Below, piece after piece: positions 1 to 34,023 of a stretch of DNA of 34,023 bases (position 1 is the first letter of the stretch; every line of letters starts with the position of its first letter). A model generated the notes under the pieces. It saw nothing but the letters and a program-made list of their open reading frames with translations. It had not been told where the DNA came from and did no database searches. This DNA is from a virus, in IMG/VR virus record IMGVR_UViG_3300047300_000136, positions 1 to 34,023 of that record; one strand, given 5' to 3'. The position numbers and the translations under genes were made by a program.

Positions 1-2
1 TA

Positions 3-39
3 GTTCCACCTGCTGTTCAGATTGACAGCAGGTTCCACC
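3..39. other. Hairpin flanked by direct repeats at left edge
   Basis: An 8-bp perfect stem (CCTGCTGT at 9-16, ACAGCAGG at 25-32) has an 8-base loop. The octamer GTTCCACC occurs at 3-10 and again at 32-39, so the hairpin sits between two direct repeats. It lies 20 bases upstream of the first ribosome site. No T-tract follows, so it is a weak terminator candidate; mRNA processing or 5' stabilisation is equally possible. Confidence 0.45.
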
Positions 40-59
40 ACTAAGTAAAGGAGAAAGAA

Positions 60-602
60 ATGTCAGTTGATTATGCTACAGAAAACGGTATGTCCATCAT
101 GAATCAATGCTATGAATGTATGATAATTGCACATGATATTGCTGATGGTCTACCAGTTGGTAAGTGTCAGGAATGTATGGAATCGGATGAAGCCAAGTCC
201 GATGTTAATGCCTGGAATCTACATGAAGATGATAGATTAGGCGAAGGTAAGGCTCTGAGTCTGAACGTAGAAGAGCCTAGTGGCAGTGACTGGGTATCAT
301 CCCAGACATATGTGCGTCCAGCCAAGACTAAAGCAATCATGTTCGAGAAGTGGTCGGATGATTGCAAGTTGGAGATGCTCACAGTAGAATTCATAGAACA
401 GGATGAAGACGAAATCCGTCACGAGTTCCTGCCTCCTATCGCTCAGTTGCAAGACGGCGGAGTTCATGAAGAACTATGGGAGTTAGATGATGAGCGTCAG
501 CGTAGCCGTGAGGTTCAATGCCATTGGTGCAACTTGCTTGTGCCTAAGCATTTGAATGATTGTGCTTCATGCGATAAGCCATTAGAATTGAATGTCAGAT
601 AG
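60..602 (+). CDS. Double zinc-ribbon protein of unknown function
   Basis: This 180-residue acidic protein starts at an ATG nine bases after AAAGGAG. Two four-cysteine clusters are visible: Cys17, Cys20, Cys36 and Cys39 near the N-terminus, and Cys154, Cys157, Cys168 and Cys171 near the C-terminus. Both have CxxC-type spacing expected of zinc ribbons. The middle (residues 45-150) is hydrophilic and rich in Asp/Glu, with no motif I recognise. Zinc-ribbon proteins in early phage operons often contact nucleic acid or RNA polymerase, but nothing here fixes a role. It is followed by a GC-rich hairpin, so it may end a transcription unit beginning left of the window. Confidence 0.8.
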   Translation: MSVDYATENGMSIMNQCYECMIIAHDIADGLPVGKCQECMESDEAKSDVNAWNLHEDDRLGEGKALSLNVEEPSGSDWVSSQTYVRPAKTKAIMFEKWSDDCKLEMLTVEFIEQDEDEIRHEFLPPIAQLQDGGVHEELWELDDERQRSREVQCHWCNLLVPKHLNDCASCDKPLELNVR

Positions 603-619
603 ACAATCAATAAGGCAGA

Positions 620-645
620 CTGCCCCGTCTTCGACGGCGGGGCAG
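620..645 (+). terminator. GC-rich hairpin, possible terminator
   Basis: CTGCCCC at 620-626 pairs with GGGGCAG at 639-645, and GTC/GAC extends the stem inside around a TTC loop with a small bulge. It is placed between the first and second genes. There is no T-run after it, so it may be a weak terminator or a processing/stability element. Confidence 0.5.
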
Positions 646-660
646 CCAGCCAACAAAATA

Positions 661-666
661 TATAAT
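661..666 (+). promoter_or_regulatory. Possible -10 box
   Basis: A perfect TATAAT hexamer lies just after the hairpin. Initiation about 7 bases downstream would give a very short leader that still contains the AAAGGAG ribosome site at 676-682. No convincing -35 hexamer is present at 16-18 bases, so this is weak. Confidence 0.25.
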
Positions 667-688
667 GCATAATACAAAGGAGAAGAAA

Positions 689-1039
689 GTGAAAAATACA
701 ATCAGTATCTCAGGTACGATTAAGAACGTTCGTACCTATGAATCAAAGTCTGGTAAGGGAACAATGCTTACAGGCTGGCTTGACCAGCGTGATGTCTCAC
801 GCACATCTGATGGAACTGCAGACCGACAGATTTATGTAGTTGGTATGAAGATTGTTGCATTTGATAACAATACAGTTGCAGATATTCTTGGTGCAACTAA
901 GGCAGGTCAGGAAGTCTCTCTTCCTATCACGCTAACTGGACGTATGGTTACTAAGTTTGATACTCGTGATGTACCTGAGGATAAGAAGTATAAGCCTATG
1001 CTTCAACTCGAAGTACATGATGTAGAAGTCAACGCTTAA
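689..1039 (+). CDS. Probable single-stranded DNA-binding (OB-fold) protein
   Basis: I place the start at GTG 689 (116 residues) rather than the in-frame ATG at 665, because AAAGGAG at 676-682 has ideal 6-base spacing to GTG 689 and would fall inside the longer reading. The protein is rich in predicted beta strands: an opening strand with ISGTIKNV, a central strand TMLTGWLDQRDV, and closing strands ITLTGRM and LQLEVHDVEV. This layout resembles a compact OB-fold protein. Its size and position beside replication genes fit a phage SSB, but it lacks the acidic C-terminal tail of classical SSBs. It is a monocistronic-looking unit between a hairpin and a strong terminator, as expected for an abundant protein. 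The SSB call is inference from fold pattern and context. Confidence 0.55.
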   Translation: MKNTISISGTIKNVRTYESKSGKGTMLTGWLDQRDVSRTSDGTADRQIYVVGMKIVAFDNNTVADILGATKAGQEVSLPITLTGRMVTKFDTRDVPEDKKYKPMLQLEVHDVEVNA

Positions 1040-1046
1040 TCTCAGG

Positions 1047-1089
1047 GAGAGTGGGTAGTTACCAGGCTACTCACTCTCTCTTTATTTTT
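1047..1089 (+). terminator. Rho-independent terminator
   Basis: A 12-bp stem (GAGAGTGGGTAG at 1047-1058 with CTACTCACTCTC at 1067-1078, one G-U pair) has an 8-base loop and is followed by TCTTTATTTTT. It starts eight bases after the stop codon of the SSB-like gene and is the clearest intrinsic terminator in the window. Confidence 0.9.
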
Positions 1090-1142
1090 GTAAGTAAGTA
1101 TGTCGATAACACTGATAATTACAAGTCCACAAGGAGATTACT

Positions 1143-1322
1143 ATGTATCTATCTACATCAGAAGCAATCTATCTTATTATATGTGCAGGCATTATGGGAT
1201 TCATGCTCATCATGCTATTCATTGCCAACCATACACTTATAACTAAGAATAGATATTTAAAAGAAACAATTAGAAACAAAAACAAATACTGCGCTCAGCA
1301 CCATGCAGAGGTTCCATTCTAA
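1143..1322 (+). CDS. Small single-pass membrane protein (59 aa)
   Basis: ATG 1143 lies seven bases after AAGGAG (1131-1136), and the reading runs to a TAA that overlaps the next ATG (TAATG at 1320-1324). The product has a strongly hydrophobic stretch at about residues 9-30 (AIYLIICAGIMGFMLIML), followed by a basic, lysine-rich tail (KNRYLKETIRNKNK), typical of a one-helix membrane protein with a cytoplasmic C-terminus. No family is recognised. It opens the operon that continues through the transglycosylase-like gene, so a membrane or envelope role early in infection is possible. Confidence 0.7.
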   Translation: MYLSTSEAIYLIICAGIMGFMLIMLFIANHTLITKNRYLKETIRNKNKYCAQHHAEVPF

Positions 1323-1552
1323 TGAGAAGCATTAAAGTAGCACAAACAATCATAGAACCAGATATAACCATATCAACGGTGCAACTCCCACCAGGTGCAT
1401 CTTTTGGAAATCCATTTGAGACTATGATTTTTTCAGATGATGATGATGTAATAGGTGATTATCAAACTCGCAGTGCTACCCTAGATGAAGCACTGCTCGC
1501 ACATATAGATGCAATTGCTTTCGTAATAAAGGAGAATAACATTGGACTTTAG
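1322..1552 (+). CDS. Hypothetical acidic protein (76 aa)
   Basis: Translation is coupled to the preceding gene by a TAATG overlap. The protein has a beta-rich N-terminal half, a DDDD acidic patch at about residues 38-42 and a C-terminal helix (TLDEALLAHIDAIAFVIKE). I recognise no family. Its last codons contain the AAAGGAG ribosome site of the next small gene, which begins 11 bases before this one ends, so the genes are overlapped on purpose rather than merely adjacent. Confidence 0.65.
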   Translation: MRSIKVAQTIIEPDITISTVQLPPGASFGNPFETMIFSDDDDVIGDYQTRSATLDEALLAHIDAIAFVIKENNIGL

Positions 1553-1643
1553 AATCGTATGCAAATCATGCTGGCAAATGACCAAGTATGATGCACTAGA
1601 TGTAGTAGAAGAACCATGTGATAAATGCGGAGGCGAAGTATGA
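1542..1643 (+). CDS. 33-aa zinc-ribbon microprotein
   Basis: A TTG start at 1542 has an excellent ribosome site (AAAGGAG at 1528-1534, 7-base spacing). The protein has CKSC near the N-terminus and CDKCG near the C-terminus, a minimal two-CxxC zinc ribbon with about 18 residues between the pairs. It overlaps the upstream gene by 11 bases and the downstream gene by an ATGA. The TTG start and very small size leave some doubt, but the paired CxxC motifs and tight coupling argue for a real product. Confidence 0.6.
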   Translation: MDFRIVCKSCWQMTKYDALDVVEEPCDKCGGEV

Positions 1644-1777
1644 GTGAACCACTATGGCTAGAAGGCGATGATGTAGCAACTAAAGATGAGTGCGAGTACT
1701 GCGGTAACTTCATTCATACCTGCACATGCGAGCCTTATGACCCAGACACATTACATGACCAAAGATTTGATGACTAA
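1640..1777 (+). CDS. 45-aa Cys-rich microprotein
   Basis: It starts in an ATGA overlap with the preceding zinc-ribbon microgene and ends in a TAATG overlap with the next gene. GGAGG at 1629-1633 is a good ribosome site. The product is acidic and contains CEYC followed by CTC (Cys18, Cys21, Cys28 and Cys30), with His27 between. A small zinc-binding knuckle is likely. No family is recognised and the partner is unknown. Confidence 0.6.
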   Translation: MSEPLWLEGDDVATKDECEYCGNFIHTCTCEPYDPDTLHDQRFDD

Positions 1778-2214
1778 TGATTAGACACAACAATAAGTAC
1801 ACAGCAATTGTATCGACAACAATCCTTGCAATTGCTAGCATCATTGGTATTCCATTGAAGTCTACAGTCAAGCAACTGCATGATGTAGTAGACCCCACGT
1901 GTGAACAGCCAAGTCCAAACTATTGGACACCGTATATGTCTAAGACTTATGCTCGTGGCTACATGGCTATCGAGTATCCGTCATGGGGTAGAGCAGAGTG
2001 GAGAGCGTTACTTAAACTATGGGGAAAAGAATCTGCATGGAATCATAATGCAGATAACCCTGAGTCCACAGCATATGGCATAGCACAAGTACTCAATACC
2101 AAAGAAGGAACGCCCGCCCCTCTCCAGATTGAGAAGGGGCTGGCTTATATTGCTCACAGATATGACCGACCATCAGCAGCATGGTCTCATTGGCGAAAGC
2201 ATGGATGGTACTAA
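1777..2214 (+). CDS. Membrane-anchored lytic transglycosylase-like protein
   Basis: Residues 8-25 form a hydrophobic signal or anchor segment after a basic N-terminus. Residues 75-145 match the core of phage and bacterial SLT-type (lysozyme-like) domains: the catalytic-type glutamate is Glu85 in KESAWNHNADNP, followed by the characteristic STAYGIAQVLN segment and a C-terminal YDRPSAAWSHWRKHGWY helix. Such enzymes cleave the glycan strand of peptidoglycan. It lies in the early operon, far from the CHAP endolysin of the lysis region, and is membrane-directed. It may therefore remodel the wall early in infection or act in superinfection control rather than in the virion, which is inference. A GC-rich hairpin is embedded near its 3' end (2116-2140). 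Confidence 0.75.
   Translation: MIRHNNKYTAIVSTTILAIASIIGIPLKSTVKQLHDVVDPTCEQPSPNYWTPYMSKTYARGYMAIEYPSWGRAEWRALLKLWGKESAWNHNADNPESTAYGIAQVLNTKEGTPAPLQIEKGLAYIAHRYDRPSAAWSHWRKHGWY
2116..2140 (+). other. GC-rich hairpin inside transglycosylase-like gene
   Basis: GCCCC (2116-2120) plus TCTC (2121-2124) pairs with GAGA (2131-2134) and GGGGC (2136-2140), with a single bulged A and a 6-base loop. It is much more GC-rich than its surroundings and codes for residues about 113-121. Confidence 0.55.
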
Positions 2215-2379
2215 ATGAAAACATATTACACAATACAATGCGAGATAGAAGTGGAAGCAAGTGATGACGACACTGCGCTTGCCATGCTTATCGATGCATG
2301 CAAGTTATACCCAGGACTACAACTAACAAGATGGATAGACACCAAACTAACAGAGAGAGAAGCAAATGACTACCGTTAA
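2215..2379 (+). CDS. Hypothetical small protein (54 aa)
   Basis: ATG 2215 follows the preceding stop directly (TAAATG), so translation is probably by reinitiation; no clear ribosome site is seen. The product begins with a beta strand (KTYYTIQCEIEVEA), then a helix (DDDTALAMLIDACKLYPG) and another strand, a compact alpha/beta arrangement. It overlaps the next gene by 14 bases. No family is recognised. Confidence 0.6.
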   Translation: MKTYYTIQCEIEVEASDDDTALAMLIDACKLYPGLQLTRWIDTKLTEREANDYR

Positions 2380-2884
2380 AGAAGCAATCGAAACAATCAA
2401 GAACAAGACAGAGCAAGATGCAGATGGTCAGTTCAAAGAAGGTTCAAAAGAACAGCAGTATGCTACACGTTTTGTCGAACTATTCTTTACAGAGTATGAC
2501 ACTATCGTAAAGAACGCAGACCCAGCAGAGTTTCCAGTTCTAGTTGCAGGTGTAGTTAATGCACTACGTGACCTTCAGGTGCGTGACTATATGCTAGGAA
2601 TTGTAAAGGATATTGATAACTCAGTTGATGCATTAGAGTTTCTTATTGATGCAGCACCTGAGTATGCAGACCCAGCCCGTGCTTTAGTAGCCACAGTTTA
2701 CTACGAGTCAGACCGACCAGAAGATGCAATCAATACAATCAATGAGGCAAGTGACGAGTATTCATTGGCAGTCTTACTTAAGCGTGTGTTCTCAGCAGGC
2801 TGGCCTAAGGAATCATTTGCACAGATGCGTAGCGAACTACACCCTAAGGTAGTAGAAACTATCTTCGGAAATAAAGAAGAATAA
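2366..2884 (+). CDS. DUF4192-like protein
   Basis: This 172-residue, mostly helical protein has an ordered middle and C-terminal part (residues 60-170) resembling the DUF4192 family common in Actinobacteria and their phages. The visible elements are VRDYMLGI, an aspartate/alanine-rich helix with DPARALVATVYYESDRPEDAI, and a final SLAVLLKRVFSAGWPKESF block. In that family a helix ending with a small-residue turn and a leucine-rich final block recur. The biochemical role of DUF4192 is not known to me. The N-terminal 50 residues are charged and look like an added segment. The start is ATG 2366, inside the end of the preceding small gene. Confidence 0.6.
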   Translation: MTTVKEAIETIKNKTEQDADGQFKEGSKEQQYATRFVELFFTEYDTIVKNADPAEFPVLVAGVVNALRDLQVRDYMLGIVKDIDNSVDALEFLIDAAPEYADPARALVATVYYESDRPEDAINTINEASDEYSLAVLLKRVFSAGWPKESFAQMRSELHPKVVETIFGNKEE

Positions 2885-2886
2885 TC

Positions 2887-3243
2887 ATGGGACTAGATAT
2901 GTATTTGCGTCGCAAGACAACAGAGACTATCCATTCATGGCGTAAGGCTAATGCTATTCATGGCTGGATTATTAATAATGCAGGTGTGGAAGATAATTGC
3001 ACACCAATTCATCTAGATATGGCAGACATTATAGCCTTGCGTGATGACTGCCAGAAAGTAGTAGATGAAGGAACAGAAGATGCAGCATGGGAATTTGTCC
3101 CACCTACATCTGGATTCTTCTTTGGTAGTACTGAGATTGATGAATGGTATTGGGAGAACATTAAAGAAACACTTGCATTCTTAAATGAACTCATTGATAA
3201 TAATACTGAAGACCAAGAGTTTGAGTACCAAGCATCATGGTAA
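2887..3243 (+). CDS. Conserved phage protein, MGLDMYL family
   Basis: The N-terminus MGLDMYL, the WRKANAIHGWI segment at residues 18-28 and the GFFFGSTEIDEWYWENIKET segment near residues 75-95 are the three hallmarks of a small protein family found widely in phages and some bacteria. No function is established that I know of. The spacing of aromatic and acidic residues suggests a compact alpha/beta protein. It follows the DUF4192-like gene by two bases, and the next small gene starts within its final codons. Confidence 0.75.
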   Translation: MGLDMYLRRKTTETIHSWRKANAIHGWIINNAGVEDNCTPIHLDMADIIALRDDCQKVVDEGTEDAAWEFVPPTSGFFFGSTEIDEWYWENIKETLAFLNELIDNNTEDQEFEYQASW

Positions 3244-3401
3244 ATCAATACATATTCAATGACCCAGATTGCAATGAATATTTTCTTATAGATATATATG
3301 AAGATACAATTGATGGCACAGTGGTGACACTCAAAGTAAAGAGAGATGGATGGAGTGACATCTGGTCACTACCATTAAAGCAAGTAAAAGGAGCAGAGTA
3401 A
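3237..3401 (+). CDS. Hypothetical small protein (54 aa)
   Basis: ATG 3237 overlaps the end of the preceding gene by seven bases, and its TAA abuts the next ATG (3402). The product is acidic in the N-terminal half and beta-rich (YFLIDIYEDTIDGTVVTLKVKRDGW). Its tail KQVKGAE encodes the AAAGGAG ribosome site for the next gene. No family is recognised. Confidence 0.6.
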   Translation: MVNQYIFNDPDCNEYFLIDIYEDTIDGTVVTLKVKRDGWSDIWSLPLKQVKGAE

Positions 3402-4382
3402 ATGACTAGACTCAACACATCATCATGGACACGTGGTGGAACAGCAGTAGAAGCAGGCTCAGCATCAGAGGCTGCACGTCAGGCTGGTCTTGACTGGGAT
3501 GTAGCACCAGTTGCTATCCAGGCATACCGCAATCGCAATGTAAATCCATATGAAGTTGTAACGGATTACTACGAAGTACCACGCAAGCAGGCTATCTTGC
3601 GCCTTGATACCGAGCAAGTTATTGGTGTAGTAGGTGAGAAGTACAAGGTAGTGCAGAACATGGAAGTATTCTCTGCCCTTGATTCACTCGTTGATTCAGG
3701 TGAAGCACGGTATACAGCAGCAGGTGAGTACAATAATGGTGCTAACATCTGGATGATTATGGAACTACCTGCAGGTGTGCAAGTAGCCAATGACCCACAT
3801 GCTGCATACCTACTAGTCCAATCATCACATGATGGCTCAGGTGCAGTACGTATCCGACCTATTATCGAGCGTATCTTCTGCGCTAATCAGATTAACAAAC
3901 TAATTACACGTGGTAAGAAGAATGACTACACTTATACAATGAAGCATACAACTCATGCTAAGTTATCAGTTCAAGATATACGTGCAATTACACAGTTAAC
4001 TTATCAGTCTATTGCTGAGTATGAAGAAGTAGCATCACACTTGCTTAGCCGTGGGGCTAATCATTTGCGTGCTCGTGAAATCTTTCGTAAAGTATGGGCG
4101 CTACCATCAACAGTAGAGTCCAAGCCATATGACATGCTTACACAGGGTGAACGCCGTCAGCAGACACTAGCATATACAGCACGTGATAAAGCATGGGAAA
4201 TCTATCAGAACTCACCAACTCAAGAGAACATTAAAGGTACTGACTTTGGTATCTGGCAAGCAGTTGTTGAGTATGCAGACCATCACGCTTCGGGTGGCTC
4301 CGAACGGCTCGCCGTTGCCACCCTCAGTGGACGCAATGATGCAATCAAGAACAAAGCACTAGAACTAGTGCTTTCTAACTAA
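3402..4382 (+). CDS. TIGR03299/DUF932-type phage-plasmid protein
   Basis: At 326 residues this matches the usual size of the phage/plasmid-like TIGR03299 (DUF932-related) proteins. Family features visible are the early GLDWDVAPV segment (29-37), VVGEKYKVVQNMEVFSALDSLV (about 75-96), the central strand YLLVQSSHDGSGAVRI (about 136-151) and the FCANQINKLI motif near residue 163. Members occur in replication or recombination neighbourhoods of phages and plasmids; an exact activity is not established to my knowledge. The ribosome site is AAAGGAG, eight bases upstream. Near the 3' end a GC-rich hairpin (4292-4323) encodes residues 297-307, and base composition rises sharply there compared with the rest of the gene. 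Confidence 0.8.
   Translation: MTRLNTSSWTRGGTAVEAGSASEAARQAGLDWDVAPVAIQAYRNRNVNPYEVVTDYYEVPRKQAILRLDTEQVIGVVGEKYKVVQNMEVFSALDSLVDSGEARYTAAGEYNNGANIWMIMELPAGVQVANDPHAAYLLVQSSHDGSGAVRIRPIIERIFCANQINKLITRGKKNDYTYTMKHTTHAKLSVQDIRAITQLTYQSIAEYEEVASHLLSRGANHLRAREIFRKVWALPSTVESKPYDMLTQGERRQQTLAYTARDKAWEIYQNSPTQENIKGTDFGIWQAVVEYADHHASGGSERLAVATLSGRNDAIKNKALELVLSN
4292..4323 (+). other. GC-rich two-part hairpin inside TIGR03299-type gene
   Basis: GGGTGGC (4292-4298) pairs with GCCACCC (4317-4323), and AACGG (4303-4307) pairs with CCGTT (4312-4316) around a CTCG loop. Twelve base pairs and a 4-base one-sided bulge lie in 32 bases, an unusually stable element for this AT-rich coding region. Confidence 0.6.
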
Positions 4383-4390
4383 GGAGAAAC

Positions 4391-4804
4391 ATGAATACAA
4401 TCCAGATTACAAATGATGAAGGCCAGACAATCAACTATACTGAAACAGAGATTACTACTATCATTAAGAACGGTGTTGACAATGCCCGTCAAGCAGTCGA
4501 ATACAGCAAAGAAATCAGTAACCTTCGTCGTGAAGTGCGTGACTTTTTCAGTGAAGGTGAATGGTCAGGTGGTGAGCAGACAGTCAATAAAGGAGATGTC
4601 AATTTCCTACTCGAACGTATCGGCGCAAATAAACTTACTACCAAGTACAATGGAACCTTTACAATTACAGGAACATTTAGTGTTGAAGTAGAAGATGAAG
4701 ATGAAATTGAAACAATCATCTCTGAGAATACTGACATCTCTAACTGGTCAGCAGACATGGATATAGATGTAATTGAAGTAGATGACATTGAAGAAGAAGA
4801 CTAA
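4391..4804 (+). CDS. Hypothetical acidic protein (137 aa)
   Basis: ATG 4391 follows AAGGAG after a 5-base gap. The N-terminal half is helical (residues 20-55, a probable short coiled coil with EISNLRREVRDFF). The middle contains a beta-hairpin-like NGTFTITGTFSVEVE, and the last 40 residues are very acidic, ending EVDDIEEED. Acidic tails of this kind occur in phage DNA mimics and in ssDNA-binding or replication partners, but I cannot assign one. It is coupled to the next gene by TAATG. Confidence 0.65.
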   Translation: MNTIQITNDEGQTINYTETEITTIIKNGVDNARQAVEYSKEISNLRREVRDFFSEGEWSGGEQTVNKGDVNFLLERIGANKLTTKYNGTFTITGTFSVEVEDEDEIETIISENTDISNWSADMDIDVIEVDDIEEED

Positions 4805-4920
4805 TGACTTACGTTACTTGGGTTCCATATTGTTCTATGTGTGACGAACAATTACATGATAGCCACTCTGCTATCGAAGCACATGATTCTGTATGTCCAA
4901 ATAAGGAGGACGATGACTAG
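4804..4920 (+). CDS. 38-aa zinc-finger-like microprotein
   Basis: It starts at the TAATG overlap with the preceding gene. The sequence has CSMC near residues 10-13, His18 and His21, a further His28 and one later Cys32. This is a minimal Cys/His set able to bind one zinc ion. The 3' end contains AAGGAGG (4903-4909), the ribosome site of the next gene, and overlaps it by eight bases. No family is recognised. Confidence 0.55.
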   Translation: MTYVTWVPYCSMCDEQLHDSHSAIEAHDSVCPNKEDDD

Positions 4921-5293
4921 TCAACCATTCGTACCTTACAATGGTACTGCTGGTTGGTCAGGCACAGATACAAGTAAAGAACGTGCTATGATTAACCTGC
5001 GTACTGGCAGGGAATATAACAACCAGCAAAAAGCGTTAGCACTATTAAAACAGTATGGTAGATTTGGCTTAACTTGGAAAGAGTTAAGCGACAAGACAGA
5101 CATGCATCACGGCACGGCAAGTGGCGTGTTGTCAGTACTGCACAAGTCAGGTGCTATACTTAGAGGCAAAGGTCTTAGTCGTAATAGATGTAAGTTATAC
5201 TTTGATATATCTCTTACGGATGAGATTACAAATGAACCATACAAGGAGAAGCAGAAACTGTGTCCACATTGTGGACTAGATACAAATGTATAG
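4913..5293 (+). CDS. Winged-helix DNA-binding protein with C-terminal zinc knuckle
   Basis: I choose ATG 4913 (126 residues) because AAGGAGG at 4903-4909 directly precedes it; a longer reading from 4841 would run in the opposite sense of codon use through the preceding microgene. Residues about 50-105 form a helix-turn-helix followed by a wing: KQYGRFGLTWKELSDKTDMHHGTASGVLSVLHKSG, then a basic RGKGLSRNRCKLYF strand. The C-terminus has CPHCG at residues 117-121. It is probably a small transcription regulator or replication-initiation helper. It is the last gene before an internal promoter and leader, so it may regulate that promoter (inference). Confidence 0.65.
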   Translation: MTSQPFVPYNGTAGWSGTDTSKERAMINLRTGREYNNQQKALALLKQYGRFGLTWKELSDKTDMHHGTASGVLSVLHKSGAILRGKGLSRNRCKLYFDISLTDEITNEPYKEKQKLCPHCGLDTNV

Positions 5294-5308
5294 TCCAGCC
5301 GTTCACTG

Positions 5309-5317
5309 TGCTATACT
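5309..5317 (+). promoter_or_regulatory. Extended -10 promoter
   Basis: TGCTATACT matches an extended -10 element (TGn plus TATAAT with one mismatch). The expected start point, about 5324, coincides with the first base of the long leader hairpin. No good -35 hexamer is visible, which extended -10 promoters can tolerate. Confidence 0.5.
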
Positions 5318-5323
5318 TATAAC

Positions 5324-5373
5324 ACTAGTGGTGGGTGGGTTTTTTCTCTCTCCTTGTCCTGCCCACCGCTAGT
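5324..5373 (+). promoter_or_regulatory. Leader hairpin with anti-ribosome-site loop
   Basis: A 16-bp stem including three G-U pairs (5324-5339 with 5358-5373) encloses an 18-base pyrimidine loop. The loop heptamer TCTCCTT (5349-5355) is the exact complement of AAGGAGA (5380-5386), the ribosome-binding site of the following nuclease gene. In RNA this permits either a free loop or a loop-to-ribosome-site pseudoknot that would block translation. It is therefore a candidate cis-acting translational switch rather than a simple terminator. The downstream T-run is only three bases. Confidence 0.55.
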
Positions 5374-5389
5374 TTAACAAAGGAGAATA

Positions 5390-6163
5390 ATGGCAGAAGT
5401 AGAAGTACCTAGAGATAGGTACGGCAGACCAATGATTGTGCCACCGAAAGGTGGCAAACCAGTGCCGTATACAAGAACAACTACAGTTGCAGGTAGTCTA
5501 GATGATGGCACTGCACTGGTTGCATGGAAATTACGCATGGCAGCAGCAGGATTAACGCTGCGACCAGACCTATTGCTAGCAGCATCAGCCCATCGAGACA
5601 ATAAGTTAGAGATGGATAAGTTGGTCGAAGATGCAATGGAAGCAGCAGGCGCTACACGCCAGGCTACAATTGGTACTGCGATTCATACGCTAACAGAAAA
5701 GTTAGACCGAGGTGAAGACCTTGGTGTAATCCCTGAAGATTATCGTGCAGATATACAAGCATATGCAGATGCAACTAAGCACTTTACTAACGTGCATATC
5801 GAACAGTTCTGCGTACTAGATAAGTTTAAGATTGCAGGTACACCTGACCGCATTGTTGAATACAAAGGCGAGAAGTTTATCTCTGACCTTAAAACAGGTA
5901 GCATCTCTTATCCAAATAAGATTGCTATGCAGTTAGCGGTATACGCCCACGGCTTGCCGTACGACCCTGCTACGGCAACCCGCGGTAGTTGGGGCGACAT
6001 CAACACAGAGAAGGGAATCATTGTTCACTTGCCAGCAGGCAGTGGAGAATGTACTCTTCACTTTGTAGACTTAGTTCATGGTTGGAAAGGTATCCAACTA
6101 GCCATGAAAGTAAGAACCCATCGTGACAAAAAGAAAATATCAACCCCGTTCCAAGGAGAATAA
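5390..6163 (+). CDS. RecB/Cas4-type PD-(D/E)XK exonuclease
   Basis: The 257-residue protein shows the RecB-family nuclease pattern in order: GTAIH with His99, Glu138, GTPDR with Asp153, the SDLKTG core with Asp166 and Lys168, and the Q-x3-Y motif with Gln181 and Tyr185. The Asp/Lys pair coordinates metal for phosphodiester cleavage. Single-domain RecB nucleases in phages act in recombination, end processing or host DNA breakdown. There is no helicase domain and no Cas4-like iron-sulfur cysteine set. It follows the leader hairpin and is coupled by TAATG to the next gene. A GC-rich inverted repeat (5944-5996) sits directly after the Gln-Tyr motif. Start ATG 5390 is set by AAAGGAG. Confidence 0.8.
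   Translation: MAEVEVPRDRYGRPMIVPPKGGKPVPYTRTTTVAGSLDDGTALVAWKLRMAAAGLTLRPDLLLAASAHRDNKLEMDKLVEDAMEAAGATRQATIGTAIHTLTEKLDRGEDLGVIPEDYRADIQAYADATKHFTNVHIEQFCVLDKFKIAGTPDRIVEYKGEKFISDLKTGSISYPNKIAMQLAVYAHGLPYDPATATRGSWGDINTEKGIIVHLPAGSGECTLHFVDLVHGWKGIQLAMKVRTHRDKKKISTPFQGE
5944..5996 (+). other. Nested inverted repeat inside nuclease gene
   Basis: TTGCCGTA (5954-5961) and TACGGCAA (5971-5978) form a perfect 8-bp stem with a 9-base loop, and CGCCC (5944-5948) can pair with GGGCG (5992-5996) outside it. The stretch is far richer in G+C than the rest of the gene and codes for the residues just after Tyr185. Confidence 0.55.
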
Positions 6164-6639
6164 TGTCTCACACAGAAGCACCTATCAGCATCAACCTCAA
6201 GACAAAAGCAGGTACACAGTTAACACTTCGTGCTAACACACCTGATGAATTCACAGCACTAACAACACAAGTCTTTGCAATCGTAGAGGCTATCGATGAA
6301 GTCGAAAAAGCAGTACACAGCACTGGTTTCAGCGCACCTGCAGCAACTCCAGTAGACCCAGCAATTGGCTATCTTGCACAGTCAATGGGTGGCACAGTAG
6401 TTGAGCAGTCATGGAATGCAGCACCTGCTGCACCAGTAGCAGCGCCAGTTGCTAATGGTCAGCGCATGTGTCCACATGGCGCAATGACTCGTATCCATGG
6501 TCTCAGTGGCAAGTTCGGTCCTTACAAGGGACACTTCTGCCCAGCACAAAAGGGTGACCCATCTAAGTGTGCAACTCAGTATGTCAAGGCGACATCACCA
6601 GAGTATGCAACATTTGTAGCAGACCAGACAAAGGCATAA
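6163..6639 (+). CDS. Hypothetical protein with C-terminal Cys/His motif
   Basis: The protein has three parts. Residues 1-50 form a beta-then-helix domain (ISINLKTKAGTQLTLRANTPDEF, then a helix). Residues 55-98 are an Ala/Pro/Val-rich flexible linker. Residues 99-150 hold a conserved-looking block with CPHGAMTR, GPYKGHFCP and a final Cys (SKCATQYV). Three cysteines plus a histidine could bind one zinc. The position between the RecB nuclease and the DnaB/RecA-type ATPase, with overlaps on the nuclease side, suggests a recombination or replication accessory such as a nucleic-acid-binding factor; this is inference. Confidence 0.65.
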   Translation: MSHTEAPISINLKTKAGTQLTLRANTPDEFTALTTQVFAIVEAIDEVEKAVHSTGFSAPAATPVDPAIGYLAQSMGGTVVEQSWNAAPAAPVAAPVANGQRMCPHGAMTRIHGLSGKFGPYKGHFCPAQKGDPSKCATQYVKATSPEYATFVADQTKA

Positions 6640-7455
6640 ATGAAAACTCTACGTCGTAGCGTAGGCAAGGCAGAGGTAGGTGGCGAACCATTGCCACCAC
6701 CTTTCCAAGTCTTTGCCCGTGAAGGAATCATTCTGCGACGCTCAGAGATAACAGTAATCGCTGGCACTCCTGGTGCTGGCAAGTCCAGTATTGCATTGCA
6801 TATTGCTGCAAGATTAAAACAACCTACATTATATTTCTCAGCAGATACCAATGCACATACTATGGCTATGCGATTGCTCGCGCTAAGAGCGCGTATCCCT
6901 CAGCAACAAGCAGAACTAATGTTAAAGACACAACCAGATACAGCCGAGTCTATCTTGCGTGAGTATGGAAATATGTATTGGTCATTCGAACCAAGCCCTA
7001 CTCTTCGTGATTTAGATGAAGAAGTATCTGCATTCGAAACTATTTGGGGCAGGTCTCCTACTCTTATAGTTGTAGATAACCTTATGGACATTGCAATTGA
7101 TGGACATGAAGAGTTTGCTGGCATGCGTCAAGTCATGAAGGAACTTAAGTACCTAGCCCGTGATACAAACGCAGCAGTTCTAGTATTGCACCATACGCAG
7201 GAAGGTGCACCTGGCTATCCGTGCCAGCCGCGCTCAGCACTGCAAGGTAAGGTTGCGCAGATTCCTGCTATGGTGTTAACTGTAGGTCAGATGATGGCAG
7301 GTCAGGATATGTACATGTGTGTGGCTCCAGTTAAAAACCGCTACGGTAAAGCCGATGCAACTGGTAACACATACCATTCGCTATCCTTTGACCCAGCATC
7401 TATGCATCTAGAAGATATTGTCCGTGACTATCGACAGGAGCAAGTACAACTATGA
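6640..7455 (+). CDS. DnaB/RecA-type P-loop ATPase (replicative helicase-like)
   Basis: The 271-residue protein is essentially a single RecA-fold ATPase. Walker A is GTPGAGKSS with Lys48, Walker B is LIVVDNLMD with Asp146, a motif with LVLHHTQEG at 182-189 fits the sensor position, and a KNRYGKA segment near residue 232 matches the arginine-finger loop of DnaB-type helicases. There is no N-terminal primase-interaction domain, so it resembles the short DnaB-like or RadA/Sms-like ATPases used by some phages. It starts at ATG 6640, immediately after the preceding stop, and overlaps the next gene by ATGA. Helicase is more likely than recombinase because the primase lies three genes downstream. Confidence 0.8.
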   Translation: MKTLRRSVGKAEVGGEPLPPPFQVFAREGIILRRSEITVIAGTPGAGKSSIALHIAARLKQPTLYFSADTNAHTMAMRLLALRARIPQQQAELMLKTQPDTAESILREYGNMYWSFEPSPTLRDLDEEVSAFETIWGRSPTLIVVDNLMDIAIDGHEEFAGMRQVMKELKYLARDTNAAVLVLHHTQEGAPGYPCQPRSALQGKVAQIPAMVLTVGQMMAGQDMYMCVAPVKNRYGKADATGNTYHSLSFDPASMHLEDIVRDYRQEQVQL

Positions 7456-7727
7456 GAAAAAAAGAATTAGAAAATAAAGTTATTTTCTTACAACGTGATA
7501 TTGAAAGAGTTCGTGATGGCTTAAGAGAAATGAGTCGTACACGTTTAACACGTGATACAAATACATATGGATTACAAACAACTACGAATACTCGTATCAA
7601 CGAACTTGAATTGACTGTAAAGCAACTTACCAATATCCTTATTAAAGCAGGCATCCTTGATACACTATCAATGCATGATGCAGTAGAAGTAAACGGAACT
7701 AAATACAATCTGAATCGAGTTCATTAA
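7452..7727 (+). CDS. Coiled-coil hypothetical protein (91 aa)
   Basis: It is coupled to the ATPase by an ATGA overlap. Residues 3-28 and 48-68 have heptad-like spacing of Leu/Ile/Val (LENKVIFLQRDIERVRDGLREM; INELELTVKQLTNILIKAGIL), so a helical hairpin or dimeric coiled coil is likely. The C-terminus is short and mixed. No family is recognised. Its fixed position directly after the ATPase suggests a partner or loader, which is inference. Confidence 0.6.
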   Translation: MRKKELENKVIFLQRDIERVRDGLREMSRTRLTRDTNTYGLQTTTNTRINELELTVKQLTNILIKAGILDTLSMHDAVEVNGTKYNLNRVH

Positions 7728-7730
7728 TCT

Positions 7731-8084
7731 ATGAGTAACGCAGCCAAGGCTAAAGGCTCAGGAGCCGAGCGAGATGTAGTAAAGTATCTCAAGGAAGAAG
7801 GCTTTATCTATGCCGATAGACGATTGGCTGGTGCAACTCTAGACAAAGGTGACGTATCAGGTATACCTGGAGTTACAATTGAAATCAAAAATCATGCCAA
7901 GATGGACTTGGCTGGTTGGACAGAAGAATTGTTAGTCGAGATGGCTAATGATAAAGCATGGACAGGCGTGGTGTGGCACAAGAGGCGCGGACGGGGGAAG
8001 CCTGCTGATTGGTACTGCACCATGCCTGGCTATGTTTATGTAGCATTATTAAAGAAGGCAATCAATGGAGAAACCAAGCATTGA
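7731..8084 (+). CDS. Holliday-junction-resolvase-like PD-(D/E)XK nuclease
   Basis: This 117-residue protein has the compact resolvase layout: an N-terminal helix with SGAERDVVKYL carrying Glu13, then DKGDVSGIPG with Asp41, the EIKN core with Glu51 and Lys53, and a basic C-terminal half (KRRGRGK) for DNA contact. These acidic residues and the lysine are the metal-binding and catalytic set of archaeal-type Hjc/VRR-NUC-like resolvases. A phage uses such an enzyme to resolve branched DNA before packaging or during recombination. The primase-type gene starts 20 bases before its end. Confidence 0.75.
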   Translation: MSNAAKAKGSGAERDVVKYLKEEGFIYADRRLAGATLDKGDVSGIPGVTIEIKNHAKMDLAGWTEELLVEMANDKAWTGVVWHKRRGRGKPADWYCTMPGYVYVALLKKAINGETKH

Positions 8085-8442
8085 GGATTACCTGCACTAC
8101 ATAGGTGCAGACGTACCAGCCAGAGGTAGTGGCTGGCGCAAGATGAAGTGCTGCTTTCATCTAGATTCACATGCAAGTGCAGCAGTAAACTTTGATAAGA
8201 ACGCCTTTGTCTGCCACGGTTGTGGTGTCAAAGGCGATACTTATTCCCTCATCATGCACAAGGAAGGATTAGATTTTAGTGAGGCTAAACAATTCGCAGA
8301 GAAGTTTTCTACTTCAGGCAACACAGAAGTACGCAGCCGAGATAGAACAAGCAGCCGATTATCTGTCAAGCCGTCAACTCTCGGTAGAAGAGGCAAACAT
8401 CTTTCACTTGGGGGTGGTCGTAGACCCGCTGCCAGGGCATGA
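8065..8442 (+). CDS. DnaG-type primase, zinc-finger part (frame 1 of split gene)
   Basis: Residues 1-80 match the CHC2 zinc-binding domain of DnaG primases: CCFH with Cys29 and His32, CHGC with Cys50 and Cys53, then KGDTYSLIMHKEGLDFSEAKQFAEKF. After residue about 85 the reading becomes an Arg/Ser-rich tail without family likeness, and the expected continuation is found in the +1 frame. I take the bulk of 8312-8442 in this frame as non-native tail. The start ATG 8065 follows AAGAAGG and overlaps the resolvase by 20 bases. The unshifted product would be a stand-alone zinc domain of 125 residues; the shifted product is a 282-residue primase. Confidence 0.7.
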   Translation: MEKPSIEDYLHYIGADVPARGSGWRKMKCCFHLDSHASAAVNFDKNAFVCHGCGVKGDTYSLIMHKEGLDFSEAKQFAEKFSTSGNTEVRSRDRTSSRLSVKPSTLGRRGKHLSLGGGRRPAARA

Positions 8443-8914
8443 GCCTTACAAGGGCAGGCTTGCTATCCCATATATCACGCCATCAGGCGTGGTAGATATA
8501 CGATTCCGTGACTTAACTGGTATGCATGATGCTAAGTATATGGGATTAGTTGGTGCTGAAACTACTATGTTTAATACACAAGCAGTCTTTGCAGCAGATG
8601 ATTACATCTGCGTTACCGAAGGTGAGTTCGACTGCATTATGATGAGCGTTAAGACGCAGCATCCAACAGTAGGTATTCCAGGCGCTAACAACTGGAAAAA
8701 ACATTATGCTAAGATTCTAGATGACTTTGATACAGTAATTGTGCTAGCCGACGGCGATGCACCAGGGCTAGAGTTTGGCAAGAAAGTTAGTCGTGAACTT
8801 GGCAACGTTAATATCATTAGCATGCCAGATGGTGAAGATGTAAACTCAATGATAATCAAGGAAGGAAGTGAATGGATTGACGAACGAATCAGAAAATGCA
8901 TTGCCGCTGAATGA
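8279..8914 (+). CDS. DnaG-type primase, TOPRIM part (frame 2 of split gene)
   Basis: From about 8330 this frame gives the expected continuation of the primase: AAEIEQAADYLSSRQLSVEEANIFHLGVV, then a beta-rich core ending in FRDLTGMHDAKY. The TOPRIM motifs follow: VTEGEFD with Glu and Asp, and VLADGDAPG with the DxD pair that binds metal. The C-terminus ends after a DGEDVNSMI block. The only upstream start is GTG 8279, with AAGGAAGG about ten bases before, and the 30 residues it would add look unlike primase sequence. Independent initiation, +1 frameshifting or an assembly error are the options; I favour frameshifting or a recent indel. Confidence 0.7.
   Translation: MRLNNSQRSFLLQATQKYAAEIEQAADYLSSRQLSVEEANIFHLGVVVDPLPGHEPYKGRLAIPYITPSGVVDIRFRDLTGMHDAKYMGLVGAETTMFNTQAVFAADDYICVTEGEFDCIMMSVKTQHPTVGIPGANNWKKHYAKILDDFDTVIVLADGDAPGLEFGKKVSRELGNVNIISMPDGEDVNSMIIKEGSEWIDERIRKCIAAE
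8305..8308 (+). other. Candidate +1 frameshift site in primase gene
   Basis: The codons AAG TTT TCT (8302-8310) contain TTTT. Slippage of the Phe tRNA from TTT at 8305-8307 to TTT at 8306-8308 gives CTA as the next codon and joins FAEKF to LLQATQKYAAEI, which restores a continuous primase. No downstream pseudoknot was worked out. Confidence 0.4.
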
Positions 8915-9188
8915 GGAATTTTGGAAGCATGTCCAGCATCTAGACTTTAAGGTAGCCATTGCACTAGACAATGGCAAGTACCTTAACATTATGGCTGCAC
9001 TTGAATCTATCTATGACTTAATCGAAGATGGCAAGTCAGAAGATGCTAAGTTCTTTATTACAGGACTGGCTGCTGCTATGCTTGCCAGCAAGTATGGTAA
9101 GAGTCAGCAAGTCTTTGATGAGATGATGGTTAAAATCTTTAGCGAAGATATGGATAACGAATTGGAAAAGATTCTAAATGAAAAGTAG
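8868..9188 (+). CDS. Hypothetical helical protein (106 aa)
   Basis: The start is probably GTG 8868, with AAGGAAGGAA just before, and overlaps the primase end by 47 bases; no in-frame ATG is available early. From residue 15 the protein is acidic and helical, with FWKHVQHLDFKVAIALD, a helical LNIMAALESIYDLIEDG, a hydrophobic FFITGLAAAMLASKYG stretch and an amphipathic acidic end. The hydrophobic segment is too mixed to be a firm membrane helix. No family is recognised. Confidence 0.55.
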   Translation: MNGLTNESENALPLNEEFWKHVQHLDFKVAIALDNGKYLNIMAALESIYDLIEDGKSEDAKFFITGLAAAMLASKYGKSQQVFDEMMVKIFSEDMDNELEKILNEK

Positions 9189-9543
9189 CAAGCACATGCA
9201 AGCAATCCTAGATGAATTGGCTGCAATCATGGTCAGAAAGCATCAGGATTACGGACCAATGAATATTGCAGGCGCACCAGGTGGTCCTATGAACGGGCTA
9301 CGAGTGCGTATGTATGACAAGTTAGCCAGACTCAACAACCTAGTTGAGAAAGGCGACACGCCGAATTACGAATCAATTGAAGATACGTTCTTAGACCTAG
9401 CCAACTATGCCATAATTGGGCTGCTAGTCCAACGTGGACAGTGGGAAGGTTTACCCGATTTAGATGAAGCAAAAAAGAGTAGTAGTACTCAGCGACTTAC
9501 AGATACCGTATCAGAACTCCCAAGTAGTTTCTACCGTAACTGA
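9178..9543 (+). CDS. DUF1599 (nucleotide-modification-associated) protein
   Basis: Residues 20-80 match the DUF1599/Nmad1 signature: KHQDYGP (21-27), a GG/PMNG loop (35-40), LRVRMYDKLARLNNL (41-55), then ESIEDTFLDLANYAII (65-80). The Asp/Glu/His pattern resembles all-helical nucleotide pyrophosphohydrolases, and the family is found in phages beside nucleotide metabolism genes; the exact substrate is unknown. The last 27 residues (after about 93) come from a region shared with the phosphoesterase frame and look like extension rather than core domain. The start ATG 9178 overlaps the previous gene by 11 bases. Confidence 0.7.
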   Translation: MKSSKHMQAILDELAAIMVRKHQDYGPMNIAGAPGGPMNGLRVRMYDKLARLNNLVEKGDTPNYESIEDTFLDLANYAIIGLLVQRGQWEGLPDLDEAKKSSSTQRLTDTVSELPSSFYRN

Positions 9544-10210
9544 GTTTATAAAAGATTATAAACCAAACGAACTTTGGTGTGTAGGTGATGAACTAGATGC
9601 ACCAGAACCTAGTCGTTGGAATAAAGGAATGCTTGGTGAGTACGCAGGTACTCTTCAAGATGGAATTGACCAGACAAAAGAAATCATTTCTGATTTCAAA
9701 AAAGCACTAGGTAGGAACAAACCGTTTTATATTCAGCGAAGTAATCATACAGACCGTATTGATACATACATTCGCAAGTATGCCCCAGCCTTCAACTCTC
9801 TACGTTCACTAGAGATTGAGGAATTGCTGGGGTATAACTCTTTAGGGGTAACTTACTTGCACAAGATGCATGAGTTGCTACCTGGCTGGGTTATGGCACA
9901 TGGAGACGAAGGCAAGTTGTCTCAGACTCCAGGCAGCACAGCGCTTGCATTAGCAAAGCGCCTAGGCAAGTCAGTAGTTTGCGGTCATACGCACCGTGTT
10001 GGTTTGCAACATGAAACAGTTGGCTTCTATGGCAAGACACATACTTTGTTTGGTCTAGAAGTCGGGCATATGATGGATATGAAGCAGGCTGATTACCTAA
10101 CTGCAGGCACTGCCAACTGGCAAACTGGTATTGGAATCCTTGTGCAATCAGGCAACAAGGTAACTCCATATGCCGTGCCTATTATTAATGGGGAGATTAA
10201 CCTTCCGTGA
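9464..10210 (+). CDS. Calcineurin-like metallophosphoesterase
   Basis: The motif series is complete in order: VVVLSDLQIPY at residues 6-16, CVGDELD near 39-45, RSNHTDR near 93-99 (the GNHD/E position), AHGDEG near 145-150, and GHTHR near 174-178. Such enzymes use two metal ions to cleave phosphomonoesters or diesters. The first motif has Gln where family members usually have His (DxH), which may alter metal site 1. The N-terminal beta strand begins at residue 4, so ATG 9464 is needed, giving an 80-base overlap with the DUF1599 gene. Phage members have been linked to nucleic-acid processing or host nucleotide control; the substrate is unknown here. Confidence 0.75.
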   Translation: MKQKRVVVLSDLQIPYQNSQVVSTVTEFIKDYKPNELWCVGDELDAPEPSRWNKGMLGEYAGTLQDGIDQTKEIISDFKKALGRNKPFYIQRSNHTDRIDTYIRKYAPAFNSLRSLEIEELLGYNSLGVTYLHKMHELLPGWVMAHGDEGKLSQTPGSTALALAKRLGKSVVCGHTHRVGLQHETVGFYGKTHTLFGLEVGHMMDMKQADYLTAGTANWQTGIGILVQSGNKVTPYAVPIINGEINLP

Positions 10211-10875
10211 ACTATCTAGAAGAATACACAGAGATGGTTCAACAGTTATCTGCTGAATACTTCAAGCGCTACAACATGCTAGAGCGTGATGATATTCGTC
10301 AGGAATTGTGGCTATGGTTCGTTGCGCATACGCGCAAGACACAAGAGTGGGCTAAGTTAGAGGCCAAAGATAGGGACAAGTTAATTGCTAAATCGTTACG
10401 CAATGCGGCTCTTAAATATTGTGAGAAGGAAAAAGCCAGAAAGTCTGGCTATGATTCCTCCGACCTTTATTACTATGATTCAAGCGTCGTTGAAGCATTC
10501 TTACCATCAATTATCGCAGGCACATATTCAATCCCAGTTAGTATCCAAGACCTCAATGCTAAATTCGGAACAGGTAACGACGCAGAAGGCAACAACTGGC
10601 TTGCCTTGCGAAGTGACATATCGTTTGCATTCGACAAACTAAGTGAGGCTAAGCAGAATGTCTTACGCCTACGCTTTAGCATAGACTCACCTGACTGGGC
10701 ATTGCTAGCCAAAGATATGGATAGCACACCAGATGGTGCACGTATGAAAGTTCAGCGTGCAATTAGTTCTTTAATTAAAAACCTAGGTGGATGGAGACCG
10801 TATCATGAAGATGACGTTGTTCAAGAAGAGACAGAAACAAGTCCATCAGACAGTGACAATGGTTCTGACGAATGA
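10207..10875 (+). CDS. Sigma-70-like factor
   Basis: The GTG start overlaps the previous TGA (GTGA). The 222-residue protein has a region-2-like N-terminal part (residues 10-75, with ERDDIRQELWLWFVAHTR and a helix carrying AKSLRNAALKYCEKEKARK). A C-terminal region-4-like helix-turn-helix follows: AFDKLSEAKQNVLRLRFSIDSPDWALLAKDMDS, then DGARMKVQRAISSLIKNLGG. The tail after residue 200 is acidic and serine-rich. This is the general layout of ECF-type sigma factors and of phage sigma-like late activators. It may direct host polymerase to late promoters; no target promoter is proven. Confidence 0.65.
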   Translation: MNYLEEYTEMVQQLSAEYFKRYNMLERDDIRQELWLWFVAHTRKTQEWAKLEAKDRDKLIAKSLRNAALKYCEKEKARKSGYDSSDLYYYDSSVVEAFLPSIIAGTYSIPVSIQDLNAKFGTGNDAEGNNWLALRSDISFAFDKLSEAKQNVLRLRFSIDSPDWALLAKDMDSTPDGARMKVQRAISSLIKNLGGWRPYHEDDVVQEETETSPSDSDNGSDE

Positions 10876-11020
10876 AGCCGAACTCCGTGAGCAGATAGCA
10901 CGGACTATAGAATCAGATAGTTTTCATCTGGCAAAAGAACTTAACGAAAGACAGATACATGCAGTGCTTGCTATGCGCCTACGCGCAGCAGCAATAGCAA
11001 GAGGTAAACCTTATGGATGA
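10859..11020 (+). CDS. Hypothetical small protein (53 aa)
   Basis: I take ATG 10859, which overlaps the sigma-like gene by 17 bases; in-frame starts further upstream (GTG 10787, ATG 10805 and ATG 10811) would cause longer overlaps. The product is helical and charged (VLTNEAELREQIARTIESDSFHLAKELNERQIHAVLAMRLRAAAIARGKP). No family is recognised and no good ribosome site is visible, so translation may depend on reinitiation from the preceding gene. Confidence 0.5.
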   Translation: MVLTNEAELREQIARTIESDSFHLAKELNERQIHAVLAMRLRAAAIARGKPYG

Positions 11021-11189
11021 CCTAAGAGGTATACCTACATTTGCTTGCATATGTGGTTGTGCCATGTTCGAGATTACAGTAATGTGGGATGAAGATACCA
11101 GAGCAGTAGGCTGGTATGACCTAGCACAAAAGTGCAAAGAATGTGGCACAATATCAACAGCACCAACAGAAATAGATGGATGTGAGTAA
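11013..11189 (+). CDS. 58-aa zinc-ribbon microprotein
   Basis: ATG 11013 overlaps the previous gene by eight bases, and the TAA overlaps the next ATG (TAATG). The product has CICGC at residues 12-16 and CKECG near residues 40-44, separated by a beta-hairpin-type segment FEITVMWDEDTRAVGWYDL, the standard zinc-ribbon layout. It is directly followed by an FmdB-like zinc ribbon, so two zinc-ribbon genes lie in tandem immediately before WhiB. Confidence 0.65.
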   Translation: MDDLRGIPTFACICGCAMFEITVMWDEDTRAVGWYDLAQKCKECGTISTAPTEIDGCE

Positions 11190-11359
11190 TGCCTTTATTT
11201 GATTTCAAATGCAATACATGTAGTGAAGTGGTAGAGATACGTGAGAACATTCCACCTGCTTGCCCAACTTGTAGTGAGACAATGCAGCGTGTATGGTCTC
11301 CAGTCGGTGTCAAGTTTAATGCGTCTGGGTTCTACAGTACAGACAACCCAAAGAGATGA
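11189..11359 (+). CDS. FmdB-family zinc-ribbon protein
   Basis: The 56-residue protein starts at the TAATG overlap. It fits the FmdB/Zn_ribbon_8 family: MPLFDFKCNTCS at the start, a second pair CPTCS at residues 25-29, and a C-terminal KFNASGFYSTDNPKR block that recurs in phage and bacterial members. The four cysteines should bind one zinc. FmdB proteins are small putative regulators; in phages their role is unknown. It overlaps the next microgene by ATGA. Confidence 0.75.
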   Translation: MPLFDFKCNTCSEVVEIRENIPPACPTCSETMQRVWSPVGVKFNASGFYSTDNPKR

Positions 11360-11451
11360 GTGGTCAGGAGTCAGACCTCGAAGAGAGGAATGATATTGAC
11401 TACTGGATTGACTACTGGAATGATTGGGCAGACAATTTTGTTGGAGGATAA
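11356..11451 (+). CDS. 31-aa acidic Trp-rich microprotein
   Basis: It begins in an ATGA overlap with the FmdB-like gene, and its TAA is immediately followed by the GTG of the WhiB gene. The sequence is very acidic with a repeated aromatic pattern (DYWIDYWNDWADNF). Its last codons, for Gly-Gly, contain GGAGG, the WhiB ribosome site. It may act mainly as a coupling peptide for whiB translation, or as a small acidic binding peptide; both are inference. Confidence 0.5.
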   Translation: MSGQESDLEERNDIDYWIDYWNDWADNFVGG

Positions 11452-11724
11452 GTGGAAGAAGTAAAGTGGATGAAAAGTGCAAACTGCGCTGGTACAGATA
11501 CCGAAGCATTTTTTGCGCCAGACGATACTAGACAATATGCCAACAAGGAAATGCTCACACGCATATGCAATGCTTGTTCAGTCAAGAGTGAGTGTGTAGA
11601 CTATTCGCTACGCTATGCAGTCCAAGGCTGGTGGGGCAATACAACAGATAAGAAACGTCAGATTAAACGACGACAACTTAATATCACACCAATACAAATA
11701 GTTTCAGAAAGAGTATACGAATGA
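11452..11724 (+). CDS. whiB: WhiB-like iron-sulfur transcription regulator
   Basis: The four cysteines Cys12, Cys39, Cys42 and Cys48 follow the WhiB pattern (C, about 26 residues, CxxC, five residues, C) and should hold a 4Fe-4S cluster. The GWWGNTT turn at residues 59-65 corresponds to the family G[VI]WGG motif, and a basic KKRQIKRRQ stretch after it is the DNA-contact segment. WhiB proteins bind the host primary sigma factor and are nearly confined to Actinobacteria and their phages, so this gene is the best host clue in the window. The GTG start is set by GGAGG at 11443-11447. A phage WhiB may redirect host transcription or block superinfection. Confidence 0.9.
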   Translation: MEEVKWMKSANCAGTDTEAFFAPDDTRQYANKEMLTRICNACSVKSECVDYSLRYAVQGWWGNTTDKKRQIKRRQLNITPIQIVSERVYE

Positions 11725-11963
11725 CAACAGCAGATGTATTTTGGGGAGTGCTTCTAGCACTTGCAGTATTTGATTTGACCAAGGACCTAGTTGAGTATGT
11801 CCTCTATAAGATTCAGTCTAAGAAGCGTGCTAAGAAACTAGATGAAATCCTAGCAAGTCTACACATAGAAGTAGAGCCTGTCCGTAAGCCAGTTAAGCGT
11901 GCAGCCGTTAAGACAACTAAGAGTCGAACAGTTAAGAAGGCAGTCGCTAAGAAGCGCAAGTAA
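11721..11963 (+). CDS. Small membrane protein with basic tail (80 aa)
   Basis: It is coupled to whiB by an ATGA overlap. Residues 5-30 are hydrophobic (FWGVLLALAVFDLT and neighbours) and could form one membrane helix. The C-terminal 30 residues are extremely basic, with KPVKRAAVKTTKSRTVKKAVAKKRK-like composition similar to histone H1 tails. A membrane-tethered nucleic-acid-binding protein is a reasonable description. It is the last gene of the plus-strand arm. Confidence 0.65.
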   Translation: MTTADVFWGVLLALAVFDLTKDLVEYVLYKIQSKKRAKKLDEILASLHIEVEPVRKPVKRAAVKTTKSRTVKKAVAKKRK

Positions 11964-11970
11964 GTTTGGC

Positions 11971-12048
11971 GGTACACCTTATGGGGTCAGTCTGAGCAAG
12001 CCCCAGTCCTAGGCATCCCGAACATCAGAACTGCGGTGCGGGTGTACC
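11971..12048 (+). ncRNA. Candidate structured RNA, three-way junction
   Basis: An outer 8-bp perfect stem (GGTACACC 11971-11978 with GGTGTACC 12041-12048) encloses two hairpins: TGGGG/CCCCA (11982-11986 with 12001-12005), and GCA..CCG/CGG..TGC (12013-12039) with a two-base bulge. The interval is GC-rich, non-coding, and sits between the last early gene and the terminator. It does not fit a tRNA: no 7-bp acceptor with a GTTCRA T-loop. The same stems can form on the complementary strand, so the transcribed strand is not certain. Confidence 0.4.
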
Positions 12049-12071
12049 TACCTTATTAAACGACAAAAAGA

Positions 12072-12106
12072 CCCCCACCTGGTAGGTTAAAGTACCAGAG
12101 TGGGGG
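12072..12106. terminator. Bidirectional terminator between convergent arms
   Basis: CCCCCAC (12072-12078) and CTGGTA (12079-12084) pair with TACCAG (12093-12098) and GTGGGGG (12100-12106), interrupted by one bulged A, with an 8-base loop. The plus side continues CTTTCG; on the minus strand the hairpin is followed by TCTTTTTG. It therefore can stop the early arm from the left and, better, the late arm from the right. Confidence 0.85.
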
Positions 12107-12137
12107 CTTTCGTGTCTCTATGGGCCTGCTAGGGGCC

Positions 12138-12326
12138 TTATTTGCGTCCAAATTCAGGCGCTGACTTATCAAGCGCCTTCATAATTGGACCTACTAGACC
12201 AGCAACAAATGCTGTGGCTAGTGTCTTAGGGTCATGCTGACCTGCTGTGTAGAGAGCAACGACTGACGCTGCTGCTGCACGTAGGTAAGATAGACCAATC
12301 TGCTTTGCTTTATTCTTATCGAACAT
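12138..12326 (-). CDS. Small hydrophobic protein, holin-like (62 aa)
   Basis: The ATG at 12326 follows AAGGAGG at ideal spacing. After a basic N-terminus (MFDKNKAKQIG), residues 12-30 and 38-52 are hydrophobic and alanine-rich (LRAAAASVVALYTAG; ATAFVAGLVGPIMKAL), so one or two membrane helices are likely. It is the last gene of the late arm, directly downstream of the CHAP endolysin, the usual place for a holin or holin regulator. No holin family motif is decisive, so the function is from context. Confidence 0.65.
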   Translation of the reverse strand: MFDKNKAKQIGLSYLRAAAASVVALYTAGQHDPKTLATAFVAGLVGPIMKALDKSAPEFGRK

Positions 12327-12335
12327 ATGTCCTCC

Positions 12336-12845
12336 TTAGGACTTAAAGACTGGCTTGCCAAAGCCAACGATATATACAGGCAGGGACTTGGCTAACTTCT
12401 TTCCATTCTTAGGCTTGTATGCACGTACCTTCTGGCATACCTGACCACCATTGCGCTGGTCGCCCTTCTTGTCAGGGCTAGTGTTGCCCTCGATACAGGT
12501 TACAGTTCCGTCTCCGTTGTCTTTAACCACGATTCCAACGTGACTAATACGGTCAACGCCATCATTGGGAAAATCAAAGAAAACAATATCCCCAGGAAGT
12601 GGAGTCGCTTCATCTACTTTCTCCCATTGCCCCTTCTTGATAAATGCTTGGGCTCCAGCAACCGTGCTAACGCAGTTAGGAATCTTAAGCCCAACTTCGT
12701 TCGCACACCAGTTAACAAACGAACCACACCACGGTAGGAAGTTTGCCTTAGTGAACGCACCATATTTAGTTTCATTATCCTTTGGTCCCTCGATAACCCC
12801 AAGTTCTCCTCGGGCTGTCATAATAAATTGATTACGCTGACCCAT
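12336..12845 (-). CDS. CHAP-domain endolysin
   Basis: The 169-residue protein carries a complete CHAP amidase/endopeptidase core: Cys40 in FLPWCGSFVNWC, His102 in RISHVGIVV, and Glu119/Asn121 in CIEGNTS, the expected Cys-His-Glu/Asn arrangement. The N-terminal QFIMTARGELGVIEGPKDNETKYGAF segment is the usual lead-in of phage CHAP lysins. No separate cell-wall-binding domain follows, only about 45 residues with several lysines. It should cleave peptide bonds or the amide link in the host wall at the end of infection. It lies among three small membrane proteins, forming a lysis cassette. Confidence 0.9.
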   Translation of the reverse strand: MGQRNQFIMTARGELGVIEGPKDNETKYGAFTKANFLPWCGSFVNWCANEVGLKIPNCVSTVAGAQAFIKKGQWEKVDEATPLPGDIVFFDFPNDGVDRISHVGIVVKDNGDGTVTCIEGNTSPDKKGDQRNGGQVCQKVRAYKPKNGKKLAKSLPVYIVGFGKPVFKS

Positions 12846-12846
12846 C

Positions 12847-13089
12847 TTATTCCGCCTTCTTCTTATCTACCTTTGCAAATGCTGCATTGATTTCATCTGA
12901 ATCTAATTTGCCATCAGCAAGGAAGAAGCGAGCAAGCGCTTCGACTACAGTTGCAGCACCAAGTGCACCAGCAAGTACTGCTGCCTGCCATACTTCGATA
13001 CCTACAAGTGAGCCAGCACCGATTACTCCAAGTGCTTCTGCTGCAATGACTGCAACAATACGCATCATTACATTCTTAAATGTTTCCAT
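12847..13089 (-). CDS. Two-helix membrane protein, putative holin (80 aa)
   Basis: Residues 8-30 (MRIVAVIAAEALGVIGAGSLVG) and 33-55 (VWQAAVLAGALGAATVVEALARFF) are hydrophobic with a short turn between, followed by a charged tail LADGKLDSDEINAAFAKVDKKKAE. The tail has an EF-hand-like DGKLDSDE pattern. Two membrane segments, a charged C-terminus and a position immediately upstream of the CHAP endolysin fit a class II holin. The ribosome site AAAGGAAT lies in front of ATG 13089; the endolysin ATG follows the stop at once. Confidence 0.7.
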   Translation of the reverse strand: METFKNVMMRIVAVIAAEALGVIGAGSLVGIEVWQAAVLAGALGAATVVEALARFFLADGKLDSDEINAAFAKVDKKKAE

Positions 13090-13091
13090 AG

Positions 13092-13259
13092 TTATTCCTT
13101 TGGGTTACGTAGTCTAAATGTCACAACATGTGCGACAAAGGTAATTACTATGAAGTAACCAACTACTGCTTTGGCTGACCCCTCTAGTACTACCCATGCA
13201 ATGAACATTCCAAGAAATGTCCACAACTGGTTTGCTAAATCTGAAAGGAATTGCTTCAT
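13092..13259 (-). CDS. Small two-helix membrane protein (55 aa), possible second holin
   Basis: ATG 13259 overlaps the stop of the stalk-protein gene (ATGA) and is preceded by AGGAGAA. Residues 13-26 (WTFLGMFIAWVVLE) and 32-48 (VVGYFVIVTFVAHVVTF) are hydrophobic, and the end is basic (RLRNPKE). It stops two bases before the next holin-like gene. Two adjacent small membrane proteins upstream of an endolysin often form a holin/antiholin pair, which is the inference here. Confidence 0.65.
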   Translation of the reverse strand: MKQFLSDLANQLWTFLGMFIAWVVLEGSAKAVVGYFIVITFVAHVVTFRLRNPKE

Positions 13260-14500
13260 GGTTTTCTCCTATAGGCGGCTGCTCCAGCGGCTGATGCCGC
13301 TGCTTGTGTTGCTATGCCCCCTGCGATAATGGCGGATACCACTACCTTTTCAGACTTCTCTCTAACTTCTGGTGTCATATCAGCACCAACTGAACCTAGC
13401 GCAGTTAAGACTGCGCCTGGGTCTGTAAATAGTTCTGTTAATAATTGTGTTGGATTCTGCAATAAAGCCACCGCTGCTGCTATTTCTTGTGTTAGGATTA
13501 CTCCATTATCTAGAACTACAGTAGGAGGTTCATATGCAACATCAGGCTGAGTCACTGGCTCAGGCACTACGATTGGCTGAGTCAAAGGCTCAGGAGTTAG
13601 TTCGGACTGTTCCTGAATCACTGGCTCCTCAATTGGAGTCTCATGCGTTTCTTCTTCTACTTGATGTTCAGAAGGTTCTTCGACAGGCGATTGCTCTTCA
13701 ACAACTGGCTGCTCTTCCAAAGGTTGCTCCTCTAATGGAACAACCTCATCTATCACAATCGGTTCGTCGACGACTACAGGCTCAGGGTTTAGTTGAGGTT
13801 GAGGCTCAGGTTGAGGTACTACCACAGGCTGGGGAACTGGTTGAGGTTCCACTACAGGGACTGGAGTAGGTAATGGCAAAACTATCGGCTGACTGGTTTC
13901 CTCTGTGGTCTGTGTTGATGTTTCTGTTGGGATGGTTTGTGTGCTGGATTCAGATGTCAAGGTCTGAGTCTCGCTTGGTACAACAGATACGGTTTGAGTA
14001 TCATCGGGAACAGAAACGTTTATTGTCTGAGTATCAGCAGTTGGAAGAACAGTACCAGTCTCGGGAACATTTACTTGAGTCGTTGTTTCTTGCGGTGAAG
14101 AAGACGACATTGACGTTTCCTGAGAAACCACAGTTTGAGTCTCAGTCGTGGCAGTCGGGGTATCCATCTGTGGCACAACACCCTGATAGTACCGAAGAGA
14201 TAAATCGGTAACAGTAGTAGAAACAAAGACTGTATATCCACCACCTGAGTGTCCGCCTTCGCAGAACAGACGGGCAATATCTCCTTTATCTGCAAAGTAC
14301 TGATTACTGTTGTCCCATCCAACTGGAAAAGTTCGCTCAGTTCCGTCGGGCTTCGCACAAGTAATTGTCACCTGTCCAGTCTGCACGGCATTAGCCGTGC
14401 CTATGAATCCAAAGCCAGCCCATAATCCTAATAGTACTGCTGAATACTTACTTGTCTTTCTCGCATAGTAGGAGATAGATTTTGTCAACGCGGTTCTCAA
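13256..14500 (-). CDS. Secreted Pro/Glu-rich stalk protein with C-terminal membrane segment
   Basis: The protein is built in blocks. Residues 1-38 are a signal peptide (basic TSK region, hydrophobic YSAVLLGLWAGFGFIG, cleavage after TANA). Residues 39-88 form a small domain with two cysteines (TCAKPDG, LFCEGGH). Residues 95-210 are Thr/Ser/Gln-rich, 210-335 are Pro/Glu/Val/Gln-rich, and the C-terminus has a hydrophobic alanine-rich segment (VVVSAIIAGGIATQAAASAAGAAAY) ended by RRKP. This is the plan of an anchored wall-spanning stalk. There is no LPXTG sorting signal. The start is uncertain: TTG 14500, 53 bases inside the previous gene, or TTG 14488. It may bridge membrane and outer layers in lysis or superinfection exclusion. 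Confidence 0.7.
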   Translation of the reverse strand: MRTALTKSISYYARKTSKYSAVLLGLWAGFGFIGTANAVQTGQVTITCAKPDGTERTFPVGWDNSNQYFADKGDIARLFCEGGHSGGGYTVFVSTTVTDLSLRYYQGVVPQMDTPTATTETQTVVSQETSMSSSSPQETTTQVNVPETGTVLPTADTQTINVSVPDDTQTVSVVPSETQTLTSESSTQTIPTETSTQTTEETSQPIVLPLPTPVPVVEPQPVPQPVVVPQPEPQPQLNPEPVVVDEPIVIDEVVPLEEQPLEEQPVVEEQSPVEEPSEHQVEEETHETPIEEPVIQEQSELTPEPLTQPIVVPEPVTQPDVAYEPPTVVLDNGVILTQEIAAAVALLQNPTQLLTELFTDPGAVLTALGSVGADMTPEVREKSEKVVVSAIIAGGIATQAAASAAGAAAYRRKP

Positions 14501-14669
14501 GTCGTTCCAATCGCTCGGTATTGATGTTAACTGCGTCCCTCATGCTGCTACCTGAATTTGGTTTCAGTTCGCTTAAGTAATGCTGTACTAGCCATCTAAC
14601 TGCTGCTGAAAATCCAGCAATCAAAGTCATAATTGCTACGGCAAATCCTGCCCAATCCATTGCGCTCAT
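14448..14669 (-). CDS. Membrane-anchored coiled-coil protein (73 aa)
   Basis: The ATG lies in a TAATG overlap with the preceding tail-type gene. Residues 4-28 form one membrane helix (MDWAGFAVAIMTLIAGFSAAVRWLV). Residues 45-73 are an amphipathic heptad helix (RDAVNINTERLERLENRVDKIYLLLC). A one-helix protein with a coiled-coil tail is typical of small phage membrane proteins next to lysis genes, and of some holin-like or spanin-like factors. No specific family is assured. Confidence 0.65.
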   Translation of the reverse strand: MSAMDWAGFAVAIMTLIAGFSAAVRWLVQHYLSELKPNSGSSMRDAVNINTERLERLENRVDKIYLLLCEKDK

Positions 14670-16651
14670 TAGACAGTCCTCACCACAATCGTAATAATTC
14701 CGCCGTAACCAGAGAAGTTAGCAGATGGTGGAGTTGTGCGCTTGAAGTTAATCTTTTCAATCTGAACTTGTCGAAGTTCGGTTGTATTTAAATCCTGAAA
14801 CAAAACAATATCTCCAGATTCTTCAAGTGCTTCAAGTTGTAGCATACGCTCATAAGCACGACCCTTGTAACCAATACCAACGCCATTGCGGTCTGCTTCT
14901 GTATCAAAGTTGTATACAGGGTATTCAATAAGACGCTGACGTGGAGTAGCAATAGTAGCCTTAGCCTGATAGCCCTTAAAGATTGGACCAGTAGATGTTG
15001 CAGTTGCATCACGATTAAATGCAAACTTGTATGCTACATATTCTCTAGAACTAGATGGCTGATTAGTGCCAACTTCAATTGATGGAACTACTGCATCATA
15101 TGTAATGTGCTCATATTCAGTTCCATCTATGTCAATAGTTTCAAGAGTAAGACTTCCCTTACGGAAGTCGCCACGGCCTACTAGTCGCTTAAAGTTCTTA
15201 GGCTCAAGTGTACTAAATCGAATATTGCCAGTTATTAAATAACCTGATGTTCGCAATGTAGATGCTGACTCTACGTATACATGACCATTTGTGGAATTAT
15301 ATGCAGTTGCAAACATTAAACGATTAGTTCCATCGGCAAATGCGCAAGCAGTTGTCTGATGACCAGTCACATCATCAATGTTTAAGTCGTTTGCATATGC
15401 AAATACAAGTGGACTAATTTCATTTGATAGGTCTAAACGGATAACTCCAGGTGTTCCAGCAACACCAGTTGCGCACCACACATAGTGATTGCGTGCGGCA
15501 AAGTCATAGCATGGCTGGTCTGTTTCTACAATAAGTGGACCATAGTTAAGTGAGCCATCTTGGTCTGATACTGACGCAACTCGAATACCCTTATTAGTTC
15601 CAATAAGCATGAAGCCAAGGTAGTAATAAATCTTATGTACAATTTCACCTACTGGTAGTTCGGCAGCGGTAATCGCTGACGATAGTGTAGGCATTGCACC
15701 AGATGTATTAAGTGTAAACTTTTGAATAGTAGACTGAATACCATTGTAGCCAGCAATATAAATTGCAGGTCCTGATGCAGTAATACTTGAGTATGTATGT
15801 GTAGATGCTGGGTGTGTATAAAGCGGTGTAGGAATTGGACCTGAATGATTTGGTGCAAACTCATATACTTTATTATCTGCACACAAAACAATACGGTCTT
15901 TTACATATTCCATGATGGCATTAGATACAGTGCCTGCTTCATCAAAGACAACACTTCTATCTGTGTTGTCACTTGCAATACCATTTAGAGGCTTTTTATA
16001 TACTGTCTTTTTTGTGGCTGTATTTGTAATCCAAAATGCAGTAGTTCCGTTATCGCAGATTGCATATACTGGTGAATCAGTTCCAGAATTATAATCAATA
16101 AAATGAACTGGATTATTAGGGTCATCTACCTTAATCTTGTCTACATCATATTCATCATGTAGCAAACAGCCATTAAATACTGTGCCAGATTCTGTCCACT
16201 CAATAGAACGAAGAGTCTGGAATGGACGCTTGTTAGTTGTAGTTCTAACTGCACCTGTAGTTATATGTCCTTCTGTGCAGTCTTTAAGTAGTGTTGCTTG
16301 TCCTTTGGTCCATACATCAATACCACGGCTATCGGCAAAACGATAATGACCTGACTCATCATTAGTTAGTGGGTCATAAAAGTTAAGACCAGCACCTGAA
16401 TGAAAAGACATTTGAGAGCGTAGCCACCAACCAGTAATAGACTGCTCGCCTGGTTCTTGACCATTATCAAACTGGTCCTTCTTAAATGGTGCAGTCTCAC
16501 GATTGTATTCATTCTTATCTGTAATTGCAGATACAAATGGCATACCAGCAATAGCCATATCATAAGAGATATTAGTGTTCTGCCAGATTGCATCTGTAGA
16601 TTCAATGCCAATAGGCATTGGAATATCTTCGGTTATATCGCGACCAGCCAC
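14669..16651 (-). CDS. Putative tail protein (660 aa)
   Basis: The GTG start at 16651 is preceded by AGGGAG. The whole protein is beta-rich with repeated short strands, Gly/Asp turns and tyrosines. Repeated segments such as AICDNGTTAFWITN, VLCADNKVYEFAPN, AIYIAGYNGIQSTIQKF, MLIGTNKGIRVASVS and YVWCATGVAGTPGVIRLD have the look of beta-propeller blades (residues about 160-420). The C-terminal part is different, with RLVGRGDFRKGSLTLETIDIDG. It has no enzyme motif I can identify. Its position after the fibre genes, own promoter region and terminator upstream suggest a tail nozzle, hub or appendage component of a short tail. The function is inferred. Confidence 0.6.
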   Translation of the reverse strand: MAGRDITEDIPMPIGIESTDAIWQNTNISYDMAIAGMPFVSAITDKNEYNRETAPFKKDQFDNGQEPGEQSITGWWLRSQMSFHSGAGLNFYDPLTNDESGHYRFADSRGIDVWTKGQATLLKDCTEGHITTGAVRTTTNKRPFQTLRSIEWTESGTVFNGCLLHDEYDVDKIKVDDPNNPVHFIDYNSGTDSPVYAICDNGTTAFWITNTATKKTVYKKPLNGIASDNTDRSVVFDEAGTVSNAIMEYVKDRIVLCADNKVYEFAPNHSGPIPTPLYTHPASTHTYSSITASGPAIYIAGYNGIQSTIQKFTLNTSGAMPTLSSAITAAELPVGEIVHKIYYYLGFMLIGTNKGIRVASVSDQDGSLNYGPLIVETDQPCYDFAARNHYVWCATGVAGTPGVIRLDLSNEISPLVFAYANDLNIDDVTGHQTTACAFADGTNRLMFATAYNSTNGHVYVESASTLRTSGYLITGNIRFSTLEPKNFKRLVGRGDFRKGSLTLETIDIDGTEYEHITYDAVVPSIEVGTNQPSSSREYVAYKFAFNRDATATSTGPIFKGYQAKATIATPRQRLIEYPVYNFDTEADRNGVGIGYKGRAYERMLQLEALEESGDIVLFQDLNTTELRQVQIEKINFKRTTPPSANFSGYGGIITIVVRTV

Positions 16652-16674
16652 ATATGCTCCCTAAAATAGAAATG

Positions 16675-16697
16675 AAAAATGAGCAGTTTAGACTCAT
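16675..16697 (-). terminator. Weak terminator between tail genes
   Basis: On the minus strand ATGAG/CTCAT (16693-16697 with 16679-16683) forms a 5-bp stem with a 9-base loop and is followed by TTTTTC. A second weak stem with AGTAC/GTACT lies just upstream in the same 92-base gap. Together they form an attenuating boundary before the 660-residue protein gene. Confidence 0.45.
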
Positions 16698-16743
16698 ACT
16701 CAGGAGTAGTACAGTAATTCCCCCGTACTGCGGGATATATTAA

Positions 16744-16971
16744 TTAGAGTGCTGCTACTTCGTCTTCTGTAAGTCCAGCAATTGCAGACAATTTAGCAAG
16801 TGCTGATGCCTTCGCTGCAGCCTTTGCTTCCTCTGCTGCCTGGCGCTCAGCCTGCTCTGTAGCAAATGCAATCGCATCCAACTCACGTTGCTGAATCTCT
16901 TCTGCTGTGAGTGGCACATACTGCACTTCATTGTTAGCGCCAATGATTGCTTTCATAGGTGTATCTGACAT
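16744..16971 (-). CDS. Hypothetical Ala-rich helical protein (75 aa)
   Basis: The start is ATG 16971 in a TAATG overlap with the preceding gene (a longer reading would run into that gene). After a short beta segment (MKAIIGANNEVQYVPLTAEEI) the protein is one long alanine- and glutamate-rich helix, ending with the turn-and-helix motif LSAIAGLTEDEVAAL. This end motif is common in small phage proteins encoded next to tail fibres, some of which act as fibre assembly factors. That role is suggested by position only. Confidence 0.6.
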   Translation of the reverse strand: MSDTPMKAIIGANNEVQYVPLTAEEIQQRELDAIAFATEQAERQAAEEAKAAAKASALAKLSAIAGLTEDEVAAL

Positions 16972-17273
16972 TACTCTTCTCCTAAGATAATTACGTGTGA
17001 TGCATCTGAGCAATCCCAGAGGCAAGTATCTTCATTAAGTACCGCTACTTCGTGGCACTTAGGAGGAATGAATGCATCACGAACTGAGTCGTAACTAAAT
17101 CCAATTCCTGCATAGTTCTTTCTAATACGAGCGTTAAAACTTGTCTGTACCCAAGTGCCTCCAAGTCCAAGGTCGTTAGCCAAGTAGTCGTGAACTCTGT
17201 GCTCCTGTGCATCAGGTACTACGAGTACTTCTTCGACTATGCCTTCTGCATTTATTTTTGCTGCGTGAGCCAT
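16971..17273 (-). CDS. Conserved phage structural-type protein (100 aa)
   Basis: The N-terminus MAHAAKINAEGIVEEVLVV, the WVQTSFNARIRKNYAGIGFSYD segment near residues 41-62 and DAFIPPK near 67-73 are the hallmarks of a small protein widely encoded by aquatic phages near tail or fibre genes. Its biochemical role is not known to me. AAGGAAAGGAAA precedes ATG 17273 and the next gene is coupled by TAATG. Confidence 0.7.
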   Translation of the reverse strand: MAHAAKINAEGIVEEVLVVPDAQEHRVHDYLANDLGLGGTWVQTSFNARIRKNYAGIGFSYDSVRDAFIPPKCHEVAVLNEDTCLWDCSDASHVIILGEE

Positions 17274-17288
17274 TTAGTTTCCTTTCCT

Positions 17289-18617
17289 TTAAGCCATTGG
17301 ATATTTAATAATGATGATACCAGAGCCGCCTTGTGCGACGCTTGTATTTGTTGTATCGTTACCACCAGCGCCACCTCCAGTGTTTGGCAATCCACTAGCA
17401 CCAGCACCACCGAGTCCACCATTTCCGCCACCACCGTAGCCACCTGTTGATGCGGAAACTCCACTACCACCGTAATAAGTAGAACCTCCACCACCACCTG
17501 CGTAGTAGACAGTTCCGCTTACATTATGACCAGTAGATGTTGCTAAACCCCAAGATGAATAAGCAGAACTTCCGATTCCGCCATCTCCACCCTTGTTGTT
17601 GCTTGTTACAGCGCCACCAGGTCCACCAGCGCCACCACCTGCACCACGAGGCCATCCATTGTATGAGTTGCCGCTGTTGTCAGAGCCGTTATAGCCCTGG
17701 CCAGCAGTTCCTAGTCCGTAGGAATTTGTTCCTGAACCACCACCACCAGAACCTCCATTAGCACCCTGGCCATAGCCACCCTTGCCACCACCAATTGTTG
17801 CAGTAAGAGAACTGAACTGTGAATTATTGCCATTGCTTCCAACTCCACCACCAGCACCTACAGTGCAAGGGTAAGAAGTTCCAGATGTGAGTGCTTGGTT
17901 TGTGAATCCAAGCAGACCTCCTGCACCTCCGCCACCAGAACCTTCTGGATGAGAACCGCCACCACCAGCAACTACTAATACATCTGCAGTTAAAGCCTGT
18001 GAAGGAATGAATGCACCAGTAGATAAGAATGCGTGATACCAATAAGTTCCATCATTCTTAATGATGTCTCCACCAGTAGCCTTAGGATAGACTGTAGGAG
18101 TTACTCCTAGTTTAGATATACCGTAGAGGGTGAAGGATGAGCCTGCTGCAAAGTTTGGAGCATCACAAATAATTGATAGGCTTGTGATTGCAGCAGTAGA
18201 TTCCCAAACGCCAGCAGTCATAGAGCGCAGCGAGTTGACTGCGTGATTATTCTCTTCTGTAGCATCCACTGAAAATACTTTATAGTTTGAAGATGTATAA
18301 TTTGGAATGTATATTTCTGCATTACCAAATGTATTTGCTGTTCCAGTTGAGCGTGTAGAACCATAACCTACTGAAGTATTTGTTGAGCCAGTAGTAGATG
18401 AGACAGAACTTCCATCTGCATAGAGTATTTTGCGAGTAGTCGTTGTTTTGCTAGTAGAGTTGAACCCCATACTAAAGCGAACAAGGTCATCACCAGAATC
18501 TCGCATAGATGCAACAATACGAAGGTCGGTATACTCTTGTGATATATTTGAGAAAGTCACAAGTGATGCCGCTTGAGTAAGAGTAATCTCTTGAATTAGC
18601 ACATTATTAAGTGTCAT
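17289..18617 (-). CDS. Adhesin-like tail protein with glycine-rich domain (442 aa)
   Basis: Residues 1-170 are a beta-rich domain shared with the two upstream genes; its end (SLSIICDAPNFAAGSSFTLYGIS) aligns with VTLFPSG..GSTFSVYGIG and ITLFLES..NSTFTLIGYK in those proteins. A connector KATGGDIIKNDGTYWYHAF leads to LTADVLVVAGGGGS, after which residues about 215-432 are extremely rich in Gly, Asn and Ser. The protein ends GGSGIIIIKYPMA. This is the glycine-rich adhesin layout used by phages for receptor contact, where polyglycine helices form loops at the tip. It is a likely receptor-binding protein. Confidence 0.75.
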   Translation of the reverse strand: MTLNNVLIQEITLTQAASLVTFSNISQEYTDLRIVASMRDSGDDLVRFSMGFNSTSKTTTTRKILYADGSSVSSTTGSTNTSVGYGSTRSTGTANTFGNAEIYIPNYTSSNYKVFSVDATEENNHAVNSLRSMTAGVWESTAAITSLSIICDAPNFAAGSSFTLYGISKLGVTPTVYPKATGGDIIKNDGTYWYHAFLSTGAFIPSQALTADVLVVAGGGGSHPEGSGGGGAGGLLGFTNQALTSGTSYPCTVGAGGGVGSNGNNSQFSSLTATIGGGKGGYGQGANGGSGGGGSGTNSYGLGTAGQGYNGSDNSGNSYNGWPRGAGGGAGGPGGAVTSNNKGGDGGIGSSAYSSWGLATSTGHNVSGTVYYAGGGGGSTYYGGSGVSASTGGYGGGGNGGLGGAGASGLPNTGGGAGGNDTTNTSVAQGGSGIIIIKYPMA

Positions 18618-19954
18618 TACTTTGCATACCTCACAATGATAACTCCAGAACCACCATTGGCTCCGTTTGCTGCATTCGCATCTTTAGGGCTTGTGTTATC
18701 CCAAGTGGCTCCACCACCTCCGCCTCCAGTCATTGCTGCTCCATTTGTAGGTGCATTTGCTGGATTTGATATTGGTTGTCCACCGCCCCAACCACCTCCG
18801 CCAAGGCTTCGGTATGTTGGTACATATCCAAGGTATGGTCCCCAACCACCGTTAGAGCCAGTTCCTTCGTTGCCTCCATTACCGCCACCGCCAACATATG
18901 TATTTGGTCCGATGCAGTTAAGGATACTAAATGTCAAACCATTGCCACCAATAGAACCAACAACTGCTGGATTATCACTTTTGCTTAATCCATTAGCACC
19001 TGCACCAGCACCACCAGCACCAGCAAGAAGTTGATTATTTGGTGCTGTAGTATCGCCACCATAATAGTTTGTTATTGTTCCATTGATATTTGAACCAGAG
19101 TTGCCTCCAGCATTTGTCATAGTTGATGATGCTGCTCCGCCAGTACCACCAGCCGCTGTAATAGAATTAAATGAGGATGTTCCACCAGAGTCAGCGCGTG
19201 ATGTATTCGCATAAATACGACCAGGACCACCAGCACCAACTGTGCAAGTATATATAGTTCCAGATGTTAATGATTGGTTACTCATATAAGTAACAAATCC
19301 ACCGCCTCCACCATTACCATTTGGTGTTCCGATTCCACCACCACCACCGCCGCCTACTACAAGAACATCAGCAGTAAGTGATTGAGATGGCACAAATGCA
19401 GAGGTAGAGCCAAATACGTGGTAGATATAATCTGCATCAGAATAGATTGCTCCACCTGTTGCTTTAGCACCAGTAGATGCTGAACCAATTCCATATACTG
19501 AGAATGTAGAACCTGCAAGCCAACTTGCTCCACTAGGGAAAAGCGTAACAGAAGTAATTGGTGCAGTATTGCGCCAAGTTCCAGTACATATTTGCATTGC
19601 AGAGTTTGGAGAAGCGTCTTTTACTGTAACTGTTTTATACGTTGATGAATTTGAATAGTTATGCAAATAAATAGTTGTTACAGTATCAAGTAAAGTAAAC
19701 TTATCTCCAACAAAAACAGAAGTTGTATTAGAGGCTCTGCTACTTCCAGGAACTGAATACATTCTTGTCCAAGAATATGACCCAGTAGTATCTCCATTAA
19801 ATCGCATAAAGTCATTTGTATGCGATGTAGCACCTGAGTGCATAACAATTTTTAGATTTTTATATCCCTGATATGCAGTTAAATCAATTGTAACCTCTGA
19901 TGCAGTAGATGCAAGTGTGTTTGTATAGATAGGTACGTCTGTTGATGTAGCCAT
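18617..19954 (-). CDS. Adhesin-like tail protein with glycine-rich domain (445 aa)
   Basis: It is a paralogue of the gene just downstream. Residues 1-160 contain the shared beta domain, followed by KATGGAIYSDADYIYHVF, the same SLTADVLVVGGGGG connector, a Gly/Asn/Ser/Thr-rich region, and the ending GGSGVIIVRYAK. The glycine-rich parts of the two proteins are similar in composition but differ in sequence. Start and stop lie in TAATG overlaps on both sides, so it is translated together with its paralogues. Confidence 0.75.
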   Translation of the reverse strand: MATSTDVPIYTNTLASTASEVTIDLTAYQGYKNLKIVMHSGATSHTNDFMRFNGDTTGSYSWTRMYSVPGSSRASNTTSVFVGDKFTLLDTVTTIYLHNYSNSSTYKTVTVKDASPNSAMQICTGTWRNTAPITSVTLFPSGASWLAGSTFSVYGIGSASTGAKATGGAIYSDADYIYHVFGSTSAFVPSQSLTADVLVVGGGGGGGIGTPNGNGGGGGFVTYMSNQSLTSGTIYTCTVGAGGPGRIYANTSRADSGGTSSFNSITAAGGTGGAASSTMTNAGGNSGSNINGTITNYYGGDTTAPNNQLLAGAGGAGAGANGLSKSDNPAVVGSIGGNGLTFSILNCIGPNTYVGGGGNGGNEGTGSNGGWGPYLGYVPTYRSLGGGGWGGGQPISNPANAPTNGAAMTGGGGGGATWDNTSPKDANAANGANGGSGVIIVRYAK

Positions 19955-20526
19955 TACTTATATCCTATCAGTGTAAATGTTGAGTTTTCTACAAAATTGG
20001 ATGATTCTAAAAACAATGTAATTGAAGTAATTGCAGAAGTGTTATTCCATAAACCAGATGCCTGATGAATCCATCCACTTCCGTTTAAATCATCTCCTGC
20101 AAGTGAACGAGATACTTTTGTTTTTGTTGTACTTGCATAGTCAAGAATTGTTATTACATCTGCATTAAATACAGATGCTGTATCTCCTGCACGTGGACCG
20201 TGAGGAGAAGCATTAATGCCAGTATCGGATTGTCCGTAAGCCATTGCAGATGAACCGTTTCCAGCAAGTTCGTGCCAGTAGTAGTTGGAACCTGCATCTC
20301 CATTAAAGCGCATATACATTCCGATATTGTTACCAGAACCTGAAAGGTCTGAACGATGGATGCCTTGTAATTCAATATGACGATATCCAGAAGGTATAGC
20401 AAATGTTATAGATGCTACTCCACCAGAAGGAGCCGTATATGAAGCAATTTCATATGCTGACCCCTCTGGGGTAAACAAATGCCCCGATATTCCAGAGGCA
20501 ATAATGCCAGGAAGTAGTGGACTCAT
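19954..20526 (-). CDS. Short adhesin-like tail protein lacking glycine-rich domain (190 aa)
   Basis: This is the third member of the paralogous set. It carries an N-terminal stretch (LFTPEGSAYEIASYTAPSGG) and the shared beta domain with RHIELQGIHRSDLSG, MYMRFNGDAGSNYYWHEL, a VITILDYASTTKTKV block and the terminal STFTLIGYK, but no glycine-rich C-terminal part. It may be the base plate-like or connector member of the group. It is coupled by TAATG to both neighbours. Confidence 0.7.
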   Translation of the reverse strand: MSPLLPGIIASGISGHLFTPEGSAYEIASYTAPSGGVASITFAIPSGYRHIELQGIHRSDLSGSGNNIGMYMRFNGDAGSNYYWHELAGNGSSAMAYGQSDTGINASPHGPRAGDTASVFNADVITILDYASTTKTKVSRSLAGDDLNGSGWIHQASGLWNNTSAITSITLFLESSNFVENSTFTLIGYK

Positions 20527-20984
20527 TAGGCGATGTCACCCACAATGATGAATGATGATGCAGATTGAGCAATAACTGTTGCTGCAGAATACTGAGCACG
20601 CAACTTAGGGGCAGATGCTGTTGCACCTGTAGATACAATTGTAACTCCAGTACCCTGTGCAAATGTAACCTGACCTGCACCTGTCTGGACTACAGTAATT
20701 CTATCTCCTGCAGCAAAGACTGAGTTGTTGATTGTTACTGTGATTGCAGATGCATTAGATGCTGTGACTACTGCATCCTTGTCAGTTGCTGCCAAAGTGT
20801 ATGTTGTGCCAGACTGAGCGTTGAGCGGATTGCGCTCCTTAGCAAGCGGTGTTCCACCTGCTGTTGAGCCATCGTGGACGACTACTGTTTTCTTATCAGT
20901 ATCTACAGTAAGTTCAGCGTTAAGACCTGTGAATGAGGCGTGCTGAGCAGTAGTACCTCTGCGACGTTGAAATGCGAATGACAT
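20526..20984 (-). CDS. Mtd-N-like tail protein (152 aa)
   Basis: I choose ATG 20984, which forms a TAATG overlap with the fibre gene, over the in-frame TTG at 20999. Residues 1-45 (FAFQRRRGTTAQHASFTGLNAELTV then DTDKKTVVVHDGSTAGGTPL) resemble the N-terminal domain of the major tropism determinant that appears on many phage tail proteins. The remaining part is beta-rich, with hydroxyl-rich strands ASAITVTINNSVFAAGDRITVVQTG and a terminal IAQSASSFIIVGDIA. It is probably a trimeric fibre-tip or adaptor piece. Confidence 0.65.
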   Translation of the reverse strand: MSFAFQRRRGTTAQHASFTGLNAELTVDTDKKTVVVHDGSTAGGTPLAKERNPLNAQSGTTYTLAATDKDAVVTASNASAITVTINNSVFAAGDRITVVQTGAGQVTFAQGTGVTIVSTGATASAPKLRAQYSAATVIAQSASSFIIVGDIA

Positions 20985-22288
20985 TAGATTGTACCCCAAT
21001 CGGATAGGTCAACCCACGATGCGGCGGTTCCGTTCGTGGTAAGGAATTTGCCACTGTTACCTGTCATAGACGGGATAAATCCTGCAGCAGTTGTGGCTGA
21101 CGCTGCTGCGGAAGTTGCTGAGTTGGCTGCTGCAGTTGCAGAAGTTGCTGCATTTGTAGCAGAAGTTGCTGCTGCGCTTGCGCTAGATGCAGCATTAGTT
21201 GCTGAAGTAGCAGCATTGCTAGCCTGTGACTGAGCGCTAGTTGCGCTAGTAGAAGCATTGGTTGCAGCATCCTGAGCCTGAGTAGTAAGAGTAGATACAC
21301 TAACGTAGGTAGATGTAGTTGTATCTGTTTCTGTAATAGTACCCATATCACGGACAAGACCAGAACCAGTTAGCCCTGTAACTGATGCTAGATAACTAGA
21401 TGCACTAGATGCTGAACTAGAAGCGCTAGAAGCGCTTGTAGCGGCTGCTGAGGCACTATTAGAAGCATTTGTAGCAGATGTAGCGGCAGCACTGGCTGAG
21501 GCAGCAGCCTCGGTAGCCTTAGTTGTAGCAGTAGTAGCAGAACCTGCAGCGCTTGTAGCGCTGGTGGCAGCATTGGTAGCAGATGTGGCTGCTTCGCTAG
21601 CCTTTGTAGTGGCTGTGGTGGCAGAACCAGAAGCAGCAGTTGCCTGTGTAGTAGCCGTAGTTGCAGAACCAGCGGCTGCTGTAGCAGACGATGCAGCAGC
21701 AGTAGCACTTGTTGCTGCAGCAGTAGCACTGTTAGCAGCATTAGTTGCACTAGTTGCAGCAGCAGTGGCTGAACCAAGGATGCCATCTACGTAAGTCTTA
21801 GTTGTTGCATCAGAGCCAGCAGACGGAGCAGATAATCCAGTAACTGCTGCTCCAGTAATTGTTCCACCATTAATAGCAGGTGAAGTCAAAGTTTTGTTAG
21901 TAAGAGTTTTTGTATTTGTAGTTGTAACTACATCTGCAATTGTAAGACCGTGAGCAAGCGTTGAATTGTTGATGTGCTCATTGGCTTCAGTAAAGTCACG
22001 ACCAATACCACGGTGCTTTACAACAGCACCAGCAGAGTGAGCCTGACCAGATGAACCATCGATACCACGAACAATTGTGAGTGTAGTGCCAGAGATGGCA
22101 GTGACATCTACAATTTCTTCAAGCGCTGTATCTGGGTCAAGTACAACTGTGTATGTCTGACCAGATGTAACTGTCGCTCCACCCAAGAGCGCTGTTGCCG
22201 ATACAACTGTTGCAGATGTCGCTGATGATGATAGAGCAGCAGACAAAGTTGTTTGCTGTGAACGGGAGGAATATTTTCTGACTGGCAT
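20984..22288 (-). CDS. Tail fibre with Ala/Ser heptad repeats (434 aa)
   Basis: Residues 1-95 are a beta-rich attachment domain. Residues 125-170 contain NTKTLTNKTLTSPAINGG and DATTKTYVDGI, segments shared by many phage fibre proteins. Residues 172-298 and 337-402 are two blocks of 7-residue repeats of Ala/Ser/Thr (SATNAAN, SATAAAT and similar), giving long trimeric coiled-coil rods. The C-terminus is a short globular piece (GKFLTTNGTAASWVDLSDWG). The expected role is the shaft carrying the adhesins encoded downstream. The gene begins ten bases after the connector gene. Confidence 0.8.
   Translation of the reverse strand: MPVRKYSSRSQQTTLSAALSSSATSATVVSATALLGGATVTSGQTYTVVLDPDTALEEIVDVTAISGTTLTIVRGIDGSSGQAHSAGAVVKHRGIGRDFTEANEHINNSTLAHGLTIADVVTTTNTKTLTNKTLTSPAINGGTITGAAVTGLSAPSAGSDATTKTYVDGILGSATAAATSATNAANSATAAATSATAAASSATAAAGSATTATTQATAASGSATTATTKASEAATSATNAATSATSAAGSATTATTKATEAAASASAAATSATNASNSASAAATSASSASSSASSASSYLASVTGLTGSGLVRDMGTITETDTTTSTYVSVSTLTTQAQDAATNASTSATSAQSQASNAATSATNAASSASAAATSATNAATSATAAANSATSAAASATTAAGFIPSMTGNSGKFLTTNGTAASWVDLSDWGTI
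21083..21280 (-). repeat. Ala/Ser heptad repeat block 2 (21-base units)
   Basis: About nine degenerate 21-base units encode residues 337-402 of the fibre, of the type TSATNAA. The DNA copies differ mainly at third positions, so this is a coding repeat, not an array. Confidence 0.7.
21395..21775 (-). repeat. Ala/Ser heptad repeat block 1 (21-base units)
   Basis: About eighteen consecutive 21-base units encode residues 172-298 of the fibre. Unit types alternate between SATxAAx and SATTATT/KAT, with a longer internal period visible where TTATTKA and SATNAAT recur. Replication slippage here could change shaft length. Confidence 0.7.
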
Positions 22289-22297
22289 TGACGGTTC

Positions 22298-23221
22298 CTA
22301 TCGGGTGTAGTGAATACGTGGGGGATACTGTTGCTGTTGTGCCTGAACTTCTTCAGCCAAGCGTGTGACGTAAAGTTGATATAGCGCACGAGTTGCAGCG
22401 TTGCCAGAACCTGTTGCACGCTTTGAATCAATCTCATCTGCCTGTGGGCTAGAGAGTGTATTGCGAGCAGGGTCTAGGAATGAGAGCAAGCGATATGCTG
22501 CTCCAAGAACAACTACATCACGAAGTGATTCAGGTAGTCCCGTCTGTACTGCAAATGAATCTGTAGATGTAGTGCTAAGTGTTGTTGGTGCTGTTGCATA
22601 GGTAACGTTTACTTTACGACCTGTTTGAATACGACGGTCATTGATTGTTACTGTCTGTGCTCCAGCACCCCAAGTTGTTGTATCTGGAAATGAATCCCAT
22701 GTCCATTTGACAATTGGATTCCAGCGCTTGTTAGGTCCAACATCCTGCCAAGACATGCGCAAGATATTCTGAATATTAAGACCAGTAAATGCATATGTAT
22801 CTACAACTGAGTTGTATGTAAATGATGTGTTCTTTGCTGCAAAGATAGACGAGCCAATGGCTCGAATAGTATCTTGAATTGCACGCTTAACTGATACACG
22901 TGGAAATGTAGGGGTAATAACCACTCGCTCACCTGCAGCATGTGTAGTTGCAGTTGTACCCATAAAGCCACGGCCATATGGCGGAACTGTTGCGTTACGT
23001 GAGATGCGGTCATACTCATCTACCCAGATAAGTTCATCGCCAATTTCCACAATACCTGCACCAGCCTGGTCTGCATTCAACTTAAATACAGTTGGCACAG
23101 CAAGTGTAGATACAGTTGTAGTAATATCAGAAGTAAGGTGAGTAGTCTTGTCTTGCTGAAGTGTGTAACCAGCAAGACTCATAATTACTTCATTAGTTAA
23201 ATCATCTAGCGTTGAAGCCAT
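22298..23221 (-). CDS. Putative head-tail connector/adaptor protein (307 aa)
   Basis: The ATG at 23221 lies in a TAATG overlap and is preferred over GTG 23227. The protein starts with a helix (TLDDLTNEVIMSLAGY), has a beta-rich middle (TVFKLNADQAGAGIVEIGDELIWVDEYDR, then GRGFMGTTATTHAAGERVVI) and ends in helices (VVLGAAYRLLSFLDP, TRALYQLYVTRLAEEVQAQQQQYPP). This helix-beta-helix plan and position between the capsid cluster and the fibres fit the adaptor or stopper that closes the portal in short-tailed phages. The C-terminal RLAEEVQAQ block is typical for such proteins. Function is inferred from layout and position. Confidence 0.6.
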   Translation of the reverse strand: MASTLDDLTNEVIMSLAGYTLQQDKTTHLTSDITTTVSTLAVPTVFKLNADQAGAGIVEIGDELIWVDEYDRISRNATVPPYGRGFMGTTATTHAAGERVVITPTFPRVSVKRAIQDTIRAIGSSIFAAKNTSFTYNSVVDTYAFTGLNIQNILRMSWQDVGPNKRWNPIVKWTWDSFPDTTTWGAGAQTVTINDRRIQTGRKVNVTYATAPTTLSTTSTDSFAVQTGLPESLRDVVVLGAAYRLLSFLDPARNTLSSPQADEIDSKRATGSGNAATRALYQLYVTRLAEEVQAQQQQYPPRIHYTR

Positions 23222-23499
23222 TACCACTTCACCTTATCTGCCCAGTATGCTGCGCTTAGTTTGCCTTTAGCAATGTTCTTTGCATGTCGTGCTTTAAACG
23301 ACTTGCGACGTGCAGCGTATGCTGCTGATTCTCCAGCCTTCTTAGGAGAACCTGAGACACCCTGCTGACCAAAGCGAATAGTCTTTACCTGAGTGCCTAC
23401 CTTTGCCACAACCACATGTGACTTCTTAGGATGGTTAGGTGTACGCTTTGGCTTATTAAAACCAGATACTCCTGCTCGCTTTAGTCTAGGGTCTGTCAT
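23221..23499 (-). CDS. Small basic conserved phage protein (92 aa)
   Basis: The product is very basic. Its segments DPRLKRAGVSGFNKPKRTPNHPKKSHVVVAK, VKTIRFGQQGVSGSPKK and FKARHAKNIAKGKLSAAYWADKVKW match a small protein family found in many phages within the structural cluster. The aromatic C-terminal AAYWADKVKW is the most telling part. Function is unknown; DNA binding or packing within the head is possible. Three consecutive basic proteins and one micro-ORF occupy 23221-24138. Confidence 0.75.
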   Translation of the reverse strand: MTDPRLKRAGVSGFNKPKRTPNHPKKSHVVVAKVGTQVKTIRFGQQGVSGSPKKAGESAAYAARRKSFKARHAKNIAKGKLSAAYWADKVKW

Positions 23500-23500
23500 A

Positions 23501-23545
23501 TTAGTGTCCGCAGTTCTTTCCGCATGACTTGCACTTCTTAGCCAT
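23501..23545 (-). CDS. 14-aa Cys-rich micro-ORF
   Basis: The reading ATG..TAA encodes MAKKCKSCGKNCGH: 14 residues with CxxC, a third Cys and a terminal His, enough to bind one metal ion. Its ATG directly follows the stop of the 88-residue gene (TAAATG), and its TAA ends one base before the ATG of the 92-residue gene, so it fills the gap exactly. GAAGGGTAAG gives a weak ribosome site. A peptide this short cannot be proven from sequence alone. Confidence 0.45.
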   Translation of the reverse strand: MAKKCKSCGKNCGH

Positions 23546-23812
23546 TTACTTACCCTTCTTTACACCAGTAACACGCTTTAAGCGTGGATTAGCAGCAACT
23601 GCCTTCTTAGATGCCTTACGTGCACCAGATGCAAGAATTGCTCCTGCAGCCTTAGCGGAGACACCCTGCTTCTTTGCAATCTTCTTTTGCACTGCAGCAA
23701 ATCCTGGATGCTTCATATTGCCGTATTCCATCATTTGCTCTGACTTGCCTTCAGACTTTTCGTGCTTCTTCATAGCCTTCTTAGATGAATACTTCTCGCT
23801 CTTTACTGACAT
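23546..23812 (-). CDS. Lys-rich basic protein (88 aa)
   Basis: It is coupled to the preceding gene by TAATG. The N-terminal half has KKAMKKHEKSEGKSEQMMEYG, and the C-terminal half a basic helix FAAVQKKIAKKQGVSAKAAGAILASGARKASKK. The end PRLKRVTGVKKGK repeats the PRLKRxxGV-type motif that opens the 92-residue protein downstream. It is probably a nucleic-acid-binding virion or packaging accessory. Confidence 0.65.
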   Translation of the reverse strand: MSVKSEKYSSKKAMKKHEKSEGKSEQMMEYGNMKHPGFAAVQKKIAKKQGVSAKAAGAILASGARKASKKAVAANPRLKRVTGVKKGK

Positions 23813-24138
23813 TACATACCCTTCTTTAATTTGCGTGCTGGCTTAACAGTAACTGTTTTTGCTTGTATAGTCTTACGTGAAGGAGCAGTTTTCTTTGATG
23901 CTACAGACTTCTTAGCAACAATCTGCTTGCCAGTCTTGTCGTCATAGCGACGACCTTGAAGAAGTGCGCCAGCAAGTTGTCCCGCTTCTTTCTTGACATT
24001 TGATGGACCAATCTTCATTCCCTTAGGAAGTGGTCGATTGCCATTCAAATACTTGTCAACTGCATTACTTGCATTCTTTGCTGTCTGCTTAACTTCCTTG
24101 GCTACATTGCCAAGATATGATGTCTTCTTCATTGCCAT
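23812..24138 (-). CDS. Lys-rich basic protein (108 aa)
   Basis: Start and stop both lie in TAATG overlaps. An amphipathic N-terminal helix (YLGNVAKEVKQTAKNASNAVDKYL) is followed by a Gly/Pro stretch and a C-terminal tail dominated by Lys, Thr, Ser and Val (IVAKKSVASKKTAPSRKT and beyond), like a histone H1 tail. No family is recognised. A DNA-condensing or DNA-guiding virion protein is the best guess. Confidence 0.65.
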   Translation of the reverse strand: MAMKKTSYLGNVAKEVKQTAKNASNAVDKYLNGNRPLPKGMKIGPSNVKKEAGQLAGALLQGRRYDDKTGKQIVAKKSVASKKTAPSRKTIQAKTVTVKPARKLKKGM

Positions 24139-24596
24139 TAGAGTTCTCCTACTTGGCCTAGTGATTTAACTGCTTCTTTTGTGATTACTGCTGCTGGCGT
24201 TGACATGGTGTCAGCGTCATAGGCTTTGCCCATTACCTCGGATGCAGTAACTGCAGCCTGTACCTGAGCCATAGAAGTTCCGTTAGGCTGAATACCCTGC
24301 GCACGTGCTGCGCGATAAGCATCTAATTCGCCATTCCACTTTTTATTGCTCATGATTTTGTTAGATGAAGCATCACCTGTATTAAGTTGTAGACCCTTAG
24401 CCTTGCAATAAAAACAATCATCATCGCAATTAGTATGGTCAATTTCTACCTTCTCCTCGTGAGGAAATGGTGTTGAAGATTTTTCTCCACATAAGACACA
24501 GTCATATGCTGTTGCCATAAAATTGTGGTTATCATCAAATCCCCACTCAGTCACACGACTGATATGATGACATTTATGCAATTGTTTGTACCTCAT
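24138..24596 (-). CDS. Zinc-binding virion-cluster protein (152 aa)
   Basis: I set the start at ATG 24596, which overlaps the previous gene by 23 bases; a longer reading to 24653 would double that. Residues 1-70 carry several metal ligands: Cys9-His10, CVLC (33-36), His46, DHTNC with His54 and Cys57, and Cys61 and Cys64 in CDDDCFYC. These could form two zinc sites. The DHxxC pattern recalls HNH-type folds, but no complete HNH motif exists. The C-terminal half (80-152) is Ala/Thr/Met-rich and helical (WNGELDAYRAARAQG). It lies directly downstream of the capsid gene. Function is unknown. Confidence 0.6.
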   Translation of the reverse strand: MRYKQLHKCHHISRVTEWGFDDNHNFMATAYDCVLCGEKSSTPFPHEEKVEIDHTNCDDDCFYCKAKGLQLNTGDASSNKIMSNKKWNGELDAYRAARAQGIQPNGTSMAQVQAAVTASEVMGKAYDADTMSTPAAVITKEAVKSLGQVGEL

Positions 24597-24834
24597 ATCC
24601 CGCAGCCTCAAGTGCTGCTTTTTCTGCTGCGTCCACCGTGTATGTGATGCCACCTAAGTAGCGAATATCTGCTCCGTCGTATTCCTCAGCAGATGGATAG
24701 CGAGTTTCAATATACTGGCCATCAATCTTTAGAACCGTAATCCCTACTGGGATTTCAATTCGTGAGAACAATGGATGGTATTCCCCGCCAGGATTTTCCA
24801 TAATCACTGGTGTAGTGAATTTATATGTTGGCAT
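24574..24834 (-). CDS. Hypothetical capsid-cluster protein (86 aa)
   Basis: The start ATG 24834 is fixed by TTAGGAGAAC six bases upstream; the reading continues open to 24888 but without a ribosome site. The protein is beta-rich (TYKFTTPVIMEN, SRIEIPVGITVLKIDGQYIETRYPSAEEY) with a short C-terminal helix (DAAEKAALEAAGYEVQ). A protein of this size right after the capsid gene could be a head decoration or stabilising protein. That role is positional inference. Confidence 0.6.
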   Translation of the reverse strand: MPTYKFTTPVIMENPGGEYHPLFSRIEIPVGITVLKIDGQYIETRYPSAEEYDGADIRYLGGITYTVDAAEKAALEAAGYEVQTIA

Positions 24835-24860
24835 TAGTTCTCCTAACGAACTTACCAAGA

Positions 24861-24878
24861 GGCTAGGTTTCCCTAGCC
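24861..24878 (-). other. GAAA-capped hairpin after major capsid gene
   Basis: GGCTAGG and CCTAGCC form a perfect 7-bp stem closed on the minus strand by a GAAA tetraloop (GNRA type). It lies 21 bases after the capsid stop and has no T-tract, so mRNA stabilisation or partial termination is more likely than full termination. Confidence 0.6.
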
Positions 24879-24898
24879 CCCCAGTCAATCAATTAAGA

Positions 24899-25891
24899 TT
24901 AAACGTTGCTTCCTGATGCTGATGTCTCAATGCGCACCAATGATGGTGTGCGGTATAGACGCCAGTTGAGTACGCCGTACCAACCAACAGGTGAGAAACG
25001 GTTGAAGCGGTCTGTCATCTTTCCGATTTCAATACCAGGCTCCTTCCAAACAGCCTCAGCAAGAGCCTGTGCACCAAGGACGTATGTATTGAATACACGT
25101 GTCTGTGCTCCACCTGTTCCTGCACCTGACTTAGTGTTTGTCATGTTAGATGTTTCGATGAAACGAACACCTTCCCATGCACCGATTTCACCAGCGAAGA
25201 GGGCATCAGCCTTCTGATACTCATGTGGTGTACGCCATACGTTGTTACCTGTCTCTGTGCGAAGGTCAGCAGAAACTTCTGGGTGGATGTATGAAACATA
25301 CATGTCTCCGCCCTTAGGAAGTACGCCTGCAGCACGCATCTTTGTAACAGCCTGACGGATAGCAGTAGACTTAATCAAGTCTGTGCCTGTGATTGCTGTC
25401 TTAGCAGCAACTGTTCCAACGCCTTCGTAGACGTTTGAAACTGCACCTGCAGCAACACGAATGATGTTAGCGCCTGCATCCAACTTCTCAGCAATAGCCT
25501 TGTCAAGAGTCTTTGTCATGTTGAAGCCAACTGCGTTAGCAACCCATGGGTCAATGTTCTCAAGTGACATGAGGTTTGTGATGTTAGTTGTGATAACTGA
25601 GCGACCAAGTTCGCGCTTAGCAACATCAAGAATTGTTGTTGCTGGTACTGCTACTGCATCTGTATCTACAGTCTCTGTGAGTTCTGCAGTTGATACATCT
25701 GTATCAGCAATATCATTGTGAATCTGGAAACGGATTGTAGAACCGTTGTGTGTGAGTGAACCGACCTTCTTATCTGCGATTTCGCGGAACTTTGGAACAA
25801 TGCGAAGATTTGTCTCGATGAGTTTATCATACGCTGTTGTTACAAGGTTCGTGCCCAGACCAGTGGTCGAAGTTGTGAAAGCATCTGCCAT
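24899..25891 (-). CDS. Major capsid protein, N4-gp56 family
   Basis: The 330-residue protein fits the N4-gp56 capsid family in size and motifs. Visible elements are DKLIETNLRIVPKFREIADKK (22-42), the IRFQIHND strand (53-60), MYVSYIHPEVSADLR (197-211), GEIGAWEGVRFIET (234-247) and a terminal GMTDRF/PVGWYGVLNWRLYR-type block near 290-315. These are structural elements of the HK97-fold used by this family. The ATG follows GGTAGG; the scaffold-like gene ends 24 bases upstream. The capsid gene is flanked by a GNRA hairpin downstream, consistent with a high-abundance mRNA segment. Confidence 0.85.
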   Translation of the reverse strand: MADAFTTSTTGLGTNLVTTAYDKLIETNLRIVPKFREIADKKVGSLTHNGSTIRFQIHNDIADTDVSTAELTETVDTDAVAVPATTILDVAKRELGRSVITTNITNLMSLENIDPWVANAVGFNMTKTLDKAIAEKLDAGANIIRVAAGAVSNVYEGVGTVAAKTAITGTDLIKSTAIRQAVTKMRAAGVLPKGGDMYVSYIHPEVSADLRTETGNNVWRTPHEYQKADALFAGEIGAWEGVRFIETSNMTNTKSGAGTGGAQTRVFNTYVLGAQALAEAVWKEPGIEIGKMTDRFNRFSPVGWYGVLNWRLYRTPSLVRIETSASGSNV

Positions 25892-25915
25892 TTGGCGGAT
25901 ACCTACCTTTCGATG

Positions 25916-26413
25916 TTAGTTCGCTTGTTTATTAGCGATTTGTTGGATAATTGAAAGTAATTCTTCTTCAGAGGAACCGTTATAGTTTTGTAACATATCG
26001 ATTAAGTCATCTGAAGCACCAGGAGTCGCAGCAGTCTGAGTAACGCCATCCTGTCGAGAGAACTCTCGAATGTCTGACTTTTGCTCTTCATGCTTTTCTT
26101 CTTGCTTATACCCGATTAGGTCTCCATTGTCATTTAGCCAACTTGAAATTGACTGTTCATTGACTTCATCTAAATCCTTAAGGATTAAACGGGCAGCCTT
26201 AGAGTTGACTCCCTTGGATTCTAGGACTGACTTGATTGTTGATTCTTTTTCTTGACGTTCGAACTTTTCAAGTTTTTCCATCAACTCCTTGATACGCTTT
26301 TCATCAGCACGCTTTGCTTTACGAAGGTCTTTAATACCATTCGTATCTTCATTGCCGCCTTGAACGTCGTAGTCCAGGTCATCATTGTCTTCCCAGTTAT
26401 CGTTGCTTCTCAT
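25916..26413 (-). CDS. Scaffold-like acidic coiled-coil protein (165 aa)
   Basis: The position immediately upstream of the capsid gene, the small size and the composition fit a capsid scaffold protein. Residues 1-25 are very acidic (EDNDDLDYDVQGGNEDTNG), 27-80 form a Lys/Glu-rich coiled coil (LRKAKRADEKRIKELMEKLEKFERQEKESTIKSVLE), and the C-terminal end is helical (DDLIDMLQNYN, EEELLSIIQQIANKQ), as scaffold capsid-binding tails are. It has no protease motif, so the scaffold would leave by another route or by host or other phage proteases. Confidence 0.7.
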   Translation of the reverse strand: MRSNDNWEDNDDLDYDVQGGNEDTNGIKDLRKAKRADEKRIKELMEKLEKFERQEKESTIKSVLESKGVNSKAARLILKDLDEVNEQSISSWLNDNGDLIGYKQEEKHEEQKSDIREFSRQDGVTQTAATPGASDDLIDMLQNYNGSSEEELLSIIQQIANKQAN

Positions 26414-26430
26414 GCAACCTTCACCCTTCT

Positions 26431-26436
26431 ATTGTA
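26431..26436 (-). promoter_or_regulatory. Possible -10 box before scaffold/capsid genes
   Basis: TACAAT on the minus strand lies 18 bases before the scaffold ATG, within a 120-base non-coding gap. The -35 region is poor (3 of 6 at best). A local promoter for scaffold and capsid is plausible, but weak on sequence alone. Confidence 0.3.
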
Positions 26437-26501
26437 GTTAGTTCGCAGACCACAGTTGCAGTTCGGGGAAACTGGCTGGCTTCTACTCCTAGTCTTGTAC
26501 G

Positions 26502-26528
26502 CCTGACGGGGCTAGTCGGTCCGTCAGG
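26502..26528 (-). terminator. Hairpin in gap before scaffold gene
   Basis: CCTGACGG (minus 26528-26521) and CCGTCAGG (26509-26502) form an 8-bp perfect stem with an 11-base loop, five bases after the stop of the 397-residue gene. No T-tract follows, so read-through is expected. Confidence 0.5.
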
Positions 26529-26533
26529 GATTC

Positions 26534-27727
26534 TTAGAACTGTCCAGTATTTCTTAGTGGCTGGCCAGTACGACCCATTCCAGATGAGCCTTGGAATGAG
26601 GCTTCTTCAAGCGCCTTTAATTGTTCGCGCTTACGTTTTTCTGATGCAGTACCTTTAAACACTTCTGCTTCTGCAGCAGTACGGTCATACTTGACACCAG
26701 ACTCGCTATAAATATCACCAAGGAAACTTGTGATTGGCAGGTATCCAGCAATAGTGCTGTAGCCTTCAAGGGCTGTAGCCTTATCTACACCCAACTTAGC
26801 AAGTTCTTCTGCTGTGCCAAGTGATGTACCAGAAAGACCTGCAGTAACTGCAGCACCGCTAATTTCAGCAGCAGCAGCCTTAGTCTTAAGTTCCTGTGAA
26901 CCCTTAGCAGGGTCAAGAAAGAACTTGACTAGGTCTGTATCACCAATACCATAGAGTGCCTTAAACGCATCCTTTGTATTTGTATCAGCATTCTTGACTC
27001 GTGTAACTGCTGTAGATACACGGTCTTTAAATTCAACTGCAGATATATCTGCTCCGATTACCTTAGCCATTTCCTTTTGGCGAGCAAGACGAGACTTAGC
27101 ATCTGTTACTGTTCCAAAGTAATCTGCAATACCATACTGCTTTAGTGTTTCTGAGTAATCATTTTCAAGTTCAAGATATGTAGCCTCATCAAGAGCATTA
27201 AGTCCTGCAGCAACACGCTTTGTGTTGCCATCAAAACGAGCAAGATATGCAGGTTCTGTCTTGAGTTTTAACTTAGCCTCATTAGCACCAATGTTTTGTT
27301 GCATGTAGCCTTTAATTGTTCCAACTAGTTCATCAAGACCGTAGAACTTAAATGCTTCTTCTAGGATTGCATATGCATCCTTATCAACCGTAATCTCAGT
27401 CTTCTTACTTCCATCTGGATTAAGACCTTGAGAAACATTGTATGCCTGGCCAGCAGCCTTTGTTTCTGCAGAAAATGACTGACCGCCACCAGCATTAAGG
27501 ATTGCAGCAGCATCACGACCAAGGTTGTTGCCGATTAGTGGACCCTGAACTGGTCCAGTTGTTGGCAGTCCAGTAATAACCTGCGGCTTAAAGCCTGGTA
27601 CTACACCAGTTGTCGGTGCTGCAGCAGGTGCCTTTGCGGGACCAAGATTAAGAATCTTTCTTTCTTCAGCAGTAAGCGTTTGTCCGCTTGTTAACTTTGC
27701 TAATGCCGCTCTTGAATCTACAGCCAT
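26534..27727 (-). CDS. Virion-cluster protein of unknown function (397 aa)
   Basis: The protein begins one base after the stop of the 502-residue gene. Residues 1-110 are Ala/Pro/Gly/Thr-rich and flexible. From 118 on the protein is helical and charged (YAILEEAFKFYGLDELVGTIKGYMQQNIGANEAKLKLKTEPAYLARF), with many Lys/Asp/Ala helices. It ends with a Gly-rich tail (GSSGMGRTGQPLRNTGQF). No enzyme motif is seen. With its two upstream neighbours it may form the inner-virion or ejection set of a short-tailed phage; that is inference from position between portal-side and capsid genes. Confidence 0.55.
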   Translation of the reverse strand: MAVDSRAALAKLTSGQTLTAEERKILNLGPAKAPAAAPTTGVVPGFKPQVITGLPTTGPVQGPLIGNNLGRDAAAILNAGGGQSFSAETKAAGQAYNVSQGLNPDGSKKTEITVDKDAYAILEEAFKFYGLDELVGTIKGYMQQNIGANEAKLKLKTEPAYLARFDGNTKRVAAGLNALDEATYLELENDYSETLKQYGIADYFGTVTDAKSRLARQKEMAKVIGADISAVEFKDRVSTAVTRVKNADTNTKDAFKALYGIGDTDLVKFFLDPAKGSQELKTKAAAAEISGAAVTAGLSGTSLGTAEELAKLGVDKATALEGYSTIAGYLPITSFLGDIYSESGVKYDRTAAEAEVFKGTASEKRKREQLKALEEASFQGSSGMGRTGQPLRNTGQF

Positions 27728-27728
27728 A

Positions 27729-29237
27729 TTATGCCATCAATCCGAATGACTCAAGGATTGAAGTAGCATACTTGGCAGCCTCTTCCTTAGCATTCTTTGT
27801 CTTAGCCCATGATGGGTTCTGTCGTAAAAGTTTATTAAAATCCGTCATTGACATATTGCCATTGATTGCATCCTGAATATTGCCATCAAAGATGTCAATA
27901 GTATTTGGATTCAATTCAAGTGTGTCAGCCTTCTGGTAGATATAGTTACTAGCCAGTTCCTTGACACTTACATTATCGCTAATCTTGTCAGCGTAGCCTT
28001 TGTAATTTGACTTAGCAATCTCGATAATCTTTGCCTTTGTAGCATCTGTGTTAGTTCCATTACGAAGGTTGTCTGCTACATATTTAGTAACCTGCTCACG
28101 TGATAACTTAACTCCGTAGTCACGTGCATGTGCAAGAATTGTATCGACATCCTGTGCAGCACCTGCACCAGACTTCATAAGAGTATCAATATCACTACCC
28201 TTAATTGCAGAACCAGCAACCTTACCCATAAGCAAGGCAACATCTGTCTCGTTAAGATTCTGACCAGTTATAGTTCTTCCACCATCTGATGTGGTCGTTG
28301 TGTACTGAACTGCCTTACGCTCAGCAGCATTAAGTAACTTGTAATACTCATCATGCTCAGCCTTAGTTGCTGGACGTCCTACATAGCGAACAAAAAACTG
28401 GTCAATATCGCTTGCAGCATCTTGACGGTTTGTGATAACCATGTCATATGTTGTGCGAGATGTCTTGCCAGCGCCCTTAAAGTCGTTAGCCATCCAGTCG
28501 CCAAATGTCTTAACATCTGTCTTGCCATATACGGAGTAATCATTGACCGCAGATATAGAGAACTGATTTACAAGATATTGAAGACCCTTATCAAAATCAG
28601 GGGCTGAGATATTCTTTGATTCAAATGTAGACTTGCTAATTGAACCAGAGTCATACAACTTCTTAAACAAGCCATCAAGACCACCAGGAGTCTTCTGTGC
28701 GTCATTAAGAATCTCGGCGCGAATCTTGTTATAGTCTGTCTCAACAAACACATGCTGGTCTGTTGTAGCCTTTGGCATGCCAACAGAATCGCCAGGTGTT
28801 TTTACATTAAGACCAGTACGTGTAGTCGTATAGACATACATTGGCACTGATTCAGTGCTTCCAGGGACAATACCCTTTACAGCCTGATTGCCGTTCTCAT
28901 CTACATTTACAATAAGACCATACTTCTTTACAGCCTCTTCGCCAAATGGGTCAAGTGCTGAAGCATTTTCCTGAAGTTTCTTAGCAGTCTTCTTCTTCTT
29001 TGCCTGCTCGCTCTTAGTTCTATTTGGAGTAGCAGTCGCAACTTCTTCTGGAGTAGCACCAGCAGATGTATAGTCTTGAAGAATAGCATTATAGACTTCT
29101 TGCCAATTCTTGTACTTATTGATAACAAATGGAGCGTTTAGTTTGTCCCAGTTAGATGGCTGACTATTGCCACCATTCTCCTGTAGTTTCTTATCTGCCC
29201 ACTCTAGCCAATCGGCTATCTGACTCTTAGTTGCCAT
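27729..29237 (-). CDS. Virion-cluster protein of unknown function (502 aa)
   Basis: The protein is helical and rich in Lys, Ala, Asp and Thr. It starts with IADWLEWADKKLQENGG, has a Thr/Lys-rich linker (about 65-95), a VDENGNQAVKGIVPGSTESVPMYVYTTTRTGLN beta block and long helices thereafter (DAASDIDQFFVRYVGRPATKAEHDEYYKLLNAAERKAVQY near 270-312). The FFVRYVGRPATKAEHDEYYK segment is the sharpest motif, but I do not recognise a family. It lies directly after the giant protein, 14 bases away, so the three genes probably form one functional set. Confidence 0.55.
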   Translation of the reverse strand: MATKSQIADWLEWADKKLQENGGNSQPSNWDKLNAPFVINKYKNWQEVYNAILQDYTSAGATPEEVATATPNRTKSEQAKKKKTAKKLQENASALDPFGEEAVKKYGLIVNVDENGNQAVKGIVPGSTESVPMYVYTTTRTGLNVKTPGDSVGMPKATTDQHVFVETDYNKIRAEILNDAQKTPGGLDGLFKKLYDSGSISKSTFESKNISAPDFDKGLQYLVNQFSISAVNDYSVYGKTDVKTFGDWMANDFKGAGKTSRTTYDMVITNRQDAASDIDQFFVRYVGRPATKAEHDEYYKLLNAAERKAVQYTTTTSDGGRTITGQNLNETDVALLMGKVAGSAIKGSDIDTLMKSGAGAAQDVDTILAHARDYGVKLSREQVTKYVADNLRNGTNTDATKAKIIEIAKSNYKGYADKISDNVSVKELASNYIYQKADTLELNPNTIDIFDGNIQDAINGNMSMTDFNKLLRQNPSWAKTKNAKEEAAKYATSILESFGLMA

Positions 29238-29251
29238 AAGTATTTAGTCCT

Positions 29252-32200
29252 TTATGCTGTATATGAATCTCGTGAGTAGTAATCAAGAATTGATGCAAAC
29301 ACTGCTCGGTTTGCTTCTTTAACAGTTAAATCTCCTGTTGCATATTCTGCAATCATTTGCTCAAGGGCTGCCTTGCGCTCGCGCTTTAACTGTGTAAAGT
29401 TATCTGTATTGCGTAGTACTGGGTCTTTTGACATGTTGATGAATGAGCGAACTGCGTTTGTCAATACAAGCAACTTGCTTCGTGTTCCAGCATTTACGTT
29501 AATGCTTGTATTTGCTAGCATCTCTTCAAGGCCATTAAGCATGCGCTCTTCTGTAGCAATCTCATTACCACCAGCAGTAAGTGATGCCTCAAGCAATGGA
29601 TTAGATGCCTTAAGCATCTTACGTGCAGCAGTTGCATTTTCAATAATAGCCTTGCGTGCAGTGCTACTTGCTGTCTTAGAGAGAGCATCCTTTTCATTGC
29701 GAGCAATATCGTAATAAGCCTGCTTATCGCGGTTTACCATTACATCAGTAAGGTACTTCTCAACTGACTTATCTTGAAGAAGGTCTGCTGCTTCTAGCCA
29801 AGCATATGTACCAGCATCAAATTCGCCCATACGTGGTGCTAGGATAAATGCTGCTTCACCGTAGGTATCAATTAGGCCCTTGTTTGAAATAGCCCAGTCC
29901 TTAAGTGCCTTCGTCTTGGCAATCTGAACCTTAGTTGTCTTCTCATCACGAGCAATTGTGTATACCAACTTGCCTGGATTCTGACCAATAAAGGTAGCAA
30001 GCGCCAACTCATATGGGTCCTGAACGTCAGCGCCATGCTTCTTAGTGATTGCATCAACTAAGTCAAAGAATTCAGAGCGTAGTGTTACGAATCCGACTTC
30101 CTTTAGGTAGTCTGGAACATTAACACTCTCCTGAACTGATGGCGCAAGCGGAGCAAATATACCTAGTGCTGCACGAACTGCAATAATGTTATGTGCTGAG
30201 ATACGGATATTCTTTAGATATTCGTACTTCTCGCCTTCTGTTGCATCAGGAGAAAGCATCTTTCCTTGTGATGCATTATAAGCAATAGCCTGCATAGCAG
30301 CAGTAGCCTCTTGCTTGTTCTTGTCATCCTTATTAAGAATAGTCCAAGTCTTTTGAAGTGATGCAGGAACTAATGCACGAACAATATCCATGCCTTCACC
30401 AATATTACCAAGAGCAATATTGTCTAGTTCTTCCGCAGCCTTCTGACCCGTAGAGCCACCCTTGCCAAGCAGGTTCTTCATGCCCAGCACGCCAAGTGCT
30501 GCAATAGGACCAGATAGGGTAGGCATACCTGAATCTGGAGAGAATGATGGGTTAGCCAACTTTAACTTCAACGTAAAGTCGTTGAACATTGGTTGCTGGA
30601 ATCCTGAATTGCCAGTCAATGTACGCACTGTGCCATCTACTGTCTTAAAGATAATATCGTCCATAGGCATCATTACATATGGGTCGCCTTTAGCATCTGA
30701 ATAAATCATGCCAGCAGAGTCAAGACCAAGATGCGCTAGACGCATACGGTACAGAACTCTTGGCGCTACATCCTTTAGGCGATATGTTCTGCGCCAGAAG
30801 TCCTCAGTTGCACGGTAGAAGCGACCTGTATTGCGAACAGATAGAGCAAAGTTTGTGCGGATAAGCGGGTTATCTGCATACTTAAGAACTGTATCTGCAG
30901 CCTGATTAATAGCAATCTCAACATACTTACGTGTTACTTGCTCTTCAATATCCTTAGCAACTTCGTCGTATGAACGACGACCGCTACCACCATTGTCTGC
31001 AATAAACTTAGCAAGTACAGCCTTTTCTTCATCCTTCTGAACCTTGTAAAGATTCTTGCGAATGCGAGTGTATGCAATCATAACTGCTGGCTGACGGTAC
31101 ATTTCTGTAACCTGACGGTCCATAAACTCGAAAGCCTTATTACCTAACTTGGCGTATACGCCTTCCATGTCGGTCAAACCCTCAATGTTAAGTTGAGAGT
31201 ACATACGACCAGCAGGCTGGAAGCCCTGTGTAGCCTTTTCGAATTCATCAAATGTAAGAGACTTAGTTGCTCGACGCAACTTATCTGGTACATCAGTAAG
31301 TGTTGCAATCTCTTTTTCAGTAAGTTCTTCTTGCTTACCCTTGATTGCATCAAATAACTTGCGGTTAAACTTCTCAGATGAGCCGTGGAATGTAGCGTAT
31401 AGGTCAAGAAGAGTGCGGTCTACTTGGTCTACTACAATCTCAGCACGTGGTGTGCCACGCTGAATAAGTTCGCTAGAACGAGAAGACATCTTCAAGAATT
31501 CAGATACTGCTTCATTATCTATAATCTTGTAGTAGATATTTTTCGAAATCTTTTCTGCGCCATCTTCGCCAATTGTCTTGACGAGTTCTTCATTGCGAAC
31601 TACGCCAATAGATGCAAGGGCTTCTTCTTTAGCCTTGCGGAAGTCTGCTGCAGTTTCAAGTGCGTTATTCTCAAGAAAGTTCTTTGCTGGGTCAAATGTG
31701 CGTGTTCCTGTATCGCCATTTAGAACCTTACGGTTTCCATAGAAACGCTTAACAAAGTTCTCAAAGTGAACTACTGCTACACCACGACCATCAAAGATAT
31801 GAGCCTTAGCCAAGTCGCGAGTATCAAGCATACGTCCTGTAGCACCAGATACTGTATCAATTTCCTTGAGCAACTTGTCATAGTTATTCATCTCAACAAG
31901 GTTTGCTGCAATGCTTGATTCAACTCGACCTGTAAGAGATGCAGAACCTGCAATAGAGCGAGCAGATGAACTCATAATATGAGCACCGTGAGTCAGTCCT
32001 TCTACAAGGAACTGTGTCTCTTGTGTGTCCTTACCCCAAAATAGGCGTGTAGCCTCACGTGCTGTTGCAGTACCAACGTCTGCAGCGCTAAGCAAGTCTT
32101 CACTAATACCCTTTTCAGCAGCAATTTGCTTGCGAAGAGCAAGGCGCTTTTCGTATGTAATAGCCTCAGAAGCGCGAGTACCCCAAAGGTTAGCCATACT

Positions 32201-34023
32201 AGAGCGCAAGCCCTCAGCAGACTTGCTACCTGTGTGAGCAGTAGCAATCTTACCCATCTTATGTCCCTGACGTGTAACATACTTAAATATGTCTGCGCCT
32301 GGTGCTGTAAGCAAGAACATCATTGCTTCGTCAATACCGCTTCGAATACCAAGACGTGGGAAGAGTGTAAGCAATGACCAAGCATTGACAAACTCTCCAG
32401 CCATATGTGATTGTGTTGCACCACGTGCAGCCATAATAAGATTCTTTTTGCTCTTAATATTGGCTACAGTCTCAGCAATCTCCATGTAGTTAAGAGAACC
32501 AATACCCTTTGCTTCTTGGAATGGGTGAATAATTCCAGATGACTCGTAATGAATACCGTCATCACCTTGTCGTAATCCAACTGTTCCCAATTCATCAGCA
32601 AACTCTGGTTTTACTGTCAACTTTTCTACGACAGATAGACCTTCTTTATCACCAAACTTAGACTGCAATGTCTTCTTAATGAGTTCATCACCAAGTGGGT
32701 GGCCATCTAGTCCATATCGCTGCATAATTGCATAATAAGTATTGCGAAGAATAATAACCTGGTCATTAGCCTCAGCATTAATAAACTTATGTGTCATAAA
32801 GTCCGCAAGGTCACGTGGAAGAACTTGACGGAATGTATCTCGAACTACATCTGCAGTCTTAATAGCATCTTCACCAAGAAGAATCTGACGACCTTGTGTA
32901 GAACGGCCAAACTTCTGACCAACCTTTTCACGGAATGACATCTCAGACCAGAACTTCTTAACATCTGTAATGTTTTCTGCAGCAAGTTCGCCCTCTTTGG
33001 CTGCCTTTGTGAAAATATCCCAGGCATCTTTGCCTGACTTTTCAATTTCTTCTGTACTCTTTGCAGGATTAAAGAAAGAATCTATATACTTTCCAAGTCC
33101 CATATCAAGACGACGCTGATTCCGAGCAGTTGCAATACCATTACGGAAGAACTGAGTACCATCCACCTTGCCAGAAAGTAACTTAGTTACGTTTTCTGCT
33201 TTGCTAAAATAGTCAACTGCTTCTTTAGCATCAAAAATCTTGTTACGAACAAGCATATCAATTGCTTCGTCGTTATTATAGCCAGCAAATTCATCTTTAA
33301 GAGCACGTGCTGCTGCATTTTTTTCTGCAATTGTAGGAGCATCTGCAATCTTCTTAGCAGCAGGACCAAGTCCTGTATCCCATAACTTAACAATGTCTGG
33401 GTTCTCACGGAAAATATCACGAACAGCCTTGCTGCCATGCTCTTCAATCTGCTTGAGCATTCTGTCTGAACGCGTCATAAACTTTGTGCCAAGCATAGGC
33501 AACTTAGATAGACCACCAGTAACGTAAGTTAGCGGGTCAATAGCCAACTGATATGCAAAGTCAATGTAGCCAGATACATTCTTTGTCTTACCATCAATGT
33601 AATCCTGATGCAATGAAGCCTTTAGTGGCTTAGTATCTAACATACGTGCAATGTCTCGGCCAGGTGAAACCTGTGCATACTTTACGCCATCAAGTACTTG
33701 CTTAAACTTTTCAGGTTCGTTATAAGCCTTTTGTAACGACTTAAGAAACTTATCATCTACTTTACCGTACTGCTCAACAATCTCTCCTGGCTTTAAGCCA
33801 GCAATTAGACCTTGTGCTACAGCAACGTCGGTTGCACCAAATACCTTGATGGCCTCATCAAGTGCGCCATTGTCATAGATGTTCTTGCCATCCCACGCAT
33901 CCTTAAATGTCTTCTTGCTCCAGAGTTCTTCACCCTGTGCAACCTGACGTGCAACCAAGTATGGTGTATTAATGACACGGTTGTAGACACCAAGTGCCTT
34001 AAAAATTCCGATTAGTGGAGAAG
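29252..34023 (-). CDS. Giant virion-type protein, 5' end outside window (at least 1589 aa)
   Basis: The reading is open to the right edge of the window: 21 in-frame residues (SPLIGIFKALGVYNRVINT and following) precede the TTG at 33958, so the true start lies outside and the protein has more than 1589 residues. It is mostly helical and charged. Segments include a hydrophobic AWSLLTLFPRLGIRSGIDEAMMFLLTAPGADIFKY, a basic-aromatic FALSVRNTGRFYRATEDFWRRTYRL followed by RVLYRMRLAHLGLD, and PSFSPDSGMPTLSGP. No lysozyme, polymerase or protease motif is visible. Its size and position upstream of scaffold and capsid fit an internal or ejection protein delivered with the DNA, as in N4-like and other short-tailed phages. 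This is inference. Confidence 0.7.
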   Translation of the reverse strand, partial: SPLIGIFKALGVYNRVINTPYLVARQVAQGEELWSKKTFKDAWDGKNIYDNGALDEAIKVFGATDVAVAQGLIAGLKPGEIVEQYGKVDDKFLKSLQKAYNEPEKFKQVLDGVKYAQVSPGRDIARMLDTKPLKASLHQDYIDGKTKNVSGYIDFAYQLAIDPLTYVTGGLSKLPMLGTKFMTRSDRMLKQIEEHGSKAVRDIFRENPDIVKLWDTGLGPAAKKIADAPTIAEKNAAARALKDEFAGYNNDEAIDMLVRNKIFDAKEAVDYFSKAENVTKLLSGKVDGTQFFRNGIATARNQRRLDMGLGKYIDSFFNPAKSTEEIEKSGKDAWDIFTKAAKEGELAAENITDVKKFWSEMSFREKVGQKFGRSTQGRQILLGEDAIKTADVVRDTFRQVLPRDLADFMTHKFINAEANDQVIILRNTYYAIMQRYGLDGHPLGDELIKKTLQSKFGDKEGLSVVEKLTVKPEFADELGTVGLRQGDDGIHYESSGIIHPFQEAKGIGSLNYMEIAETVANIKSKKNLIMAARGATQSHMAGEFVNAWSLLTLFPRLGIRSGIDEAMMFLLTAPGADIFKYVTRQGHKMGKIATAHTGSKSAEGLRSSMANLWGTRASEAITYEKRLALRKQIAAEKGISEDLLSAADVGTATAREATRLFWGKDTQETQFLVEGLTHGAHIMSSSARSIAGSASLTGRVESSIAANLVEMNNYDKLLKEIDTVSGATGRMLDTRDLAKAHIFDGRGVAVVHFENFVKRFYGNRKVLNGDTGTRTFDPAKNFLENNALETAADFRKAKEEALASIGVVRNEELVKTIGEDGAEKISKNIYYKIIDNEAVSEFLKMSSRSSELIQRGTPRAEIVVDQVDRTLLDLYATFHGSSEKFNRKLFDAIKGKQEELTEKEIATLTDVPDKLRRATKSLTFDEFEKATQGFQPAGRMYSQLNIEGLTDMEGVYAKLGNKAFEFMDRQVTEMYRQPAVMIAYTRIRKNLYKVQKDEEKAVLAKFIADNGGSGRRSYDEVAKDIEEQVTRKYVEIAINQAADTVLKYADNPLIRTNFALSVRNTGRFYRATEDFWRRTYRLKDVAPRVLYRMRLAHLGLDSAGMIYSDAKGDPYVMMPMDDIIFKTVDGTVRTLTGNSGFQQPMFNDFTLKLKLANPSFSPDSGMPTLSGPIAALGVLGMKNLLGKGGSTGQKAAEELDNIALGNIGEGMDIVRALVPASLQKTWTILNKDDKNKQEATAAMQAIAYNASQGKMLSPDATEGEKYEYLKNIRISAHNIIAVRAALGIFAPLAPSVQESVNVPDYLKEVGFVTLRSEFFDLVDAITKKHGADVQDPYELALATFIGQNPGKLVYTIARDEKTTKVQIAKTKALKDWAISNKGLIDTYGEAAFILAPRMGEFDAGTYAWLEAADLLQDKSVEKYLTDVMVNRDKQAYYDIARNEKDALSKTASSTARKAIIENATAARKMLKASNPLLEASLTAGGNEIATEERMLNGLEEMLANTSINVNAGTRSKLLVLTNAVRSFINMSKDPVLRNTDNFTQLKRERKAALEQMIAEYATGDLTVKEANRAVFASILDYYSRDSYTA

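Follow-up and report, generated by a model that had tools for sequence, protein, structure and literature searches.

The leader hairpin and the operon behind it

The stretch of DNA analysed here, called the window, comprises 34,023 nucleotides of an uncultured virus record (IMGVR_UViG_3300047300_000136). Within it, a predicted promoter is followed by a hairpin and a set of overlapping or closely abutting replication genes. The features of this locus are:

5286-5317, + strand: inverted repeat GTATAG...CTATAC with a conserved CCGTTC centre, overlapping the -10 element; possible operator or second hairpin
5309-5317, + strand: predicted extended -10 promoter element, TGC-TATACT (from sequence)
about 5324, + strand: predicted transcription start, placed from the extended -10 element; equals the first stem base
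5324-5339, + strand: helix 1, 5' arm, ACUAGUGGUGGGUGGG (sequence, fold, covariation)
5340-5348, + strand: loop 1, UUUUUUCUC; its initial UUU is invariant across 41 aligned leaders
5349-5355, + strand: helix 2, 5' strand, the anti-Shine-Dalgarno sequence UCUCCUU in the loop (sequence, alignment)
5356-5357, + strand: loop 2, GU
5358-5373, + strand: helix 1, 3' arm, CCUGCCCACCGCUAGU (sequence, covariation)
5374-5379, + strand: loop 3, UUAACA, 6 nt; would cross helix 1 in a pseudoknot
5380-5386, + strand: helix 2, 3' strand, the Shine-Dalgarno (SD) sequence AAGGAGA (from sequence); nuclease ATG at 5390
5390-6163, + strand: PD-(D/E)XK / Cas4-family exonuclease, first gene of the operon (PF12705; phrog_466 exonuclease, 7e-65)
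6163-8442, + strand: L5/D29 gp49-like protein, DnaB-like helicase, a protein of unknown function, RusA-like resolvase and DNA primase, in overlapping or closely abutting frames

Direct reading of the sequence bore out the 16-bp stem, the loop motif TCTCCTT and the complementary AAGGAGA described in an earlier note on this DNA. The DNA arms ACTAGTGGTGGGTGGG (5324-5339) and CCTGCCCACCGCTAGT (5358-5373) form 16 pairs, G.U pairs included, and enclose a pyrimidine-rich loop of 18 nt (TTTTTTCTCTCTCCTTGT, 5340-5357), whose UCUCCUU (5349-5355) is perfectly complementary to AAGGAGA (5380-5386). The SD does lie shortly 3' of the stem as the note had it, but at a distance of six unpaired bases (5374-5379) instead of seven. 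The predicted extended -10 element about 7 nt before the stem agrees with its placement of the stem at the transcription start, and the motif TG-N-TANNNT also stands directly 5' of the hairpin in the main clade of relatives and in the L363 sister clade. From the hairpin to the ATG the predicted fold reaches -27.5 kcal/mol (z = -4.7 versus dinucleotide shuffles), and the wider region 5309-5420 gives z = -2.5.

The inverted repeat overlapping the -10 element occurs at the same place in relatives, in others as GCATAG..CTATGC and with CCGTTC or CCGTCA at its centre, and is missing in L028 and L038. Since its arms vary in length around a constant centre, it resembles an RNA hairpin more than a fixed-spacing operator. 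Elsewhere in the window, a second perfect hairpin (AAAGCACTAGAACTAGTGCTTT, 4354-4390) precedes the SD AAGGAGA of an ORF starting at 4391; it has no anti-SD loop and is found at similar positions in several relatives. A strong intrinsic-terminator-like hairpin of 17 pairs with a T-rich tail lies at 1044-1081, and the ORF at 10207-10875 matches a phage sigma-factor family (phrog_354, 4e-18) and could encode a late-gene sigma factor.

The first gene product is approximately 41% identical to annotated Cas4 family exonucleases of actinophages (tblastn), and gene content and protein relatives together point to actinobacterial phages as the probable carriers. The leader is absent from the named phages with this exonuclease (Streptomyces and Mycobacterium phages, Dulem virus 32), in which the genes abut or overlap. 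Bacterial genomes yielded no relative of the nuclease and only five matches to the loop pattern, which is about chance level.

Conservation and covariation of the leader

A perfect 7-mer match between a purine-rich SD and an 18-nt pyrimidine loop would by our estimate arise by luck on the order of 10% of the time, so the window sequence on its own is weak proof and conservation in relatives carries the weight. Relatives were for this reason collected, both by nuclease similarity and by the loop pattern, and the element was found in well over a hundred related uncultured IMG/VR phages. Among 104 unique leaders pooled from the pattern set and the first two sets of nuclease relatives, 102 have the hairpin immediately 5' of the nuclease gene, and the remaining two have it one small gene farther upstream. 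With about 70 nt and a helix 1 of, in most cases, 14-16 bp, the element is compact. The stretches searched contain one copy of it, and the loop pattern is confined to the operon leader apart from one chance hit. The search gave no convincing second copies, the weak matches being antisense readings or the unrelated hairpin at 4352-4393.

In a structure-based alignment of 41 distinct leaders, helix 1 showed two-sided changes at 11 of 14 pairs with 96% of cells paired, and both helices together had 97% of cells paired, counts that overstate independence because the sequences share ancestry. When the partner was slid by 1-3 columns as a control, pairing over the whole structure fell to 47-63%. The changes in helix 1 are RNA-type covariation. 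Chance complementarity, or an element acting at the DNA level such as a terminator or operator, can claim that such a match in one sequence is not uncommon and that a search of a phage DNA collection gave no match; set against 104 unique leaders and RNA-type covariation that includes G.U pairs, it is refuted barring an alignment artefact, and we regard it as extremely improbable. An intrinsic terminator was rejected, as no U-tract follows the stem and a terminator scan made no call.

Helix 2 was paired at 100% in the 41 distinct leaders, the only variation being U-A to U.G or C-G to U.G, although the invariance of the SD is not independent evidence because 16S rRNA constrains it too. Wobble variants comprise the loop UCUCUUU in L060 and L038 and the SD AGGGAGA in seven leaders, and the divergent loops of L045, L207, L219 and L059, from which most of the common loop sequence has disappeared, retain UCUC(C/U)UU. 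Base 7 of the SD is mismatched to the 16S rRNA tail (CACCUCCUUUCU) and pairs with a loop U. All 119 hairpin leaders (119 of 119) have A there, while the equivalent position of the following gene in these genomes is A in 62, T in 45 and G in 4 cases.

Pairing also differs between clades in a coordinated manner. In the L363 sister clade (nuclease identity about 61-66%), a longer helix combines the loop GUCUCCUU with the SD AAGGAGAC, and 29 of 33 unique leaders have a loop G together with C at SD base 8; in the main clade, by contrast, the loop carries C and base 8 is variable. In L493 the helix between loop and SD reaches 9 bp. A third clade pairs CUCUUUC with GAAAGGG (L369) and CCUCUUU with AAGGAGG (L507). 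The candidate pairing of UUUUAGUC with GACUAAGG in L508 is weak (shuffle p 0.047) and sterically doubtful; shuffle p-values of the automatic loop-finder are usable only for rows such as L508 and L494. On the nuclease tree every pairing type falls within one clade. For the compensatory changes proposed in the earlier note as a check, complementarity throughout the main clade and the clade-wise coordinated differences of loop and SD were found, but no true double-compensatory change within the helix 2 core was found among the leaders. Conservation of the element, covariation of helix 1 and the preserved, clade-wise coordinated pairing of loop and SD were thus established by computational comparison of sequences.

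The L517 clade, whose nuclease is 65% identical, lacks the SD-pairing element. In its place stands a different conserved leader (L517 1424-1495 and clade members L509-L546), where pairing of GATGG with CCATC and of GTCCCG with CGGGAC could build another H-type pseudoknot, one with an unpaired SD; it had no match in Rfam. That the upstream gene of the L363 clade ends within the loop was considered and discarded, as the traceable homologues mostly stop about 105-124 nt before the start codon.

These patterns bear on two further explanations. The hairpin might be a mere stabiliser of the mRNA 5' end, its loop sequence being of little matter or binding something unrelated. Its position at the predicted start site in two clades and its persistence at the front of the operon despite gene insertion would suit such a role, which nevertheless leaves unexplained why the anti-SD heptamer is exactly conserved, why SD base 7 is always A and why loop G and base-8 C go together in the L363 clade; we consider it improbable. 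Still less probable is that the loop acts in trans, as an anti-SD for other phage SDs, by binding a host RNA or as the site of a pyrimidine-binding protein, the match in cis being incidental. The loop does mimic an anti-SD, and other genes also have AAGGAGA, but the clade-specific match to the leader's own SD (AAGGAGAC with GUCUCCUU, and the 9 bp of L493) and the constantly short loop 2 favour pairing in cis, and the SD of the next gene varies freely.

Geometry and action of the proposed pseudoknot

The earlier proposal of an H-type pseudoknot between loop and SD, hiding the ribosome site, fits the conserved hairpin and a loop kept complementary to the SD. Topologically the leader corresponds to an H-type pseudoknot, with a loop 2 that always measures 0-2 nt and a loop 1 of mostly 9-10 nt in the main clade. 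By a fibre-model estimate, loop 3 needs 8-9 nt to cross 15-16 bp, and the 6 nt present in the window mean that about two basal pairs of helix 1 must open. Of 103 main-clade leaders, 36 need no opening, most others need one to four basal pairs and L006 about five to seven. Opening two basal pairs in the window would cost about 3.4 kcal/mol versus about -12 for helix 2 stacking, and at this cost the pseudoknot of the window is only marginally favoured. The short loop 3 and this balance of cost and stacking suggest a knot that could form but is finely poised, as one would expect of a switch. U.A-U triples might arise between the invariant UUU that opens loop 1 and the AA-UU end of helix 2.

The predicted energy of the loop:SD pairing (-10.2 kcal/mol) is close to that of the SD with a typical 16S tail (-9.2), which suggests that the loop is able to compete with the ribosome. 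Helix 1, at the 5' end of the transcript, would be the first to form. After transcription of the SD, the loop UCUCCUU would pair with AAGGAGA as helix 2 and close the pseudoknot, which would then compete with the 16S anti-SD and reduce initiation on the first gene, while the genes behind would follow through their overlapping or abutting start and stop codons.

Genomes with insertions indicate what the element may control. In L001/L144 and in L038, two unrelated small genes are inserted between SD and nuclease, and the hairpin and SD stay together as a unit that now serves the inserted gene, which suggests that this unit controls whichever gene comes first. The stop codon of the inserted gene overlaps the nuclease ATG in L038 (TAATG) and ends one base before it in L001, an arrangement in which downstream genes may follow the first by translational coupling. 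The inserted ORFs (L001 1480-1589 and L038 2780-3002) include a cysteine-rich one of 31 aa and one with a signal-peptide-like start. Control tied to the nuclease gene itself, as the earlier note had it, finds no support in these genomes, where a small gene takes over the controlled SD. The upstream winged-helix/zinc protein it had offered as a ligand is an unlikely partner: the L363 and L369 clades carry the element, and in neither was the gene for this protein detected near the leader.

The pseudoknot might also form but act positively, docking the mRNA on the 30S platform and unfolding there, thereby recruiting ribosomes or making initiation depend on them. The RNA anatomy would be that of Escherichia coli rpsO, whose pseudoknot is first docked on 30S and then unfolded by S1, and selection for strong ribosome binders has yielded pseudoknots (PMC3858243); moreover, the SD of the leader is still strong and not degraded. 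However, the rpsO knot pairs with coding sequence and leaves the SD free for 16S rRNA, whereas here the SD lies inside the helix, and we judge a positive role unlikely, if less so than the readings weighed above.

We infer that loop and SD pair in cis as a pseudoknot, that this pairing represses translation and that the downstream genes are coupled to it. The reading that we prefer, with a probability of roughly 70%, is a new structured RNA family in which an H-type pseudoknot would sequester the SD of the first gene and lower its initiation, the genes behind following. The most likely effect of the element is to reduce translation of the replication operon and set its timing. As to the trigger, our guess is either that an operon product binds the RNA and exerts feedback or that the element is an unliganded translation set-point. 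Thermosensing, ribosome sensing and a phage protein as ligand, raised in the earlier note, are candidates as well. That a ligand or protein operates the pseudoknot as a switch gating the whole replication operon, possibly autoregulated by an operon product, is a tentative extension that we hold with rather less than even confidence. If true, such an autoregulated switch would stand beside T4 gene 32 as the second phage case of pseudoknot-based translational autoregulation. Control of translation by structured RNA is well known in coliphage T4 and hardly described in environmental phages, and an element heading the genes for the start of DNA replication offers a testable case of how phages time these genes.

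Relation to known leader pseudoknots

Nearest in logic are the preQ1-I type III riboswitches, T4 gene 32 and rpsO. At the gathering threshold, Rfam gave no match for the window or seven relatives. The best preQ1-class match of the window was preQ1-II with 23.2 bits against a gathering score of 47, and L065 and L363 had no preQ1 matches up to E=1. The preQ1-I type III riboswitch of E. coli has a pyrimidine-rich stem-loop, an H-type pseudoknot and full SD occlusion (PMC11625349), and the likeness to this and the other preQ1 classes lies in the pyrimidine-rich stem-loop, the proposed H-type knot and an SD that would be paired within it. The phage leaders differ in a helix 1 of mostly 14-16 bp and in their replication gene context. 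Membership in a preQ1 family was rejected because scores are below the gathering threshold and the downstream genes encode exonuclease, helicase, resolvase and primase and not queuosine synthesis or transport.

According to a 2010 review, the T4 gene 32 pseudoknot is maybe the only viral pseudoknot that autoregulates translation (PMC3014915). With gene 32 of T4, T2 and RB69 the element shares a phage mRNA leader, a proposed H-type pseudoknot and a replication/recombination gene. The gene 32 knot, however, is located about 67 nt upstream with the SD outside it, and represses through cooperative gp32 binding, whereas here the SD is a strand of helix 2. No gp32-like regulator was identified, the first gene behind the leader encoding a PD-(D/E)XK exonuclease and not a single-strand-binding protein; with the SD inside the knot and an exonuclease in first place, assignment to the T4-type gene 32 class was rejected. 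The E. coli rpsO (S15) operator likewise has a pseudoknot at the ribosome binding site that affects initiation (PMC3858243), but there the long-range helix takes in the beginning of the coding region and repression is by S15 entrapment, while the phage pairing would cover the SD. The covarying stem and the retained SD-complementary loop strand are those of the general class of SD-sequestering H-type leader pseudoknots. Judged by Rfam 15 and the literature searched, the element is best called a new family within this known class, and the set of leaders can serve as the seed for a new Rfam family.
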